Assembly (NCBI GenBank): GCA_017504165.1
Contig: JAFVRR010000010.1
Span: 62,001 to 126,000 of the forward strand
DNA from: Clostridia bacterium
Lineage (GTDB): Bacteria > Bacillota > Clostridia > Christensenellales > Borkfalkiaceae
Length of the DNA: 64,000 bases
Direction of reading: 5' to 3'
A program made the translations under genes and the position numbers. Numbering within the stretch: position 1 is the stretch's first letter; each line of letters starts with the position of its first letter. The notes below the pieces were generated by a model. It made no database searches, was not told where the DNA came from, and worked only from the letters and a program-made list of their open reading frames with translations. Below are positions 1 through 64,000 of the stretch, in pieces.

Positions 1-543
1 GGTTGGTTTGCTAGTGAACATAAGTTTTTATATGAAAGGATGAATGAAATCCCTGTGGAGTATGAGGGGTACTATTTGGTGCCTTGTAGATGGGAAGATG
101 AATTGTGTATCACTAAAGGTCAACATATACCCTCCTATGAATTTGTTTTTGGTGACGGGGAACTTGTTGTTCAACAAAAGAATGGAAATTATACAATTTC
201 TTATAACGATTTTGAAGTTGTTATAAATCAATCTTTTATGGAAGAAAAAAGCCCCATTTATGTTAGTATAAACCAAATATGGGTGGGTAAAACTGATGCG
301 TTGTCCCCTGCGAGAGTTACTGGTGTTGGTGTTTATGATGAAAAAATTTTTATTGTTACTTCATCGCTGAATAGTGGTATGGACAAAAGTATTGGGGGCG
401 AATGTCCGAATGTGTTGTATTACTATGATTATGATAATGATGCACTGATGTATTGTGGCTTCTATTCTGGAGAAATGACTGCAGAGGGTTGGTATGAAGG
501 ATTTAATGGGTGGACTGATTTTAAGATAAACAAAAAATTATAA
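1..543 (+). CDS. Hypothetical protein, 5' end cut by window edge
   Basis: The reading frame is open from base 1 with no stop, so the gene begins before the window. The internal Met at 40 has no properly spaced ribosome site and is probably not the start. About 180 residues are visible. They are rich in Tyr, Asp, Gly and aromatic residues, with no membrane segment, no catalytic motif I know and no repeats. It ends 56 bases before the next gene, whose AGGAGG-type site is in the gap. I do not recognise the family. The C-terminal half looks beta-rich, and the size and composition would fit an immunity-like or SMI1/DUF-type small protein, but that is only an impression. Confidence 0.6.
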   Translation, partial: GWFASEHKFLYERMNEIPVEYEGYYLVPCRWEDELCITKGQHIPSYEFVFGDGELVVQQKNGNYTISYNDFEVVINQSFMEEKSPIYVSINQIWVGKTDALSPARVTGVGVYDEKIFIVTSSLNSGMDKSIGGECPNVLYYYDYDNDALMYCGFYSGEMTAEGWYEGFNGWTDFKINKKL

Positions 544-599
544 ACAATAGCTAAGTTTTTTATGTTATCAAAAAATTAAAATAATAAAGGAGGAAAATT

Positions 600-3500
600 A
601 TGGTTAAAAAGTGGAAAGTATATTTGATTGCATTAATCACACTTGTGATGTTTATTACAACATTCTTTGGCTTATCGACAATGAATGCGTATGCTTTTAG
701 TGGGACAAACAGTAGTTTGAGTGAACAAGAATTATATAATGCCACTAATACATATAATGTAAATGCAGGCTGTTTTGAGGGAAATGGAGACTTCCATACA
801 ATTGATGATTCGTCGAGAAAGTATTCTACGCAGTATGAAATTTCATACAATTTAACTCAAAAAAATAATAATCAAGTAATGGAATCGGCGCAAATTACTG
901 TGTTAACACATGGGTTGGATAGTGATGCAAGCATTTGGAGTAATGCTTATTCTTCTAAAAACCTTTCGACTAGTTTTGCTTATGATGCAGAGTCCTTAAT
1001 AAATAAAATTAGTGATGAAGTAGGAGGGGCTAATATTTATTGGGCAGAAATGTCAGCATTTAATGCTTTTAATTTGTATAATATTTCAAATCAAACAAAT
1101 TCGGGATCATTATACACTAAGTCGAATATTGTTAACAATATAAATGATACATCAAAACATATAATTATTGTTTTTGATGCATACAAATATGTGGATTCAA
1201 ATGATAAAATTCATTATACATCAGAAGAGTCTAACGCCAACATATATTATCAATTTAATTATATGTTGAGTAAGATTATCTATGATGTGAAAATTGCAAA
1301 TGGTGGAATTTTGCCAAAAGTAAATTTGGTTGGACATAGTAGAGGTGGCTTAACGAATTTACAATATGCATTAGACCATCCTGATTTAGTATCCACGTTG
1401 GTTAGTTTAGGAACGCCGTATTTTTCATCGACGACAGCTAATCTTTTTGGCGAAATGTTCATGGGCGCAGGTGATGGGCTAGATGATATTTTAGATCCTG
1501 ATATTTACTATGATTATAATAGACGCTGGAATCAAAATTATAATACATTATACAGAGATATTGACGTGTATGCGATGGGAAGTTATCATACTTTAGCTTC
1601 ATTAAAAGAAGTTGTATTAAATGATTATTCTGGAACTATTCCTAATAATGCCAAATTAGAAATAAACGAAATTATAAATAAAATAAATTTAGCGAAAATA
1701 TTGATAGGGAATAATAATCTACCTCAAAGTTTCTTAGTTAGTTGTATTAGTGAGTTATTAGATATTCTTTTCCCCAATAGCGCTGCTGTGGATTTAGCTG
1801 AAATTTTAACACAAGAAATTAATTATGATATTTATCCTATGTTTGTTTCTTGGTATAGTGATATTCTAGTCCCATTAGAGTCACAATTAGGACATGATAG
1901 TGGTTCAGTAGAATACGGTGGTAGTAGTTATCTTGAATTTAATGAATATGTAAGAACTTTTAATATTTTAGATGGGACTGATTATGAAAAAGTATCTCAA
2001 GCGAATGTTCCTGTTGGACATAATTTAATAGCGCGCGACAAACTTGTGATAGCTGAAATTGTAAGCGTATTGGATTTGGGTGTTGATAGTAATTTTGCTT
2101 ACGTTACAATAAAAAACGAAGATGATACTGTATCTTTTGCAGGATATCGTGGAGAATATTTAAGTTCTGTGTTCTATCTTCCCGAAACTATTGACGGTGA
2201 GACAGTGACTGAAATTAGTGCATATGCTTTTGATGGAAAAACAAACATTACAGAAATTGTTTTACCTAATACAATCAAAAAAATATCCACATCTGCATTT
2301 GCTGGACTTGAAAATTTAACAACAATTACATTTAGTGGAAATGGACTTCCGCAGTTAGAAGAAATTGGTTATGGAGCATTTGCGGGGTGCACAAATTTAA
2401 ATAAATTTAATTCTTCTAGCGTAGGAGCACTTAATATGCCTGCTAGCGTTGAATTTATAGATTGTTATGCTTTTTATGGAACGAATTTTTCCACGATTTC
2501 TCTTGGTGCTAATATAGCATATATTGGCGACGTGGCATTTTCTAATATTAATAGTTTAACTAGTATAAATATACCTGATAGTGCAACGTCTATAGGATAT
2601 GGAGCTTTTTCGGGATGTTCCTCATTAACGAATATCACAATTCCTGCAGGTGTAACTTCTATAGGTAAAGGGGTATTTGTAGGTTGTAATAATCTAAATA
2701 TAATCGTGTCGCCAAATAATTTAAATTATAGTGCGCAAGATAATATTTTATATAATAAAGCAAAGACTAAAATAATTTCTACTGGAGATATAGCATCAAA
2801 TATAACTATATCCAACACGATAATTGAAGTAGAAGAATATGCATTTAGCAATAATACAAATTTACAAAGAGTGGATATTTATGGGACGCCTATAATTGGA
2901 GATTTTGCGTTCTATAACTGCACAAATTTAAATGAAGTTTATTACTATACATATGAAGTGCCAGAACTTGGGGTAGGGGCATTTGATGATAACGAGTTTA
3001 CTCTATATGTTCCTCATAGTCGGCATAGTGTATATGAGATCGAATTTGCAAGATATACTAATAATATTACTTCAATACCAATTGAGATAAGTTTTATAGT
3101 AGACGGAGAAGAATATGATACGCTTAATACGTATTACGGAGCAAGTATAACAGGTGTTGAAAATCCGTATAAGGAAGGATATACGTTTAATTGGTGGATT
3201 GATGATGAGGGTAATGAATATCAAAATGGTGATATTTGGGATAGTATGGTAGATTTGACGGTTGAAGCGGTTTGGACAGCAAGACAGGCATACATTAATT
3301 TTGTGGGATATGGCACAGAAGGAATAGAATCAAAGATTGCAACTTATGATATGCCAATTGGTGCATTGCCTACGCCAAACGTGACAAGCCCTACATTTAT
3401 AGGTTGGAAAGATAACAATGGTTTATATTATACTGCAGATGTTATTTGGAAGAGAACGAACAATTTGACGCTTATAGCAGATTATCAAGGTGAAGAATCC

Positions 3501-4802
3501 GGGAATACGATTTTGTATTACGTTGACTTAGACCAAGATGGAGGCGAAGGCGGGTCTGATAATGTAAAAGCTGAATATTTAGCACCAATGCCAACAGCAA
3601 CTGCGCCAACGAGAGTAGGGTATACGTTTAATGGTTATTATACGGGTAAAAATGGAAATGGGAATAAATATTATAACGCAGATATGAGTAGTGCGAAAAA
3701 TTGGGATATAGCATCCGACAGGACGTTATATGCATATTGGATTGGCAATGAATATGTTGTAACTTTAGATATGCAAGGTGGAAGTGGCGAGGATTCTGAA
3801 GTTACTGTGAGCTACGGTTCGTCTATGCCAGAAATATCTGCACCTACGAAAACTCATTATGTGTTAGTCGGCTTTTTTGAAAATCAAAATGGAAGCGGTA
3901 AAAAATATTATGATGGTTCTAACATGACTAGTGTAAACGATTGGGATAAATTGTCAAATACAACGTTGTATGCTTATTGGCGCGGTGTTGAATATGATAT
4001 TAGTTATCAAAATTTATGGTTTATGGAGAGAAGGGCTAATGTTTTATTAGACCGCTATTTAAATCAACCAGAACCAAACAAATATACTTACGGTGAAGGG
4101 TTAGACTTGAATAGGGTAACTGCTTATTGGGAAGATGATGGGCCTAATCAACCACAATTAATATTTCTTGGTTGGTATACCAATATGGATTTTACAACTA
4201 AAGTAGAAAGTATAGGTAGTGGTACTTATGGAACTGTTACACTGTATGCAAAGTGGCGATATGATTTCACACGTGAATCACGTTATGGAACGTATACAAT
4301 TACTCATGCCGACCCTTATTCTGCTAATTTTTATGATGATATTTATATTGGTTTAAATACTAATAATTTATATACTTATTTAGGTGCTATTGGTATTAGA
4401 TATGTTTCTATTGAATTTAAAATTAATATTAAAGAAGTAGATGATGGGTATCAAGAAATATATATTTACGACGGATTGAGTTCTAGCAGTAATTTATTGT
4501 GGGATGCTACTAAAATTGAGCACGTGTCGGGGAGTGCAAATGCCAACTTTGAATGGTATATTTGGACTGTTGAATTTAGTATTTATTCATTAAGAAACTT
4601 AGATTATTTATATTTTAGATATGGCGCAAACGGAAAGGACGCTGATACTTGGATAACTCAAGAATCTTATATGGACGTAATGTTTACGGCAAAATCGGGA
4701 GAGTATATTGAACCCGTGCCAGATTTCTATTGGTCTGATATGGATATTATAGAGGACGATGACTGTACTTCCCTTGATGAGGTAACTACTGAAAGTTTAT
4801 AA
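600..4802 (+). CDS. Secreted lipase-like / leucine-rich-repeat / InlB-repeat surface protein
   Basis: This 1400-residue protein has a signal peptide at about 1-32 (Lys-Lys, hydrophobic core, then NAYA). At about 80-500 is an alpha/beta-hydrolase-like domain; the nucleophile elbow GHSRGG lies near residue 245, the G-x-S-x-G of lipases and esterases. From about 500 to 830 come BspA-type leucine-rich repeats (I-x-x-x-A-F, L-x-x-I-x-I-P). From about 830 to 1220 are several InlB/Flg_new-type repeats with the recurring T-L-Y-A-Y-W ending, then a unique C-terminal domain. The hydrolase and repeat families are known from surface adhesins and secreted esterases of gut Firmicutes. No LPxTG, lipobox or C-terminal membrane helix is present, so the protein is probably released or held non-covalently. 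An AAGGAGG site precedes ATG 600. Confidence 0.8.
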   Translation: MVKKWKVYLIALITLVMFITTFFGLSTMNAYAFSGTNSSLSEQELYNATNTYNVNAGCFEGNGDFHTIDDSSRKYSTQYEISYNLTQKNNNQVMESAQITVLTHGLDSDASIWSNAYSSKNLSTSFAYDAESLINKISDEVGGANIYWAEMSAFNAFNLYNISNQTNSGSLYTKSNIVNNINDTSKHIIIVFDAYKYVDSNDKIHYTSEESNANIYYQFNYMLSKIIYDVKIANGGILPKVNLVGHSRGGLTNLQYALDHPDLVSTLVSLGTPYFSSTTANLFGEMFMGAGDGLDDILDPDIYYDYNRRWNQNYNTLYRDIDVYAMGSYHTLASLKEVVLNDYSGTIPNNAKLEINEIINKINLAKILIGNNNLPQSFLVSCISELLDILFPNSAAVDLAEILTQEINYDIYPMFVSWYSDILVPLESQLGHDSGSVEYGGSSYLEFNEYVRTFNILDGTDYEKVSQANVPVGHNLIARDKLVIAEIVSVLDLGVDSNFAYVTIKNEDDTVSFAGYRGEYLSSVFYLPETIDGETVTEISAYAFDGKTNITEIVLPNTIKKISTSAFAGLENLTTITFSGNGLPQLEEIGYGAFAGCTNLNKFNSSSVGALNMPASVEFIDCYAFYGTNFSTISLGANIAYIGDVAFSNINSLTSINIPDSATSIGYGAFSGCSSLTNITIPAGVTSIGKGVFVGCNNLNIIVSPNNLNYSAQDNILYNKAKTKIISTGDIASNITISNTIIEVEEYAFSNNTNLQRVDIYGTPIIGDFAFYNCTNLNEVYYYTYEVPELGVGAFDDNEFTLYVPHSRHSVYEIEFARYTNNITSIPIEISFIVDGEEYDTLNTYYGASITGVENPYKEGYTFNWWIDDEGNEYQNGDIWDSMVDLTVEAVWTARQAYINFVGYGTEGIESKIATYDMPIGALPTPNVTSPTFIGWKDNNGLYYTADVIWKRTNNLTLIADYQGEESGNTILYYVDLDQDGGEGGSDNVKAEYLAPMPTATAPTRVGYTFNGYYTGKNGNGNKYYNADMSSAKNWDIASDRTLYAYWIGNEYVVTLDMQGGSGEDSEVTVSYGSSMPEISAPTKTHYVLVGFFENQNGSGKKYYDGSNMTSVNDWDKLSNTTLYAYWRGVEYDISYQNLWFMERRANVLLDRYLNQPEPNKYTYGEGLDLNRVTAYWEDDGPNQPQLIFLGWYTNMDFTTKVESIGSGTYGTVTLYAKWRYDFTRESRYGTYTITHADPYSANFYDDIYIGLNTNNLYTYLGAIGIRYVSIEFKINIKEVDDGYQEIYIYDGLSSSSNLLWDATKIEHVSGSANANFEWYIWTVEFSIYSLRNLDYLYFRYGANGKDADTWITQESYMDVMFTAKSGEYIEPVPDFYWSDMDIIEDDDCTSLDEVTTESL

Positions 4803-4815
4803 TAGTTAAAAAAGT

Positions 4816-4850
4816 TAGGCAGATGGCTACGCATAGCCATCTGCCTATTG
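4816..4850 (+). terminator. Hairpin terminator after the lipase/repeat gene
   Basis: A perfect 13-base stem (4816-4828 with 4835-4847) has a 6-base loop. The T-run after it is short and broken, so termination may be partial. It also lies downstream of the small minus-strand gene ending at 4865. Confidence 0.6.
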
Positions 4851-4864
4851 TTTAGTATAAAATT

Positions 4865-5017
4865 TTAATTTTTAGCGGTGGCGGTAATTTTACGCTCTTC
4901 TTTAAGTTCGCTTGTATTATAAAATTTACTGCAAGGAATATAAAAAACCTTGTCTTCTGCCTTTTCAATTTTCTTTTCTTCAAAACACCAATCAATAATT
5001 TTTTTAAATAATTTCAT
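4865..5017 (-). CDS. Small 50-residue protein, unrecognised
   Basis: An intact 50-codon frame starts at ATG (complement of 5015-5017) and is preceded by a strong AAGGGGGAA ribosome site. It is too short for a usual ORF cutoff. The peptide is Lys/Glu-rich and starts MKLFKKIIDWCFEEKK; the amphipathic N-terminus has one Trp and two Cys, and there is no signal peptide. It faces the SbcD-like gene across a region holding TGTCAT inverted repeats. The ribosome site and the filling of an otherwise empty 400-base gap make it likely real. No function can be assigned. Confidence 0.5.
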   Translation of the reverse strand: MKLFKKIIDWCFEEKKIEKAEDKVFYIPCSKFYNTSELKEERKITATAKN

Positions 5018-5034
5018 ATTCGTTCCCCCTTGTG

Positions 5035-5076
5035 TACTGTCATTTTACCCTATTTAATATGACAACATACTGTCAT
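5035..5076. promoter_or_regulatory. Candidate operator: TGTCAT / ATGACA repeats
   Basis: ATGACA (5059-5064) and TGTCAT (5071-5076) form a 6-6-6 inverted repeat. A further TGTCAT lies at 5038-5043 as part of a direct TACTGTCAT repeat. The site is just upstream of the small minus-strand gene and could be its operator. No regulator is identified. Confidence 0.35.
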
Positions 5077-5129
5077 AAAAAGTAAAATTTTAAAATATTT
5101 TGAAAAATTTTTTATGAAAAAGTAGAAAT

Positions 5130-5169
5130 TTGTCAACCCGTTGACAATTAGTTAGTTATAAAATATAAT
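5130..5169 (+). promoter_or_regulatory. Sigma-A promoter with overlapping palindrome for yhaO/yhaN-like operon
   Basis: TTGACA (5141-5146) and TATAAT (5164-5169) are separated by exactly 17 bases. The -35 box is the right arm of the palindrome TTGTCAA-cccg-TTGACAA (5130-5147), which would make a natural repressor site. The operon start codon is 30 bases downstream of the -10 box. Confidence 0.8.
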
Positions 5170-5198
5170 AAATATATATTAATTATAGGAGTACTGCT

Positions 5199-6254
5199 TT
5201 GAAATTTATTCACACGGCGGACGTTCACTTGGGTTCGCAATTAAATTTAAAGACAAGCGCCGACAAAATTAACGAAAGGCGCGCGGAAATTAGGGCTACT
5301 TTTAAAAACATAGTAGAACTTGCTAAAAATGAAAACGCCACCGCTATAATTTTATCGGGGGACGTTTTTGACGGGGAAAGGGCATTAAAAAAAGATAAAG
5401 AGTTTTTCTATAACGTAGTTAAAAACAATCCGTCGATTGACTTTTTATATTTAAGGGGCAATCACGATATTTTAGAGGGGTTTGAAGAAAGTTATCCTAA
5501 CCTTAAATTATTTTCGGACAGTTGGACTTATTACGAATACGGCGACGCTATAATTGCAGGCATTGAAATGACTAACGCCAACGCAAATTCACTCTATCAG
5601 TCTTTGAGTTTAAGTGAAGATAAAACTAATATCGTCATGCTACACGGTCAAGTTGCGGACACTACGGGTAACGGGCTTATAAAAATTGCCAAGTTAAAAG
5701 ATAAAAATATCGACTATTTGGCGCTTGGGCACGTTCACACTTATAAACAAGAAAAAATTGATAATCGTGGCGTATACGCTTACTCGGGTTGCCCTGAAGG
5801 TAGGGGTTTTGACGAAACGGGCAAAAAGGGCGTGTGTTTACTAAACGTAGAAAAGGGCAAGGTTGATAGCGTGTTCGTCTCTACTTCTGCTAGGGAAATT
5901 AGTTTAATTACCGTTGACTGTACCGGGCTTAAAGACGTTTATGAAATATATTCTAGAGTTAAAGAAGTTGGCAAATTAAACGCTAAAAACCTATATAGAA
6001 TTGAAATTTACGGCGAAGTGGATTTTGATACCGACGGTATTGAAGAAGACTTAACTAAATATTTTAGTAGCGAGTGCTATTTGGTTTCTATAAAAGATAG
6101 GCTAGTTAGAAAAATAGACCTTAACCTTTTAGAGGGCGACGTTTCGCTTAAAGGGGAATATTTAAGGCAAATTATCAATAGCGACCTTTCTGAAGAAGAG
6201 AAGAAACGCGCAATAAGTTTAGGGCTTAAGGCGTTATCGGGTAGAGAAATTTAA
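5199..6254 (+). CDS. Metallophosphoesterase, SbcD/YhaO-type DNA exonuclease subunit
   Basis: This is the calcineurin-like nuclease subunit of an SbcCD/Mre11-Rad50-type complex for end-processing and hairpin cleavage. The metal-binding motifs are in order: D8-x-H10, GDVFD (54-58), GNHD (87-90), H149-G and GHVH (177-180). At 351 residues it lacks the longer C-terminus of many SbcD proteins and matches Bacillus YhaO better. The start is TTG, chosen because AGGAG sits 7-11 bases upstream and the MKFIHTADVH beginning is canonical. The ATPase partner follows 12 bases later, so the two are one operon from the promoter at 5141. Confidence 0.88.
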   Translation: MKFIHTADVHLGSQLNLKTSADKINERRAEIRATFKNIVELAKNENATAIILSGDVFDGERALKKDKEFFYNVVKNNPSIDFLYLRGNHDILEGFEESYPNLKLFSDSWTYYEYGDAIIAGIEMTNANANSLYQSLSLSEDKTNIVMLHGQVADTTGNGLIKIAKLKDKNIDYLALGHVHTYKQEKIDNRGVYAYSGCPEGRGFDETGKKGVCLLNVEKGKVDSVFVSTSAREISLITVDCTGLKDVYEIYSRVKEVGKLNAKNLYRIEIYGEVDFDTDGIEEDLTKYFSSECYLVSIKDRLVRKIDLNLLEGDVSLKGEYLRQIINSDLSEEEKKRAISLGLKALSGREI

Positions 6255-6266
6255 AGTGGGTTTAAA

Positions 6267-8405
6267 ATGAAATTATTAAAAGCATATATAGAAAATTTTG
6301 GTAAAATTAGCAAAACTGAATACGATTTTAATAGCGGACTGACTACTTTTTGCTACGAAAACGGCTACGGTAAAACTACCCTTGCAACTTTTATTAGGGC
6401 GATGTTTTACTCTCTTCCTAAAGTGACTACGAAATCGAATTTTAACGACCGCGAGCATTTTTACCCCTTTAACGGCGGTAAGTTCGGTGGAAATTTAACT
6501 TACGAACACGAGGGTGACGTTTATAAAATCGTAAGGTTTTTCGATAAAAAAAGCGAAACTAAAGACGAGTTTACTTTTTATAAAAACGACAATCAAATTA
6601 CCCCACCGTTAGAAAATTTAGGAAAATTTTTATTCGGTGTTGACGAAAGTTCTTTTAATAGAACTTTATACTTTGACAAGGCTTTCAATAGCGATTTAAG
6701 CGGTAGCGACGTTACCTTTAAACTTACGGGCATAGTAGAAAATAGCGAAGAGAGTTTTGATAATGCGAAAGAAAGTTTAGAAATCGCGCAAAAAAAATTA
6801 AAAAGAACGGGCAAAAAGGGCGACCTTTTCGACGTTGCCGACGAGATTTTTAAAGTTAATCAAGAAATAGAAAGTTTAAAAGGGGTGGAAAATTCCATTC
6901 AGTTCAAATATAAAGAAAGGGCGGAAATTATAGCCGAACTTGAAAAAGCGGAAGATGAGCGCAAAAAAGTTTCTGAACTTGTCGTTAAGAAAAATAATTA
7001 CGGCGTATACGAAAACTATTTAAAAGAAGCCCAAAACTATAAAACCGAACTTGAAAATCTTAAAAAAGATTATCCAAACGGACTACCTATCGAAAAAGAA
7101 ATTTATAATTTAAACGGACTTGCGGACAATCTTTCTAAACTAAACGGCGAAATTATAGCAAACGAAATTACTAGTGATACGCTTGGCGAGTATAACGCGC
7201 TTAAAGAAACTTTTAAAAAGGGCGTGCCAAGTAATAACGATATTGAAAATATCAAAAACGATATAAACTTAATAAACCAAAAAGATAAAACTAGTAAAGG
7301 CATTAAGAATTATCCACTCTTCTTAATAGGTTTACTTGAAGTTGTAGTGGGGATAGTTTTACTATTTTTAAATCAAGTTGCAGGTATTATGTTTTTATCT
7401 GTTGCCGTTTTATTTATATCGGGCAGTTTTTTAATAAAGGGAAAAGTAGAAGATAAGCCAAACGACACCGAACTTAAAGTTAAGGCGTTTTTGCAATCGT
7501 ATAACGTAAATGCCGAAAACCTACTTGACGGCGTATATGAATTAAAGGCTTTAATTGATAAATTCGACGGTTTATCTAAAGAAATAGCGTTAAAAACAAC
7601 TGCAATAGAAAGGGCTAAAACGCAAATTTTAGAAACGGAAAAAACTATTATAGAAACCTTTAATAAATACGGAATTATACTTAATAGAACTGAAAGCGTA
7701 AAAGAGCAAATTAGGGGTATTGAAAGAGACCTTTTTGCAATTTCTAGCAAGCAAAACCTTTATAATAACGCAGTTATAAAAGCGGAAAATTTCAAGGCGG
7801 AAAAGGGTGTTACTGAAAGGGTAGAAAACGTTGAATCTTACGATGAAATAGAGTTAAAATGCAAGGAATTATCGCAAAAATTATCTACTATTGATAGAGA
7901 GATAAAAAACAGCGAAGATATGCTTGAATCACTTCCCGACAAATATAATAAACTTGAAATTTTAACCGAAAAACAAGAAAAATTAAAAGAGAGATATAAC
8001 GATTTAACTAACGCTTTAAATTACCTTCTTTTAGCGGAAGAAACGCTTAAAAACAAGTATATAAACCCCGTAAAAGACACCTTTGTAAATTATGCAAAAG
8101 ACCTAGAAGAAGTCCTTGGCGAAAAGGTTATAATGGACAAAAATTTTATGGTCTATTTTGAAAAGAGTGGCGAGAACAAATCGCGTGAGTATTTGAGCGC
8201 GGGGCAAAGCGTTTTATGCGATTTATGTTTAAGACTTGCGCTTATTGATAATATGTATAAAGATAACATTCCGTTTATTATTTTAGACGACCCGTTTATC
8301 ACTTTAGATGAAAAGCACCTTGCAAAAGCGTTAGAACTTTTAAAACTTTTAGCAAAAGATAAACAGATTATTTATTTTACCTGCCACGAAAGTAGAACTA
8401 TATAA
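6267..8405 (+). CDS. SMC-like ATPase, YhaN/SbcC-type, with central membrane hairpin
   Basis: This is the Rad50/SbcC-like ATPase partner of the upstream nuclease. Walker A (ENGYGKTT) is at residues 31-38. Two coiled-coil stretches at about 160-340 and 400-610 flank a strongly hydrophobic segment at about 350-392 that looks like two membrane helices. The ABC signature (YLSAGQSV) is near 641 and Walker B (IILDDPF) near 672. There is no CxxC zinc hook; a membrane pair at the coiled-coil tip instead is the hallmark of Bacillus YhaN. At 712 residues it is shorter than YhaN or SbcC because its coils are short. The likely role is DNA end repair at the membrane. Confidence 0.85.
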   Translation: MKLLKAYIENFGKISKTEYDFNSGLTTFCYENGYGKTTLATFIRAMFYSLPKVTTKSNFNDREHFYPFNGGKFGGNLTYEHEGDVYKIVRFFDKKSETKDEFTFYKNDNQITPPLENLGKFLFGVDESSFNRTLYFDKAFNSDLSGSDVTFKLTGIVENSEESFDNAKESLEIAQKKLKRTGKKGDLFDVADEIFKVNQEIESLKGVENSIQFKYKERAEIIAELEKAEDERKKVSELVVKKNNYGVYENYLKEAQNYKTELENLKKDYPNGLPIEKEIYNLNGLADNLSKLNGEIIANEITSDTLGEYNALKETFKKGVPSNNDIENIKNDINLINQKDKTSKGIKNYPLFLIGLLEVVVGIVLLFLNQVAGIMFLSVAVLFISGSFLIKGKVEDKPNDTELKVKAFLQSYNVNAENLLDGVYELKALIDKFDGLSKEIALKTTAIERAKTQILETEKTIIETFNKYGIILNRTESVKEQIRGIERDLFAISSKQNLYNNAVIKAENFKAEKGVTERVENVESYDEIELKCKELSQKLSTIDREIKNSEDMLESLPDKYNKLEILTEKQEKLKERYNDLTNALNYLLLAEETLKNKYINPVKDTFVNYAKDLEEVLGEKVIMDKNFMVYFEKSGENKSREYLSAGQSVLCDLCLRLALIDNMYKDNIPFIILDDPFITLDEKHLAKALELLKLLAKDKQIIYFTCHESRTI

Positions 8406-8408
8406 TTT

Positions 8409-8440
8409 TAAAAACCGACGGCGCAACGCCGTCGGTTTTT
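8409..8440 (+). terminator. Rho-independent terminator of the yhaO/yhaN-like operon
   Basis: The GC-rich stem ACCGACGGCG / CGCCGTCGGT is followed by TTTTT and preceded by an A-run, directly after the ATPase stop codon. Confidence 0.9.
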
Positions 8441-8610
8441 GTATTGAAAATTATTTGAAAAACAATTTGTTCAAATATGAAAGAAAATGCTCATATTTAA
8501 TCGTTTTAGGTTGTAGTGTGCAAGTTTATGAACAAACTAACACAAAAAAGCAGTTATATGTTAGAATAATATAAAAGTTTAATTATTAATATAAAGGAGC
8601 GGTTTTTTAT

Positions 8611-9870
8611 ATGAAAACTAAGGCAGTTAGGCTTTACGGCAAGGAAGATTTAAGACTTGAAGAATTTGACCTTCCTGAAATTAAAGATGATGAAATTTTA
8701 GCGTCGGTTGTATCCGACAGTATTTGTATGTCTACCTTTAAAGCGGTAGAACAAGGCGCTGACCACAAGCGTGTACCTAACGATTGCGCGACTAATCCCG
8801 TAATTGTTGGCCACGAATTTAGTGGCGAAATTTTAAAAGTTGGTAAAAAATGGCAAGACAAATTTAAAGTTGGTCAAAAATACGCCATTCAACCTGCTAT
8901 GAGCGACGGCTCGGTACAAGCCCCAGGTTATTCTTACGGAACAATCGGTGGCGATAGCCAATACGTTATAATTTCTAATAGGCTTATCGAATGCGGAAAC
9001 TTACTTCCATACGAAGGCGAAGGTTTCTTTAGCGCATCGCTTGCAGAACCTGTTTCTTGCATTATTGCAGGCTATCACGAAAACTATCATTCCGACTATG
9101 AAAACCACACTCATATTATGGGTATTAAAGAAGGCGGTGCGGTTGCAATTTTAGCGGGCGCAGGTCCTATGGGTCTTAGCGCGGTTGACTACGGCGTGCA
9201 CGGTCCAAGAAAACCGTCTATAATCGTAGTTACCGATATTGACGACGCTAGACTTTCAAGGGCTGCGGAACTTTTAACGGTTGAAGACGCAAAACGTAAC
9301 GGCGTTGATTTATATTACGTTAACACTTCAAAGTACGAAAACCCAGTTGAATATATGAGAGGTTTAACGGGCGGTAAAGGCTTTGACGACGTGTTCGTTT
9401 ACGCGCCTGTTACCCCACTTGTTGAACAAGCGGACGCACTTCTTGGCGACGGCGGTTGTTTAAACTTCTTTGCAGGCCCTATCGACCATTCTTTCTCTGC
9501 AAAAGTTAACTTCTATAACGTACACTACGCGTTTACTAGAATTACGGGAACGTCTGGCGGTAACACTAAAGATATGATAGAGTCGTTAGAATTATCGGGT
9601 AAAAATTTAATCAACCCTGCTATTATGGTTACTCATATTGGCGGTCTTGATAGCGTAATTCCTACCGTTTTAAACCTTCCTAATATTAAGGGTGCTAAAA
9701 AACTTGTATATACGCATATTTCAATGCCAATGACTGCTATTAGCGATTTTGAAAAACTTGGCGAAACCGACCCTATGTTTAAAAAACTTGACGAAATTTG
9801 CAAGAAGAACAACGGGCTTTGGAGCGTAGAGGCAGAAAAATATTTACTTGCTAACTGCAAGAAGATTTAA
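8611..9870 (+). CDS. Zinc-dependent medium-chain dehydrogenase, L-sorbose-1-phosphate reductase-like
   Basis: This 419-residue protein belongs to the zinc-binding alcohol dehydrogenase superfamily. C39 and the GHE motif (67-69) supply zinc ligands, and LAGAGPMG at about 182-189 is the Rossmann nucleotide loop. Length and N-terminus fit the SorE-like group (L-sorbose 1-phosphate reductase) better than threonine or sorbitol dehydrogenases. The downstream gene, 8 bases away, is a mannitol-1-phosphate dehydrogenase homologue, so the pair probably interconverts a ketose phosphate and polyol phosphates. No PTS gene is adjacent. AAAGGAG precedes ATG 8611. Substrate is inferred, not shown. Confidence 0.75.
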   Translation: MKTKAVRLYGKEDLRLEEFDLPEIKDDEILASVVSDSICMSTFKAVEQGADHKRVPNDCATNPVIVGHEFSGEILKVGKKWQDKFKVGQKYAIQPAMSDGSVQAPGYSYGTIGGDSQYVIISNRLIECGNLLPYEGEGFFSASLAEPVSCIIAGYHENYHSDYENHTHIMGIKEGGAVAILAGAGPMGLSAVDYGVHGPRKPSIIVVTDIDDARLSRAAELLTVEDAKRNGVDLYYVNTSKYENPVEYMRGLTGGKGFDDVFVYAPVTPLVEQADALLGDGGCLNFFAGPIDHSFSAKVNFYNVHYAFTRITGTSGGNTKDMIESLELSGKNLINPAIMVTHIGGLDSVIPTVLNLPNIKGAKKLVYTHISMPMTAISDFEKLGETDPMFKKLDEICKKNNGLWSVEAEKYLLANCKKI

Positions 9871-9878
9871 GGTGTAAT

Positions 9879-11096
9879 ATGAAAAAATTTATTATGTACG
9901 GCGCTGGTAATATCGGGCGTGGTTTTATTGGACAATTGTTTTCAGAAAGTAACTATTCGGTAGGTTTTATCGATATCAATAAAGAAGTTATCGGCAAGTT
10001 AAACGCCGACAAATGCTACCCGGTAGACGTCGTTACTAGCGAGAAAATTGAAGAATTTATCGTAAAAAACGTGTACGGCATTGACGGTACGGATTTAGAA
10101 CTTGTAGCAAGCGAAATAGCATCTTGTGACGTTATGGCAACGGCTATCGGCGTAAACGTTCTTAAGTTTATTGCAAGGCCAATCGCGCTTGGTTTGAAAA
10201 AGAGATTTGAAAATAACGCTAAACCACTTAATATAATAATTTGCGAAAACTTAATTGGCGCGGATGAATATTTAAAGGGCTTAATCAAGGCGGAAATTCC
10301 CGAATACGAAAAGGAAATTGATAGTAGTATCGGTTTCGTTGAGGCAAGTATCGGTAGAATGGTACCCGTTTTACCAGAAGAGAAAAAGCAAGGTAACGTA
10401 CTTAGGGTTTTCGTTGAGCCTTATAACATTTTGCCCGTTGATAAAGATGCGTTTAAGGGCGAAATTCCTGAAGTTAAAAACCTTTATCCATTCTCTCCGT
10501 TTAGTTTATTTATTCAAAGAAAATTATTTATGCATAATATGAGCCACGCAACGTGCGCTTACTTAGGCAATTTAAGAAACTACGAATATATTTACGAGGC
10601 TATTAGCGACTACGATATTAGATATTTAACTTATAGGGCGCTTATGCAATCTGCCCTTGCTTTATCTATCGAAAACGGAGTTAATTTTAAGATTTTATCC
10701 GAGCACGCCGAAAATTTATTATATCGTTTCCAAAATACCGCGCTTGCAGATACTATTGCTAGGGTTGGTAAAGACACTATTAGAAAATTAAGCGAAAACG
10801 ATAGACTTATCGGCGCATTAAAACTCTGCGAAAAGCACGGCGTTTCTTGCGACGTACTTTGCGTAGCAATCGCTTGCGCTATGGCGTTTAATCCAAACGG
10901 CGACGAAAGAAGTCAAGAATTATACGAATACGCTTGCGCTAACGGCGCTATCAAAACGCTTGAAAAATACTCTAACTATACTGGCGAAAAGAAAGAACTT
11001 ATCGAAAAACTTTACAAAATGGTAAAAGACGGCAAAGAAATTAAAGAGTTGATTGCCGTATGTGATGACTTGAGCGGTAATCAAGTGCGTGTGTAA
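9879..11096 (+). CDS. mtlD: Mannitol-1-phosphate 5-dehydrogenase family protein
   Basis: This cytoplasmic NAD-dependent oxidoreductase of the long-chain mannitol dehydrogenase family would convert mannitol 1-phosphate to fructose 6-phosphate. The Rossmann motif GAGNIGRGFIG is at residues 8-18. The catalytic block K-x4-N-x2-H occurs near 214-222 (KLFMHNMSH), followed by AYLG as in MtlD. At 405 residues it is slightly longer than typical 380-residue MtlD. It is co-transcribed with the sorbose-phosphate reductase-like gene and ends at a strong terminator. A related activity such as altronate or fructuronate reduction cannot be excluded. Confidence 0.78.
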   Translation: MKKFIMYGAGNIGRGFIGQLFSESNYSVGFIDINKEVIGKLNADKCYPVDVVTSEKIEEFIVKNVYGIDGTDLELVASEIASCDVMATAIGVNVLKFIARPIALGLKKRFENNAKPLNIIICENLIGADEYLKGLIKAEIPEYEKEIDSSIGFVEASIGRMVPVLPEEKKQGNVLRVFVEPYNILPVDKDAFKGEIPEVKNLYPFSPFSLFIQRKLFMHNMSHATCAYLGNLRNYEYIYEAISDYDIRYLTYRALMQSALALSIENGVNFKILSEHAENLLYRFQNTALADTIARVGKDTIRKLSENDRLIGALKLCEKHGVSCDVLCVAIACAMAFNPNGDERSQELYEYACANGAIKTLEKYSNYTGEKKELIEKLYKMVKDGKEIKELIAVCDDLSGNQVRV

Positions 11097-11109
11097 ATCA
11101 AATTATACT

Positions 11110-11141
11110 AAAAAATGCAGGCGAAACGCCTGCGTTTTTTA
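11110..11141 (+). terminator. Rho-independent terminator after mtlD-like gene
   Basis: The stem GCAGGCG / CGCCTGC has loop AAA and is followed by TTTTTT. Confidence 0.9.
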
Positions 11142-11200
11142 TTGCGATTTTTGTTAAAAAGTTGTAATATAATATAAAAGTCAATGCAAAAGGGAAATTT

Positions 11201-12502
11201 ATGGATATTTCGTTTATCGTATTTTTAATAACTTGTTTATTTATGGTTATAAGCGTTTTGTTTATGCCTAAAATAAAAATATTCAATAAAAAAATTAGCA
11301 CCTATTGGGTAGTCACCACTATAGGCGCTATTATTTGCGTTGTATTTAGCGATATAAAATTTACACTTATTTTAGATTCCCTTTTAAAAGATTCGGCAAT
11401 AAACCCCGTAAAAATATTAGTGCTTTTTATTTCAATGACTGTTTTGTCAATTTTCTTAGACGAACTTGGCTTTTTCGGGTATCTTGCTAACGTCACTTTA
11501 AAAAAGGCAAAAACTAGTCAAACGAAACTTTTTATTTACCTTTACGTTGCCGTTTCTATTCTTACCGTTTTTACTTCTAACGACGTAATCATATTATCGT
11601 TTACTCCATTTATTTGTTATTTTTGCAAAAATGCAAAAATTAGCCCTATGCCGTACTTAATATCTGAATTTGTTGCGGCAAACACTTTAAGTATGATGCT
11701 TGTTATTGGCAATCCGACTAACATTTACCTTGCAACTTCCTACGGTTTTGATTTTTTAGAGTATTTTAAAATAATGCTTATTCCAACGATTTTATCTGGA
11801 ATAACGGCTTTTATAGTACTCTATTTATTGTTTAGGAAAAAACTTTCCCAAAAGATAGAAGGAGAAGAAGGCTACATTTTAATTTCTGATAAATTCAGTT
11901 TAATAGTCGGTATTGCGCACTTATTGGTTTGCACGGTATTACTTGCAATTTCTTCTTACGTTAATTTAGAAATGTGGTTAATATCATTAGTTGCGGTTAT
12001 AAGTTTATTTGTTTGGAGCATTATTATAAATTTAATAAGGGGACATAAGCCGTATATCGTTAAAAACTGTATACTACGCGCTCCATACGAACTTATACCT
12101 TTCGTTTTGTCTATGTTTATTATGATAATAGTAATAGAAAAATCGGGCATTACGGAAAATATTGCAAATATTATAGGAAATGATTTTACCGTATTTAAAT
12201 ACGGAATAGCGTCCTTTTTATCGGCAAACGTTATAAATAATATTCCTATGAGCGCACTGTTTTCGTCAATAATTTCAACCGTCGACGCTAGCATTTTAAA
12301 AGGTGCGGTGTTTGCGTCCGTTATAGGCTCTAATTTAGGCGCGTTTTTAACGCCTATCGGGGCACTAGCGGGAATTATGTGGAATAATATATTACATAAC
12401 CACGGCGTTAAATTTAGTTATCTAGATTTTATAAAAACGGGGGTTATAGTGTCACTGCCAACTCTTTTCGTGGCACTTTTAACACTAAGTATACTAATTT
12501 AG
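11201..12502 (+). CDS. ArsB/NhaD (ion transporter superfamily) membrane transporter
   Basis: This 433-residue, almost wholly hydrophobic protein has about 11 membrane helices. The fold and motifs fit the ion transporter superfamily (ArsB, NhaD, citrate/SLC13-like): T-S-N-D-V-I-I-L-S near residue 127, a repeat-like S-A-N-V-I-N-N-I-P in the second half (near 344), and GSNLGAFLTPIGALAG near 372. The N-N-x-P and N-D motifs are the substrate/cation sites of this superfamily. It could export arsenite or exchange Na+ or an organic anion; no arsR or arsC is beside it, so arsenic is not supported. It sits alone between terminators, with AAAGGGAAATTT upstream of ATG 11201. Confidence 0.75.
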   Translation: MDISFIVFLITCLFMVISVLFMPKIKIFNKKISTYWVVTTIGAIICVVFSDIKFTLILDSLLKDSAINPVKILVLFISMTVLSIFLDELGFFGYLANVTLKKAKTSQTKLFIYLYVAVSILTVFTSNDVIILSFTPFICYFCKNAKISPMPYLISEFVAANTLSMMLVIGNPTNIYLATSYGFDFLEYFKIMLIPTILSGITAFIVLYLLFRKKLSQKIEGEEGYILISDKFSLIVGIAHLLVCTVLLAISSYVNLEMWLISLVAVISLFVWSIIINLIRGHKPYIVKNCILRAPYELIPFVLSMFIMIIVIEKSGITENIANIIGNDFTVFKYGIASFLSANVINNIPMSALFSSIISTVDASILKGAVFASVIGSNLGAFLTPIGALAGIMWNNILHNHGVKFSYLDFIKTGVIVSLPTLFVALLTLSILI

Positions 12503-12616
12503 TTATAAAATGCACTAAATATCGTTTTTTATTATCCGTTTAAAAGGGTTGTTTTCTATAAAAATAGCCACAACTATGGCAAGTTTGTTTCTATTTAAAA
12601 AAGTTCTAAAAAAATG

Positions 12617-12645
12617 TTGACATTAGATAATAAAATAGTTATAAT
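12617..12645 (+). promoter_or_regulatory. Sigma-A promoter of the TasA/SipW-like cluster
   Basis: TTGACA (12617-12622), a 17-base spacer and TATAAT (12640-12645) make a full consensus. AAAAAGGAG follows about 9 bases before the ATG. Such a strong promoter fits an abundant exported protein. Confidence 0.85.
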
Positions 12646-12688
12646 TATATTACTTTTTATATTCTTATAAAAAAAGGAGAAAAAAATT

Positions 12689-13303
12689 ATGAAAAAATTA
12701 AGCACACTTATTGCAATCGCGCTTATCGTAACAATCGGTAGCGTATACGCAGCATGGAGCTACGCTCAAGGTACTGCAGCATCTAACGAAATTACTCGTG
12801 AAATCAACATGGCTCAAGTAAATACAGACTCTAACAAGGGTTCAATTGCCGCTACGCCATACGACTTTGCTTTCTTAGTAGATGACGTTGACACTAAAGA
12901 CTACGTTGCAGACTTAGTTGGTACGGGTGATCTTACTTTAGTTTTCACTCCTGCTACTGGTGCAGATGCTTCTTTAGCAACAAACGGTATTACAATGCTT
13001 GCTACTATTACAGTAACTTACGTAGGCGATTCAGCTCCTACTTATACTGGCGTTGATAAAAACGGCGATGCTGTTACAGTTGTTCCTGTAAAGGCTGCTG
13101 CTGATAACACAATTGATATTACTGGTAATGGTGTTGACGGCAACACTAAAATTACCGCAGCGCAAATTGTTAGCGCGCTTGACTTCTGTGAAGAATCTGC
13201 AGGTAAGACAGTTATGCTTCCTACAAAAGCAGCGAACGACGCATTCCATACAGTTCTTAAAAACTTCACTATTAAAATTACTATCACTGAAGTAGTAGCT
13301 TAA
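12689..13303 (+). CDS. TasA/camelysin-like secreted protein, SipW-type substrate
   Basis: This 204-residue protein begins MKKLSTLIAIALIVTIG followed by VYAAWSYA. A signal sequence ending in a small-residue/aromatic W is characteristic of TasA/CotN/camelysin proteins cleaved by SipW-type peptidases. The mature part is Thr/Ala/Asp/Val-rich, has one Cys, and looks like an all-beta sandwich. The context is decisive: a SipW-like signal peptidase follows after 83 bases and a second exported protein after that. It may form a fibre or surface matrix component. Codon use is more optimised than in neighbours, which fits high expression. The exact family is uncertain because TasA homologues diverge greatly. 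Confidence 0.7.
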   Translation: MKKLSTLIAIALIVTIGSVYAAWSYAQGTAASNEITREINMAQVNTDSNKGSIAATPYDFAFLVDDVDTKDYVADLVGTGDLTLVFTPATGADASLATNGITMLATITVTYVGDSAPTYTGVDKNGDAVTVVPVKAAADNTIDITGNGVDGNTKITAAQIVSALDFCEESAGKTVMLPTKAANDAFHTVLKNFTIKITITEVVA

Positions 13304-13338
13304 TAAAATTTATTAAAAATGCAATAAAAAGGCTTTTG

Positions 13339-13376
13339 CACGGCGCAAATTTGCGCCGTGCTATCGCCATTTTTTA
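13339..13376 (+). terminator. Palindromic hairpin between tasA-like and sipW-like genes
   Basis: A perfect 22-base palindrome (CACGGCGCAAATTTGCGCCGTG) is followed after 9 bases by a T-run. It probably terminates partially, giving much more substrate than peptidase message. Confidence 0.7.
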
Positions 13377-13386
13377 AGGGTAACTA

Positions 13387-14250
13387 ATGACGGGGTTTGA
13401 ACTATACGTATTCTTTCTCTGCTTAATTGTTTTTATTGCTTTAACAGCCTTGTTTTCTTTCTTTATTTTTTACGTTGGAAAACAGAGAATAATTATTATT
13501 AAAAACGGCATTGCAGATGAAGAAATAACTAAATCCTTAAATAAAAGGATAGATAAAATGGCAAATAAAAATTATCGAATTTTTGATACAATCGAAAAGA
13601 TTGCATCAGTTTCTTTATGTGCCGTTTTATGTGTCCTTTTTATATTAGTTGGAATTTCTAGTTGTATTGGCGATACCAACGTAAAAAACTTGCCTGCAAT
13701 CAAGGTTATTGCGTCGACTTCTATGTCGGAAAAATATGAAAACAACAAGCACCTTTTTGAAAACGATTTGAACGACCAACTTCAACTTTTCGACGTTGTA
13801 TTATTACACGAACTTCCTAAAGAAGAAGATATTGAACTTTACGATATCGTCGTTTACGAACACGTGAGTGGCGCTCTTTTAATTCACCGCGTTATCGGTA
13901 TTGAAGAGCCTAACGAAAGCCATCCTAACGAAAGGTATTTCTTACTTCAAGGCGACGCCGTTCACTATCCCGATACTTTCCCTGTAAGATATTGTCAAAT
14001 GAAGAGTATTTATAAAGGCGAAAGAATACCAAACGTAGGTAGTTTCGTGTATTTTATGCAATCTCCTGCGGGAATTATTTGTTTAATACTTATCGTTGTT
14101 TCAATGCTTTTAATGCCTATTGCCGATAAATTTATTAGAAACGCAGAGTATGATAGAGTAGTTATTCTTGTAGAAAACGGAACTCTTGATAGAAAGGCGC
14201 TCAGTTTCTATAAGGGGAACGGATATAAAGGTGGTGGCGAAAATGAGTAA
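13387..14250 (+). CDS. sipW: Signal peptidase I, SipW/ER type
   Basis: This 287-residue membrane peptidase has helices at about 5-30, 70-95 and 220-245. The catalytic Ser is S113 in STSM. The position normally held by Lys in bacterial type I peptidases is H167 (LLIHRVIGI), which identifies the ER/archaeal-like SipW class using Ser-His. In Bacillus, SipW processes TasA and TapA, which fits the flanking exported proteins. The gene overlaps the next one by 8 bases (ATGAGTAA). A 70-residue N-terminal extension before the core is longer than usual. Confidence 0.88.
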   Translation: MTGFELYVFFLCLIVFIALTALFSFFIFYVGKQRIIIIKNGIADEEITKSLNKRIDKMANKNYRIFDTIEKIASVSLCAVLCVLFILVGISSCIGDTNVKNLPAIKVIASTSMSEKYENNKHLFENDLNDQLQLFDVVLLHELPKEEDIELYDIVVYEHVSGALLIHRVIGIEEPNESHPNERYFLLQGDAVHYPDTFPVRYCQMKSIYKGERIPNVGSFVYFMQSPAGIICLILIVVSMLLMPIADKFIRNAEYDRVVILVENGTLDRKALSFYKGNGYKGGGENE

Positions 14251-15232
14251 ATTAAGGTACGTCACTGCAATAGTTATAGTTTTTGTAATTGCACTTGTTT
14301 CCTTGGCAAATCCGTCGGTTTCAGCCGAATGGATTTACGGCGAAGCGCTTTCAGCCGATATCGACCTTGACGTTAACGTAGTAGTTATGCCGTGGGAAGG
14401 TGCGGACGAGTTGCCGTCGCAAAGTGAATATGGTAACAACCATAAAATACTTATTGAAAACGTGTTAAACGGTAAATACGTTTCGGGAAATACTACTCAA
14501 AATATCGGTCTTAATACGGAAAATTCTTATCTTGCTAAAGAAATTGCAAGCCGTAAAAATATTTCTTATCGTGACGCCAATCAACTTGGTAGTATGGATA
14601 TTTGGCAGTCTGATAGAATTAACGAATTCTTTAACCTTTCTGCTAGTTCGAATAAGGTTGAATTTATTCTTAAATTCCCAGACGGGTCCGACGATACTTA
14701 CTACTTATATAGTACAAGCCTTGATTTAGGTGACGGTTGGTCGCCGGAAATTCCAGTAGGGACGTATATTTATCCAGTTTATAAAACTACTTTACAAAGA
14801 AATGCTGCTGGTAAATGGGAGGCAATTTCTACTGAAGTAGGTCGAGCAAAATCGGCAAGATATAATAACCCTTATACCGGTTTAGCGTTAGGTAATGCGT
14901 TTGATACGAACTCTTGGGAAAAGGGTAAATTCGGCGCTACTTTAAGCGACGCTATTTATACTAAACTCAACTACGCTATGCCTGTTGAATCGCATAACGA
15001 TACGGATGAAACTTACTATTATTACGATAGTTCTTCAACTAATAACGTAACTGTTACTATTCAAAATAGCGAAAAGGCGGTTGCGTACGTTTACGACAGT
15101 AACGGAAATTTAGTTGCAACTAGAAATAATACTACTCAAGGCAGTCAAACTGTAACGTTTAAGCCAAGTAGAAATACAAGGTATTACGTAAAGATTACGG
15201 GTGACGTTTACTGTACTTTTACTATAGCATAA
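14243..15232 (+). CDS. Exported protein of the SipW cluster, unrecognised
   Basis: This 329-residue protein starts at ATG 14243 inside the end of the peptidase gene, with GGTGG-like sequence 9-14 bases upstream. Its signal peptide ends VSAEWIYGEA at about 22-31; the aromatic residue just after the small residues resembles the upstream TasA-like protein, so both are probably processed by the same SipW. The body has no Cys cluster or catalytic motif I recognise. The last 80 residues (Val/Thr/Tyr-rich, ending CTFTIA) look like a beta-sandwich pre-peptidase-type domain. It could play the TapA role of anchoring or nucleating the TasA-like protein; this is inference from position only. Confidence 0.6.
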   Translation: MSKLRYVTAIVIVFVIALVSLANPSVSAEWIYGEALSADIDLDVNVVVMPWEGADELPSQSEYGNNHKILIENVLNGKYVSGNTTQNIGLNTENSYLAKEIASRKNISYRDANQLGSMDIWQSDRINEFFNLSASSNKVEFILKFPDGSDDTYYLYSTSLDLGDGWSPEIPVGTYIYPVYKTTLQRNAAGKWEAISTEVGRAKSARYNNPYTGLALGNAFDTNSWEKGKFGATLSDAIYTKLNYAMPVESHNDTDETYYYYDSSSTNNVTVTIQNSEKAVAYVYDSNGNLVATRNNTTQGSQTVTFKPSRNTRYYVKITGDVYCTFTIA

Positions 15233-15240
15233 ATCTTATT

Positions 15241-15275
15241 AAAAAAACTACGCTTTCAAAAGCGTAGTTTTTTAT
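15241..15275 (+). terminator. Terminator of the SipW cluster
   Basis: Stem AAACTACGCTTT / AAAGCGTAGTTT with loop CA, followed by a T-run. Confidence 0.9.
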
Positions 15276-15402
15276 TTCACAACAAATAAATTATGATTTT
15301 TTAAAAAAATTTATTAAAAAGGGATTTTCTTTTTATAAAAACTATGATACAATATGTGGCGTAGTGCATTTTTCACAAATAACGGACAAAAGGAGAATAA
15401 TT

Positions 15403-17598
15403 ATGAGTAAAATGTGGTTATTTATTATGCTCGGAATTTGCGCTTTGGCTTTAATTTACGTAGTATACAACTACGTAAGTATCAAAAAGTTAAAAGAAGG
15501 TAACGAGCGTATGGTTAAAATGAGCGCTATCATTCGTGAAGGCGCGGGCGTATTCCTTAAAAAAGAATTTACAACTATCGGTATAGTAGTTCTTATTATC
15601 GCGTTGTTGTTATCTTTATTTATTGAAAAGTTTAGTGGTCTTACCTATATTTTAGGCGCGCTTATGAGTAGCGTTGTTTGTATTTTAGGTATGAAGTCGG
15701 CAACTTACGCAAACGTAAGAACTGCAAACGTTGCTAAAGAAACTCTTTCAATCGGCAAAACTGTAAAAGTTGCCCTTGGCGGTGGCTCAGTTAGTGGTAT
15801 TTCCGTTCAAGCAATGGGTTTACTTGGCCTTTTATTAGTAGTTTTAGTTAGCGGTGTTGGTCCACAAACTTTTAATGGTATTGAAACTTTATCTGGCACG
15901 GGCATTCAAGCATACGAAGGTTGCGGTATTATTTTTATCGACGCATTACTTACTAACGCGTCTATTATGAGAATTACTGCATACTCTCTTGGTTGTTCTA
16001 CAGTTGCAATGTTCAACCGTGTAGCAGGTGGTAACTTCACTAAAGCAGCGGATATTTCTGCCGATATTTTAGGTAAAATTCGTAACGATTTACCAGAAGA
16101 CGATAGCCGTGTTCCTAACGTAATTGCAGACTTTATCGGCGATAACGTTAACGATATTGCAGGTAACTGTTCAGACCTACTTGAAAGTTTCGTTGCTACT
16201 ATGAGCGCATCTATCGTAGTTGCGGTTGGTTTATTATCTACCGTTGGTATGACTAGCGAAATGTTTACTTCTTCTTACGTATTCCCACTTGTTATTGCAG
16301 GTGGCGGTTTACTTGGCTGTCTTATCGGTTTACTTTTCGCTCAAATTAAGAAAATGGGTGACGACCCTTCTAAAGAACTTAACCTTGCAACTTACATATC
16401 TGCAGGCGTTTCTATAATAACTTGCGGTGTTGCCGCATACCTTGCGTTTGGTAATACTGCAAGCGAACTTTTTAAAGAATTAGGCTTTAAAATCGGTTGG
16501 GCATCTCCTTGGGTTTGCGCAGTATTAGGTATTATAAGCGGTGTTGCTATCGGCGCTATTACCGAATATTACACTAGTGACGCTAATAAGCCAACAAGGC
16601 AAATTGCCGAATACGCAGTAGAAGGCGAGGCTTTCCTTGTAACTAAAGGAGACGCGGTAGGTTCACGTTCTTGCTTATACCCAATTGCTATTATTGCAGT
16701 ATCATTACTTGTTTCTGGTGTATTATGCGGTACTTACGGTATTGCTATTGCATCACTTGGTATGCTTTCTTTCGTAGGTACAACCGTTTCTATCGACGCG
16801 TTCGGTCCTATTGCGGATAACGCGGGCGGTCTTGCGGAATCTTGTCACTTAGACCCTGAAGTTCGTGTTATTACCGATAAACTTGACTCTGTAGGTAACA
16901 CTACTGCCGCTATCGGTAAAGGTTTTGCTATCGGCTCTGCTGCATTTGCTACCGTTTCTCTTATCGTTGCGTTTATTGGTAACTATAAAACTGCGGGAAT
17001 TGCCGCTCCACAGTTTACCGATTTATCTTTAATCCCTGTAGTTGCGGGCTTAATTATCGGTGGCGCTCTTATTGAATTCTTTAGCGCAGTATTAACTGAC
17101 AATACAATCAATTCTGCAAAAGAACTTGCAAACGTTGGCGATAGACAACTTTCCGACCCTGCTATTTTAGCGGGCGAAAAAGATCCAGACTACAACGAAT
17201 TAGTTCGCCTTGCAACTGCATCTGCACTTAAGAGAATGTTATTCCCATCAATTATCGCCCTTGCAGTTCCACTCGTAGGTGGTGCAGTATTCGGCGTTAA
17301 CTTTGTACTTGGTATCTTACTTGGTGCAACGGTAGTTGCTATTCCACGCGCGATATTTATGGGCAACTCTGGCGGTGCTTTCGACAACGCTAAAAAGTAT
17401 ATTGAACAAGGTAAACTTTTAGGTCACGGCAAAGGCTCTGCGGCTCATAAAGCGGCGGTTACAGGCGATACAATCGGCGATACTCGTAAAGACGTTGTAG
17501 GCGTAGCGCTTGATATTTTTATTAAAATGATGTCAACTGTTTCTACTACTTTATTCGTATTAATCGCAGCACTTAGCGCTCTTATCGGGTTACTTTAA
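15403..17598 (+). CDS. hppA: Membrane ion-pumping pyrophosphatase (K+-dependent type)
   Basis: This 731-residue protein with about 16 helices hydrolyses pyrophosphate and pumps H+ or Na+. The pyrophosphate-site motif is present in a variant form: DISADILGK and PEDDSRVP near residue 240, then GDNVNDIAGNCSDL. In GNTTAAIGKGFAIGSAA the Ala after GNTT marks the K+-dependent subfamily; K+-independent enzymes have Lys there. Whether it pumps H+ or Na+ cannot be told by eye. The start was placed at ATG 15403 because AAAAGGAG lies 8 bases upstream, although the frame is open to 15364. It is flanked by its own terminator. Confidence 0.95.
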   Translation: MSKMWLFIMLGICALALIYVVYNYVSIKKLKEGNERMVKMSAIIREGAGVFLKKEFTTIGIVVLIIALLLSLFIEKFSGLTYILGALMSSVVCILGMKSATYANVRTANVAKETLSIGKTVKVALGGGSVSGISVQAMGLLGLLLVVLVSGVGPQTFNGIETLSGTGIQAYEGCGIIFIDALLTNASIMRITAYSLGCSTVAMFNRVAGGNFTKAADISADILGKIRNDLPEDDSRVPNVIADFIGDNVNDIAGNCSDLLESFVATMSASIVVAVGLLSTVGMTSEMFTSSYVFPLVIAGGGLLGCLIGLLFAQIKKMGDDPSKELNLATYISAGVSIITCGVAAYLAFGNTASELFKELGFKIGWASPWVCAVLGIISGVAIGAITEYYTSDANKPTRQIAEYAVEGEAFLVTKGDAVGSRSCLYPIAIIAVSLLVSGVLCGTYGIAIASLGMLSFVGTTVSIDAFGPIADNAGGLAESCHLDPEVRVITDKLDSVGNTTAAIGKGFAIGSAAFATVSLIVAFIGNYKTAGIAAPQFTDLSLIPVVAGLIIGGALIEFFSAVLTDNTINSAKELANVGDRQLSDPAILAGEKDPDYNELVRLATASALKRMLFPSIIALAVPLVGGAVFGVNFVLGILLGATVVAIPRAIFMGNSGGAFDNAKKYIEQGKLLGHGKGSAAHKAAVTGDTIGDTRKDVVGVALDIFIKMMSTVSTTLFVLIAALSALIGLL

Positions 17599-17607
17599 TA
17601 AATAATT

Positions 17608-17639
17608 AAAACGCTTGCCGTATGGCAAGCGTTTTTTTC
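17608..17639 (+). terminator. Terminator of hppA
   Basis: Stem ACGCTTGCC / GGCAAGCGT with loop GTAT, then TTTTTT. Confidence 0.92.
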
Positions 17640-17642
17640 TTT

Positions 17643-17680
17643 AAAAGCGGATGGGCAAACGCCCATCCGCTTAAATTTTT
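17643..17680. terminator. Second hairpin, mainly terminator for the minus-strand sdpI-like gene
   Basis: Stem AAGCGGATGGGC / GCCCATCCGCTT, with T-runs in both directions, lies between convergent hppA and sdpI-like genes. Confidence 0.75.
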
Positions 17681-17684
17681 TTTA

Positions 17685-18323
17685 TTAAATTCCTTTTTTG
17701 TAAAGAACGAAAGAATAAATTAAAGGAACGGCTACCATTAAAACTATTGCGGGGATAAATATCCAAATAAATGCTTTATATAAAATTCCCGAAAGCATAA
17801 TTAATACTCCGCCAATAACCCAAAGTTTGCCTGCAAATCTATGCGTTCTATTCCAATTTTCTTCGCTGTTAAGCGTCCAAGGAATTTTAATTCCAATAGT
17901 ATAGTTTTGTTTGCATTTTGGTAAATAGTTGCCCACTATTGCAAGAACTAATCCCACAATTATTGGTAAAATAATTTCTACTTTTGCGTCCATTCCTATA
18001 GCAGTTAAGTAGGTAATAGTATATAAAACTACCGATAAAACGGGTATAATCCAAAATACTAAATACAAAATCTTAGTAGGGTGGTTTTGTTTTTTAGGGT
18101 CAAACGAAGTTCCTAAAGCGCAAATCCATTGTACTGCAAGCAATATTGCGGTTAAGCCAAATATAGCAAACGGTTTACTGCTATACTGGTCAACTTCGCC
18201 GTTTGGATTATAATGAGTAGGAATTTTATCCGGGAGCTTATCCCATAAAATAACGCCTACAATCATAGGTAAAATAATTATAATTGAAGTAATTATTAAC
18301 GTTTTTAAATTTTTTTTAATCAT
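17685..18323 (-). CDS. SdpI/YhfL-like membrane protein (DUF1648 + SdpI family)
   Basis: This 212-residue integral membrane protein has about six helices. The N-terminal DUF1648 signature is clear (LPDKIPTHYNPNGEVDQYSSK at about 29-49), and NYTIGIKIPWTLNSEENWNRTHRFAGK at about 135-161 is the SdpI core. In Bacillus, SdpI gives immunity to the SdpC killing peptide and sequesters the repressor SdpR. Here the gene overlaps an ArsR-family gene by 8 bases, the same sdpRI arrangement, but no sdpABC is nearby. It is more likely a stress- or peptide-sensing regulator pair. Confidence 0.85.
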   Translation of the reverse strand: MIKKNLKTLIITSIIIILPMIVGVILWDKLPDKIPTHYNPNGEVDQYSSKPFAIFGLTAILLAVQWICALGTSFDPKKQNHPTKILYLVFWIIPVLSVVLYTITYLTAIGMDAKVEIILPIIVGLVLAIVGNYLPKCKQNYTIGIKIPWTLNSEENWNRTHRFAGKLWVIGGVLIMLSGILYKAFIWIFIPAIVLMVAVPLIYSFVLYKKGI

Positions 18324-18588
18324 TTTTATCTCCTTTAATAGCCATTAGCCATAACATAACTTCTTCAAGTACCGAAGTGTTTAATTCATAGTAAATAAAC
18401 TTGCCTTCTTTACTGTCGCGAATAAGGTCGGCATCTTTTAATACGGAAAGATGCTTAGAAATTCCCGCTCCGCTAATATCAAACTTTTCTACGATTTCGC
18501 CCGCCGATAATCGCCCTGCTTTTAAGTGTTCTAGAATTTTTCTGCGAATAGGGTCCGAAAGCGCCTTTATCGTGTTTTGTATTCCCAT
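18316..18588 (-). CDS. ArsR/SdpR-family transcriptional repressor
   Basis: This 90-residue winged-helix protein starts MGIQNTIKALSDPIRRKILEHL, the standard ArsR N-terminus. The recognition helix is in DISGAGISKHLSVLKDADLI (about 38-57) and the wing in DSKEGKFIYYELN. No metal-binding Cys pair is present, so it is not a metal sensor. The closest role is SdpR, a repressor of its own operon. Its GGAGG site is complement 18594-18598. Two identical operators flank its promoter. Confidence 0.9.
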   Translation of the reverse strand: MGIQNTIKALSDPIRRKILEHLKAGRLSAGEIVEKFDISGAGISKHLSVLKDADLIRDSKEGKFIYYELNTSVLEEVMLWLMAIKGDKND

Positions 18589-18599
18589 ATTTCCTCCAT

Positions 18600-18676
18600 A
18601 TTTAACTGTTTGGTTAAATGTATTTTAACATATAATATGCGTTATGTCAATAGTTTATTTAACTTTTTGGTTAAAT
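18600..18676 (-). promoter_or_regulatory. Promoter and twin operators of the sdpR/sdpI-like operon
   Basis: On the minus strand TTGACA (complement 18645-18650), a 17-base spacer and TAAAAT (complement 18622-18627) form the promoter. Two exact copies of ATTTAAC-N6-GTTAAAT bracket it: 18600-18619 between the -10 box and the start codon, and 18657-18676 upstream of -35. The 57-base spacing suggests a repressor dimer bound at each site, possibly looping. The regulator is almost certainly the encoded ArsR protein. Confidence 0.8.
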
Positions 18677-18689
18677 ATTTAAAAAAATA

Positions 18690-18720
18690 AAACGGATAGG
18701 TTTTCTCTATCCGTTTTTCC
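18690..18720 (-). terminator. Terminator of the nhaC-like gene
   Basis: Stem AACGGATAG / CTATCCGTT with loop GTTTT or so, followed on the minus strand by TTTATTTTTTT. Confidence 0.85.
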
Positions 18721-18729
18721 GATCGTATT

Positions 18730-20022
18730 TTATTTTTCTTTTTTCTTAAAGAGTGCAGGTACTACCATAAACACTATTGCGCTTAAACCGAGAAGGTAAG
18801 GGTAGAATAAGAAAGGAATAATTTCACCTGCGGAAACAAGGGTTAAACTAACAGCGGTTACCATTTGCGCACCGTAAGGAATAATGCCTTGTACAACGCT
18901 ACCGAAAATATCAAGTAAAGATGCCGTTTTAGTGTTAGTAATACCGTATTCTTCACTAATAGTTTTAGCAATAGGCGCTGCCATTACGATTGCAACCGTG
19001 TTGTTTGCCGTTGCAACGTCCATTGCGGATACGAGAAGGGAAATTCCAAGTTGACCGCCAACTTTGCCTTTAAAGGTCTTTTTAATGCCTGCAAGAAGCG
19101 CGTCAAACCCGCCGAATTCTCTCATTAAAGCGGAGAGCATTGAAACGAGTATAGTTACCATAATAACTTCAAACATACCACTTGCGCCACCGCCCATTGA
19201 TTGAATAACCACTAATAATTCAGCGCCAAGTGAAAGTTTTACTATGATTGCGGCAACAATACCGGAAAGCAAAACGATAAATACGTTAATTCCTACAACA
19301 CCGCCTACAAGTACTAAAACGTAAGGGATTAAAAGCCATAAGTTAATGCTATCTGGCGCGTAGTTGGAAGTAGACGTAGAAGTAAGCGCTATTATAGTTA
19401 AAATAACTATCGTTAAAATGGCTGCAGGAAGAGCGATAAAGAAGTTTTCTTTAAACTTGTCTTTCATTTGACAACCTTGGGTAGAAGTTGCGGCAATAGT
19501 CGTATCTGAAATAAAAGATAAGTTATCGCCAAACATTGCACCGCCGATAAGCGAGCCTACTAAAATTGGTAAAGATATTCCAGTTACTTGTGAAAGGGCT
19601 ACCGCGATAGGGGCTATAACGGAAATAGTACCGCAAGACGTACCCATTGCCGTAGATACGAAACAAGCAACCAAGAATATAACTAGAGCCGAGAATTTTG
19701 CAGGGATAAAACTTAAGAATAAATCGGCAACGGCTTTAGCGCCTTCTCTACCTAAAATTCCAGCGAAAACACCTGCTGCAAGGAATATTAAAATCATAGT
19801 TATAATGTTTTTGTCCGCAACGCCTTTAGCCATAACCGAAAGTTTATCGTCAAATTTTAGCGCGCGGTTTTGAAAACAGGCTACTAAAATTGCTACTAAA
19901 AATGCTACGACTACGCTCATTGCGTAAAAGTCGTTAAAGATAAGGCTTACGCCTATGTAAACTACTAAAAATACGGCTATCGGAAGAAGTGCCCACCAAT
20001 TGCCTTTCCTTTGTGTTTCCAT
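18730..20022 (-). CDS. NhaC-family Na+/H+ antiporter
   Basis: This 430-residue membrane protein has about 12 helices. Diagnostic stretches are FVSTAMGTSCGTISVIAP (about 121-138), GGAMFGDNLSFISDTTIAAT (about 159-178) and VATANNTVAIVMAAPIAK (about 336-353), all conserved in NhaC proteins. The Asp and Ser/Thr residues in GDNLSFISDTT are expected cation sites. NhaC relatives include Na+/H+, malate-Na+/lactate and Na+/amino-acid antiporters, so the substrate is open. It is a single-gene unit with AAGGAG upstream. Confidence 0.88.
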   Translation of the reverse strand: METQRKGNWWALLPIAVFLVVYIGVSLIFNDFYAMSVVVAFLVAILVACFQNRALKFDDKLSVMAKGVADKNIITMILIFLAAGVFAGILGREGAKAVADLFLSFIPAKFSALVIFLVACFVSTAMGTSCGTISVIAPIAVALSQVTGISLPILVGSLIGGAMFGDNLSFISDTTIAATSTQGCQMKDKFKENFFIALPAAILTIVILTIIALTSTSTSNYAPDSINLWLLIPYVLVLVGGVVGINVFIVLLSGIVAAIIVKLSLGAELLVVIQSMGGGASGMFEVIMVTILVSMLSALMREFGGFDALLAGIKKTFKGKVGGQLGISLLVSAMDVATANNTVAIVMAAPIAKTISEEYGITNTKTASLLDIFGSVVQGIIPYGAQMVTAVSLTLVSAGEIIPFLFYPYLLGLSAIVFMVVPALFKKKEK

Positions 20023-20159
20023 ATATAATATAATCTCCTTAAATTATTAAAATTATATATGTAAATGATAAAAAAGTCAATTAAATAGCGCGGTAATGGG
20101 TTTTTAAGGGAAGAATAAAATAATAATAAAAAAAAATTTAAGAAAATGGTCGAATATGT

Positions 20160-20188
20160 TTGACAAGTTCTTAAATTTTATATATAAT
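20160..20188 (+). promoter_or_regulatory. Promoter of the tRNA-Met/tRNA-Glu operon
   Basis: TTGACA (20160-20165), 17 bases, TATAAT (20183-20188): a full-consensus promoter 34 bases before tRNA-Met. Confidence 0.9.
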
Positions 20189-20221
20189 AATTGAGCATTT
20201 AACTGTTTACGCAGTTTATAT

Positions 20222-20298
20222 GGCGGCGTAGCTTAGTTGGTTAGAGCGGCCGGTTCATACCCGGCAGGTCGTTGGTTCGAATCTGACCGCCGCTACCA
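20222..20298 (+). tRNA. tRNA-Met (CAT)
   Basis: A 77-base cloverleaf: acceptor GGCGGCG pairs with CGCCGCT, the D-arm is AGCTTAGTTGGTTAGAGC, the anticodon loop TTCATAC has CAT, the T-loop is GGTTCGAATC, and CCA is encoded. The first acceptor pair is G-T, so this is an elongator Met (or possibly an Ile2 tRNA after lysidine modification); the mismatch expected of initiator tRNA is not obvious. Confidence 0.95.
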
Positions 20299-20331
20299 AA
20301 TTTTAAAAAACGCAAAGTTTAATATATAAGT

Positions 20332-20406
20332 GGCCCCTTGGTCAAGCGGTTAAGACATCGCCCTTTCACGGCGGTAACACGAGTTCGAATCTCGTAGGGG
20401 TCACCA
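20332..20406 (+). tRNA. tRNA-Glu (TTC)
   Basis: A 75-base cloverleaf: acceptor GGCCCCT pairs with AGGGGTC, anticodon loop CTTTCAC has TTC, T-arm is CGAGTTCGAATCTCG, and CCA is encoded. It lies 33 bases after tRNA-Met in the same unit. Its last 18 bases are duplicated downstream, so it is the integration site of the island that follows. Confidence 0.96.
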
Positions 20407-20475
20407 TAAAAAAAGGATAGCATAGTTGCTATCCTTTTTTTGTGCTATCCGTAAGGATAGGCGAACTCGTAGAGT
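20389..20475 (+). repeat. Island repeat copy A (tRNA-Glu 3' end, terminator, start of hairpin core)
   Basis: This copy holds the tRNA 3' end, terminator 20408-20441 (stem AAGGATAGCA / TGCTATCCTT) and the first two hairpins of the core, CTATCC-gtaa-GGATAG and GAACTC-gtaGAG. It then diverges at about 20474, where copy C continues. The shared stretch with copy C (27658-27732) is nearly identical over about 75 bases. The rest of the gap to 20560 holds no gene. Confidence 0.8.
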
Positions 20476-20562
20476 GACGATGCACAAAATTTAAGCGTTG
20501 CAGACGCATTCGCAAAAGTGAAAGCGCCGTCTTACGTATGTATAATATAATTGATTTGGATT

Positions 20563-21408
20563 TTATCGCTTTTGTAGTTTTTTATAAAAAGTAGGGGTGT
20601 AGCCTTTCCGCTCTCGAAACATCTTGGTAAAATAGGCGGGAGATGAAAAACCAACTTCATAGGCAATTTCGGTGATATTTTTATCGCTATTCAAAAGTAA
20701 ATTTTCCGCGTGTGAAAATCGAACGAGGTATAAGTATTCCATAAATGAAATATTCATCGTTTTTTTGAAAAGGCGGCAAAAATAAGAATGTTCTACGTTG
20801 ATTAAAGCGCTTATTTCATCAAGCGTAATCGAATCGGCGTAATGCGCTTCAATGTAATCCAGCACGGGTAAAAGCCGTTCTATATTCTTAAAAGAATATA
20901 AATCTTCGGGTTCGTTTAATAGTTCATAACGGTATAAATTGGCGACGATTTCTCTAACGATAGCTTTCAAGAAATGTTCGTAAGATTTTTTTTGTTGGGT
21001 GTATTCCGTCAAGGCTCGAAAAAAACAATTTTTAAAGATTTCATTTAATTCAGTGCCTGCTCGAAAAATAAAAAACGGGACGAAATTTTTTAGATGCAAA
21101 GGGCGACGCGTGAAGCCTAAATGCTCCTCGTCAATACGCATAGGCATACATTGTAATAAAAAGGTACTATTCCCTTTAGGCGTATACGTTTTATGCGGAA
21201 TACGCTCGTTGATGAAGATAATATCGTCTTTGTATAGCTTGTAGAGCGTATGGTGGATATAAATCTCTTTTTCGTGCTCACGTATCCAAAGAAATTCTAT
21301 TTCATCGTGAAAATGCCAGTCAACGAAGCGTTCTTTTTCGGCGTATAAGCCGTTATGAATATGGATAGTGGAATTTTTTAAGGCAGGAGAGATAAATTCT
21401 TGTTTCAT
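20563..21408 (-). CDS. AraC-family transcriptional regulator of the GH3 gene
   Basis: This 281-residue protein has an N-terminal cupin sensor domain (WHFHDEIEFLWI near 32-43, then a second strand pair ending KTYTPKG) and a C-terminal double helix-turn-helix at about 185-281. The second HTH carries ITEIAYEVGFSSPAYFTKMFRERKGYTP. It is divergent from the GH3 glycosidase 113 bases away, so it most likely activates that gene in response to a sugar. Both genes share base composition unlike the neighbourhood, which suggests they moved together. Confidence 0.88.
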   Translation of the reverse strand: MKQEFISPALKNSTIHIHNGLYAEKERFVDWHFHDEIEFLWIREHEKEIYIHHTLYKLYKDDIIFINERIPHKTYTPKGNSTFLLQCMPMRIDEEHLGFTRRPLHLKNFVPFFIFRAGTELNEIFKNCFFRALTEYTQQKKSYEHFLKAIVREIVANLYRYELLNEPEDLYSFKNIERLLPVLDYIEAHYADSITLDEISALINVEHSYFCRLFKKTMNISFMEYLYLVRFSHAENLLLNSDKNITEIAYEVGFSSPAYFTKMFRERKGYTPTFYKKLQKR

Positions 21409-21521
21409 AATACAAAAGTCAAAATCCTTATAAAATTAGTCAATATATGTATCGAATAGGATTATTTATTATGATATAATTATAACATGGTGCGTAGAGT
21501 TTAGCAACCAAATATAAGGCT

Positions 21522-24152
21522 ATGGAGAAAAAAATGGTACAAAACGAATTGGCGAATATTGCTCGAAAAGTTGCTGCGGAAGGAATGGTATTACTTGAAA
21601 ATAAAGAAAACGTATTGCCGCTTTGCAAAGATGAGAAAATTGCTTTGATAGGAAACGGTTGTTTTCATTACTCAAAAGGCGGTAGGGGATCGGCTGGAGT
21701 AACGTCGGAGTACGTAGTGGATTTAGTAAGCGGATTAAAAAAACGTAACGCGTTTGTGGTCAACACTTCTTTAAGCAAGCAAGACGCTTACGACGTGGCA
21801 ACTTGCAATCGGTTTTCCGAGGAGTGCGATTGCGCGTTGATTTCGTTTGTGCGCGAATCCGGGGAAGGTAGCGATAGGGGAGTTGGGTATTACGACCTCT
21901 CAAAAGAAGAAATCGTGCTATTGGAAACGCTTGAAAAATCCAACTTTAAGAAGGTTATCGTTATCCTGAACGTAGCAAGTGTTATAAACGTTGCGTCGAT
22001 TGCAAAATATTCCAAAGTGAAGGCGGTTTTGGTGGCTTGGTTGCCCGGTATGGAAGGAGGTAATGCGATTTGCGACGTTTTGTACGGGGATATTACGCCG
22101 TCGGGAAAATTGACGGATACGATTGCTTATCAATATACGGATTATCCCTCTGCGTCCACGTTTAATACTTCGCCTATGTACGTCCATTATGCGGAAGATA
22201 TTTTCGTTGGATACAGGTATTTTGAAACGTTTGCAAAGGAAAAGGTGGCGTATCCATTTGGATTCGGCTTATCTTATACCAAATTTACCATAGAAAATAT
22301 CAGCTATACGCTCAAAGACGAGAAAATTAACGTTGAGCTTACGGTAAAAAATGTAGGGGATTACGCAGGTCGAGAAGTGGTGCAGGTATATTCGTCGTCG
22401 CCTAAAACGGAAGTTGTGAAACCTGCCGTAGAGCTTCGCGGTTATAAGAAAACAAAGCTTTTGCAACCGAACGAAAGCGAAAACATCGCAATTTCTTTTG
22501 CCGTGAACGATATGGCGTATTTTGACGAAAAGCAAGCCGCCTATGCATTAGATAAGGGCGTATATCAAATTCTCGTGGGGAATAGCGTAAGAAATCTTAC
22601 GGTATGCGGTCAATACGAACAGTCGGAAAAGACAATCGTTTATCAAACCACTTTGAAGTTTTCCTTCGGTACGCCGTATAAAATCAATGAAAACGGCGAG
22701 TTTGAAAAAACTTTGTTCTGGAATCAAGTGAAGGAGCGAAATCCGTTTGCAGTACGGACGGCAGGGGATGAAGGCGACGTGTTAAGAAGCACCCGTTGCT
22801 CTAATGATTATAAAAGCGAACAGGAAAATACGGAATATTCGCTTTACGACGTAGCCAACGGTACGATTACTCTTGACGAGTTAATTAAGAAAATGACAAG
22901 CGCGCAGCTCATCGAAATGGCGATGGGACAACCGCCTGCACTTGTGCGCGGCACGGCGGGGATAGGGAATATCCCGTCGCTTAAAATCCCTAATCCGCAA
23001 ACGGCGGACGGCCCTGCGGGCATACGTAGTACAAAGCCTACGCTTTGTTTTCCTTGCGCAACGCTCTTTGCGGCCACTTGGAACGCAGAGGTGTTAGAAG
23101 AAGTCGGCGCTGCTATTGGGGAAGACGCAATTCATAACGGCGTAGATATTTTGCTTGCGCCCGGCTTGAATATTCATAGAAATCCTTTATGCGGAAGAAA
23201 TTTTGAATACTATTCGGAAGATCCCGTTGTGTCGGGCAAATGCGCGGCTGCGGTTGTTCGTGGCGTACAAAGTAAAGGCGTAGGCGCAACCATCAAGCAT
23301 TTTGCTTTTAACAATAAGGAAGAAAACCGTCACGAATCCATCAGTATTATTTCCGAGCGGGCTATTCGCGAAATCTATCTAAAAGGCTTTCAAATTGCCA
23401 TAAAAGAAGGTGCGCCTTGGTGTGTGATGACTTCGTATAACCTTGTCAACGGGGTAAGAACGGCTGCGCACGTAGGCTTGATTAAAGGAATTTTACGTGA
23501 AGAATGGAATTATGACGGGCTTGTTATGACCGATTGGCGGGTGCATTCGCATTTATGGGAAGAAATTAAAGCCGGCAGCAACGTAAAAATGCCGTGCGGT
23601 TATCCCGAAGAAATTCAACTTGCCAAGGATTATTATTCGTGGAATTTGATTACTCGAAAGGAGCTGGAAGAGTGCGCGAAATATATCTTAAACGTGGTTA
23701 TGAAAACCCGTCGTTTTAAGGAAGAGGATTTTGGAAAAACCCAAAAAATCGGTGAATTTAACGTTTTGGATTTTATTTGCTTGTCAACCACGTGGTCGGG
23801 TACGTGTAAGGAAGAAGACGGGACGGTTTCGTTGACGCACATTGGTTTAGATAATCGCGGACAAGAGAGTTTTGTAGATTATCGCGTTGAAAACGAATGT
23901 GAAGGCGAATTCGTGTTGCAAATCAATGCGTCTTGTATACACGAGGGGCAATACGTCGATATCTTTATCGACGGGGAGAAAGCAACGAAGATTGCGTTTG
24001 TTGCGCCTGAGTACGACGTTAAAAAATTCTTTACGTACAAATCGACGCCGTTCAAGCTGTCGGCAGGCGTTCACAAAATTCGTTCGATGATTCGCGGTAC
24101 GACGACGCAGGATAGTGTGCATTATAAAGAGTGGAAATTTATTAAACAATAG
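21522..24152 (+). CDS. Glycoside hydrolase family 3 beta-glucosidase, domain-permuted
   Basis: This 876-residue, leaderless (cytoplasmic) glycosidase has its domains in permuted order. First comes the GH3 C-terminal alpha/beta domain (VAAEGMVLLENKENVLPL at 14-31), then a fibronectin-III-like domain (about 250-370), then the GH3 TIM barrel (ADGPAGIRS near 504 onward). The nucleophile is D671 in LVMTDWR. KHFAFNNKEENRHE near 589 is the substrate-binding loop. A C-terminal carbohydrate-binding-like sandwich of about 110 residues follows. Permuted GH3s are known from rumen and gut Clostridia. Codons are GC-richer than in flanking genes. A regulator is divergent; no transporter is adjacent. Confidence 0.9.
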   Translation: MEKKMVQNELANIARKVAAEGMVLLENKENVLPLCKDEKIALIGNGCFHYSKGGRGSAGVTSEYVVDLVSGLKKRNAFVVNTSLSKQDAYDVATCNRFSEECDCALISFVRESGEGSDRGVGYYDLSKEEIVLLETLEKSNFKKVIVILNVASVINVASIAKYSKVKAVLVAWLPGMEGGNAICDVLYGDITPSGKLTDTIAYQYTDYPSASTFNTSPMYVHYAEDIFVGYRYFETFAKEKVAYPFGFGLSYTKFTIENISYTLKDEKINVELTVKNVGDYAGREVVQVYSSSPKTEVVKPAVELRGYKKTKLLQPNESENIAISFAVNDMAYFDEKQAAYALDKGVYQILVGNSVRNLTVCGQYEQSEKTIVYQTTLKFSFGTPYKINENGEFEKTLFWNQVKERNPFAVRTAGDEGDVLRSTRCSNDYKSEQENTEYSLYDVANGTITLDELIKKMTSAQLIEMAMGQPPALVRGTAGIGNIPSLKIPNPQTADGPAGIRSTKPTLCFPCATLFAATWNAEVLEEVGAAIGEDAIHNGVDILLAPGLNIHRNPLCGRNFEYYSEDPVVSGKCAAAVVRGVQSKGVGATIKHFAFNNKEENRHESISIISERAIREIYLKGFQIAIKEGAPWCVMTSYNLVNGVRTAAHVGLIKGILREEWNYDGLVMTDWRVHSHLWEEIKAGSNVKMPCGYPEEIQLAKDYYSWNLITRKELEECAKYILNVVMKTRRFKEEDFGKTQKIGEFNVLDFICLSTTWSGTCKEEDGTVSLTHIGLDNRGQESFVDYRVENECEGEFVLQINASCIHEGQYVDIFIDGEKATKIAFVAPEYDVKKFFTYKSTPFKLSAGVHKIRSMIRGTTTQDSVHYKEWKFIKQ

Positions 24153-24315
24153 TAACGTCAATCCCCTTATACACCCAACGTTGTGCCTCGGATGAAATGT
24201 CTGTATTTAGATTAAACGTGCATTTCATGCCGTATTTATTTAATAATTCCCCAAAGGGAATATCTTGTTTTATCGTGCTTGAAAAAATTGTTCGGTTTAC
24301 GCTCAAATTGGCTCA
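24142..24315 (-). pseudogene. Remnant of a polysaccharide deacetylase gene
   Basis: On the minus strand a 58-codon open stretch ends at a stop inside the end of the GH3 gene. It reads QDIPFGELLNKYGMKCTFNL, then NTDISSEAQ. That matches the helix and strand after the metal motif of polysaccharide deacetylases (D-x2-L-x2-L-x-KYG-x-K-x-TFNLN). The upstream F-D-D-G metal motif is replaced by FSST and there is no start, so only a fragment remains. It ends against repeat copy B, which suggests deletion by insertion there. Confidence 0.4.
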
Positions 24316-24446
24316 CCAAAAAAAACACTCATCAAACGATGGGTGTTTTCTTTTTGCTATCCGTAAGGATAGGCGAACTCGTAGAGTTCGGAATAAGCGT
24401 TAGCGTCATTTTTGTTGCTTGCAACAACATCTCGTAGGGGTTACCA
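24313..24446 (+). repeat. Island repeat copy B
   Basis: It begins TCACCA like the tRNA 3' end, then has terminator 24321-24356 (stem AACACTCATC / GATGGGTGTT). Next come the hairpins CTATCC-gtaa-GGATAG, CGAACTC-gta-GAGTTCG and GTTGC-tt-GCAAC, and it ends ATCTCGTAGGGGTTACCA, which matches the last 18 bases of tRNA-Glu with one change. Copy D is its closest relative. The remainder of the 24152-24616 gap holds a terminator at 24450-24495 and the deacetylase remnant. Confidence 0.85.
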
Positions 24447-24449
24447 ATC

Positions 24450-24495
24450 AAAACCTAAAACGAACACAGTTTAGTGTAAGTTTTAGGTTTTTTTC
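24450..24495 (+). terminator. Hairpin terminator downstream of repeat B
   Basis: AAAACCTAAAAC pairs with GTTTTAGGTTTT-type sequence across an 18-base loop and is followed by TTTTTTT. No gene lies directly upstream, so it may end readthrough from GH3. Confidence 0.55.
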
Positions 24496-24615
24496 TTGCA
24501 TTTTTCTTTCGAATATGCTAAAATATACACAAGCCGAATCCAAACTGTTGTTCAAAGCCTTCTAATAGTACATATAAATCTCCTTTAAAAAATCCAAGAA
24601 AAGGAGGAAACAAAA

Positions 24616-24798
24616 ATGACTAATGAAGAATTAGAACAAGAATATCAAAAATTTCAGTTTGATTTTTCTAAGGCCTGCAAAGATATGAGCGATGCAATCA
24701 ATAAATTGTCACCTATGAATTTAGAACGATTTAAGTATGAAGCACGCAAAATGTTGCCTATTGGTCTTAGAAACTTAATAAATGAATTATATAAGTAA
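24616..24798 (+). CDS. Orphan 60-residue protein
   Basis: This small intact gene has a very strong site (AAAAGGAGG, 8-16 bases before ATG) and its own terminator at 24807-24846. The protein is acidic then basic: MTNEELEQEYQKFQFDFSKA, then helical KLSPMNLERFKYEARKMLP, with one Cys and no signal peptide. It is probably all-helical. It sits in the tRNA-Glu island just upstream of the AbiL-like defence pair, but on a separate transcript. Small helical proteins in such places are sometimes antitoxins or phage-sensing factors, but no family is recognised. Confidence 0.6.
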   Translation: MTNEELEQEYQKFQFDFSKACKDMSDAINKLSPMNLERFKYEARKMLPIGLRNLINELYK

Positions 24799-24806
24799 TT
24801 TTTGAT

Positions 24807-24847
24807 AAAAAGAGTCAATCCTTTATGGGTTGGCTCTTATTCTTTTT
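24807..24847 (+). terminator. Terminator of the 60-residue gene
   Basis: GAGTCAATCC pairs with GGGTTGGCTC (one G-T), loop TTTAT, then TTATTCTTTTT. Confidence 0.8.
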
Positions 24848-24912
24848 AACGGCGGTTTATGTCGTCGAAAGCCTCTTGACAATGAGGGCGAGTGTGTTAG
24901 GCTCTCGTATCA

Positions 24913-24979
24913 AGACAAGCACACGCCCTGCTGTCACTTACCAAAGTTTAGAGAAACTTTAGGGAAACAAAAGTATAAT
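24913..24979 (+). repeat. 65-bp repeat, copy 1
   Basis: An imperfect direct repeat of 29933-30000. The shared core is CACGCCCTGCTGTCACTTAC, then TTTAGAGAAACTTT and GAAACAAAAGTAT. It lies just upstream of a promoter-like region leading toward the AbiL-like pair. It holds a short forward reading frame (RPAVTY) that could be the tail of a lost gene. Confidence 0.75.
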
Positions 24980-25600
24980 ATTTTTGAAAATTTTAATTTG
25001 GCTTGACATACTAAAGGAATTGAAATAATTATCGTTATATGTTATAATATTTATAAGATTTTTGCAAAAACTCAAATCTTTCTATTGTAGAAATTTACAA
25101 CTCGGAAGATTTACTTAAAAGAAATAACGGCTGGATAAATGCAGTTTTAACTAAATAAAGATAATATGTTTCAGATAAGGAGAAATACTAATGAGTAATA
25201 AAAAAGTAGAAAACAAAAAGAAAGACAACTTAATAATAAAAAATTTAATAATGATAATTTAGCCCACATATAGTTATTGGTCTCCCGATTAAAAGAAAAA
25301 TGTAATACATAATCGGCAATGAGCAAACATTGAATCAAAGCAAAAGACAGGAAAGCAATAAAAATTGCAATCCTGCCTTTTTAATTTATAGGTCTAAAAA
25401 ATGTGTTTAATAAAATAAATATGATTTTTATAATAATAGTTGTATTTAATTATTATGTCTTTGGCAACATAAAATATCATGTTATAAATGCAAAATCAAA
25501 GTTTTCTAAAAAAATTTTAACTTTGTGCGCATAAATTATTGCAATTAGAATAATAATAGTTTATAATAAGTGTATAAAAAATACAGTTTGGTAGGTGTAT
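24980..25600 (+). other. Intergenic region: promoter, 23-codon ORF, candidate non-coding transcript
   Basis: TTGAAA (25020-25025), 17 bases and TATAAT (25043-25048) predict a transcript. It has a 26-codon coding-like remnant (about 25070-25158) without a start, a tiny ORF at 25191-25262 with AAGGAG upstream, and ends at an imperfect hairpin near 25345-25382 (CAGGAAAGCAAT / ATTGCAATCCTG) followed by CTTTTT. The last 200 bases to the ATPase start are very AT-rich, with promoter-like TATAAT sequence but nothing firm. No protein gene over 30 codons is convincing. Confidence 0.4.
25191..25262 (+). CDS. Possible 23-residue basic peptide
   Basis: ATG with AAGGAG 7-12 bases upstream. The peptide starts MSNKKVENKKKDNLIIKN and ends in a hydrophobic IMII. 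It could be a truncated gene start, a leader, or chance. Only the ribosome site supports it. Confidence 0.25.
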   Translation: MSNKKVENKKKDNLIIKNLIMII

Positions 25601-25601
25601 T

Positions 25602-26762
25602 ATGATAACTCGCGTAAAAATTAAAAATATAAATGCAATTGACGAGTGCGATATTTCTTTTGAAAAAAGTAGATATCAATATTTGAATGAGATGATTTAT
25701 AATAATACTAGTGTAAACCCAATTGCTTTTTATGGTGTAAATGGTAGTGGTAAATCTTCCTTTATAAAAGCTTTTTCTCAACTTATTGCGATGATGATAA
25801 ACGAGCCAGACAGAATAAGAAATTTTATTGCAAATCAACATAATGTTAACAAGCTTTTGAGAAAAGAATTGGTTATAAGGAAGAGTACTAACAATATTAA
25901 TTTTGAAAAATTTTATGATAGTATAAAGTCTTCTATGTATATTGAGTTTAAATTGGATGGCAAAAATTATGCTTACTATATAGAAACTTCATTGATGAAG
26001 AGGATAACAGTTGAAAAGTTATCTATAGACGATAAAATGATTTTTAGTAGAAAAGGTAATAATTTTATTTATGCTAACGAAAATCATAAAATAGATTCAA
26101 ATATGTATCCTGTTATAAGAAAGTTGGCAAATGATGAACAAATAGGTAATAAAGAATTGGATGAGGCTTTTTATTATCTAAGCAATATGGCTTATGTAGA
26201 TGATGTTAAGAGACACTTTCAATTTAAAGCTGCCGTTGAAAAAAGTTATATGGACATCATAGTAGATAAATCAAAACAAGTTAAGGAAATAATGTCAAAA
26301 TATAAAGAATTTCCTTTATTTGATGTAATATCTAGACCAAATGTAAAAGGTGGCGATGATTATTTTGCAAATATAGAATTAGATAACGACTATTTGGAAC
26401 TTCCTTATGGGATGATTTCCACTGGTATGGAGAATAATAGTGCATTGTTATCGTTTGTTCTTTCAGTGCCAGAAAAAAGTACTATTTTTATTGATGAGAT
26501 AGAAGATGCACTACATCCTTTGGCTGTAATGGATTTTATTAATGTTGTAAAAGAAAGAAACATACAGTTGATTTTTTCTTCTCATAATACTTATATTTTG
26601 CAAAAGTTAAGACCAGACCAAATATTTTTTGCGAATTGGAAAAATGGTTATTCAAATTATAAGAAATTATCTGATATATATCAAAACATTAGAGAAGTTA
26701 ATAATATAGAAAAAATGTATTTATCAAGTCTTTTTGATGAGGATATAAAGAAAGATGAGTAA
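25602..26762 (+). CDS. AAA/ABC-type ATPase of an AbiL-like defence pair (AbiLi-like)
   Basis: This 386-residue AAA15/OLD-like ATPase has Walker A GVNGSGKS at 45-52. A helical insert follows (about 90-250), then GMISTGMENNSALLSF (the signature-like motif), Walker B FIDEIEDALHP with D298-E299, and a switch His in FSSHNTYIL. Such ATPases sense infection in RloA/AbiLi, PARIS and Septu systems. It overlaps the RloB-like gene by 8 bases, and this pairing with RloB is the one named AbiL in lactococci. A GTAGGTG-type site precedes ATG 25602. AT-rich composition separates it from the GH3 segment. Confidence 0.8.
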   Translation: MITRVKIKNINAIDECDISFEKSRYQYLNEMIYNNTSVNPIAFYGVNGSGKSSFIKAFSQLIAMMINEPDRIRNFIANQHNVNKLLRKELVIRKSTNNINFEKFYDSIKSSMYIEFKLDGKNYAYYIETSLMKRITVEKLSIDDKMIFSRKGNNFIYANENHKIDSNMYPVIRKLANDEQIGNKELDEAFYYLSNMAYVDDVKRHFQFKAAVEKSYMDIIVDKSKQVKEIMSKYKEFPLFDVISRPNVKGGDDYFANIELDNDYLELPYGMISTGMENNSALLSFVLSVPEKSTIFIDEIEDALHPLAVMDFINVVKERNIQLIFSSHNTYILQKLRPDQIFFANWKNGYSNYKKLSDIYQNIREVNNIEKMYLSSLFDEDIKKDE

Positions 26763-27549
26763 AAACTTTTTATTGATAGTCGAAGGAAACGTGATGGAGA
26801 AAAACATTTTTTTCAAGGTTTTTCAGAGATATGGTTTTTCTGTGAATGATTGTGGCACTTTGAATATAGATGATGAAAACAGTTTAGATTTAGAGAAATT
26901 TACAGGCACAGATTCTAAAATTAATATTTATATAGTGCAGGGGCCAAGAACTAGAATAAGGGATTGGTTAAAGCTGTTTAACAAAAGAGAATCGGATTTT
27001 GATAAATTATTTGAAAAAATAGATACATATTTTGCTGGTGTTTTCATTATTTACGATGTTGACCATACATTAAAAGAAGAGTTAACGGACATGTTTAATA
27101 AATATCAAGATGAGACGACAGGTTTATTGTTATTGAGTTCTCCTTGTATTGAAGTTGTGGGGGATATAGAAAGAACAGAAGAACTAAAGGTGGAACATTT
27201 AAGTGAGTATAAAACACAACAAAATCGCGAGCACGAACAGAAGCACAAAAAACATACTCGTGAATATATAATAGAAAATTTTGAAAAATTAGTTTGTTTT
27301 TATTTAGATAAAAATGTAAAAGAATCGGGAGATAAAAACATTATGAATCATCCTGAATTTGTCTTGAAAAAAATAAATGAACTAAATGAGCGAAACTATA
27401 TAAGTGATGATGATATTCCAGTGCATTATAGATATTTCACGACAGTTGTTTATGTTTGTATAGCGTACATTATGGGGTTAACGAAAGAATTTGAAAATAG
27501 TGATAAAGTAAAATCATTTTTTTCTTCAAAGATTGTTAAGGATGAATAG
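26755..27549 (+). CDS. RloB/AbiLii-like effector with Toprim-type active site
   Basis: This 264-residue protein has LLIVEGNVME at 6-15 (Toprim-like E10-G11) and IIYDVDHT with D101 and D103, the acidic D-x-D pair of Toprim nucleases and RloB. The C-terminal 120 residues are helical and charged. RloB proteins occur with AAA ATPases in defence islands and are the presumed toxic nuclease. Start ATG 26755 lies inside the ATPase gene (ATGAGTAA overlap), implying coupled translation. No adjacent immunity gene is needed in known systems because the ATPase controls the effector. Confidence 0.75.
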   Translation: MSKNFLLIVEGNVMEKNIFFKVFQRYGFSVNDCGTLNIDDENSLDLEKFTGTDSKINIYIVQGPRTRIRDWLKLFNKRESDFDKLFEKIDTYFAGVFIIYDVDHTLKEELTDMFNKYQDETTGLLLLSSPCIEVVGDIERTEELKVEHLSEYKTQQNREHEQKHKKHTREYIIENFEKLVCFYLDKNVKESGDKNIMNHPEFVLKKINELNERNYISDDDIPVHYRYFTTVVYVCIAYIMGLTKEFENSDKVKSFFSSKIVKDE

Positions 27550-27570
27550 TTCTTAAATTAAATATTGTAA

Positions 27571-27676
27571 AAACATATAATTTATACCTTAACAATAAAC
27601 CACAAACCCGAAACCGTTTTTGAAGACGGCGAAAGTGTTCGGATAATTAACGATTGGGTCACCACAAAAAAAGGAT
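27571..27676 (+). pseudogene. Orphan coding remnant running into repeat C
   Basis: An open frame without a start reads NHKPETVFEDGESVRIINDW and then runs into repeat C, where it stops. Its codons are balanced and protein-like, unlike the AT-rich flanks. I cannot name the parent gene. It looks like the cut edge of a gene at the element boundary. Confidence 0.3.
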
Positions 27677-27792
27677 AGCATAGTTGCTATCCTTTTTTTG
27701 TGCTATCCGAAAGGATAGGCGAACTCGTAGAGTTCGGAATAAGCGTTAGCGTCATTTTTGTTGCTTACAACAACATCTCGTAGGGGTCACCA
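27655..27792 (+). repeat. Island repeat copy C, ending in a perfect 18-bp tRNA-Glu 3' end
   Basis: It starts GGGTCACCA, then terminator 27665-27699 identical to the one after tRNA-Glu, then the full hairpin core. It ends at 27775-27792 with an exact copy of the last 18 bases of tRNA-Glu. It is the best attR-like site in the window. Confidence 0.88.
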
Positions 27793-27803
27793 AACAAAGT
27801 AAA

Positions 27804-27910
27804 GACGAACCCGTTTCCTTTAGGAGACGGGTTCGCCTTTGTTTTAAGCTAAAAAAATAATTTTAAAAATGTAAAACAGCAAGAGTTTTTCTTGCTGTTT
27901 TACATTTTTA
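27804..27910 (+). terminator. Two successive hairpin terminators
   Basis: Hairpin 1 (27804-27841) pairs GACGAACCCGT with ACGGGTTCGCC and is followed by TTTGTTTT. Hairpin 2 (27866-27910) pairs AAATGTAAAACAGCAAG with CTTGCTGTTTTACATTTTT and works in both directions. They insulate the toxin-like gene from the AbiL-like pair; the gap contains nothing else. Confidence 0.8.
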
Positions 27911-27987
27911 GAACTTTTCACTTGTCAGTAAGCCTTGATTATGGGATTTTTGCGTGATAATGTACAGATATGGAGGAATAATTTATT

Positions 27988-28566
27988 ATGAATTTAGAAG
28001 AAACAAAGAATTTGGTTGTAAAAATGTTTGATTGTTTTTGGGTTAAGTGGCTGCACGAAGGGACAAAACCAGCTAACAATAATTTTGAGAGAACGTTAAA
28101 CGCTGTAGTAGGAACAATATTGCCTATTCATTGTGCAATGTGTTTAAATTTGAACGGATGCTGTTTTGTTAAAACTAAAGCACCCGCAATACCTTTACAT
28201 GAAAAATGCCATTGCAAATTAATAGATATATCGTTAATTACACCGAAAATTACTTGCCCTATTGAAAAATTTACAAAATATATTTTCGATGAAAGTAAAA
28301 GCAATGGGAAAAAAGAGTTGTTTGAATCTTGGGGATATAGTATAATAGATTCTGAAAATTTAGTTCGGGAATTTACTAGACAAGCAAAACTGAAATATCA
28401 ATGTGGAGAATATAGTTTAGGTAATTTAGACGCATATGGGCAAAGAATAAGTATAATAATAACTCTGCCTAAAAAGAACGGAATGGGCGAAGTTTCTTTT
28501 GTGTCAGGATGGATGGTTTATCCGAATGGCGAAATAGTATTAACAACACCTTATGGAGGCAAGTAA
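27988..28566 (+). CDS. DUF6883-like toxin domain protein with Cys/His cluster
   Basis: This 192-residue protein has residues 49-76 holding C49, C52, C58, C59, H71, C74 and C76, a likely zinc site, in a P-LHEKCHCKL context that resembles the C-H-C end of phage head-morphogenesis/polymorphic toxin leaders. Residues about 90-192 resemble DUF6883, a domain found at C-termini of polymorphic toxins (helix, F-x2-W-G-Y-S, then beta strands ending VYPNGEIVLTTPY). The next gene, 1 base away, is DUF4926-like, the usual cognate partner. There is no secretion domain, so it is a solo or orphaned module. GGAGG upstream of ATG. Confidence 0.55.
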   Translation: MNLEETKNLVVKMFDCFWVKWLHEGTKPANNNFERTLNAVVGTILPIHCAMCLNLNGCCFVKTKAPAIPLHEKCHCKLIDISLITPKITCPIEKFTKYIFDESKSNGKKELFESWGYSIIDSENLVREFTRQAKLKYQCGEYSLGNLDAYGQRISIIITLPKKNGMGEVSFVSGWMVYPNGEIVLTTPYGGK

Positions 28567-28567
28567 T

Positions 28568-28786
28568 ATGAAAATGTATGATAGAGTTAAATTGATTAAA
28601 GAAAGAGCAGAATATTTAAAGGCTGGAGTGAAAATTAACGAAGAAGGCATAATTATGGGTGAAAATAGAAATGGGTATGTTTTAGTTGTTTTTGAAGGTG
28701 ACATGTATTTAGATGCAGATGGTGTATACAAAACGACGGAAATAGACGTAGGAATAAAAATAGAAGATTTAGAACTGTGTGAGTAG
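28568..28786 (+). CDS. DUF4926-like small protein, probable immunity partner
   Basis: This 72-residue protein begins KMYDRVKLI and continues KAGVKINEEGIIMGENRNGYVLVVF, matching the DUF4926 barrel (D-x-V-x-L, then G-x-x-G-x-I/V, then E-V-E-F). ATG 28568 is chosen because GGAGG lies at 28555-28559; the frame is open upstream but has no site. It follows the DUF6883-like gene by one base, as immunity genes do. Its stop lies near the start of the DprA-like gene. Confidence 0.6.
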   Translation: MKMYDRVKLIKERAEYLKAGVKINEEGIIMGENRNGYVLVVFEGDMYLDADGVYKTTEIDVGIKIEDLELCE

Positions 28787-28829
28787 AAACGTCGGATATA
28801 TAATTAACGGCAAAAACAAGGTAAAGATT

Positions 28830-29657
28830 ATGAACTCAAATATTTCATTAAAACTTTTTAGTTTAATAAAAACGGGTGTTATAAAAACTAACGCTCTCTT
28901 TTGGAAATCGTTTTATAATGAAGATTATATAAATACTTTTCCTTGCGATTTACATGCAATAAAACAAGAACTTAAAGAAAAAAGCATAAACGTCATCTGT
29001 GTTTTTGATGAAAACTTCCCTAGCACAAACGTTAAATTTAAAAATAGTGAAAAACCGTTTTTCTTTGTATATAAAGGCGATATAACGCTACTTAATAACA
29101 TAGATAAAAACGTAGCAGTTATAGGCGTTTTAACGCCAACTAATGAAATAGTAAAAAGAGAACAAAAAGTTGTAAAAAGTTTAACTGAAAAAGGCTTAAA
29201 TATCGTAAGTGGACTTGCAAAAGGTTGTGATACTGTTGCACATAGTGAAAGTGTTAAAAACAATGCAAAAACTATCGCTTTTCTACCGACAACAATAGAA
29301 AATATTTATCCTAAAGAAAATACAGCATTAGCAAACAAAATCGTTGAAAACGGTGGACTTATCGTTAGTGAATACGTAAGCGAGCCGAAAAACAAATACG
29401 AAAATGTTAAACGATTTATTGAACGTGATAGATTGCAAGCGTTATATTCAAAAGCAGTTGTTTTAATTGCAAGTTTTAGAAAAGGCGAAGGGGATAGTGG
29501 TTCTCGCCACGCTTTTGAAAAAGCTAAGGAATACGGTAAAAAAAGGTTTGTTATGTTTAGAGAAAGCGATTCTAACGACTTAATATTCGGCTTAAATAAA
29601 GACTACGTTATGCAAGGCGAAACAGTCATATCACAAAAAGAAATTGAGGAACTATAA
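28830..29657 (+). CDS. DprA/Smf-like SLOG-domain protein
   Basis: This 275-residue protein (from ATG 28830) resembles DprA, which loads RecA on incoming single-stranded DNA. The Rossmann/SLOG motifs are NVAVIGVLTPTNE, VSGLAKGCDTVAHSE, TIAFLPTTIENIYP and GDSGSRHAFEKAKEYGKK. Compared with chromosomal DprA it lacks the winged-helix C-terminus. An upstream GTG at 28779 would add 17 residues and overlap the previous gene, but has no ribosome site; AAGGTAAAG precedes 28830. It is followed directly by a HAD gene remnant. DprA-like proteins in islands may act in defence or competence; which one is unclear. Confidence 0.7.
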   Translation: MNSNISLKLFSLIKTGVIKTNALFWKSFYNEDYINTFPCDLHAIKQELKEKSINVICVFDENFPSTNVKFKNSEKPFFFVYKGDITLLNNIDKNVAVIGVLTPTNEIVKREQKVVKSLTEKGLNIVSGLAKGCDTVAHSESVKNNAKTIAFLPTTIENIYPKENTALANKIVENGGLIVSEYVSEPKNKYENVKRFIERDRLQALYSKAVVLIASFRKGEGDSGSRHAFEKAKEYGKKRFVMFRESDSNDLIFGLNKDYVMQGETVISQKEIEEL

Positions 29658-29766
29658 TTGGTTTACGTTGTAGATTTAGATGATACGCTAGTTTTAACTA
29701 AAAACCTAAATAATGATGCTTACAATTTTGCTTTAGAAAAACATGGACAAAAAAGAATTAAAACGG
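29658..29766 (+). pseudogene. HAD-family phosphatase, truncated by repeat D
   Basis: A TTG-start frame with the HAD motif I DLDDT (residues 6-10) runs for about 36 native residues and then continues into repeat copy D, where the frame is only repeat sequence. The remaining 150 or more residues of a HAD protein are missing. It abuts the DprA-like gene with no gap, so the two were an operon before truncation. Confidence 0.65.
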
Positions 29767-29896
29767 CAAAAAGAAAACACTCATCAAACGATGGGTGTTT
29801 TCTTTTTGCTATCCGTAAGGATAGGCGAACTCGTAGAGTTTGGAATAAGCGCAAGCGTCATTTTTGTTGCATGCAACAATATCTCGTAGGGGTTAC
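29767..29896 (+). repeat. Island repeat copy D
   Basis: It contains the same terminator as copy B (AACACTCATC / GATGGGTGTT, 29772-29806), the hairpin core with pairing-preserving changes (CGAACTC-gta-GAGTTTG, GTTGC-at-GCAAC), and the end ATCTCGTAGGGGTTAC, 16 bases of the tRNA-Glu 3' end. It truncates the HAD gene. Confidence 0.85.
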
Positions 29897-29932
29897 TGCT
29901 TTTTTAAGCATATTTTTCGCCCACTTGTTTTG

Positions 29933-30000
29933 AGACAAACCCACGCCCTGCTGTCACTTACAAAATTTAGAGAAACTTTTGAGAAACAAAAAAGTATTAT
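29933..30000 (+). repeat. 65-bp repeat, copy 2
   Basis: Matches 24913-24979 with scattered differences. It ends about 35 bases before the promoter of the two-HEPN gene, mirroring copy 1. No gene is seen in 29897-30094 apart from repeats and this promoter. Confidence 0.75.
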
Positions 30001-30032
30001 AATTTTGATTGCTTTGCAGACATATATTCGAC

Positions 30033-30061
30033 TTGAAAATTTTGATAAAATATGATATACT
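30033..30061 (+). promoter_or_regulatory. Promoter of the two-HEPN gene
   Basis: TTGAAA (30033-30038), 17 bases, TATACT (30056-30061), 34 bases before the ATG. It may also serve the iron importer genes downstream. Confidence 0.65.
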
Positions 30062-30094
30062 TATGAATATAAAACTTTATTTTAGGATAGTAAT

Positions 30095-31987
30095 ATGCAA
30101 AAGAAAAAATATAACATTAAAACTATTGATTTTCTTAATGCCTCTCTTGATGAAATTTATTATAGAAAAAAGCATTATATTTCAGGAGTAGATTTGCTTA
30201 ATTTCAAAGGGCAAATGTCGGCATATTTTGTTCAAATAGAAAGATTATTTAGATATGTTTATTTTTCAGATATTAGTCTTGATATTGAAAAGATAGATAT
30301 TGAACTATTAAAAAAACATTTTCCTTTTATATATGGAAATTTTTCAAACAAGCAATTTACTATGTTTCGCGAGGAAAGCGAAAAAGTTGTAGATGGTATT
30401 ACATATTATTTCTACTTAATAGAACAACTTAGAAACATGAATTTGCACGCAGTTATTTCAACAAAAGTTGCTAGAGTTTTTCAAGTAGAAGAATCTTTTA
30501 TGCGCGTGTTTCCAATGCTTTCGGATAAATTAGTATACTCAAAAGAAGGCGTGTTAACTATAGCTGGAATGTTAGCATTACTTATGCCGATTTTGGATGA
30601 AAAAAGATTAAAATATTTGATAGGTTACTTATTTCAGAATTGGGGACTTGAATTATATCAATTAGAATTTAAGGAAAGTTGGGAAGCCCAAAATCGTTTA
30701 ATAGAACGATTAAAAAATACATTCTTAACTAATTATGAAGTAGATATTCGAAAGGATAAGCCTTGTGGAGATTTGTTAAAAGATATATTTGGTAGAGAAT
30801 ATGAAAATCTTAGCATAGAAGAACAAGATAAAGTCTACTTCCAGTTGGATTTGTCAAAACGATTGAATTCACCCAGGTTCGATGTTTTGGGTAGTCTAGA
30901 AAAACAAGAAGATTCCTATTTGCTCACAATAGAAAAAGGGACTAATATAGGTGTTTATTTTGATAATGACTTTACCATAGAGATTAAAGATGTTGAAAAA
31001 TTTTGCGAAATCTGTTGTTTAGTTCCCCCATTTTTAGCAGTTGCTTATTTGTATCATAATAACGTTTGTTTTTTTGATTCAAAAGTTAGTAATAGTATTT
31101 CTTATGAATCATTTCAAAAATTAAACAAAGCCAAGTTTTATAGGGATAAAAATATTCCAATTCTTTGTTATGGTAATGAAAATGCAGATATAAGGGAAAT
31201 CAATAAAACGGCAAGTGAAAATCTTTTAAGAATGTTCTTGGATTTTGAAGAGACAATTGTATTTCATTATGATATTCCAATCTATGGTGATTGGTCTAAG
31301 TTTAGCGATATTACAACTGCACTTAATGTGTCGCAAGAATTAAAAAACAAATTGATTTCATGTAGAAACTTCTGTTCGCACGAAGGGATGTTGGGTAATT
31401 TTCATTACAGCACAAAAAATAGCGGGTATAAAATAACATTGCCATTTATTTGTGATACTATTTGTGAGCTTTCGCAATTTCTTAAAAACTCAGGTAAAGG
31501 CAAAGAAGCCTTTTGGATAAGAAATGATTTGCATAAATATGTATTAAATAATATTGTCGCGGTCAAATATAAAAGAGTTTTCGAGATGTCTGCCCGCTTA
31601 TTTAGGCAAAGTGGAGATAGAGTTGCTGAAACTTGTGCGAATATTCAAAAATCATTAGGGGTTGTTAAAAATTCATGTATAGATAATGTTTCTGAAACAG
31701 CACTTTTGAGGTCGATGAATGAAGGTTTCTTTTTCTATATTCCACAATCACTTTTTGAGACAAAAGAAGATAAATTTGAGTTCTCAAAATTACGTTTAGT
31801 TAGAATCTGTGAGGAAGGATTAGAGATAAGAGGTGGACAAGTTGGAGTTAAAGTTTTGGAATTCTTTCAAACGCCAACAACTAATTTAAGTAAAATTTCT
31901 AAAAATGGGAAAGGCATTCGCTTAGAAAAAATAGAAGAAACGGATAACGGACTAATATCTGTTCGCACTTATAAAATAATAGAATAA
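30095..31987 (+). CDS. Large unrecognised protein with two HEPN-type R-N-x3-H motifs (candidate RNase)
   Basis: This 630-residue protein matches no family I know as a whole. Two copies of the HEPN RNase motif are visible: R113-N-M-N-L-H118 within a helical N-terminal region, and R424-N-F-C-S-H429 within a second helical region. A beta-rich stretch lies between (about 270-345), and another closes the protein (about 560-630). HEPN domains use R-x4-6-H to cut RNA, and two R-[N/H/Q/K]-x3-H motifs in one chain is the Cas13 layout, though Cas13 is usually larger and has a CRISPR array. There is no signal peptide or membrane helix. Island position next to defence genes supports antiviral or abortive function. 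Ribosome site TAGGA is weak. Confidence 0.65.
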   Translation: MQKKKYNIKTIDFLNASLDEIYYRKKHYISGVDLLNFKGQMSAYFVQIERLFRYVYFSDISLDIEKIDIELLKKHFPFIYGNFSNKQFTMFREESEKVVDGITYYFYLIEQLRNMNLHAVISTKVARVFQVEESFMRVFPMLSDKLVYSKEGVLTIAGMLALLMPILDEKRLKYLIGYLFQNWGLELYQLEFKESWEAQNRLIERLKNTFLTNYEVDIRKDKPCGDLLKDIFGREYENLSIEEQDKVYFQLDLSKRLNSPRFDVLGSLEKQEDSYLLTIEKGTNIGVYFDNDFTIEIKDVEKFCEICCLVPPFLAVAYLYHNNVCFFDSKVSNSISYESFQKLNKAKFYRDKNIPILCYGNENADIREINKTASENLLRMFLDFEETIVFHYDIPIYGDWSKFSDITTALNVSQELKNKLISCRNFCSHEGMLGNFHYSTKNSGYKITLPFICDTICELSQFLKNSGKGKEAFWIRNDLHKYVLNNIVAVKYKRVFEMSARLFRQSGDRVAETCANIQKSLGVVKNSCIDNVSETALLRSMNEGFFFYIPQSLFETKEDKFEFSKLRLVRICEEGLEIRGGQVGVKVLEFFQTPTTNLSKISKNGKGIRLEKIEETDNGLISVRTYKIIE

Positions 31988-31999
31988 AGGTAAATAAAA

Positions 32000-33079
32000 A
32001 TGAAAAAGATTTTAGCATTAATTTTAACAGTAATTATGGCAATAGGCGTATGTGGTATTTTTACTGCATGTGATCCAAACAATGAAGGTGATACGATAAC
32101 TGTAACTGATATGGAAGGAACTCAAGTTGTAATTCCTAAAGACGTAGATAAGGTGGCGTGCATTTCGCCCTCAGCAACAGACTTAATGATTGCATTTGGT
32201 CTTGGAGATAAAATAGTGGGAACGTATCGTTCGTTTACATACAATCCTTGGGCGGCGGAAATATATCCTAACGCTGCAAATTTTAAGGGGTATAGTTATA
32301 GTGTAGCAGCAGAAGAACTTGTTGCGGATGGCATTGACCTTGTAATCATTCAAAATACTGAAAATGCAGAAGCGTTTAGAAATGCTGGCATACCTGTTGT
32401 AGTAGTGCATCAATATTCACCAAATGGGGCATTTGATGAAGAGGTATATGAAGTGGCAGAACTTTTAGGCGACATCTTCGGTGGGGAAGCAAAAACAAAG
32501 TCAGATGCTTGGATAAAGGAAGTTAAAGATACTATTGCGGAAATAAAAAATGTAATTGGTAATGAGAATAGCGAAAAAGCAGTATATTACGTAAATGGCG
32601 AAAAACAAAAAGGCTTATATTATTCTGACGGCGGAAATTCTATGATTTCAAGAATTTTCGACGTGGCAAACGTAAGACTTGCAACTGAAAAATATGAGGT
32701 TTTAAACGTACATAAAGTATCTGATGAAGAAATGATTGCATTAAATCCACATGCAATGCTTATTGGTGGCGCATATCAAAACTATCTCATAGATCAACTT
32801 GATAATTCTCCCGTTTGGTCGGCATTAGAATGTAACCAGCAAAATAGGGTTTATCGTATTCCCGTTGCTATGGTTGGTATTGAAAACGTAAGTGCTGAAA
32901 CACCTGTAATGCTTAAATACGTAGCAAGTTTATTTAATCCTTCTTACGAATTTGATATGAATGTTGAATTAAAAGCAAATATTAAAAAATATTTCAATTA
33001 TGACCTCACTGACGGCGACGTTGAAAACATGTGTAATGCATTAACTAAAAATGGAGAAGTAATGGTAAATGCAGAATGA
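32000..33079 (+). CDS. FecB/BtuF-like periplasmic-binding lipoprotein (siderophore or cobalamin)
   Basis: This 359-residue lipoprotein has a signal peptide and lipobox ending IFTAC (Cys27 or so), so it is anchored outside the membrane. A class III substrate-binding fold is indicated by KVACISPSATDLMIAFGLGDKIVG at about 52-75 and later V-x-L-A-L-x-P-type strands. It should deliver an iron-siderophore, heme or corrinoid to the permease encoded next. The gene starts 12 bases after the HEPN gene stop and overlaps the permease by 11 bases. Its site AAAGGT lies in that tiny gap. Confidence 0.85.
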   Translation: MKKILALILTVIMAIGVCGIFTACDPNNEGDTITVTDMEGTQVVIPKDVDKVACISPSATDLMIAFGLGDKIVGTYRSFTYNPWAAEIYPNAANFKGYSYSVAAEELVADGIDLVIIQNTENAEAFRNAGIPVVVVHQYSPNGAFDEEVYEVAELLGDIFGGEAKTKSDAWIKEVKDTIAEIKNVIGNENSEKAVYYVNGEKQKGLYYSDGGNSMISRIFDVANVRLATEKYEVLNVHKVSDEEMIALNPHAMLIGGAYQNYLIDQLDNSPVWSALECNQQNRVYRIPVAMVGIENVSAETPVMLKYVASLFNPSYEFDMNVELKANIKKYFNYDLTDGDVENMCNALTKNGEVMVNAE

Positions 33080-34082
33080 TTATAAAAAAATCAAAACTCG
33101 TTTTATAACGTCAATAATCATATTGAGTGTATTAACAGTCGTTTTGTTTTTTGTGTCAATGTGTGTAGGCCGTTTTGAAATACCATTTGAAGATGTTGTA
33201 AAATACTTTACGGGACAAACCCTTCCTGAAATTTCAGAAAGGGTTATAACCTACTTAAGGTTACCTAGAACATTGCTTGCGGTTTTAGTAGGTTGTGCTT
33301 TAGCAACGTCTGGTGCACTTTATCAAAGTGTATTTAATAACAAATTGGTTTCACCAGACTTACTTGGTGTTTCATCGGGTGCTAGTGTTGGAGCATGTTT
33401 TGCAATACTACTAGGGCTATCAGGAGCACTAATAAGCGTTTTTTCATTTGCATTAGGTTTTATAACGGTAATATTAACAGTTGTAGTAGCAAAAATTTTT
33501 AAGAATAAATCTAATGTTGTTTTGTTGCTTTCAGGTATTGCTATTGGTGGGTTAATGTCATCTGGTATAGGGTTAATGAAATACCTTGCCGATGATGAAA
33601 TGAAATTAGCAGAAATGACTTATTGGTTGCTCGGAGATTTATCGGGTGCAACGATGAAAGAAGTTTTTGTTATGTTGCCTATAGTTGTAATTAGTTGTGT
33701 TGTAACTATCTTGATGTCATGGCGAGTAAATATCGTTTCACTTGGCGCAAAAGAGTCAAAAACGTTAGGTGTTAATTATAAAGCAAACATGGGTATTTTG
33801 ATTGCTATTGCCACTCTTTTAACTGCAGGAGCTGTTTCGGTTAGTGGTTCAATAGGGTGGATAGGACTAGTAATTCCTAACGTTATTAGATTGATAGTGG
33901 GAAGTGATAACAAAAAGGTTTTACCGCTATCAATGTTGTCAGGCGCGGCATTTATGATTATAGTAGATATGCTAGCGAGAACACTTGCTCCTAATGAAAT
34001 TCCTTTAAGCGTAATTACGGGCATAATTGGTACACCTTTGTTTATATATGCTATTTTCAAAAGGAGGAAAGACCTTCAATGA
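33069..34082 (+). CDS. FecCD-family ABC permease
   Basis: This 337-residue permease has about nine to ten helices. Family motifs: LRLPRTLLAVLVGCALATSGALYQ (about 57-80), NKLVSPDLLGVSSGASVGA (about 89-107), and GSIGWIGLVIPNVIRLIVGSDNKKVLP near 260-286, the loop that docks the ATPase. A homodimer is expected because only one permease gene is present. It overlaps both its neighbours, indicating one translation-coupled unit. Confidence 0.9.
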   Translation: MQNDYKKIKTRFITSIIILSVLTVVLFFVSMCVGRFEIPFEDVVKYFTGQTLPEISERVITYLRLPRTLLAVLVGCALATSGALYQSVFNNKLVSPDLLGVSSGASVGACFAILLGLSGALISVFSFALGFITVILTVVVAKIFKNKSNVVLLLSGIAIGGLMSSGIGLMKYLADDEMKLAEMTYWLLGDLSGATMKEVFVMLPIVVISCVVTILMSWRVNIVSLGAKESKTLGVNYKANMGILIAIATLLTAGAVSVSGSIGWIGLVIPNVIRLIVGSDNKKVLPLSMLSGAAFMIIVDMLARTLAPNEIPLSVITGIIGTPLFIYAIFKRRKDLQ

Positions 34083-34816
34083 AGAGCATTTTAGAAGTTA
34101 AAAATCTTTCTTTTGGATATGAAAAGAATAAGAAAGTATTAAATGATGTTAATTTATCTATAGAGGACGGCTCAATTACCGCAATACTAGGGAAAAACGG
34201 TTGTGGTAAATCAACGTTACTTGATTGTATTATTGGGTATAACGAATATGATGAAGGGCAAGTAATTGTTGACAATGCGGATATAAAAGGGTTTTCACCT
34301 AAAGAGTTGTCAAGAAAGATTGCTTATATTTCTCAAAATACAACGATTAATCTTGATTACACAGTATTAGAATTCATTCTTTTTGGTAGAACTTGTCATT
34401 TGGCTTTTGGTTCTGCTCCAAAGGAAAAGGATTATAAAATCGCAAAAGAAAATGCAGAAAAATTAGGGATAACACACCTTCTTTCGAAAGATATTAACAA
34501 GATAAGTGGTGGTGAACGTCAACTTGCATTTATAGCAAGAGCTTTAACTCAAGAATCAAAGATTATTATAATGGATGAACCGACGGCTTCACTTGACTAT
34601 GGTAATCAACTTCGTTTATTTGAGATAATAAAGGAATTGAAAGAAAAAGGAAAAACTATAGTTTTTACAACACATAACCCAGAGCATGTTAAATTGCTTG
34701 GTTGCAATGTTGCCATTATTAATGATGGGGAAATTATTAAAAAAGGAGCGGCAAGCAAAATAATTACAAAAGAATTTTTAGTTGAAATTTACGGAGAGAT
34801 AGTAAAAAGATACTAA
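34079..34816 (+). CDS. FecE/BtuD-like ABC transporter ATPase
   Basis: This 245-residue nucleotide-binding subunit has Walker A GKNGCGKS (38-45), Q-loop ISQNTT, signature ISGGERQ, Walker B IIIMDEPTASLD and the switch TTHNPEH. It is the third gene of the importer unit and overlaps the permease by 4 bases (ATGA). No Fur box or cobalamin riboswitch is seen upstream of the set, so its control is unclear and may depend on the upstream HEPN transcript. Confidence 0.93.
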   Translation: MKSILEVKNLSFGYEKNKKVLNDVNLSIEDGSITAILGKNGCGKSTLLDCIIGYNEYDEGQVIVDNADIKGFSPKELSRKIAYISQNTTINLDYTVLEFILFGRTCHLAFGSAPKEKDYKIAKENAEKLGITHLLSKDINKISGGERQLAFIARALTQESKIIIMDEPTASLDYGNQLRLFEIIKELKEKGKTIVFTTHNPEHVKLLGCNVAIINDGEIIKKGAASKIITKEFLVEIYGEIVKRY

Positions 34817-34929
34817 AATCAATACTTCAATATATGGGCGGGAATTATAAACTTTAATAGATAACTTTATAGGGTGGGGCTTTGTGTCCTGCCCTTAATT
34901 TTATAATAAAAAAGTAAATAAAACCAATC

Positions 34930-34968
34930 AAAATAGACACTTTCGTGGTTTGAGAGTGTCTATTTTCG
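34930..34968 (+). terminator. Terminator downstream of the importer genes
   Basis: AAAATAGACACT pairs with AGTGTCTATTTT across an 11-base loop. A second, weaker GC-rich hairpin lies at about 34868-34895. The 34816-35061 gap holds nothing else. Confidence 0.7.
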
Positions 34969-35060
34969 TTTATATATAAATGAAATTGATATTATTAGAA
35001 AAATATGGTAAAATATTTTAAAATTGTGCTATAATATATCTATAAAAGGATAGTTTATTT

Positions 35061-35537
35061 ATGGTAAAAACGGAATTTAGATTTGCAACTGAAAAAGACG
35101 TAGGGTTAATTTTAAACTTTATTAGAGAACTTGCCGAATACGAAAATTTATCTAGCGAAGTGGTAGCGAATGAAGAAACTTTAAAAGAATGGATATTTAA
35201 AAAGGGTAAAGCGGAAGTGATTTTCGCATTAGAAAAGGGGCTAGAGGTCGGTTTTGCGTTGTTTTTCCATAATTTTTCTACCTTTTTAGGAAGGGCGGGA
35301 ATTTACCTAGAAGACTTATTCGTAAAGCCCGACTATAGAAAGCGCGGTCACGGTAAGGCGCTTATTAAAGAACTTGCTAAAATTGCAGTTGAAAGGGGAT
35401 GCGGTAGGCTAGAACTTAGTTGTTTAGACTGGAATAAGCCTAGCATAGATTTTTATCTTTCGCTTGGCGCTACTAAAATGGAAGATTGGACGGTGTACCG
35501 CTTTGCAGGGGAAAACCTTGAAAATTTAGCAAAATAA
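35061..35537 (+). CDS. GNAT-family N-acetyltransferase
   Basis: This 158-residue acetyltransferase has motif A at YLEDLFVKPDYRKRGHGKALI (about 81-101), where R-x2-G-x-G/A binds acetyl-CoA, and SCLDWNKPSIDFYLSLGAT near 119-137. The sequence fits the SAT/thialysine-acetyltransferase-like group (spermidine/thialysine N-acetyltransferases), including W in the C-terminal EDWTVYR. It is a single gene with AAAGGA upstream. Confidence 0.85.
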   Translation: MVKTEFRFATEKDVGLILNFIRELAEYENLSSEVVANEETLKEWIFKKGKAEVIFALEKGLEVGFALFFHNFSTFLGRAGIYLEDLFVKPDYRKRGHGKALIKELAKIAVERGCGRLELSCLDWNKPSIDFYLSLGATKMEDWTVYRFAGENLENLAK

Positions 35538-35541
35538 AATT

Positions 35542-35935
35542 AAATCGGTTAGCATTAGTGGCGTAGCGATAGGGATTATTGCTACGCCACAACTATATTT
35601 GCCTAACGGCAAGTTATATTGCTAAAAGCAGTGATATTTTGCTACGCAAAGTTTTATTTTCCCTTTCGGGAAAGTTGTGGCAAATATAATATAACTTTAA
35701 CCGTAGGTTAAAATATAACTGCTTACGCAGTTGGCGTTCGCTACGCTCGGCTACACTGTTTACTGCGTAAACAATATCACTTTTAGCCACAAGGCTAAAA
35801 ATATAACTAAATTATTTAACTATTCTGTGGATAAGAAAAGCCCACCATATTTCGCTTTTTGCGAAGTATAGTTGGCTACACTTTTGTTACTGCTTAAAAA
35901 TCCCTATGTCTATTAAAGTTTACGCTAACCGATTT
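35542..35935. repeat. Non-coding multi-hairpin element with 12-bp perfect inverted ends
   Basis: AAATCGGTTAGC (35542-35553) is the exact reverse complement of GCTAACCGATTT (35924-35935). A second inner pair, ATAGGGATT (35569-35577) and AATCCCTAT (35899-35907), is in register. Between them are at least six local hairpins, including GCC-taac-GGC, TTTCCC-tttc-GGGAAA, AACTGC-tta-GCAGTT and GTTTAC-tgc-GTAAAC, plus repeated GCTACG and CCACAAC words. No protein-coding frame fits. It lies between convergent genes. It looks like a non-autonomous mobile or repeat element; one family copy only is visible here. Confidence 0.65.
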
Positions 35936-35937
35936 TT

Positions 35938-36792
35938 TTATTTCTTGTTTAAAATTCGCCATTTTTCAGGGGTTAAGCCCGTAAGTTTTTTAAAGGCGGT
36001 AAAAAAGCCGTTGTATGATTCGTAACCGACTTTTTCAGATATTTCCACAATGGTTTTATCCGTTTCGCTAAGTAATTCCATTGCGCTTTTAATTCTAATT
36101 TTTGTTAGCCTTTGTTTAAAACTTACGCCGTAAATTTTTTTAATCATTCTATCCGTTTGTTGCTCACCAAGGTATAGTCTTGAAGATAAGTCTATTAAAG
36201 ACAAGTTTTCCATATAATGTTCGTTAAAATACTCTTCTATAATATAAACCCTAGTATCGTATTCTTGGGTTGACAGTTGTTTATTGTTGGCGTTACTACC
36301 TTCTTCAGTCAGTTTAGAAAAGATGCTAGTAAAAAGCAAGGTAAGCCTTGCGCGCATTTCTTCAGTTGCAAATAGGTTTTTAGAATAAATAGTAGAAACT
36401 ATACCGCGAATAAGTTCAGTTACTGTGGGGTTTTCATCAAATATAAGATAATTATTGGCAGTAAGTTTACGTTCAATCGCCTTGTAGTAGTCAACGCCGT
36501 ACTTTCCCTTTTTAATAGAAAAGGAAATACTTAAAACGTTAGATTCCGTTTCGCTCTTTAAAAATTTATGGAAAGAGCCGGGGAAAACTAAAACGGCGCT
36601 GTTTTGAGATAAGGTTTCTAAATTCTCGTCAAACTTGATAACGGCGTTACCGTTCATTACGAAATGGTACTCAAACTCCGCGTGGCTATGGGTGGAAGAT
36701 CCCGCTTTATCCATAATACTAGAAAAGCCTTGCATTGAAAGTTTTATTGCAATATTGCCAATATTAAAATTTACAACGTTAATTCCTTTCAT
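35938..36792 (-). CDS. AraC-family transcriptional regulator
   Basis: This 284-residue regulator has an N-terminal cupin (SHAEFEYHFVMNGNAVIKF near 36-54) and a C-terminal double HTH, where the second reads IVEISEKVGYESYNGFFTAFKKLTGLTPEKW. It diverges from the aminotransferase/amidohydrolase genes, 144 bases away, and probably controls them. Its stop codon is within the arm of the hairpin element. Confidence 0.87.
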   Translation of the reverse strand: MKGINVVNFNIGNIAIKLSMQGFSSIMDKAGSSTHSHAEFEYHFVMNGNAVIKFDENLETLSQNSAVLVFPGSFHKFLKSETESNVLSISFSIKKGKYGVDYYKAIERKLTANNYLIFDENPTVTELIRGIVSTIYSKNLFATEEMRARLTLLFTSIFSKLTEEGSNANNKQLSTQEYDTRVYIIEEYFNEHYMENLSLIDLSSRLYLGEQQTDRMIKKIYGVSFKQRLTKIRIKSAMELLSETDKTIVEISEKVGYESYNGFFTAFKKLTGLTPEKWRILNKK

Positions 36793-36848
36793 AATTTAAT
36801 ACCTTAACAAAAGTTTCATAAACAAACAAAAGAAGTAGTTTTTGATTA

Positions 36849-36877
36849 TTTACATTAATTTTTCTTCAATATATAAT
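36849..36877 (+). promoter_or_regulatory. Promoter of the aminotransferase/amidohydrolase genes
   Basis: TTTACA (36849-36854), 17 bases, TATAAT (36872-36877), in the intergenic region shared with the divergent AraC gene. Confidence 0.65.
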
Positions 36878-36936
36878 TAAACTATATCACAAGCAAATAA
36901 AAAACTCAATAAAAATTGAGAATAAGGAGATAAATT

Positions 36937-38256
36937 ATGTCAAAAACTCAAGAATATTACACTTACGCCAAAACCAAAATTCCAGGTGGCGTACAACTTT
37001 TAAGCAAAAGACCAGAACAGTTCGCGCCAGACCAATGGCCAGCGTATTTTAAAAGGGCAAAGGGTTGCGAAGTTTGGGACCTTGATGATAAACATTACTA
37101 CGATATGAGTTTAAACGGCGTAGGCTCTTGCATTTTAGGTTATGCCGACCCAGACGTTTCTAAGGCGGTTATCGATAGAATTAACAATGGTTCTATGACG
37201 ACTTTAAACTCTCCCGAAGAAGTAGAACTTGCCGATAAATTACTTGAAATTCACCCTTGGGCAGATAGCGTTCGCTACGCTAGAACGGGCGGTGAAACTT
37301 GCGCTATTGCAGTTAGAATTGCAAGGGCAACGACTAAGCGCGATATCGTTATTATTTGCGGTTATCACGGTTGGTGCGATTGGTATTTGGCGGCAAACCT
37401 TGGTACTGAAAAGGCGCTTGACGGTCAATTACTTCCAGGCTTAAAACCTGCGGGTGTTACTAGGACTTTAAAAGATACTACTTTTGCTTTAAACTTTGGC
37501 GATAAAAAGGCTCTTGACGATATTTTAGCAAAGCACGGCGACAACGTTGCTTGCGTTATTATGGAACCGTTCCGCAACGCTACGCCAGACCCAGATTTCC
37601 TTAACTATGTTAAGGAAAGTTTACACAAAGTAGGCGCTCTTTTAATCCTTGACGAAATCACGATAGGTTGGAGATACTGCTTTGGTGGCGCTCATCTTGC
37701 AATAGGCGTTAATCCAGATATTGCCGTGTTTGCAAAAGCGCTTGGCAACGGTCACCCAATCGGCGCTATTATCGGAACGAAAGAGGCTATGGACGGCGCT
37801 CAAGATAGTTTTATTAGTAGTACTTATTGGACTGAAGGCGTAGGTCCAACCGCAGCGCTTGCTACAATCAAGAAAATTGAAGAAACTAAGGCGTGGGAAT
37901 ACGTTTCAAAAATAGGTCAACAATGTATGGATAAATGGAACGAGTACATTAAAAAATACGATATTCCAGCGCACGCGGAAGGCACGCCTTGTCTTGCGCA
38001 TTTAGCGTTCACAAAATATCCGCTTGAACTTAAAACTTTATATACCGTAAAAATGTTAAAATACGGTTTCTTAGGTGGATTAGTATTCTATCCCACAACT
38101 GCCCATACCGATGAAATTATGCAACTTTACTACGACGCTATGGATAAAGTTTTTGCCGAAATTAAAGAAGTTTTAGATAAAAACGATTACCAAGCGATTT
38201 TAGACGCTATTGGCGGTCCGGTTTGTCAAAGCGGTTTTGCAAGATTACTTAAATAA
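36937..38256 (+). CDS. Class III PLP aminotransferase, glutamate-1-semialdehyde aminomutase-like
   Basis: This 439-residue PLP enzyme has the HemL-like motif AVFAKALGNGHPIGAIIG with the Schiff-base lysine K267. VRYARTGGETCAIAVRIARA near 107-126 is the GSAM-type cofactor stretch, and IMEPFRN and LILDEITIGWR (Asp that contacts the pyridine N) follow. Length and motifs fit the HemL-like family used in secondary metabolism and sugar modification as well as heme. No hem genes are nearby; an amidohydrolase follows and an AraC regulator is divergent, so an inducible catabolic role is more likely than tetrapyrrole synthesis. Confidence 0.8.
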   Translation: MSKTQEYYTYAKTKIPGGVQLLSKRPEQFAPDQWPAYFKRAKGCEVWDLDDKHYYDMSLNGVGSCILGYADPDVSKAVIDRINNGSMTTLNSPEEVELADKLLEIHPWADSVRYARTGGETCAIAVRIARATTKRDIVIICGYHGWCDWYLAANLGTEKALDGQLLPGLKPAGVTRTLKDTTFALNFGDKKALDDILAKHGDNVACVIMEPFRNATPDPDFLNYVKESLHKVGALLILDEITIGWRYCFGGAHLAIGVNPDIAVFAKALGNGHPIGAIIGTKEAMDGAQDSFISSTYWTEGVGPTAALATIKKIEETKAWEYVSKIGQQCMDKWNEYIKKYDIPAHAEGTPCLAHLAFTKYPLELKTLYTVKMLKYGFLGGLVFYPTTAHTDEIMQLYYDAMDKVFAEIKEVLDKNDYQAILDAIGGPVCQSGFARLLK

Positions 38257-38398
38257 TATTTGAAAGCGTTATTTTTTGGTAAGGAATAACGATCTCTTAT
38301 GGTCAAGGCGTCTAGTTTTAGGCGCCTTGATTAATTTAATAAATAATCGGTTGATTTTTATAAAAAAACTTGTTAATATAAAACAAAGGAGAATTTTC

Positions 38399-39358
38399 AT
38401 GGCTAATTTGGAAATTAAAAAGATTATAAACGATTTTCTTCCCGATAAAATTTTCGACGCGCACATGCACTTATATCATAAAGACTATATGGTGGGCGAA
38501 TCTCAAACTTTTACTTTGGAAGGCTATTATAAAGACTTATCTAAAGTGATAGGGAATAGGGAAGTTTTAGCAAATATTATACCTTATCCGTCAAAAAAAG
38601 TTGTAATGGCAAGTGACGATAGCGTATTAAATTTTACCGATAAATTTTTATACGAAGAACTAAGTAAAAACCCAAATAACGTAGGCGAAATTTTAGTATT
38701 GCCAAATGATACGGAAGAGAGTATTTTAAAAAGGATAAAAAGCGAAAGAATTTGTGGATTTAAGCCTTATCACTTACTAAACGGCGGGGTAGATACTACT
38801 CAGTTAGATATAGAAGAATATCTTCCTGAGTCGGCGTTTAGTTTAGCGGATAAACTTGGCAAGGTTATAACTTTGCATCTTGTGAAAGACAAGGCGCTTA
38901 GCGATGAAAAAAACCTTAACTATATAATCACAATGGCTAAAAAATACCCTAACGCCAAATTAATTCTCGCCCACGCAGCGCGCGGTTTTGCATCGTGGAC
39001 GACGGTTGAAAGTATTGATAAAATTAAAAATTTAGACAACGTTTGGTACGATTTATCGGCGGTGTGCGAATCCCCTGCTATTTTTGAAATTATTAGAAAA
39101 TGCGGTACTACTAGGGTGGTTTGGGGGTCAGATTATCCTATTTCCAACATTGTCGGCAAGGCAGTTTCTATTGCCGATAAATTCTATTGGATAGATAAAA
39201 GTTACAACCCCGAAATTGCTAAAGAAGTTGAAATGTTAACGGTGTTTGAAGAAAATATTTTAGCGGTGCGCCAAGCGTTTAATATGCTTGACCTTACTAA
39301 AAAAGATATCGAAGATATCTTCTATAATAATAGTTTGAGGCTATTATATAATAAATAA
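38399..39358 (+). CDS. Amidohydrolase-2 family metal-dependent hydrolase
   Basis: This 319-residue TIM-barrel protein has D20-A-H22-M-H24 metal ligands, HLVKDK and LILAHAARGF giving later His ligands, and WGSDYP with the catalytic Asp. This is the amidohydrolase-2 family of hydrolases and decarboxylases. The start was moved to ATG 38399 because AAAGGAG precedes it, although the frame is open to 38276. It follows the aminotransferase by 140 bases, which contain a hairpin at about 38303-38331 (AAGGCG / CGCCTT) that might attenuate. The two likely act on the same substrate. Confidence 0.78.
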   Translation: MANLEIKKIINDFLPDKIFDAHMHLYHKDYMVGESQTFTLEGYYKDLSKVIGNREVLANIIPYPSKKVVMASDDSVLNFTDKFLYEELSKNPNNVGEILVLPNDTEESILKRIKSERICGFKPYHLLNGGVDTTQLDIEEYLPESAFSLADKLGKVITLHLVKDKALSDEKNLNYIITMAKKYPNAKLILAHAARGFASWTTVESIDKIKNLDNVWYDLSAVCESPAIFEIIRKCGTTRVVWGSDYPISNIVGKAVSIADKFYWIDKSYNPEIAKEVEMLTVFEENILAVRQAFNMLDLTKKDIEDIFYNNSLRLLYNK

Positions 39359-39362
39359 TTAA

Positions 39363-39392
39363 CTAAAGGCGTTATCTAGCGCCTTTTTGTTT
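39363..39392 (+). terminator. Terminator after the amidohydrolase gene
   Basis: AAAGGCG pairs with CGCCTTT, loop TTATCTAG, then TTGTTTTG. Confidence 0.75.
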
Positions 39393-39437
39393 TGTAAAAG
39401 ACTAGCAAATTTTTATAAAAACTGATATAATAAAAGT

Positions 39438-40208
39438 ATGAAATATTTTGTTTCGGGCGATATTCACGGCTTTTATGACGAGTGGATAAAAGCCCTTGAA
39501 GAAAAACAATTTAATATTGATGATGAAAGCCATAAAATTATAGTGTGTGGCGACCTTCTTGACCGCGGTCCTAAACCTAAAGAAACTATCGAGTTCGTTC
39601 TAAAATTATTAAAATTGGGCAAGATAATTTTGGTTAGGGGCAACCACGAAGACTTGGCGTTAGACCTTATTGAAAACTACGTACATTATATGTTTAGAAT
39701 AACGTCTACACACCATTATTTTAACGGCACTTTTCAAACTATGTTAGACCTTACGGGAATGAGTTTTTACGACGCTACTTCTTGCCTTATGGCGTTTAAA
39801 AAGTACGCTAGGGAAACGGATTTTGTTAGTAAAGTTATTCCCAAAATGAAAAATTATTACGAAACGGAAAATTACGTTTTCGTGCATTCGTGGCTACCGC
39901 TTAAAAAGGACGGAACGCTCAATAAAAATTGGCGAAAGGCTAGCAACTTGGATTGGTCGAAAGCAAGGTGGGCAAAGCCCGTGCAACTTTACGCTAAAAA
40001 GTTGTATCTAGAAGATAAAACCATAGTTTTAGGGCATTGGCATTGTTCGGATTTTTGGCGTTACGCATACCCCGAAAAGTACTCCGCATTTGGCGGAAAC
40101 GAGTGTTTTGAACCATTTATTACTAAAGAGATTATAGCGCTTGACGCTTGCACCGCGTATACTAAAAAAGTAAACGTCGTAGTCATTGAAGACAACCCTA
40201 AAAACTAA
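39438..40208 (+). CDS. Calcineurin-like metallophosphoesterase (Ser/Thr phosphatase/ApaH-like)
   Basis: This 256-residue phosphoesterase has all PPP-family motifs: GDIHG (D8, H10), GDLLDRG (D39, D42 or so), RGNHED (N69, H70) and later VHSW and GHWH. It could be a protein phosphatase or a diadenosine tetraphosphatase-like enzyme; bacterial members are often broad. It stands alone, with no visible AGGAGG and a short upstream gap. Confidence 0.87.
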   Translation: MKYFVSGDIHGFYDEWIKALEEKQFNIDDESHKIIVCGDLLDRGPKPKETIEFVLKLLKLGKIILVRGNHEDLALDLIENYVHYMFRITSTHHYFNGTFQTMLDLTGMSFYDATSCLMAFKKYARETDFVSKVIPKMKNYYETENYVFVHSWLPLKKDGTLNKNWRKASNLDWSKARWAKPVQLYAKKLYLEDKTIVLGHWHCSDFWRYAYPEKYSAFGGNECFEPFITKEIIALDACTAYTKKVNVVVIEDNPKN

Positions 40209-40225
40209 CCTATAGCGCAATAAAC

Positions 40226-40260
40226 AATCCCGACTGCGAAATGCAGTCGGGATTTTTATC
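40226..40260. terminator. Terminator between convergent genes
   Basis: AATCCCGACTGC pairs with GCAGTCGGGATT, loop GAAAT-like, then TTTTA. It serves the phosphoesterase and probably the minus-strand lipoprotein. Confidence 0.88.
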
Positions 40261-40272
40261 GTTTAAATTTAA

Positions 40273-41796
40273 CTATTTTATAGTTACAAAGGTTGTTTTG
40301 TAAGTTAAGTTTGATTTGGTTGATTTAATTAAATTTACAATCGCGTTAAATCTTGATTCTTCAGGGGTAATTTGACCTTCGCCAACGTATGGAAAATTGA
40401 CAAATTCGTCGATAATTTTTAACACATCGCTAGTTGCTTTTGATTCGCCGTTGAGCGTAACGCCGTACTCGTAAGAGATAAGGTTGCCGTCTTTATCTGC
40501 GGTGATTTTTATAGTGAAAACTTCATCTAAATAATTGCCGATAGCGTTAGCAATTTCTTCAATTTTATCCTTTTGTTCTTGTCCAATATTAGCGTTGGTA
40601 TTTTCGTTAATCACTTCGTAAACGGACTTGTTTTTATACTCTTTTAAAAATTCTTTAATTTCTTCTAAATAGCCGTTAATTTGCTTTTCGGTCATGCCGT
40701 TTTCGATAAGAAGTTGTTTAACGGTTTTGTTTTTATCGTAGCCGTTTACTAGTTCGACAAGGTCGATGCCTATAAGTTCTTCTAAGGAAGAATTATCGTT
40801 GCCCGATGCTTTCTTGCAAACCTCGTCCGCCACCGCTACTATTTCTTCAATAGTAACGCCTTTTTTCTTAAGGTCGTCAATAATTTTATAAAGTTTTGCG
40901 TTTAAAATCTTTTCAATCTTTTCTGGAATTTTATCGTAAGTATCCTTGCCGAAAGTATCGTCTATAACCACGCTAAAATCGGTGTCGAGTAAAACTGGGA
41001 TATTTCTAATATAACCGCCGAGTTTTGTCATTGTAAACACGTTGTTCTTTCCGCTTTTAGAAAGAGTGCATAAACTGTCAAGCGTTTTTGCGGTAAATTC
41101 GTTTAAGTCCTTTTTATTAGCGTTAATAAGTTTAACCGCGTAAGGCGCTACGTCTATAGTATAGGCGTCTAAAACGGACGGGATAATTCTCTTTAAAATA
41201 TCGTTTGCGATAGTAGAAGAATCTTCTAAGTCAATTGAGTCTTCAACTTTAGATTCATAGTCGTTTTTCTCTTGTTCAGTTTTAGTAAGAGTAGGGTGTT
41301 TTGCGTCCGCTACCGCTTTGTATTCAAGTTTGTTATCTATAATATTAAATTTTTCCAACTTGATATCAAAACTAAGTAAAGTTTTACCGCTAGTATCTTT
41401 CATTTTGGCGTCGGCGTCCACCGTGCCGTTAGCGTAAACTTTGCCGTCTTTATCGAATCCGTAAGTTAAATCTAACGTGAGTGTTGCATCTACGTTAGGT
41501 GCAACTAGATATTTGTACGCGCCCTTTTCGTTTTCGTATCTAAAAGTTGCCGATTCGTCTTCTAGTGTCGTTGTAAAACTGCCAGACGTTTCAAGTTTAA
41601 AACCCTTGCCTTTGCCGATAACGGAAGTGGCGGACTTTAGCATATTTGCATAGTATTCATCGCCTAAAGGGATTTCGCCACACTCGTTGCAGTAAATTTC
41701 CGTTTTATGGTCGCAACCGAAACTACACGAAGTGGAAATAGGTAAAATCATGCAAATTGTAAGAAGTATCGCGAGTAGTTTTTTATAAACTTTCAT
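40273..41796 (-). CDS. Lipoprotein of unknown function
   Basis: This 507-residue protein has a lipoprotein signal ending ISTSC (Cys24) followed by FGCDHKTEIYCNECGEI, a Cys-rich stretch that could bind metal. The rest is Lys/Asp/Glu-rich, mostly alternating beta strands and helices. Segments such as GKDTYDKIPEKIEKILNAKL and repeated lengthy helices near 290-420 have no family I recognise. It would be anchored to the outer face of the membrane. GGAGG-like AGGCTC precedes the ATG. Confidence 0.75.
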   Translation of the reverse strand: MKVYKKLLAILLTICMILPISTSCSFGCDHKTEIYCNECGEIPLGDEYYANMLKSATSVIGKGKGFKLETSGSFTTTLEDESATFRYENEKGAYKYLVAPNVDATLTLDLTYGFDKDGKVYANGTVDADAKMKDTSGKTLLSFDIKLEKFNIIDNKLEYKAVADAKHPTLTKTEQEKNDYESKVEDSIDLEDSSTIANDILKRIIPSVLDAYTIDVAPYAVKLINANKKDLNEFTAKTLDSLCTLSKSGKNNVFTMTKLGGYIRNIPVLLDTDFSVVIDDTFGKDTYDKIPEKIEKILNAKLYKIIDDLKKKGVTIEEIVAVADEVCKKASGNDNSSLEELIGIDLVELVNGYDKNKTVKQLLIENGMTEKQINGYLEEIKEFLKEYKNKSVYEVINENTNANIGQEQKDKIEEIANAIGNYLDEVFTIKITADKDGNLISYEYGVTLNGESKATSDVLKIIDEFVNFPYVGEGQITPEESRFNAIVNLIKSTKSNLTYKTTFVTIK

Positions 41797-41932
41797 AATG
41801 AGCCTCCAAATTATAATATTTTAAAAAAACGTTTTTGTTAATGATACACCTTTAGGTTAAAGTTGTCAATACGTTAAACTTGTCGAAATTTTCAACTGTT
41901 TAGAAAAAATCTAATAAAATTTAATTTTATTA

Positions 41933-41961
41933 TTGACTAAAGGTTATAAATAGGTTACAAT
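41933..41961 (+). promoter_or_regulatory. Promoter of the GH20-like gene
   Basis: TTGACT (41933-41938), 17 bases, TACAAT (41956-41961), 60 bases before the ATG. Confidence 0.75.
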
Positions 41962-42020
41962 AAGCCGTAGAAAGCCTTTCTTCACTAAAGTGAATAAAAT
42001 ATAAGGCGAAAAGGTACGTT

Positions 42021-43655
42021 ATGGACAAGAAAATTAATATGAGCGTTATGCTCGACTGTTCGCGCAATGCTGTTTTTCAACCAGAGCAAGTTAAAAAGTT
42101 TATAGACTATATAGCAAAAATGGGCTATACCGGTCTTTTACTTTATACTGAAGACACTTACGAAATTGAAGGCGAGCCATATTTTGGGCATATGCGTGGT
42201 AGATACACGAAAGAAGAACTTAAAGATATCGACGCTTACGCAAAATCTAAAGGCGTTGAACTTATTCCTTGTATTCAAATGCTCGGCCACCTTGGAAGAA
42301 TTCTTCGTTGGACCGAATACCATAAAATTATGGACACTAGGGATATTATATTGGTAGGCGACGATAAAACTTACGAACTTATCGATAAAATGTTTAAAAC
42401 TGCGTCCGAATGCTTTACTTCACGCAAGATGAATATCGGTCTTGACGAGGCGCACGGTTTAGGCAGTGGTGGATATAAGGCGAGGAATGGTATCGTCAAG
42501 GCGTCTGATATTATGACTTATCACTTAAACCGCATTATCAAAATTGCTGAAAAGTACGGTTTTAATTTAACGATGTGGTCGGACATGTTCTTTAAATTTG
42601 CCAACAAGGGTAAATATAACCCGGATGGTATCGATTTAGATTTATTTAAGCAAGCAACTGAAAATCTTCCTAAAACTATTACTCCTTGCTATTGGGATTA
42701 CTATACTCAAGACATCAATCATTACGACAAGATGTTTAAACTTCATAACGAATATATGAACAATCCTGCGTTCGCGGGTGGCGCAATTACTTGGATGGGC
42801 TACGCGCCTAACAACACTTTCTCTATTGATACTGCTAAAATCGCAATGGAAAGCGTAGTTAAAAACGATATTAGAGAAGTTTTAGTTACTTTATGGGGTG
42901 ATTCGGGTGGAGTTTGTTCTTTCTATTCCGTTTTACCATCTCTTTTCGCGTATATTGAATTTTCTAGAAACAATTTCGATATGGAAAATATCAAGGCTAA
43001 ATTTAACGAGCAATTCGGTTTGGATTGGGACGATTTTATGACGCTTGACAAACCCGAATACGTTCAAAAGTCGGATATGGGTCTTGTAAACCCTGCTCGT
43101 TATATGGTATATAACGAATTCTTTGCAGGTACTTGGGACTGTACCGTTGCCGGTGGCGAAGGCGCTAAGTACGAGCAAATTGCTAAAGAGTTAAAACCGC
43201 TTATTAAAAAGAATAAAGAATTCGGATATATTTTTGAAATGGAATACAATCTTTGCAAAATGCTTGCCGTTAAATACGAACTTGGCGTTAAAACTCGTGA
43301 GGCGTATAGAAACGGGGATAAAGAAACTCTTAAAAAACTTGCTAATAACGAGTATAAGAAACTTCCTAAACTTATTGAAACTTTTGCCGATAGCGTTGAT
43401 AAACTTTGGCATATTGAAAATAAGACTGCGGGCGCTGAAATTGAAGATCTTCGTCTTGGCGGTTTAGCAAGGCGTGCTAAACATTGCCGTGAACTTCTTT
43501 TAGAACACGTTAAAACGGGTAAAGAAATTGCCGAACTTAAAGATCCAATGCTCGATTTCTATACAGATGGCGTAAAAGGTCACAGACAACCTATCCATTG
43601 TTGCGAATACGATTTAGATTTTAGTGTTAACGTGTTAATGCACGGCCGTCAATAA
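42021..43655 (+). CDS. Glycoside hydrolase family 20-like beta-N-acetylhexosaminidase
   Basis: This 544-residue, leaderless (cytoplasmic) enzyme has a TIM barrel in its first 330 residues. MNIGLDEAHGLG contains D142-E143, the Asp-Glu pair in which Glu is the acid/base and Asp assists the substrate acetamido group. Other GH20 features include GYTGLLLYTED and IPCIQMLGHLGRILRW and a C-terminal helical domain (about 400-530). Family members act on chitobiose, glycosphingolipid or mucin sugars. It has no adjacent transporter. AAAAGGTACG is a modest ribosome site. Confidence 0.82.
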   Translation: MDKKINMSVMLDCSRNAVFQPEQVKKFIDYIAKMGYTGLLLYTEDTYEIEGEPYFGHMRGRYTKEELKDIDAYAKSKGVELIPCIQMLGHLGRILRWTEYHKIMDTRDIILVGDDKTYELIDKMFKTASECFTSRKMNIGLDEAHGLGSGGYKARNGIVKASDIMTYHLNRIIKIAEKYGFNLTMWSDMFFKFANKGKYNPDGIDLDLFKQATENLPKTITPCYWDYYTQDINHYDKMFKLHNEYMNNPAFAGGAITWMGYAPNNTFSIDTAKIAMESVVKNDIREVLVTLWGDSGGVCSFYSVLPSLFAYIEFSRNNFDMENIKAKFNEQFGLDWDDFMTLDKPEYVQKSDMGLVNPARYMVYNEFFAGTWDCTVAGGEGAKYEQIAKELKPLIKKNKEFGYIFEMEYNLCKMLAVKYELGVKTREAYRNGDKETLKKLANNEYKKLPKLIETFADSVDKLWHIENKTAGAEIEDLRLGGLARRAKHCRELLLEHVKTGKEIAELKDPMLDFYTDGVKGHRQPIHCCEYDLDFSVNVLMHGRQ

Positions 43656-44110
43656 TTTAAAGCCCTATTTGCGTCGCATTTCGTCGTTTAAAAGCGTATA
43701 AGCGTCGCAATACTGCGTTTCTATGATTTTTCACGACCACAATGACCGCAAAGGTCAATTGTGTCCGTTCAAAATCAAGAGCCTTGTCTTGCTTGCTTCT
43801 ACACCTTTAAAAAGTGCTTTAAATAAACAAATATAAAATTTAGCAAGGTTAATCTCATCCCAAAATCTTCGCGAGCCTAGAAATACTAGCAACTAGTGCT
43901 TTAAATAATCGCATAAATGGCCCCTTTGTGTAAAGGGGGCTCCGCAAAGCGGTGGGGGATTGAAAATACTTGTCATTCTGAGTGTCGACCCGCAACGATG
44001 GGCTATCGAAGAATCCAAATTTTTATTTAGAATAAATAAAACTTTTAAATAATATAATAAAAAGTGTTGGTTTTTGCCAGCGCTTTTTACTTTGTTTAAT
44101 AAAATTAAAC
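43656..44110. repeat. Intergenic region with interspersed repeat motifs
   Basis: No gene is seen between the GH20-like gene and degV. At 43921-43962 is the hairpin-rich stretch CCCCTTTGTGTAAAGGGGG followed by CTCCGCAAAGCGGTGGGGG. At 43968-44018 is TGTCATTCTGAGTGTCGAC continuing to GAAGAATCC. Both resemble short families scattered between genes in many low-GC gut genomes. Other parts carry CGTCGCAA-type short repeats. Confidence 0.55.
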
Positions 44111-44112
44111 AG

Positions 44113-44141
44113 TTGACAAAAATTATTAGCAATGATAAAAT
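44113..44141 (+). promoter_or_regulatory. Promoter of degV/OGG1-like operon
   Basis: TTGACA (44113-44118), 17 bases, TAAAAT (44136-44141). Confidence 0.75.
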
Positions 44142-44174
44142 AAATAAAAAACGACCATAGAGGTATTTATATTT

Positions 44175-45020
44175 ATGAAAATAGCAATAACTTCAGATAG
44201 CACTTTAGACTTATCTAAAGAACTTTTAGAAAAATACGACATTACGGTATTACCACTTAATCTTTTACTTGGTGATGACGAGTATAAAGACGGCGATATT
44301 TCTAACGAAGAAATTTTCAATTTCGTTGATAAAACGGGTGTTTTACCAAAAACAAGCGCTGCTAACGAGGCGGACTTTGAAGAATTTTTCTCAGAAGTTT
44401 TAAAAAAATACGATAGAATTATCCACTTTGATATTTCATCTGAAATGTCAACTACTTACGCTAGCGCTGTAAAGGCGTCAAGAAGTTTTGACGGCAAGGT
44501 AGAAGTTATCGATAGTAAAACTTTATCAACTGGTATTGCACTTTTAGCAATTTACGCTAGAAATCTTACAAAAACTGAAAAGAATATTAAAGTTATTGCC
44601 GATAAGGTAAGAGCAAGAGTTGATAAAGTACAAGTAAGTTTCGTTGTTGATAGGCTCGATTATCTCCACAAAGGTGGCAGATGCTCAAGCGTAGCCCTTC
44701 TCGGCGCAAACATTTTAAAAATCCGTCCGCAAATTATCGTTAAAGACGGTAAGATGGGCAGTTATAAAAAATACCGTGGCGCAATGCCTTCGGTTGTAAC
44801 TAAATACTGTAAAGACGTGCTTGACGAATTCCATAATCCAGATAAGTCGATTATTTTTATTACTTGTAGTTCCGATAGCCCTGAACTTTACAAAGCCGCG
44901 CACGACGTCGTTGATTCTTACGGTTTTGAAAACGTTTACGAAACTAAAGCGGGTTGTATCGTATCTAGCCACTGTGGTCCAAGCACTATTGGTATTTTGT
45001 ATATTAACGACGCGGAATAA
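44175..45020 (+). CDS. DegV-family fatty acid-binding protein
   Basis: This 281-residue protein has the DegV start IAITSDSTLDLSKELLEKYD and the conserved IHFDISSEMSTTYASA near 88-103 that contacts the fatty acid carboxylate. RLDYLHKGGRCSS near 157-169 is also canonical. DegV (FakB) proteins bind acyl chains for the FakA kinase, which phosphorylates exogenous fatty acids; no fakA is in the window. The glycosylase gene follows 5 bases later. Confidence 0.92.
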   Translation: MKIAITSDSTLDLSKELLEKYDITVLPLNLLLGDDEYKDGDISNEEIFNFVDKTGVLPKTSAANEADFEEFFSEVLKKYDRIIHFDISSEMSTTYASAVKASRSFDGKVEVIDSKTLSTGIALLAIYARNLTKTEKNIKVIADKVRARVDKVQVSFVVDRLDYLHKGGRCSSVALLGANILKIRPQIIVKDGKMGSYKKYRGAMPSVVTKYCKDVLDEFHNPDKSIIFITCSSDSPELYKAAHDVVDSYGFENVYETKAGCIVSSHCGPSTIGILYINDAE

Positions 45021-45025
45021 TAAAA

Positions 45026-45853
45026 TTGCAAACTTTAAAAATTGAAAGTAAGTTCTTTAACCCTAAAGACACTTTAGAGTGTGGTCAAGTTTTTAGATTT
45101 AAGCCCTATCAAGACGGGTATTTAGTTTTTTCATTAGATAAATGTTGTTATCTTTATAAAAAAGATGGGTTTACCTATATAGAAAGTGACGACGTAAAAT
45201 ATTTTGAAAACTATTTTGACTTAAAAACCGACTATCAAAAAATTTACGATAACGTTAAAAGTTATAACGTGGAATTTTTGACAAACGCTTTAGAGTTTGG
45301 TAAGGGAATAAGAATTTTAAAACAAGATTTAGTTGAAACCGCCTTTTCTTTTATAATCTCGCAAAACAACAATATTAAAAGAATACAGTCTTCAATAGAA
45401 AAACTTTGCGAGGCGCTTGGTGAGAAAAGGTCGTTTAAGGGCGAAACCTACTACGCTTTTCCTAAAGTTGAAAAACTAGCCGAAAAAGACGTTTTGTTTT
45501 TTAGGGAACTAGGGCTAGGGTATCGTGACGCTTATATTTTAGAATTTGCCCAAAAATTAAACGGCGGATTAGATTTAAACTCTTTTAAAAGTTTAGACAC
45601 CCCGTCTTTAGAAAAAGAATTAATAGGTATTTACGGAATAGGCAAGAAAGTTGCGGACTGTATTTTGCTTTTTGCATATAATAGAAGTGACGCCTTTCCC
45701 GTTGATACTTGGATAGAGAAAGTTTACCGCGAAAATTTAGGCGGTTTAGAAAAAGACAGAAGTAAAATCTCTTTAGAACTTCAAGAAAGGTTTAAAAACC
45801 TATCGGGATACGTGCAACAGTACGTGTTTTACTTTAAGCGTGGCGTCGTTTAA
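45026..45853 (+). CDS. 8-oxoguanine DNA glycosylase (OGG1 type, HhH-GPD)
   Basis: This 275-residue base-excision enzyme has a beta N-domain (ECGQVFRFKPYQDGYLVF near 13-30). The helix-hairpin-helix is IGIYGIGKKVADC, with catalytic K208 and, 19 residues on, D227 in PVDTW, the same spacing as human OGG1 K249/D268. It removes 8-oxoguanine and nicks the strand. The TTG start at 45026 is taken because the previous gene ends just before it and the OGG1 beginning follows; its ribosome site is weak. It is an operon mate of degV. Confidence 0.9.
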   Translation: MQTLKIESKFFNPKDTLECGQVFRFKPYQDGYLVFSLDKCCYLYKKDGFTYIESDDVKYFENYFDLKTDYQKIYDNVKSYNVEFLTNALEFGKGIRILKQDLVETAFSFIISQNNNIKRIQSSIEKLCEALGEKRSFKGETYYAFPKVEKLAEKDVLFFRELGLGYRDAYILEFAQKLNGGLDLNSFKSLDTPSLEKELIGIYGIGKKVADCILLFAYNRSDAFPVDTWIEKVYRENLGGLEKDRSKISLELQERFKNLSGYVQQYVFYFKRGVV

Positions 45854-46341
45854 GGTGCGTTTAGGGTGGTTTTCTGATTTGTCCTATCTATATATAATAT
45901 ATATACGTCCAAATTGCGTTCCAAAATTTGGTTGATTTGGAATATTTTACCCCAGGAAGGCCTTAAAAGGGCTATTTTTGGTGTTTTTTGATTTTGTATT
46001 AAAAAATTTTTATAAAAATGCTTGACATATTAAAAAATATTTTATATAATTTTGATACTAGTATGTAATTATGGCTGAAACTATGGCTATAAGCACAAAT
46101 TTAATGGAAAAGGAGAGTTAAAATTCGGGCATTGTAGGTTAATTTAGGCAGTGTTTGAAGGGCAAAAACGTAATTTTCGATTGTCATACGTTAATGTTCG
46201 GTAAAACATGGTGTTCATTTTTTATTTTATATTGTAATTTACCCCACCTCTGGCTTGCAGTATTCCGTTAGCTGTCAAGTCGAACAAAAAGAAATCAAAA
46301 AATTGTTTTATTAAATTATTTTTAAGGAGAAAACAAACATT
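45854..46341 (+). promoter_or_regulatory. Strong promoter and long leader of the Cys-rich lipoprotein gene
   Basis: TTGACA (46022-46027), 17 bases and TATAAT (46045-46050) form a consensus promoter. The leader to ATG 46342 is about 285 bases. It contains a possible 16-codon leader peptide (46071-46121) ending at GAGAGTTAA. AAGGAG directly precedes the true start. The sequence before the promoter holds an AT-rich inverted stretch near 45895-45910 and no gene. I recognise no known riboswitch. Confidence 0.6.
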
Positions 46342-49104
46342 ATGAAAACTAACAAATCATTATTGGTTAAGTTTTTAACAGTTCTTTGTGCTCTTTGCTT
46401 CTCATTAAGTCTCGTTTTCGGACTTGTTGGTTGTGGTGAAGACGTTAAAAGCATTGTAAAGACTGAAATCAAAAATGGCGAACTTATTGTTACATATTCA
46501 GACAACACTACCGAAAACCTCGGTAAAGTTGTTGGTGAAGATGGTAAAGATGGTCAAGACGGTGAAGATGGTAAAGACGGTGCACAAGGCGGTACTTTAA
46601 AGGCTGATTGTACACACGTATTTGCTACTAACGTTTATAAATTTGCTACTTGTAAGCAAGAAGGCTTAAGCATTAAACTTTGCGTTAAATGTTTAGGTTA
46701 CGAACTTGAAAAAACACCAGTAGACCCTGACAACCACGGCGAATACAAATTAGTTAAAAACGGCGACGTTGTAGACCTTGTATTTGACGATTCTTGCGTT
46801 GTTGACGTTCAACAAGATCCATTTGAACTTGCTAACGGCGCTTGTCCAAAGCAAAAATGTACTCTTTGTAACGAAGATTTAAAACAACACGCAGATTTCG
46901 TTTGGGTTGTTGCAGACTCTAAGGTTAACGCTTGTGAAAACGAACACCTCGAAATCCACGCATGTCCTGATTGTAAGGCAGTTGCTGACGATACAAGAGT
47001 TGCTCCAGCTAAAGGTCACAACTACAATAAAGAAACTGCAGTTATCGCTAAAGTTGGCGCTGACTACAAAGTTACTTTAACTTGTGCTGATTGTAACGAA
47101 ACTACAACTCTTACTGCTGTATTTGTTTCTGAACAAGTTGCAAACTGCGGTCAAGGCGGTTTCAAACTTTATAAATACACATTCAACAACTTCGACTTCA
47201 TGGCTACAGTTCCTGCAGACAAGAACGAAACAGTTGAATTCAAAGTTGAAGAAACTGGTAAGACAAACGCTCACAAGATTGGTGATTATGCTATTGCTCA
47301 AGGTGAAACTGTTGAATTCATTCCTGGCTATAAAGCACTTATCGACGCTGGTAAGATTTTATGGTCTGAAGGTCAACCAGGTGCATGTAACGAACATAAA
47401 GTAGCAGGCTTCTTCTGTGAACTTTGCTCTACAGCTGAAAAACAAGTACTTATCACGTTCAACCTTTCTGGCGAACACGTATTTACTGCAGTTCAACCTG
47501 CTGATTGTGTAACTGATGGTTACTATGATTGTGATAACTGTACTTACACTTATAAAGCAGACGAATTATTAGCTAAAGGTCATAATTACACTTACGTTCC
47601 TGATTCTATCAACGTTGCTGCTAAGACTATTAAAGTTAAATGTTCTTGCGGTAGTGAAATTACTGCTAACCTTGATAACGGTACAGTATACACTGCTCAA
47701 AACTGCAAAGATAAATCTAAAACTACTTACAAGACTGTTGGTTTAACTAACGGTTTACCAACTGGTCATAAGAACCTTAAAGACGTTGTAATTTCTGTTG
47801 TAGTAGAAGCTACTGAACAAAAAGCTCATACTCTTGCAGAAGGTTACAAATATAAACAAGGTGAAACAGTTGATTACCTTCCAGCATTCGACGCTCTTGT
47901 AGACGCTGGTAAACTCTTATGGACTGAAGGCGAACCAGGTGCATGTAACCAACATAAAGCTGCAGGCTTCTTCTGTACTGAATGTAACAACCTTGTAACA
48001 ATCAACCTTTCTGGTAAACACGACTTCACTGGTAACGATGAAGTTAAAGCTACTGTTGATTGCGTAAACAGAGTTGCAAACACTACAAAATGTAATTCTT
48101 GCAACGGTGACATTGTTACATCTTACACAGGTGCTAAGGGTCACGAATTAGTTGCTGATACTACTGATTGGAATGCATTTATGGCAGATCCTGCAAACAA
48201 CAAGACTGTAACGTTTGCTTGCACATGTGGTTTCTCTACTGATTTAACTGCTGTTGTTGCAACTAGAGTTGAAAACAATCAATGTGTTCAAACTAACGTA
48301 ACAGTTTATACATTCACTTACAACTACACAATTAAAGATGCTGCAAACGACGACGTTGCTAAATCATTCGTAGTTGTTGAAGAATTCGGCGTATCTACTG
48401 GTAAACACTCTATCGGTGGTCTTAAGTTCACTCAAGGTGAAACTGTTGAATACAATGATGATATCGATGCTCTTGTAGACGCTGGTAAGATCTTATGGAC
48501 TGAAGGCGAACCAGGTGCATGTAACGTTCATAAGACTGCAGGCTTCTTCTGTGAAGTATGCTCTACAGCTGAAAAACAAGTACTCATCACTATCCAACTT
48601 TCTGGTGAACACGACATCGCTAACTCAGTTCTCAACGAAACTAAATACGCTCCTGACTGTGTAAACGACGGTTGGTCATTCAAAGAATGTGCTACTTGTC
48701 ATACAGAAGTTAAGATTGCTGATTTACCTGCAATCGATCACGAAATCGAATACGTTGCTACTGGTTACAGTGCAGTTGATAACGCAAACATCGTTCCAGG
48801 CAAAGCAATTGGTACATGTACACGTCCTACTTGCGGTATGACTGTAGAAGTTGAAGGTGAAGTTCTTGCTGGTTCATTAGTTGAATCTAACTGTATGAAT
48901 GCTGGTACTGTAACGTTCACTTACGTTGACGATAACGGCGTTAAAGTATGTGATGACGTAGTAGTAACAATTCCAAAAGTTGCTCAACACGTTGCACACA
49001 CTACTGGTACACCAATTGAAATCGAAATCGATACAAACGGTGACGGCGTTAAAGAAAAATTCTACTTCTGTACTGGCTGTAACGGTTATGTTAAAATTGC
49101 ATAA
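46342..49104 (+). CDS. Surface lipoprotein with three Cys/His-rich repeats
   Basis: This 920-residue protein has a lipoprotein signal ending LVGCGED (Cys31 or so). A short collagen-like stretch follows (GEDGKDGQDGEDGKDG, about 67-86). The rest is built from repeats: the block D-A-G-K-I/L-L-W-T/S-E-G-E/Q-P-G-A-C-N-x-H-K-x-A-G-F-F-C occurs at about 331, 517 and 709, and dozens of CxxC pairs plus H residues (CPDC, CNSC, CATC) recur, which suggests bound metal or disulfide ribbons. There is no sortase signal. Codon choice is highly uniform and favours expression. It is likely a very abundant cell-surface protein; role unknown. Confidence 0.8.
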   Translation: MKTNKSLLVKFLTVLCALCFSLSLVFGLVGCGEDVKSIVKTEIKNGELIVTYSDNTTENLGKVVGEDGKDGQDGEDGKDGAQGGTLKADCTHVFATNVYKFATCKQEGLSIKLCVKCLGYELEKTPVDPDNHGEYKLVKNGDVVDLVFDDSCVVDVQQDPFELANGACPKQKCTLCNEDLKQHADFVWVVADSKVNACENEHLEIHACPDCKAVADDTRVAPAKGHNYNKETAVIAKVGADYKVTLTCADCNETTTLTAVFVSEQVANCGQGGFKLYKYTFNNFDFMATVPADKNETVEFKVEETGKTNAHKIGDYAIAQGETVEFIPGYKALIDAGKILWSEGQPGACNEHKVAGFFCELCSTAEKQVLITFNLSGEHVFTAVQPADCVTDGYYDCDNCTYTYKADELLAKGHNYTYVPDSINVAAKTIKVKCSCGSEITANLDNGTVYTAQNCKDKSKTTYKTVGLTNGLPTGHKNLKDVVISVVVEATEQKAHTLAEGYKYKQGETVDYLPAFDALVDAGKLLWTEGEPGACNQHKAAGFFCTECNNLVTINLSGKHDFTGNDEVKATVDCVNRVANTTKCNSCNGDIVTSYTGAKGHELVADTTDWNAFMADPANNKTVTFACTCGFSTDLTAVVATRVENNQCVQTNVTVYTFTYNYTIKDAANDDVAKSFVVVEEFGVSTGKHSIGGLKFTQGETVEYNDDIDALVDAGKILWTEGEPGACNVHKTAGFFCEVCSTAEKQVLITIQLSGEHDIANSVLNETKYAPDCVNDGWSFKECATCHTEVKIADLPAIDHEIEYVATGYSAVDNANIVPGKAIGTCTRPTCGMTVEVEGEVLAGSLVESNCMNAGTVTFTYVDDNGVKVCDDVVVTIPKVAQHVAHTTGTPIEIEIDTNGDGVKEKFYFCTGCNGYVKIA

Positions 49105-49182
49105 TCTTAAAGCAACTAATACAAAATTATATTCTGCGGAGTTAGCAGTTAACTAACTTAGGTGGTTAATAAATAGCGGAAT

Positions 49183-49222
49183 TGAACGCTCGGCTTTATG
49201 CCGAGCGTTCTTATATTTGTTT
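49183..49222 (+). terminator. Terminator of the Cys-rich lipoprotein gene
   Basis: AACGCTCGGC pairs with GCCGAGCGTT, loop TTTAT, then CTTATATTTG. Confidence 0.82.
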
Positions 49223-49258
49223 TAAAATATTATAGAGAACTAAATTTAAAACTAAAAA

Positions 49259-49294
49259 TAAAAGCGATTGCAATTTGCAATCGCTTTTTTATAA
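49259..49294. terminator. Bidirectional terminator upstream of the convergent HAD gene
   Basis: AAAAGCGATTGCAA pairs with TTGCAATCGCTTTT, with T-runs on both sides. Confidence 0.85.
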
Positions 49295-49300
49295 GTTATA

Positions 49301-49990
49301 TTATTTTAAAATTAAATCTGGTATTTCTTCTAAACGGTTTACTATATAAGTTATTTTATTGCCGTAAGGGTTTTCTTCACCTTTAACGTTAACCCAAAGG
49401 GTATCAATGCCGTAATCAATTCCGCCTTTAATATCACTTGTTAAACTATCGCCTATAATAATAGTTTCCTTAGTGAAATCCACGCCTGCTTTAATCGATG
49501 CTTGTTTAAAAAATTCTACGCTAGGTTTTTGCGCGCCTAATTCTTCAGATATAAATAAGCCGGACACGTAATTCATAAACTCTTGGTCTGAAAGTCTATT
49601 ATATTGAACTTTAGCAAGTCCGTTAGTTGCAATATAAAGTTTTAAACCGCTATCATATAAAATTTTAACAAGTTCATTTGCAAACGGCATTAACTTTTTA
49701 CCTTTTGATAAATTTTCGGCGTAAGATTTATTAAAAGCAATAGGGTCACTAGTAACGTTGCAATATGCAAAATAGTCTTTATGTCTATTAACTATAATTT
49801 GGTCTTTAGTGTATTCTCCACGCTCTAAGCGTTTCCACCAATCATCGTTAATTTTGTGATATGCGGAATACAATTCGTCATTCCAAGGAATATTAAACTC
49901 TTTACAAGTTAATTCGTGCGCGTGTTTTTCAGCATAACCGAAATCTAATAAAGTGTTATCAACGTCAATTAAACAATATTTGTACTTCAT
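49301..49990 (-). CDS. HAD-family hydrolase, YjjG-type pyrimidine nucleotidase
   Basis: This 229-residue HAD phosphatase has motif I DVDNTLLDFG (D10, D12), motif II ATNG near 117-120, the motif III Lys in KPSVEFFKQA, and motif IV IIIGDSLTSDIKGG (GDSLTSD). The C1-type cap and IDTLWVN ending are typical of YjjG, which dephosphorylates nucleotides including non-canonical pyrimidines. It is the last gene of the minus-strand set, 30 bases from gerAC-like. Confidence 0.87.
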   Translation of the reverse strand: MKYKYCLIDVDNTLLDFGYAEKHAHELTCKEFNIPWNDELYSAYHKINDDWWKRLERGEYTKDQIIVNRHKDYFAYCNVTSDPIAFNKSYAENLSKGKKLMPFANELVKILYDSGLKLYIATNGLAKVQYNRLSDQEFMNYVSGLFISEELGAQKPSVEFFKQASIKAGVDFTKETIIIGDSLTSDIKGGIDYGIDTLWVNVKGEENPYGNKITYIVNRLEEIPDLILK

Positions 49991-50019
49991 ATAAATAGTA
50001 TACTATATTTTTTTAAGCA

Positions 50020-51228
50020 TTACAAATAATTTAAACAAGTAACGTTAATTTTATACTGTAAATCTTCAAGAGCGGTTAAATTTAACTTTTTATACTTAGA
50101 CGTATGATATTTATAAAGTTGGTTTTTTATCTCGAAAATATCAGAACCAGACTTTTTGCTTTTATCAATTACGTTAACTATATTGTTGGTAATAAAAGTT
50201 TCGGTTTTAAATTTCATATTATCGTTAAGTTTGCCAAGATTTGATACTATATCCATACTTTCAGTTGAATTCGCGTCGCTAACCCTTGCCCAAACCTTTA
50301 AATTTATATATAAAGTTGGTTTGTCATTTTCTATTTTTAAATCTACTTTTCTTGTTGATTTTAATATATCTATTAAATATTCGCCTAAAACGCCGTCGTT
50401 ATCAGTAGCGGTAATAGTAAAAAACGCCTCTTTAACCTTTTTATTGATAAGAGATAGACATAAAGTTTCATCGCTAGTAAGTTCGGTTACGTAATAGCCT
50501 TTATTATATAAATAGCAAGTACTTGCATCGTAAATAACAAGTTGTTGTTCGCCACCTTGCTTTTGAGCGCCGGTCTCGGGCTCGGTAGTAGTTGACGCGC
50601 TAACCGTTTTACCGCCTTCTCCGCTTTCGTCGGTAGGAATAGTTTTAACGTACGGCATATACCCAAAACTAGATTTAGAGTAGTAGTTAGTGCAAAAATC
50701 TTTTATAGATGCGGTATAAACTCTACTTGCGTTTTCGTAGTCTTTAACGAATATTTTAGATAGCGACAAACCCGAAATATTATCAAGTGGCGAAGAAGAT
50801 AAAAGCAATTCTTTTGCTTGACCCTTTACGGTGCAAACGATAGCCGAATCTTCAATTTTATAAGAGCGAATGAAAAATAGCAAAACGTCCATAACGTTTT
50901 CACTTTTTAAACTTTCGCCTAGTACTATTAAGTTGCAAAAACTTAGTTTAGGATACCAACCCGTTTTATCACTAATACTAGAAACCGCCTCGTATAAAGT
51001 TTTTCCGTTAGACGAGATTACCGCCTCTTTATTAGTGGTTTTAGTGCTTTCGCCGTCGGGAACGGCAATTTGTGAGGTTATTTCATAGCCGTTTTCCGTT
51101 TTATCAACGCCAAGCGTTACGATAAGAGCGGTTTTTTCAATGTTGATTAGCGTGTAATCTTGCGTAAAGTATATAATAAATAATCCAATAAATATTATTA
51201 CGTAAATTTTAGCCCGCTTGAAAACCAT
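50020..51228 (-). CDS. GerAC-type spore germination protein lacking the usual lipobox
   Basis: This 402-residue Ger(x)C-family protein begins with a membrane helix (about 7-22) and EKTALIVTLGVDKTENGYEITSQIAVP, the standard GerC core. YLLTNS-type C-terminal coils follow. In standard GerAC the helix ends in Leu-x-Gly-Cys-W-D; here the equivalent is FTQDYTLINIE with no Cys, so it is probably membrane-anchored by the uncleaved helix instead of lipid. It overlaps the permease by 20 bases. Together the three proteins make a germinant receptor of the spore inner membrane. Confidence 0.82.
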   Translation of the reverse strand: MVFKRAKIYVIIFIGLFIIYFTQDYTLINIEKTALIVTLGVDKTENGYEITSQIAVPDGESTKTTNKEAVISSNGKTLYEAVSSISDKTGWYPKLSFCNLIVLGESLKSENVMDVLLFFIRSYKIEDSAIVCTVKGQAKELLLSSSPLDNISGLSLSKIFVKDYENASRVYTASIKDFCTNYYSKSSFGYMPYVKTIPTDESGEGGKTVSASTTTEPETGAQKQGGEQQLVIYDASTCYLYNKGYYVTELTSDETLCLSLINKKVKEAFFTITATDNDGVLGEYLIDILKSTRKVDLKIENDKPTLYINLKVWARVSDANSTESMDIVSNLGKLNDNMKFKTETFITNNIVNVIDKSKKSGSDIFEIKNQLYKYHTSKYKKLNLTALEDLQYKINVTCLNYL

Positions 51229-52297
51229 AAGATTTTCTCCTTGTAGTTAAATAAAATATAAAAGGTAGTATATAATTCATAATTATAAAAAACCAAATAA
51301 CGTAATTAGAAAAGAATTCAATAGTAGTTAAAAAACTGTTTTGAAGTAATACGGTAAATACAACTTCTAGCGTTATAACTATAATTGGCGCTACAAAGGG
51401 TCTTTTAAAGTTGAAACACTTGTTTAAACATAGGTTAGCAAATAATAGTGGCAAGCAAGTTTGAAATACGCACATTGCCGCTAACATAAACGCCGAAATA
51501 TAGTCGAACCTACCAATATTTGATAGGGCTATTGAATACTTGCTCATTTTAAGTGTGGCGTAATATTGCCTTGGCGCAATGGTAGAAAATACCGCGTAAA
51601 ATATAACTAAAAGTGAAATTGTAGTTACAGAGTATATAAGATATGACTTTTTAAGCCCTTTAAGTTTGTTTTTAATATTTGATATATAACCTGAAAAGAA
51701 AAGTATATAAATAGGGTCGCCAAACCAAATAAGGCTCTTTAAAAAACCAGTTAAAATACGCGTAGGATTTTCTCCAATAATAGGCAAAAGCGCCGTGTAA
51801 TCGCCTGCAAATAGCGATAATAGTAAAATAGATAACATTCCAAATAAATAAACCCATAAACACATTTCGTAACTTCTGCCAAACGGTTTAAAGCCTTTTA
51901 TTATAACGTAAAACGCCACTATAAAAAAAGGCATAAATGTTAAAAGCGATGGTTCTGTTTCGTAAAAGGTCAGTTCAATAGAGTTTTTTTGTTCAACTAT
52001 TGGAATAAACGCTTTAACCATAAAAAATATTGCATATAGTAAAGTTATACATTTATTGACGGGCGCTGTGTACAAGGCGTTGCCAACGTCGTATAGCGGA
52101 GCGTTGTTTACGTTGTTTATAGTTTTTAAAACTATAGATAGTAAGAAAAAGTCTAAAATAATGCTAAGTAGGGCGCATAGCCACATACTTTCGCTTGCTA
52201 TATTAGATAAAAATGCAGGCATAACGTAGATTTTCGTTAGGGTAAACCCTGCGCCTATAATTATACTTAGTTGTTTTTGAGAGATTTGATTAGTCAT
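51209..52297 (-). CDS. GerAB-type germination receptor permease
   Basis: This 362-residue protein with about ten helices belongs to the spore germination permease family (APC-like). The beginning ISQKQLSIIIGAGFTLTKIYVMPAFL and the later YTAL-type and PIIG loops fit GerAB. It recognises germinant and may conduct ions. It overlaps its neighbours on both sides (8 and 20 bases). Confidence 0.85.
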   Translation of the reverse strand: MTNQISQKQLSIIIGAGFTLTKIYVMPAFLSNIASESMWLCALLSIILDFFLLSIVLKTINNVNNAPLYDVGNALYTAPVNKCITLLYAIFFMVKAFIPIVEQKNSIELTFYETEPSLLTFMPFFIVAFYVIIKGFKPFGRSYEMCLWVYLFGMLSILLLSLFAGDYTALLPIIGENPTRILTGFLKSLIWFGDPIYILFFSGYISNIKNKLKGLKKSYLIYSVTTISLLVIFYAVFSTIAPRQYYATLKMSKYSIALSNIGRFDYISAFMLAAMCVFQTCLPLLFANLCLNKCFNFKRPFVAPIIVITLEVVFTVLLQNSFLTTIEFFSNYVIWFFIIMNYILPFIFYLTTRRKSYGFQAG

Positions 52298-53726
52298 TAA
52301 ATTTTTTCCTTATTCTATTTTTAGATTTTAAGGCAATTGGCCTAGTTTTGATATTGGCGTAAAAATCCATAGTGATACCGTCTTGCATATCGTGTTTAAT
52401 AATGGGCGCGTAAGGGGCAAGGTAAGGCACGCCAAAACTTGAAATTGACGCTAAATAGGTTATAAGTGCGTAGGTGAATAATATAATACCGTAACCGCCT
52501 AGCGCCCCTGCAATTATTAAAAATAGTAGTCTTAATACCGATAAAGTTTCCGTTAAATCGGGCACGGTGTATAAACATATTCCCGATAGCGCTACAATCA
52601 TAATAGTAGGCGTTGAAACAATCCCCGCGTTTACCGCAGTTTCGCCAAGTACTAACGCGCCGACGACGGACATTGCAATCCCTACGTATTTTGGCATACG
52701 AATACTCGCCTCGTTTAATACTTCAAATATAAATAGGGTAAAAAACATTTCTACGCTAGGCGATAATGGTATTCCTTTAATACTGCCTACTATCGTAAGC
52801 AAAAAGTTCAGCGGTATTAGTTGCAAATGAAAAAGTTGCGCGGAAACGAAAAAGGCGGGAAGAATTACTGCAAAAATAACAGCCGATAGGCGTAGAATTC
52901 TAGAAATATTCCCCCTATAAGTGTTTAAATAATAGTCTTCTGCCGACTGAAAATCTTCAATGAATAAAAAGGGAACGGTTAAAACGATAGGCGAGCCGTC
53001 AACTATAATACCTATTCTACCTTCAAGAAGTTTGGCGGTTAAAATATCGGGCTTTTCCGTCGTTCCAACTTCTTTAAACATAGAAGTTTTTCTTTCAGAT
53101 ATGTTTTTGATGACGTAAGAACTGTCAATTATTCCGTCAACGTTAATTTTAGATAACTTTTCTTTTACCTTTTTGACTATCTTATTATCGGCAATAGAGT
53201 TTATATAAACGATGCCGACTGTCGTTTGCGAATATTTGCCGATAGTTAACTTTTCGTAGGTAAAATCCGGCGATTTTATGCGTTGCCGTATCAAACTTAA
53301 ATTGATTTGTATATTTTCAACAAACCCTTCACGCGGGCCTTTTAGTACGGATGACGTTGGTGGCTCGCCAACAGGTCTTACCGCAGGTTTTCTACTTGCG
53401 GTGCTTATCGCAAAGTCTAATCCGTCAATAAATATTACGGAATTTCCCATTATTATATTTTGAATAGCAGTATCAAAATCTTCAATAATTTCGCTTTCAG
53501 GTAGGTTTATATTTTTAAAAATTTCTTTATTCGTCGCGTCTAGTTTTATAGAATTTAATGGGGAAATTGCAAGTTTGCCAAGTAGGTCTTTATCGGTTAA
53601 ACTATCTATATAAACGGCAGTTGCTAAATAGTTTTGAACCTTAAAGTTAAAGTAAAGCACGTCTTCACTAATAAGCGTGCCTTTAATTTTATTAAGGTTT
53701 TCATCTAGGCTTTTAAAAAGTTTCAT
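52290..53726 (-). CDS. GerAA-type spore germination protein
   Basis: This 478-residue protein has an N-terminal soluble domain and about five to six helices from residue 270. GerA-family markers include the block VLKGPREGFVENIQINLSLIRQRIKSPDFTYEKLTIGKYSQT split over residues about 127-170, and PRVGEPPTSS just before. EGRIGIIVDGSPIVLTVPFLF is another. The start is set at ATG 53726 (MKLFKSLDE); a TTG at 53780 lies inside a terminator hairpin and is not credible. The ribosome site is weak. First gene of the gerA-type operon. Confidence 0.87.
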   Translation of the reverse strand: MKLFKSLDENLNKIKGTLISEDVLYFNFKVQNYLATAVYIDSLTDKDLLGKLAISPLNSIKLDATNKEIFKNINLPESEIIEDFDTAIQNIIMGNSVIFIDGLDFAISTASRKPAVRPVGEPPTSSVLKGPREGFVENIQINLSLIRQRIKSPDFTYEKLTIGKYSQTTVGIVYINSIADNKIVKKVKEKLSKINVDGIIDSSYVIKNISERKTSMFKEVGTTEKPDILTAKLLEGRIGIIVDGSPIVLTVPFLFIEDFQSAEDYYLNTYRGNISRILRLSAVIFAVILPAFFVSAQLFHLQLIPLNFLLTIVGSIKGIPLSPSVEMFFTLFIFEVLNEASIRMPKYVGIAMSVVGALVLGETAVNAGIVSTPTIMIVALSGICLYTVPDLTETLSVLRLLFLIIAGALGGYGIILFTYALITYLASISSFGVPYLAPYAPIIKHDMQDGITMDFYANIKTRPIALKSKNRIRKKFND

Positions 53727-53761
53727 ACAATTACTATTTACAACCCGACAAATTTTATGCA

Positions 53762-53797
53762 ATAAAAATAGCCCTACCAAATAATTGGTAGGGCGTT
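53762..53797 (-). terminator. Terminator of the holin-like gene
   Basis: On the minus strand, GCCCTACCAA pairs with TTGGTAGGGC, loop TTAT, then TATTTTTATT. It falls between the holin-like gene and gerAA. Confidence 0.82.
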
Positions 53798-53820
53798 AAA
53801 GGCATAGCCTTTTTGCGTTT

Positions 53821-54327
53821 TTACTTGACGTTTAGCGCGTTAATTATTAATTCACTAATAGTTTTACACGTTTCAGGTGGATATTCCGTGTTGTTTTTTA
53901 TAACTTCGCTTATAATATCGGCGTTTACGTTGAAAGAATTTTCTTGAGAGTACCCTTCAATTATTTCCTTAACTGCAGTTTTAAGTGAATTTCCTTGAAG
54001 AATTCCCGTCAAGACGTTAGTAAGAGTTTTTTCTAAAGTGTCCTTTTTTAAAAGTTGTTTGATAAAGGCGTAAATAAACGTTGCAACACCGCCTACTTGA
54101 ACGCCTTTTTTGATAAGAGAGAGAAGGTCGATGCCTTTATAGGCGATAAGTGAGTAGATTGCCGAGATGATTATTCCCAAAAGGAAGGGAATAAGTCCCA
54201 CCTTGTTTTTAAATTTTTCGGGAATATATTTTTTTATAAGATTAGTTAATAAGTAAGTTATAAAAGCAAGCGTTAAAATATCCGCGCTTACCATTTGTAA
54301 AAACGGCGCCAGTTCTTGAATAGTCAT
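53821..54327 (-). CDS. Small holin-like membrane protein
   Basis: This 168-residue protein has three to four helices in its first 100 residues (LTLAFITYLLTNLIKKYIP, VGLIPFLLGIIISAIYSLIAY, VGGVATFIYAFIKQLLKK). This layout resembles phage holins or the related phage-like proteins kept in Clostridia. The C-terminus is soluble (EIIEGYSQENSFNVNADIIS and beyond). No endolysin is beside it. It lies between spoIIE and gerAA, so it could serve cell or spore lysis, but this is guesswork. Confidence 0.6.
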   Translation of the reverse strand: MTIQELAPFLQMVSADILTLAFITYLLTNLIKKYIPEKFKNKVGLIPFLLGIIISAIYSLIAYKGIDLLSLIKKGVQVGGVATFIYAFIKQLLKKDTLEKTLTNVLTGILQGNSLKTAVKEIIEGYSQENSFNVNADIISEVIKNNTEYPPETCKTISELIINALNVK

Positions 54328-54462
54328 TTCTAATTCCTTTAGTAAATTAGTTAGGTTTCAATAACCGCCTTATATTAAAATATAATATTTAACCCTCCTT
54401 TTTACTCTATTTATTCCGGACGCATTTTTAGTATAACTTAATATTTTCAAGTTTTAAAGGCG

Positions 54463-56727
54463 TTATGACACTTTTTTAAAAATTCTAACGGCTAAAACGC
54501 TCATATCGTCTTTGGCAAAAGATTTATCTAAGTTTAAAGCCTTGTTTAACAAATTATCGGCTATAACTTGCGGGTTTTTATTATCAAGCGTTCTTAAAAA
54601 TTCTATTAAATCGGTAGAAGATCCGAAAGCGTCGCTAATGCCGTCGGTTAACATAATAACGGTAGCGCCCTCGGTTAAAGTGGTAGAGCAACCTGTAGGG
54701 GTTAAATCGTCTAAAATTCCAAGCGGAAGGGAACTTCCTTCAATAATTTTAATGTTGTCGTCAGTTAAAATAAAACTAAACGGAGCGCCGATTTTGATAA
54801 AATCTGCAGTTAAATCGAATAAATTAACCGTTAAAATATCCATTGCCGAAAAGTTATCGTCGGTATTAAGGGCTAAAATTTTATTGACCATACTGAGTAT
54901 TAATTTACTACTGAGCCCTGCTTTATAAAAGGATTCTATAAGCGTTATTGCGGTAGAAGAAGTGTTTTCCGCTCTAAGACCGCTACCCATACCGTCGCTC
55001 AGCGCTATTAAAAACTTACCTTCGTCAATTTTAGTTAAGGAGTGGGTATCTCCGCTAACCGTCGAGCCGTTTTTAGTCCGCTTTGCTATTCCAAACGCAG
55101 CGTCAAGTATAGGTGCGCGCTTAATCGTTATTGCCGAAATAGTAGGCGATACCGCAGTTTTTAAAACTATGCGGTTGTCGTAACCAAGCGTTTCGTTTAC
55201 CGCTTTTATCAGTTTGCCATTATTTATAAAATCGTTTTTTATAACCATATTTATTTCTAAACTATTGTCGTTTGAATAACAGGTTACTTCGTTAAAGATA
55301 ATACCGCGTTTTTTAAGTCCGTCGGCAATAGTTTTTTCCGATTTTGATAAGTAGTCTAAACTTTTAGAAAAATCGAACGCCATATTTTTTAGAACTTCTG
55401 CAACCCCTTCAGACTGCATTTTGATAAGTTCTTTACCTGAAAGGGTTTCTTCGCTTTCTTTTACCTTTTCGCGATATTCGGTAATAAGTCCGTTAATTTC
55501 GTAAATAATGCCGTTTACGTATCCGCATTTTTCGGTAAAACGCTTAGTTAAATCGACTAGCGATATTTTATTTTTAGCAACGCCGACGGAAATCATTTTT
55601 ATTAGTTCTTTTCTATCGGGTTCGTTTTCTTTTAAACACTTGGGGTATTGCGGGCAGTTTTCACATACGTTGATTACTACTTCATCCGCCATTCTAGATA
55701 TTAAATCGGTATCGGTTGAAACTAGCGTTTTAAGTTTATCAAAACTTTGTTCCATTTCCTTAAAGACGTTAGAAATACCGTAAAGTTTACTAGATATAGT
55801 TGCGCGCACCCTATTTATTGCAAATTTTGATAAATATTTATTGTTTATTGCCATAAGTTTATCTTTAACCGAATTAATAAAATAAGGGGGAGTGAATAAA
55901 AATAAAACAATAGGCGTTATCAAATAAATTAAATCAGTAAAAATAAAAGCGCCGTTATTGTCTATAAAGAAGGTAATAACAAGGCTAGTTGCAAGGAGAG
56001 TAAATGCCGATAATAGTTTGGAATTTTTAGAAAATATTATTGCCGAAGCGGTCAATATAGAATACGTAGCAATAGGCGTTAAGTTTTGAAAAAATAGCGA
56101 TGGAGCAATCGACAGAATTAAAGATACAATCATAGATTTTCCTCTTTCGCTAGTAAAGATTGAAAAGAGTATTATATATAAGTTTAAACCTTTAACTACA
56201 CTTTCGCCAAAGGCTAAAATTAAACCGTACTCGATAGCGATTGTAAAAATTGCAAGACAATAAAGTTCGCTAGTTGTAGATTTATAATCAAACTTTTTAA
56301 TCAGTAGAACTCTCGTTGCGGGTATAAAAACGTAAACGAGAGAGATAGATACGCCTAAAGTTATTAAATAGTAGGTTATAGGGTACTCTTTAATAAAAAA
56401 GGCAAAACCTAAAAGGGAAAGAATTGAAAATATAATATATTCTACGCCAAAATTTTTCTTGCGTTTAGAGTAGATTATGGCTGAGATAATCATACAGACG
56501 GCGCAAATCAAACCCGCGTAAAAATTTGGCAAACTAAATTCAAATATAAGTCCTATTAAAAAAGCAAGCGTTGATAATAAAAGGTTAAATCGCAAATAAA
56601 TTAGCGATAAATAAAAGGAAGCGCTTAGTATTTTCGTAGTGGGTGCAACTACTGATAGCGAAAGGCAAATAAAAGTAGATATAACAAAAACCAAAAAAGT
56701 TTTGTAAGTAAATTTGTTTTTTTGCAT
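54463..56727 (-). CDS. spoIIE: Stage II sporulation protein E (PP2C phosphatase)
   Basis: This 754-residue protein has about ten membrane helices in the first 290 residues, a central region with a Cys cluster (VCENCPQYPKC near 349-359), and a C-terminal PP2C/SpoIIE phosphatase domain: KFLIALSDGMGSGLRAENTSS near 574-594 and VIMLTDGISDAFG near 695-707, holding the metal-binding Asp residues. SpoIIE dephosphorylates SpoIIAA to release sigma F in the forespore and acts at the polar septum. Its presence supports a sporulating lineage. Its AGGTGG ribosome site is within a long inverted repeat. Confidence 0.93.
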   Translation of the reverse strand: MQKNKFTYKTFLVFVISTFICLSLSVVAPTTKILSASFYLSLIYLRFNLLLSTLAFLIGLIFEFSLPNFYAGLICAVCMIISAIIYSKRKKNFGVEYIIFSILSLLGFAFFIKEYPITYYLITLGVSISLVYVFIPATRVLLIKKFDYKSTTSELYCLAIFTIAIEYGLILAFGESVVKGLNLYIILFSIFTSERGKSMIVSLILSIAPSLFFQNLTPIATYSILTASAIIFSKNSKLLSAFTLLATSLVITFFIDNNGAFIFTDLIYLITPIVLFLFTPPYFINSVKDKLMAINNKYLSKFAINRVRATISSKLYGISNVFKEMEQSFDKLKTLVSTDTDLISRMADEVVINVCENCPQYPKCLKENEPDRKELIKMISVGVAKNKISLVDLTKRFTEKCGYVNGIIYEINGLITEYREKVKESEETLSGKELIKMQSEGVAEVLKNMAFDFSKSLDYLSKSEKTIADGLKKRGIIFNEVTCYSNDNSLEINMVIKNDFINNGKLIKAVNETLGYDNRIVLKTAVSPTISAITIKRAPILDAAFGIAKRTKNGSTVSGDTHSLTKIDEGKFLIALSDGMGSGLRAENTSSTAITLIESFYKAGLSSKLILSMVNKILALNTDDNFSAMDILTVNLFDLTADFIKIGAPFSFILTDDNIKIIEGSSLPLGILDDLTPTGCSTTLTEGATVIMLTDGISDAFGSSTDLIEFLRTLDNKNPQVIADNLLNKALNLDKSFAKDDMSVLAVRIFKKVS

Positions 56728-56732
56728 AATAA

Positions 56733-56779
56733 AACCACCTAACTATGATAAGTAATTTATACCATATATTAGGTGGGTT
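56733..56779 (-). promoter_or_regulatory. Inverted repeat occluding the spoIIE ribosome site
   Basis: AACCACCTAA (56733-56742) and TTAGGTGGGTT (56769-56779) are complementary over 10 bases with a 26-base loop. The minus-strand AGGTGG that serves spoIIE lies in the proximal arm, so the hairpin could hide it. It could equally be a protein operator. Confidence 0.4.
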
Positions 56780-56810
56780 ATTATGACTAGGTTTAACGTA
56801 TTTTGTCTAT

Positions 56811-58034
56811 TTATTTATTTTCTTTTAATAAAGTCGTGCCAATTTTTCTAATGCTTGCTTTAAACACGTTGCTTTCGCCGAATACTTCTTGCATTTTTGC
56901 TACGTATCCGTCAACTTCATTATCGTTAACGAATGCTAAAATAGAACCGGCAAATCCACCGCCGTGCACTCTTACAGCGCCGTCTTTAATAATAGCGCGA
57001 GAAAGTTCAATACCTAAAACGACCGGCTGATTAGTTTCGCCAGGTACGTAGCAATTTTGTAAAAGGGCAATGCTTGAAATACCAGAGTCGTTTACTTGTT
57101 TTAAAAATGCTTGAGTGTCGTTGTTTAAAAGGGCTTTTTCCGCGTTTAATACCCTTTGATTTTCGTTGTAGAAGTGAAGAGCCCTAAGGATTGCGCGCGA
57201 AGAAAACTTTTCTTTAAGTATGCTAATTTCCTTTAAAAAGTCGCCATATTCAACTTCACGCAATACTTTTTTCCCAAAATGCGATGCAACTTCTTCCATT
57301 TCACGTCTAATTGCCGCGTAATGCTCTGTAAGCGACGCGTGGTCACCGCCCGTGTTGGTAATTACAAGAGAATAGCCTTTAGGTGGCTCTACTTTAGTAA
57401 TTTTTGGCGAAGTAGGGGTTAAAAAGTCAAGTTTTACTAAAGAGCCGATAGAAATTCCGCTTTGGTCAAGTAGACCGCAAGGCTTATTAAAATATACGTT
57501 TTCCGCGTATTGAGAGATAACTGCCCTTTCAATAGGGGTGATGATACCGCCTAAATAGATATGGTTAAAAATTTCGGTAATTAACACTTCAAACGCCGCC
57601 GAAGAAGAAACGCCCGCGCCTTTAAATATATTGCTAGTAGTGTACGCGGTAAATCCGTTTAGTTTATAGCCTTTATCGGTAAGCGCTTTTGCAACCCCTC
57701 TAACTAACGCATTAGAAGTAGCGAATTCATCTTCTTTTACCGTTAAATCGCTAATATCAACAATTACGTCGGGATATCCAAGCGAGCAAACTTTAACTAT
57801 GCTATCGCTATTTTTAGAAACTGCGGCTATTATGTCGCAACTAATAGACGCTACCATTACTATGCCGTGATTATGGTCGGTATGATTGCCAAGTATTTCC
57901 GCTCTACCAGAAGAAGAGAAGAGATATTCGTTTTTCTTACCTTCTTTTTCTAAAAAGATTTTTTCAATTCCGTTAATTCTATTTTCGTAAAAGTTTATAT
58001 CGGCGTTTTCACCGTAAATTATTTTTAAATCCAT
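56811..58034 (-). CDS. galK: Galactokinase
   Basis: This 407-residue GHMP kinase has the galactokinase signature GRAEILGNHTDHNHG (about 43-57), the ATP loop GAGVSSSAAFE (about 134-144) and the third motif VHGGGFAGSILAF near the C-terminus. It phosphorylates galactose to galactose 1-phosphate in the Leloir pathway. No galT or galE is adjacent. Minus-strand promoter TTTACA (complement 58088-58093), 18 bases, TAAAAT (complement 58064-58069). Confidence 0.94.
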   Translation of the reverse strand: MDLKIIYGENADINFYENRINGIEKIFLEKEGKKNEYLFSSSGRAEILGNHTDHNHGIVMVASISCDIIAAVSKNSDSIVKVCSLGYPDVIVDISDLTVKEDEFATSNALVRGVAKALTDKGYKLNGFTAYTTSNIFKGAGVSSSAAFEVLITEIFNHIYLGGIITPIERAVISQYAENVYFNKPCGLLDQSGISIGSLVKLDFLTPTSPKITKVEPPKGYSLVITNTGGDHASLTEHYAAIRREMEEVASHFGKKVLREVEYGDFLKEISILKEKFSSRAILRALHFYNENQRVLNAEKALLNNDTQAFLKQVNDSGISSIALLQNCYVPGETNQPVVLGIELSRAIIKDGAVRVHGGGFAGSILAFVNDNEVDGYVAKMQEVFGESNVFKASIRKIGTTLLKENK

Positions 58035-58171
58035 ATAGCACCTTTATAATCTTATTTTTATATATTTTATCACTAAGCGAAATTTTTGTAAATAACTTTA
58101 GTTAAAATTATACTTTTTTACTAAAAACGACTAAAGAAAACAAGCCCCTTTAGCATAGTTATTAAAAATAA

Positions 58172-58200
58172 TTGCAAAATTAGAAATATTTGTGTATACT
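58172..58200 (+). promoter_or_regulatory. Promoter of pth-mfd
   Basis: TTGCAA (58172-58177), 17 bases, TATACT (58195-58200), with AAGAGG 5 bases before ATG 58217. Confidence 0.65.
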
Positions 58201-58216
58201 TAAATAAGAGGTAAAT

Positions 58217-58789
58217 ATGTATTTAGTCGTAGGTTTAGGAAATCCCGACGTTAAGTATTTAAAAACCATGCACAATATGGGCTTTATGGCGGTAGATATT
58301 TTAGCGGATAAGTTAGGGGTTGAATTTAATAAAAAAGCATTTAAAGGGGTGGTAGCCGAAACTTTTATAGGTGGCGAAAAGGCTATACTTTTAAAGCCGT
58401 ATACTTATATGAATTTAAGTGGCGATAGCGTAATTGAAGCCCTTAATTTTTATAAAATTCCACTTGAAAAAATGCTAGTTATATACGATGATTTAGATAT
58501 TGAAATAGGCTCTATCAGAATTAGGGAAAAGGGCTCGGCGGGGACGCACAACGGCATGCGCGATATAGTTAAAAAAGTTTCTAGCGAAAATTTTGCGCGC
58601 GTAAGGGTTGGCATTAAGCCAAATAACGATAGTCGCGGTATAATCGACTACGTTTTATCAGATATTAAAAAAGCCGATGAAAAAACTTTTAAAGAAGTTT
58701 TAACAAAGGCTGCCGAGGCTGGCGAGTGTTTTATAAAAGGTAATAGTTTAGAAGAAATTATGCGCAAGTATAATGGTAAGATATGTTAA
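58217..58789 (+). CDS. pth: Peptidyl-tRNA hydrolase
   Basis: This 190-residue enzyme releases peptides from stalled peptidyl-tRNA. Conserved residues are N9 in GLGNPDVKY, catalytic H20 in MHNMGF, the PYTYMNLSG loop, D93 or so in IYDDLDIEIG and the GTHNGM motif. Length is standard. It overlaps mfd by 7 bases. Confidence 0.96.
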   Translation: MYLVVGLGNPDVKYLKTMHNMGFMAVDILADKLGVEFNKKAFKGVVAETFIGGEKAILLKPYTYMNLSGDSVIEALNFYKIPLEKMLVIYDDLDIEIGSIRIREKGSAGTHNGMRDIVKKVSSENFARVRVGIKPNNDSRGIIDYVLSDIKKADEKTFKEVLTKAAEAGECFIKGNSLEEIMRKYNGKIC

Positions 58790-61700
58790 TTGACCTTTTA
58801 AAGTCGAATAAATTCGGCGGAGTTTACAACGAAATATCATCTTCAGTCCGCAGTGGTGTACCTACTGCGGTCTTTGGCGTTTCAACGCAAGAAAAAATCA
58901 GGGCGCTTATTAAACTTGACGCGCCCGTTTTAATGGTGGTAAGAGATTTTTCTACCGCAAATAAAATTGCTCAAGAAACTTCTTTATTAACGGATGAAAA
59001 AGTGGTATTTTTACCTAGTAAAGACGACGTTTTACTCTACAAATCGGCATTTAATAAAGACAATTTACATAAGCGTTTAACCGCCCTTTACGAGATAGAA
59101 AAAGGGGCTAAAATAGTAGTTACCGTGTTTGAGGCGTTAATGCAATACTTCCCTAAAAAAGTAGATTATTTAACCTTTTCAAAAAACTGCGATTACGACT
59201 TAACTAACGTTGTTAAAAACCTTGTAAAACTTGGCTATAAAAAGGTTGATTTTTCAGAAAACAAAGGTGAATTTTCCGTCCGTGGCGACATTTTGGAAAT
59301 ATATCCAATAAACGAAAATTTCGTATATAGAATCGACTTTTTTGGCGATACTATAGAAAGGATTAGGCGTGACGATTTAACGGAAACGGACGCCCTTGAC
59401 GTCGTTATGGCTACCGACGTTATAATTAGCGAAGAAGAAGTTGATAATATTACCAGCAACCTTGTAAAAAGTTATAAAGAGTACGGCAGTTTATTAGTAA
59501 AAGACAACGCTAAAAACTTGTATTTTAAAATAACCGAAAAGTTAAATAGCGACCTTTACGACGATTCACTTCAATACGTGATGCCACTACTTTCTTCCGT
59601 CACTCACGACTATTTTAACTTTATTAGTAAAGACGCAATTATAGTCTTTGACGAAAGCAAGGTTATATATGATAGTTTAAATAATATTTATAAAGAGCAT
59701 TTAGAGAGATTTGAAGGTTTAAAAAAGACGGGGGACGCCTTGTCTTTTATAGTAGAGCAACTCTCTAGCGTAGACTATATTTTAAACTCTTTTAAAGATA
59801 AAAAACTCTTGGCGTTGCAGTCTTTATCTACTGTAATACCATTATTTAATCCACTTAAAACTTATAAGGTAAACGCATCGCCACTTACAAAATACTTTCT
59901 TAAAAAAGACGAACTTTTTAAAGACCTTCAAAATTGGAAGTTGACCGATTATACGGTAGTTATTTGCGCGGGCGATCGCTCTTTTGCAGAAAGTTTGTAT
60001 TACGACCTTAACGGCGCGAATATTCCGGTAACTTTTTTAAAGGAAATAACTGAAGAAGTAAAGGGCATATCAATTGCCGTTAAAAAGATTAAATACGGAT
60101 TTATTCAACACGATAGTAAACTAGTAGTTATCGGAAACGAAGACCTTACGCCTAAAAAAGCAAAGGAAAAGACGGTAAAGAAAAAGCGTGGCGATTTATT
60201 CACAGCGCCCGAAGTGGGCGATTACGCCGTGCACGAACAATTCGGCGTTGGGCGTATAGTCGGGGTTAAGAAAATCGCTAGCATCGAAGGTATTAAAGAG
60301 TATATTGAACTTGAATACGCAAATAGCGATAGGCTTTACGTTTCCACCGACCAAATGGACAAACTTTCTAAGTATATGGGCGGTAACGAAACACCAACCC
60401 TTAACAAGATTGGTGGCGGAGAGTTTGAAAGAATTAAGGCAAGGGTTAGGGCGGCTATCGCCAAAATGACCATTAACCTTAAAAAACTTTATAAAGAAAG
60501 GCGTGAGAGAAAGGGTTATCAATTCTCGGAAGATAACGAGTTTACTTACGAGTTTGAAAACGCCTTTGAATACGAAGAAACGGAAGACCAACTCATATCC
60601 ATTAACGAAATTAAAGAAGATATGGAAAGCAGTAAAGTTATGGATAGGCTTTTATGCGGTGACGTTGGTTTTGGTAAGACGGAAGTTGCGTTTAGGGCTT
60701 GCTTTAAGTGTATTTTAGAAGGTAAGCAAGCGGCAATCGTTGCTCCTACTACCATTTTAGCAGAGCAACACTATAGAACTGCGTTATCAAGGTTCGACGG
60801 CTTTGGCATAAGAATTAAAGTTTTAAATAGGTTTAGAACTAAAAAACAACAAGACGAAACTATATCTCAACTTAAAAAAGGAGAGATAGACTTAATTATC
60901 GGTACACATAGACTATTTTCTAAAGACGTAGAATTTAAAGATTTAGGGCTATTAGTGATAGACGAAGAGCAACGCTTTGGCGTTGAGCATAAAGAAAAAT
61001 TAAAACTTTTAAAGTCTAACGTAGATAGTTTAACTTTAACTGCAACGCCTATTCCTAGAACTTTACACCTATCTCTTTCAGGCATAAGAGATATAAGTAC
61101 GATTAACACTCCGCCTAAAAAGAGAATACCCGTTCAAACGATAGTGACAGAACTAACCGATTCGCTTATAAAAGACGCGATAACTAAAGAACTTTCACGC
61201 GATGGGCAAGTGTTTATTTTATATAATAGGGTAGATACTATTTACGGCTTTGCCGATAAAGTTAAAAGTATCGTTCCCGAAGCAAAAATTATCGTAGCGC
61301 ACGGGCAAATGCCGGAAAAAACTTTAGAAAATAGCATTTCCGCTTTTTATAACGGCGAATACAACGTACTCGTTGCGACGACTATTATCGAAAACGGTAT
61401 AGATATGCCAAGGGCGAACACTTTAATAGTAGAGTCTAGTGATAAACTTGGGCTTTCTACCTTGTATCAATTAAAGGGAAGAGTGGGCCGTGGTAACTTA
61501 ATGGCGTACGCATATTTTACCTATAAAGAAAACGCGGTACTTACCGAGCAACAGTTTAAAAGGTTATCCGCGCTTATGGAATATACCGAAATGGGTAGCG
61601 GTTATAAAATTGCAATGCGCGATTTAGAAATTAGGGGCGCGGGCAACGTTTTAGGTAAAGAACAACACGGGCATATGGATAAAGTAGGCTACGAACTTTA

Positions 61701-62181
61701 CAATAAACTTTTAAAAGAAGAACTTGGCGAAAGCACGCTAAACCAAGAATTAGAACTTGACGTTAAAGCGGACGCGTATATTCCTGACGACTATATTGAA
61801 AACGAATCTGCTAAACTTGACGCGTATAAAGCAATTGCCGAAATTTCTAACCTTGCCGATAAAGTAAGGGTTGAAGAGTCGCTTATAGATAATTTTGGAA
61901 AAATACCAAAAGTCGTTTCCACTCTTATCGATATTGCTTACTTAAAGACTAAGGCGGAAGAAGTTGGGGGAATTAAACTTTCCGTTTCTTTAAAAAGGGC
62001 TAAACTTTATCTTAAAAATTTAGACGTTTTAAGAGATGGCAAAATAACTTCAAAGATACCAAGTTACAAGAACCAAGTAACCCTTTCTTTTGAAGAAAAC
62101 CCACTTTTGACCTTCACTACGCCGTCGGGAAGACCTGAGGAAGAATTAAAACTTATGCTAGAGTTCTTAACTTTTAGTTAA
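58783..62181 (+). CDS. mfd: Transcription-repair coupling factor
   Basis: This 1132-residue translocase has a UvrB-homology N-domain (about 20-400), the RNA polymerase-binding CarD/RID domain near 475-540 (GDYAVHEQFGVGRIVGV), then superfamily 2 helicase motifs: I GDVGFGKTE, Ia APTTILAEQH, II DEEQRFG, III TATPIPRTLH and VI GRVGRG, and a C-terminal TRCF domain (about 1010-1120). It frees stalled RNA polymerase and recruits UvrA. TTT-rich codon start overlaps pth. Confidence 0.96.
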   Translation: MLIDLLKSNKFGGVYNEISSSVRSGVPTAVFGVSTQEKIRALIKLDAPVLMVVRDFSTANKIAQETSLLTDEKVVFLPSKDDVLLYKSAFNKDNLHKRLTALYEIEKGAKIVVTVFEALMQYFPKKVDYLTFSKNCDYDLTNVVKNLVKLGYKKVDFSENKGEFSVRGDILEIYPINENFVYRIDFFGDTIERIRRDDLTETDALDVVMATDVIISEEEVDNITSNLVKSYKEYGSLLVKDNAKNLYFKITEKLNSDLYDDSLQYVMPLLSSVTHDYFNFISKDAIIVFDESKVIYDSLNNIYKEHLERFEGLKKTGDALSFIVEQLSSVDYILNSFKDKKLLALQSLSTVIPLFNPLKTYKVNASPLTKYFLKKDELFKDLQNWKLTDYTVVICAGDRSFAESLYYDLNGANIPVTFLKEITEEVKGISIAVKKIKYGFIQHDSKLVVIGNEDLTPKKAKEKTVKKKRGDLFTAPEVGDYAVHEQFGVGRIVGVKKIASIEGIKEYIELEYANSDRLYVSTDQMDKLSKYMGGNETPTLNKIGGGEFERIKARVRAAIAKMTINLKKLYKERRERKGYQFSEDNEFTYEFENAFEYEETEDQLISINEIKEDMESSKVMDRLLCGDVGFGKTEVAFRACFKCILEGKQAAIVAPTTILAEQHYRTALSRFDGFGIRIKVLNRFRTKKQQDETISQLKKGEIDLIIGTHRLFSKDVEFKDLGLLVIDEEQRFGVEHKEKLKLLKSNVDSLTLTATPIPRTLHLSLSGIRDISTINTPPKKRIPVQTIVTELTDSLIKDAITKELSRDGQVFILYNRVDTIYGFADKVKSIVPEAKIIVAHGQMPEKTLENSISAFYNGEYNVLVATTIIENGIDMPRANTLIVESSDKLGLSTLYQLKGRVGRGNLMAYAYFTYKENAVLTEQQFKRLSALMEYTEMGSGYKIAMRDLEIRGAGNVLGKEQHGHMDKVGYELYNKLLKEELGESTLNQELELDVKADAYIPDDYIENESAKLDAYKAIAEISNLADKVRVEESLIDNFGKIPKVVSTLIDIAYLKTKAEEVGGIKLSVSLKRAKLYLKNLDVLRDGKITSKIPSYKNQVTLSFEENPLLTFTTPSGRPEEELKLMLEFLTFS

Positions 62182-62238
62182 AAGTTGAAAAAAATTCAAA
62201 AAAAGACCTTTAATTTTAAATTAAATATTGAAAAAGTA

Positions 62239-62267
62239 TTGCAATAAAATCAAATTTTTTGTATAAT
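62239..62267 (+). promoter_or_regulatory. Promoter of the foldase-like lipoprotein gene
   Basis: TTGCAA (62239-62244), 17 bases, TATAAT (62262-62267). Confidence 0.65.
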
Positions 62268-62343
62268 AAATATATTATTTAAAATTTATAATATGGAATA
62301 GTATGTTTACGCTATTTCTTTAATGACAATAACGGAGAATGAT

Positions 62344-64000
62344 ATGAAGAAATTTTTAACTAAAATCCTTTCACTTGTATTGACCGTAGCATTATCTATA
62401 GGCTTTTTCAGTGGATGTGACCTTGTAACTACGGATACCGAAGCGGATATGGCTCAAACTATCGCAACGGTACAACTTGAAGGTATGAATAAAGACGAAA
62501 TTAAAAAGAGCGAACTCGTTTCCGCTTTCAATGCGTCTGGTTATCTTTACGTTTACTATTACGGATATACTGAATCTGAAACGTATAAAACAATTTTAGA
62601 AGATATCGTTAACAATAGAATAGTCGTTCAACAAGCAAAGCAAGCGTTAGCAACTGCAACTACTACTTTAAGAAATGAAAAGGGTTATTTCGTAGCGGCT
62701 AAAGAAGCAACGGATAAAACTAATATCGACAATGCTCTTTGCATTAAAAACTACAAAGGCGAAGATATGACTACCGTTGATAAAAATGCTTTCGTTGCCG
62801 ATTTCTTAACTGAATACGAAGTTTTAAAAGCAAAATACACCGCGTTAAAATCAGTTTACACTAATATCGAAGGGTATAAGGATACTGAAGAAGAAGAGCA
62901 TCATCACGATCACGAAACTCTTGCTTTAACGCCACGTGCTACTTTAACTATTGAAACGGCTAAAGAAGGTAACGAGTGGGAACTTAAAAACGACGAAGAA
63001 CTTAAAGTTATAACTGAAGATTATATTAAGTCTTTCAAAAAAGATTTAACTGCTTTAGACCTTAAGGCTTCAGACTATGAAACTAAGTACGACTTATCTT
63101 ACGCAGTTTACAAAAAATATATCGAAACTTTCGACCTTACTAGTAAAGATACTAAAAAGGCTTTAAATAAATTCATTAAGGACCTTAAAAAGACGGGCTT
63201 TATCACTTCTGAAGAAGCAAGCAAAGAAACCCCTAAAACGGTTGATGAATTATTTAATATTTCCTTCTTCAAGAGCAATTTAAAATCTGAATACGAAGCG
63301 CTTATCGTATCAAAATTAAACCTTGCTTTACAAAACAACGAAGAAAAGAAAGTTGACTCTAAAGAAAAGTTATATCAAGAATACGTTAACTTATACGAAA
63401 CGCAAAAAGCATCTTTCGATAAGAGTTATACTAACTACGAAACTGCTTTAGAAAACGCTAGCGGTGAATCGTTTGTTGTATATAACCCAAATTTAGGCGG
63501 TAAATACGGCTATATTTCAAACCTTTTAATCGGCTTTAACGCAGAACAATCTGCTGCTCTTGCTGCATTTAAAGAAGTTGAACACGGCGAAAAGGTTAAC
63601 TTTAGAACGGAATTACTTAAAGAACTTACTGCAAAAGACCTTCGTCATACTTGGGCTTTATCTAACTATGGTAAGTACGATGAAGAAACTAAAGTATTCA
63701 CTTTCGATGAAGACTACGTTAAAACCCCTGCTCTTAGAGAATATAAAGGCGTTTTAAGTGGCGCAAGTTCATATATCGAACACGACGAATACGACGAAGA
63801 AATTACTAAATACAACTTCAAAGCAGTTGAGGGTACTGAAATTAAATTTAACGATTTCTACACTAACACAGTTTCTAGCGTAATGGGCTTTACTGGTCTT
63901 AGCGGTAAACTTGAAGGCGTTGAAGAATCTACAATCGTTTCTAAGACAATCAACGATGAAACGATGGCTAAGTTTAGAGATTTAATTTACGCTTACTCAA
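62344..64000 (+). CDS. PrsA/SurA-like foldase lipoprotein, 3' end cut by window edge
   Basis: The frame is open from ATG 62344 (with CGGAGAA upstream) to the window end, 552 codons so far. A lipoprotein signal ends SGC (Cys25 or so). The helical region that follows resembles the SurA/PrsA N-terminal chaperone domain, with YKTILEDIVNNRIVVQQAK near 79-97. A His-rich acidic insert EEEEHHHDHE lies near 181-190. The position after mfd is the usual one for PrsA, but the length already exceeds typical PrsA and no parvulin motif is seen yet, so it may be a larger chaperone-like relative. Confidence 0.72.
   Translation, partial: MKKFLTKILSLVLTVALSIGFFSGCDLVTTDTEADMAQTIATVQLEGMNKDEIKKSELVSAFNASGYLYVYYYGYTESETYKTILEDIVNNRIVVQQAKQALATATTTLRNEKGYFVAAKEATDKTNIDNALCIKNYKGEDMTTVDKNAFVADFLTEYEVLKAKYTALKSVYTNIEGYKDTEEEEHHHDHETLALTPRATLTIETAKEGNEWELKNDEELKVITEDYIKSFKKDLTALDLKASDYETKYDLSYAVYKKYIETFDLTSKDTKKALNKFIKDLKKTGFITSEEASKETPKTVDELFNISFFKSNLKSEYEALIVSKLNLALQNNEEKKVDSKEKLYQEYVNLYETQKASFDKSYTNYETALENASGESFVVYNPNLGGKYGYISNLLIGFNAEQSAALAAFKEVEHGEKVNFRTELLKELTAKDLRHTWALSNYGKYDEETKVFTFDEDYVKTPALREYKGVLSGASSYIEHDEYDEEITKYNFKAVEGTEIKFNDFYTNTVSSVMGFTGLSGKLEGVEESTIVSKTINDETMAKFRDLIYAYS

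Follow-up and report, generated by a model that had tools for sequence, protein, structure and literature searches.

The gene at positions 30,095-31,987 (+) of the window, the whole 64-kb stretch of DNA analysed here, encodes a probable RNA-cutting enzyme from a gut bacterium. Its 630-residue product, P0001, is best explained as a standalone, non-CRISPR RNase carrying two HEPN-type domains in one chain and probably serving as a defence effector, a predicted function to which we assign a probability of about 0.5. This figure weighs two estimates together: an active HEPN RNase is rather likely, as predicted from the motifs, and a role in phage defence or abortive growth arrest in the window is predicted with slightly less than even odds. 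Two conserved motifs, a family of relatives, purifying selection, a defence neighbourhood and surroundings free of CRISPR parts are directly established for P0001.

The open reading frame begins with ATG, preceded by an AGGA ribosome site. A promoter-like match (TTGAAA, 17 nt, TATACT, with TG before the -10) lies about 33 nt upstream at 30,033-30,061 (+); it is a consensus match only, and such matches are no more numerous in the region than expected by chance. The two Rx4H motifs of the preliminary description are both present: R113-N-M-N-L-H118 is encoded at 30,431-30,448 (+) and R424-N-F-C-S-H429, at a predicted helix end, at 31,364-31,381 (+). In 20,000 composition-preserving shuffles of P0001, the mean RNxxxH count was 0.023 and two or more copies arose in 0.02%. 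The gene is under purifying selection, as indicated by a dN of 0.155 against a dS of 0.97 (dN/dS of about 0.16) relative to its nearest relative, L007, whose protein is 75% identical. P0001 has no Pfam, NCBIfam or PADLOC match, PDB sequence searches returned chance matches only, and its two halves show no sequence similarity to each other.

The relatives of P0001 form a small, so far nameless family. Nine members from gut MAGs, 34-75% identical to P0001, align along their length, and none of the nine departs from the R, N and H of either motif, so that the Arg/His pairs whose conservation the preliminary description had proposed to check are indeed kept. The 71 invariant alignment columns include R113, N114, N116, H118, R424, N425, F426 and H429; only 6 of the 29 arginines of P0001 and 2 of its 8 histidines are invariant, both histidines being those of the motifs. 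The most conserved stretch (KLNK.KFYRDKNI.ILC.G..NADIREINK, residues 342-371, at 31,118-31,207 (+)) lies between the motifs. It is unrecognisable in a remote relative of 448 residues, L018, which aligns in two stretches (1.5e-12 within an eight-protein set, and 5.4e-4 for the genome that carries it). This compact protein is devoid of the middle region of about 160 residues and keeps both Rx4H frames, as RALNVH and RNMWAH. Invariance in nine members, together with persistence of the frames in a relative stripped of its middle, therefore marks the two motifs as the persisting core of the family. The gene for the compact relative (L048, 1783-3129, -) overlaps one for an XRE-type regulator, and directly downstream of it lie genes read as an anaerobic ribonucleotide reductase activase and reductase; the HEPN copy of L007 likewise stands upstream of such reductase/activase-type genes, about 0.5 kb away.

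A sample of 301 genomes from around the host family contained one relative, at 41% identity, and wider searches added further members, nearly all within the same order. Samples of the class and phylum yielded no more members, only weak scraps, and searches of IMG/VR and of phage and plasmid collections yielded no relatives of P0001. Weak profile matches in L017, L019-L023 and L025 were rejected as relatives, being read as RNase J-type metallo-hydrolases (HGHEDH). The protein of L006 ends early, at residue 577, with coding remnants downstream of the stop. Another member, L005, lies on a 3.75-kb contig (CALUQQ010000041.1) labelled Gastranaerophilales; its closest kin are nevertheless Clostridia, which therefore points to a binning error or to transfer.

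Rx4H motifs mark the RNase site of HEPN proteins; two HEPN units are required, and a single chain that carries both can assemble the site within itself (PMC3710099, PMC12165695). The preliminary description took two such motifs in one chain to define Cas13, which is untrue: CnuE of the type III-A CoCoNuT systems is a non-CRISPR protein that combines two HEPN domains (PMC11090510), and of twelve clusters with intramolecular HEPN dimers described in the Cas13an study only two adjoin CRISPR arrays (PMC12165695). Non-CRISPR twin-HEPN proteins are thus already known as a kind. P0001 is not a member of Cas13, because an adjacent array was looked for and none was found: the 64-kb window holds no CRISPR-like direct repeats, as had been noted earlier, the eight related loci hold no array, and no Cas1 was found in the genome of the window (G000, 94.7% complete). 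It plausibly resembles Cas13 in its twin-HEPN site, minus the guide. Like Cas13, of which Cas13bt3 and Cas13b are the nearest by fold, it pairs an Rx4H motif in its N-terminal helical region with another in a helical region further along the same chain. P0001 differs from Cas13 in having no nearby array and hence no known guide, in the absence of sequence similarity, in its size (630 residues against typically 800-1400; PMC12165695), where the preliminary description was right, and in the roughly 200 residues, including a beta domain, that follow the second motif.

Closer in build are Cas13an (429-577 residues) and the other clusters of the same study (PMC12165695), which are compact and have two HEPN domains per chain; like ten of the twelve, P0001 is not accompanied by an array. 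The P0001 family is new relative to the libraries searched, a comparison outside which those ten clusters lie. CnuE matches P0001 at the level of two motifs in one non-CRISPR protein; it has McrB/McrC-type partners and a second motif shortened to RxH, whereas P0001 has a full second motif and no such partners were recognised among the neighbours examined, part of them scanned with Pfam. With Csx1/Csm6 proteins the family shares only sub-threshold Csx1_HEPN matches in two members (best E 0.06), and it has neither a CARF match nor type III genes in the loci examined. None of the nine members matches Abi_2 (PF07751) at E ≤1, and an Abi_2 sequence search returned one weak match only. The family has no significant sequence link to any HEPN family.

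Predicted structure leans towards Cas13, modestly. The full-length model of P0001, built from an alignment of six sequences, is weak (pTM 0.43, mean pLDDT 65), with pLDDT below 50 at or beside both motifs, and Foldseek searches with the models found nothing at E ≤0.001. When the Foldseek candidates were realigned to the full-length model with VIA, Cas13 chains took ranks 1, 3, 4 and 6, four of the six best. Rank 1 is Cas13bt3 7vti (Z 8.2, 168 aligned residues, rmsd 5.8), which aligns model residues 81-484 with chain residues 60-771 and so spans both motifs. The others are PbuCas13b 6dtd (Z 6.3, 146 aligned, 3.7 Å; model 36-216 to chain 37-292), Cas13bt3 7vtn (Z 6.3, 123 aligned, 3.6 Å; model 13-213 to chain 14-190) and EsCas13d 6e9f (Z 6.0, 156 aligned, 4.0 Å). 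Z values of 6.0-8.2 are in the range that helical models attain without kinship, and Hermes transposase chains (Z 6.2-6.3) are interleaved with the Cas13 chains, so that the Cas13 fold signal is modest. Cas13 structures were also part of the AlphaFold training data and may colour a shallow model. Residues 340-630 modelled alone (pTM 0.74) form a helical bundle in which the second motif ends helix 414-428/429; two helices and the beta domain follow. LemA and designed bundles head the VIA matches of this segment (Z ≤6.2), and the candidate list contains no HEPN chain, an absence from that list that does not amount to disproof; because these matches are generic bundles, HEPN2 is not confirmed by fold. 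The comparison of each half with HEPN domains that the preliminary description had suggested thus aligned the first half with the N-terminal region of Cas13 and left the second among generic bundles, both from weak models. The beta-rich C-terminal end that it had described is borne out at residues 545-630 (31,727-31,984 (+)), where pLDDT is mostly about 90.

The surroundings of the gene in the window are rich in defence genes. Downstream of a tRNA-Glu (20,332-20,406) lie an AbiLi-like AAA ATPase (25,602-26,762 (+); PADLOC AbiLi 1.4e-40), an AbiLii-like protein (26,755-27,549 (+); PADLOC AbiLii 3.6e-07, PDC-M12B 2.2e-07) and a DprA/SMF-like, ShosA-like protein (28,779-29,657 (+); Pfam DNA_processg_A 2e-40, PADLOC ShosA 4.4e-56); a DUF6883-like protein, with a match below the Pfam cut-off, is also encoded upstream of the HEPN gene. 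A direct repeat of 127 nt ending in the 3′ end of tRNA-Glu occurs at 24,318-24,444, 27,664-27,790 and 29,770-29,896, the third copy (+) just upstream of the HEPN gene; a tRNA-Glu-end stretch at 20,389-20,475 is listed with these three. All in a single orientation, the repeats divide the modules of a GH3 gene, the AbiL pair, DUF6883/DprA and HEPN, and the genome contains no other copy of their 33-nt core. The array looks like stacked att-type insertions, and no integrase was seen within the repeat-bounded modules. After the ShosA-like gene, a stub at 29,658-29,933, read as HAD-type and cut at the repeat, may represent a disrupted ShosT partner. Between the final repeat and the start of the HEPN gene lie 198 nt, which puts the gene at the island edge, not demonstrably inside: the preliminary description was correct about the tRNA-Glu, the AbiL-like genes and the edge position, and placement within the island does not follow. 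Downstream, 12 nt separate the end of the HEPN gene from genes read as an iron-siderophore-type ABC transporter. Further on, 35,590-35,662 (+) gives a sub-threshold match to the Gut-1 sRNA (RF01706; 40.6 bits, where the gathering score is 50; E 4e-5).

The standalone gene appears to move by itself. The members in the window, L007 and L008 form one supported clade (99/98). The DNA of the window matches that of L007 at 80% across 30,098-31,913 and not at all beyond the gene, even though the host genomes come from separate families of the order. A search of 8 other genomes of the window's genus found no HEPN gene. This patchy presence, with DNA similarity stopping at the gene borders, points to transfer of the gene by itself. 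Insertion of the single gene between direct repeats was considered and rejected: an imperfect 22-nt repeat flanks the gene in L007, and none was found at the window or L008. When an empty site was sought in the genus, none of the 8 sister genomes yielded the transporter gene that follows the HEPN gene in the window. Near the HEPN gene in L007 (5997-7584) and L008 (10133-11311), a protein of 269-273 residues is encoded that is 69% identical between the two loci, has no family match and is followed downstream by a predicted membrane-type protein.

The main context of the family, invisible in the window and hence to the preliminary description, is an operon. In six of the nine members, the HEPN gene lies in a compact operon with a glycosyltransferase (GT)/methyltransferase protein of about 1,600 residues, usually joined by a SLOG gene. 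L004, L006, L027 and L028 share, with its overlaps, the order radical SAM, GT protein, HEPN, SLOG cluster 4 and short UDP-sugar dehydrogenase (UGDH); L029 (in genome G446) and the short contig L005 have partial sets. The GT protein of the four complete operons (1613-1621 residues) combines two GT2 domains with a methyltransferase domain and a stretch that looks kinase-like by eye, and the first few to some tens of bases of the HEPN gene lie within the end of the large GT gene. L004, L027 and L028 have an extra gene, phosphotransferase-like by eye and with no Pfam match. A PADLOC match of the radical SAM protein to pVip (4.6e-11) was set aside as a general radical-SAM match. With its sugar- and nucleotide-handling genes, the setting of these six members is biosynthetic-looking, not one among defence genes. 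No precedent for an apparent RNase linked to a glycosyltransferase/radical-SAM operon beside SLOG was found in the open-licence literature, and this link is the part of the system for which no precedent was found.

The operon raises the somewhat doubtful alternative that P0001-type proteins are the RNase arm of the radical SAM/GT-methyltransferase/SLOG/UGDH-like cassette, with SLOG and HEPN as a sensing/effector pair, a pathway that makes or masks the ligand, and the window copy as a liberated standalone derivative. Besides the conserved gene order, two observations favour this. Of 396 genomes sampled from the order, 7 yielded the large GT protein, and in 5 of these the HEPN gene adjoins it. 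In genome G521, GT is followed directly by UGDH with neither HEPN nor SLOG between them, and a search of that genome turned up no SLOG relative, a pattern suggestive of HEPN-SLOG as a single insertable module. The HEPN protein nevertheless occurs in G000 and G559, where no SLOG relative was found and GT is not among the matches listed, and in G418 a SLOG relative occurs 19 kb away and not beside the HEPN gene. That P0001 is instead a helical protein with no HEPN nuclease role, its RNxxxH motifs being structural, would fit the weak models and the lack of a significant fold or family match; it is improbable in view of the invariant R and H of both motifs in every member, the Rx4H spacing kept in L018 and the rarity of two motifs in shuffled sequences.

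Least probable, and very unlikely in our estimate, is that P0001 acts, in the manner of Cas13an or AbiF, as a nuclease guided or controlled by RNA, in this case a small non-coding RNA other than a CRISPR array. The Cas13-leaning VIA match of the weak model is in its favour, as is the resemblance of the family's RNFCAH/RNFCSH to the RNQCAH of the RNA-controlled AbiF of C. difficile (PMC12373285), a protein of the AbiD/F (Abi_2) group whose defence-gene setting is also like that in the window. AbiF, however, homodimerises and accompanies the ncRNA RF03085, whereas neither RF03085 (abiF RNA) nor another relevant Rfam RNA was found near the members examined, arrays are absent from the window and the eight related loci, and the three standalone members share neither conserved flanking DNA nor a flanking RNA.

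A standalone twin-HEPN RNase thus remains our preferred reading, against which stand the biosynthetic-looking operon of most members, the weak model, the absence of a significant Foldseek match and the missing sequence link to HEPN families. Much of the preliminary description agrees with it (two conserved Rx4H motifs without an array, defence genes as neighbours, a family not represented in the libraries searched and a weak Cas13-leaning fold match), apart from its definition of Cas13. We infer for P0001 a HEPN fold in each half, a composite site, RNase activity, a trigger and a growth-arrest outcome. HEPN1 (about residues 30-220, with R113/H118) would pack against HEPN2 (about 360-505, with R424/H429) so that, as in Cas13, the two share a single composite site for RNA cutting, in contrast to the homodimerisation of AbiF. 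The conserved middle stretch (230-371) and the C-terminal beta domain may keep P0001 inactive and carry a sensor or RNA-binding function until a trigger, most likely infection, would lead it to cut cellular or phage RNA, whereupon growth would stop. Since the HEPN gene of most relatives is built into a SLOG and glycan/nucleotide-sugar operon, trigger or substrate there may be tied to that pathway.

In an improbable extension, the family would represent a new conflict system, in which a twin-HEPN RNase and a SLOG sensor sit inside an operon of radical-SAM, glycosyltransferase, methyltransferase and UDP-sugar-dehydrogenase genes whose products make or mask the signal, standalone HEPN derivatives spread as single genes, and the HEPN pair is a non-CRISPR sister of that of Cas13. 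For the question of how Cas13 arose from non-CRISPR HEPN toxins, a family with two conserved motifs per chain, and a 448-residue relative reduced to little beyond the motif regions, provides a testable non-CRISPR comparison.
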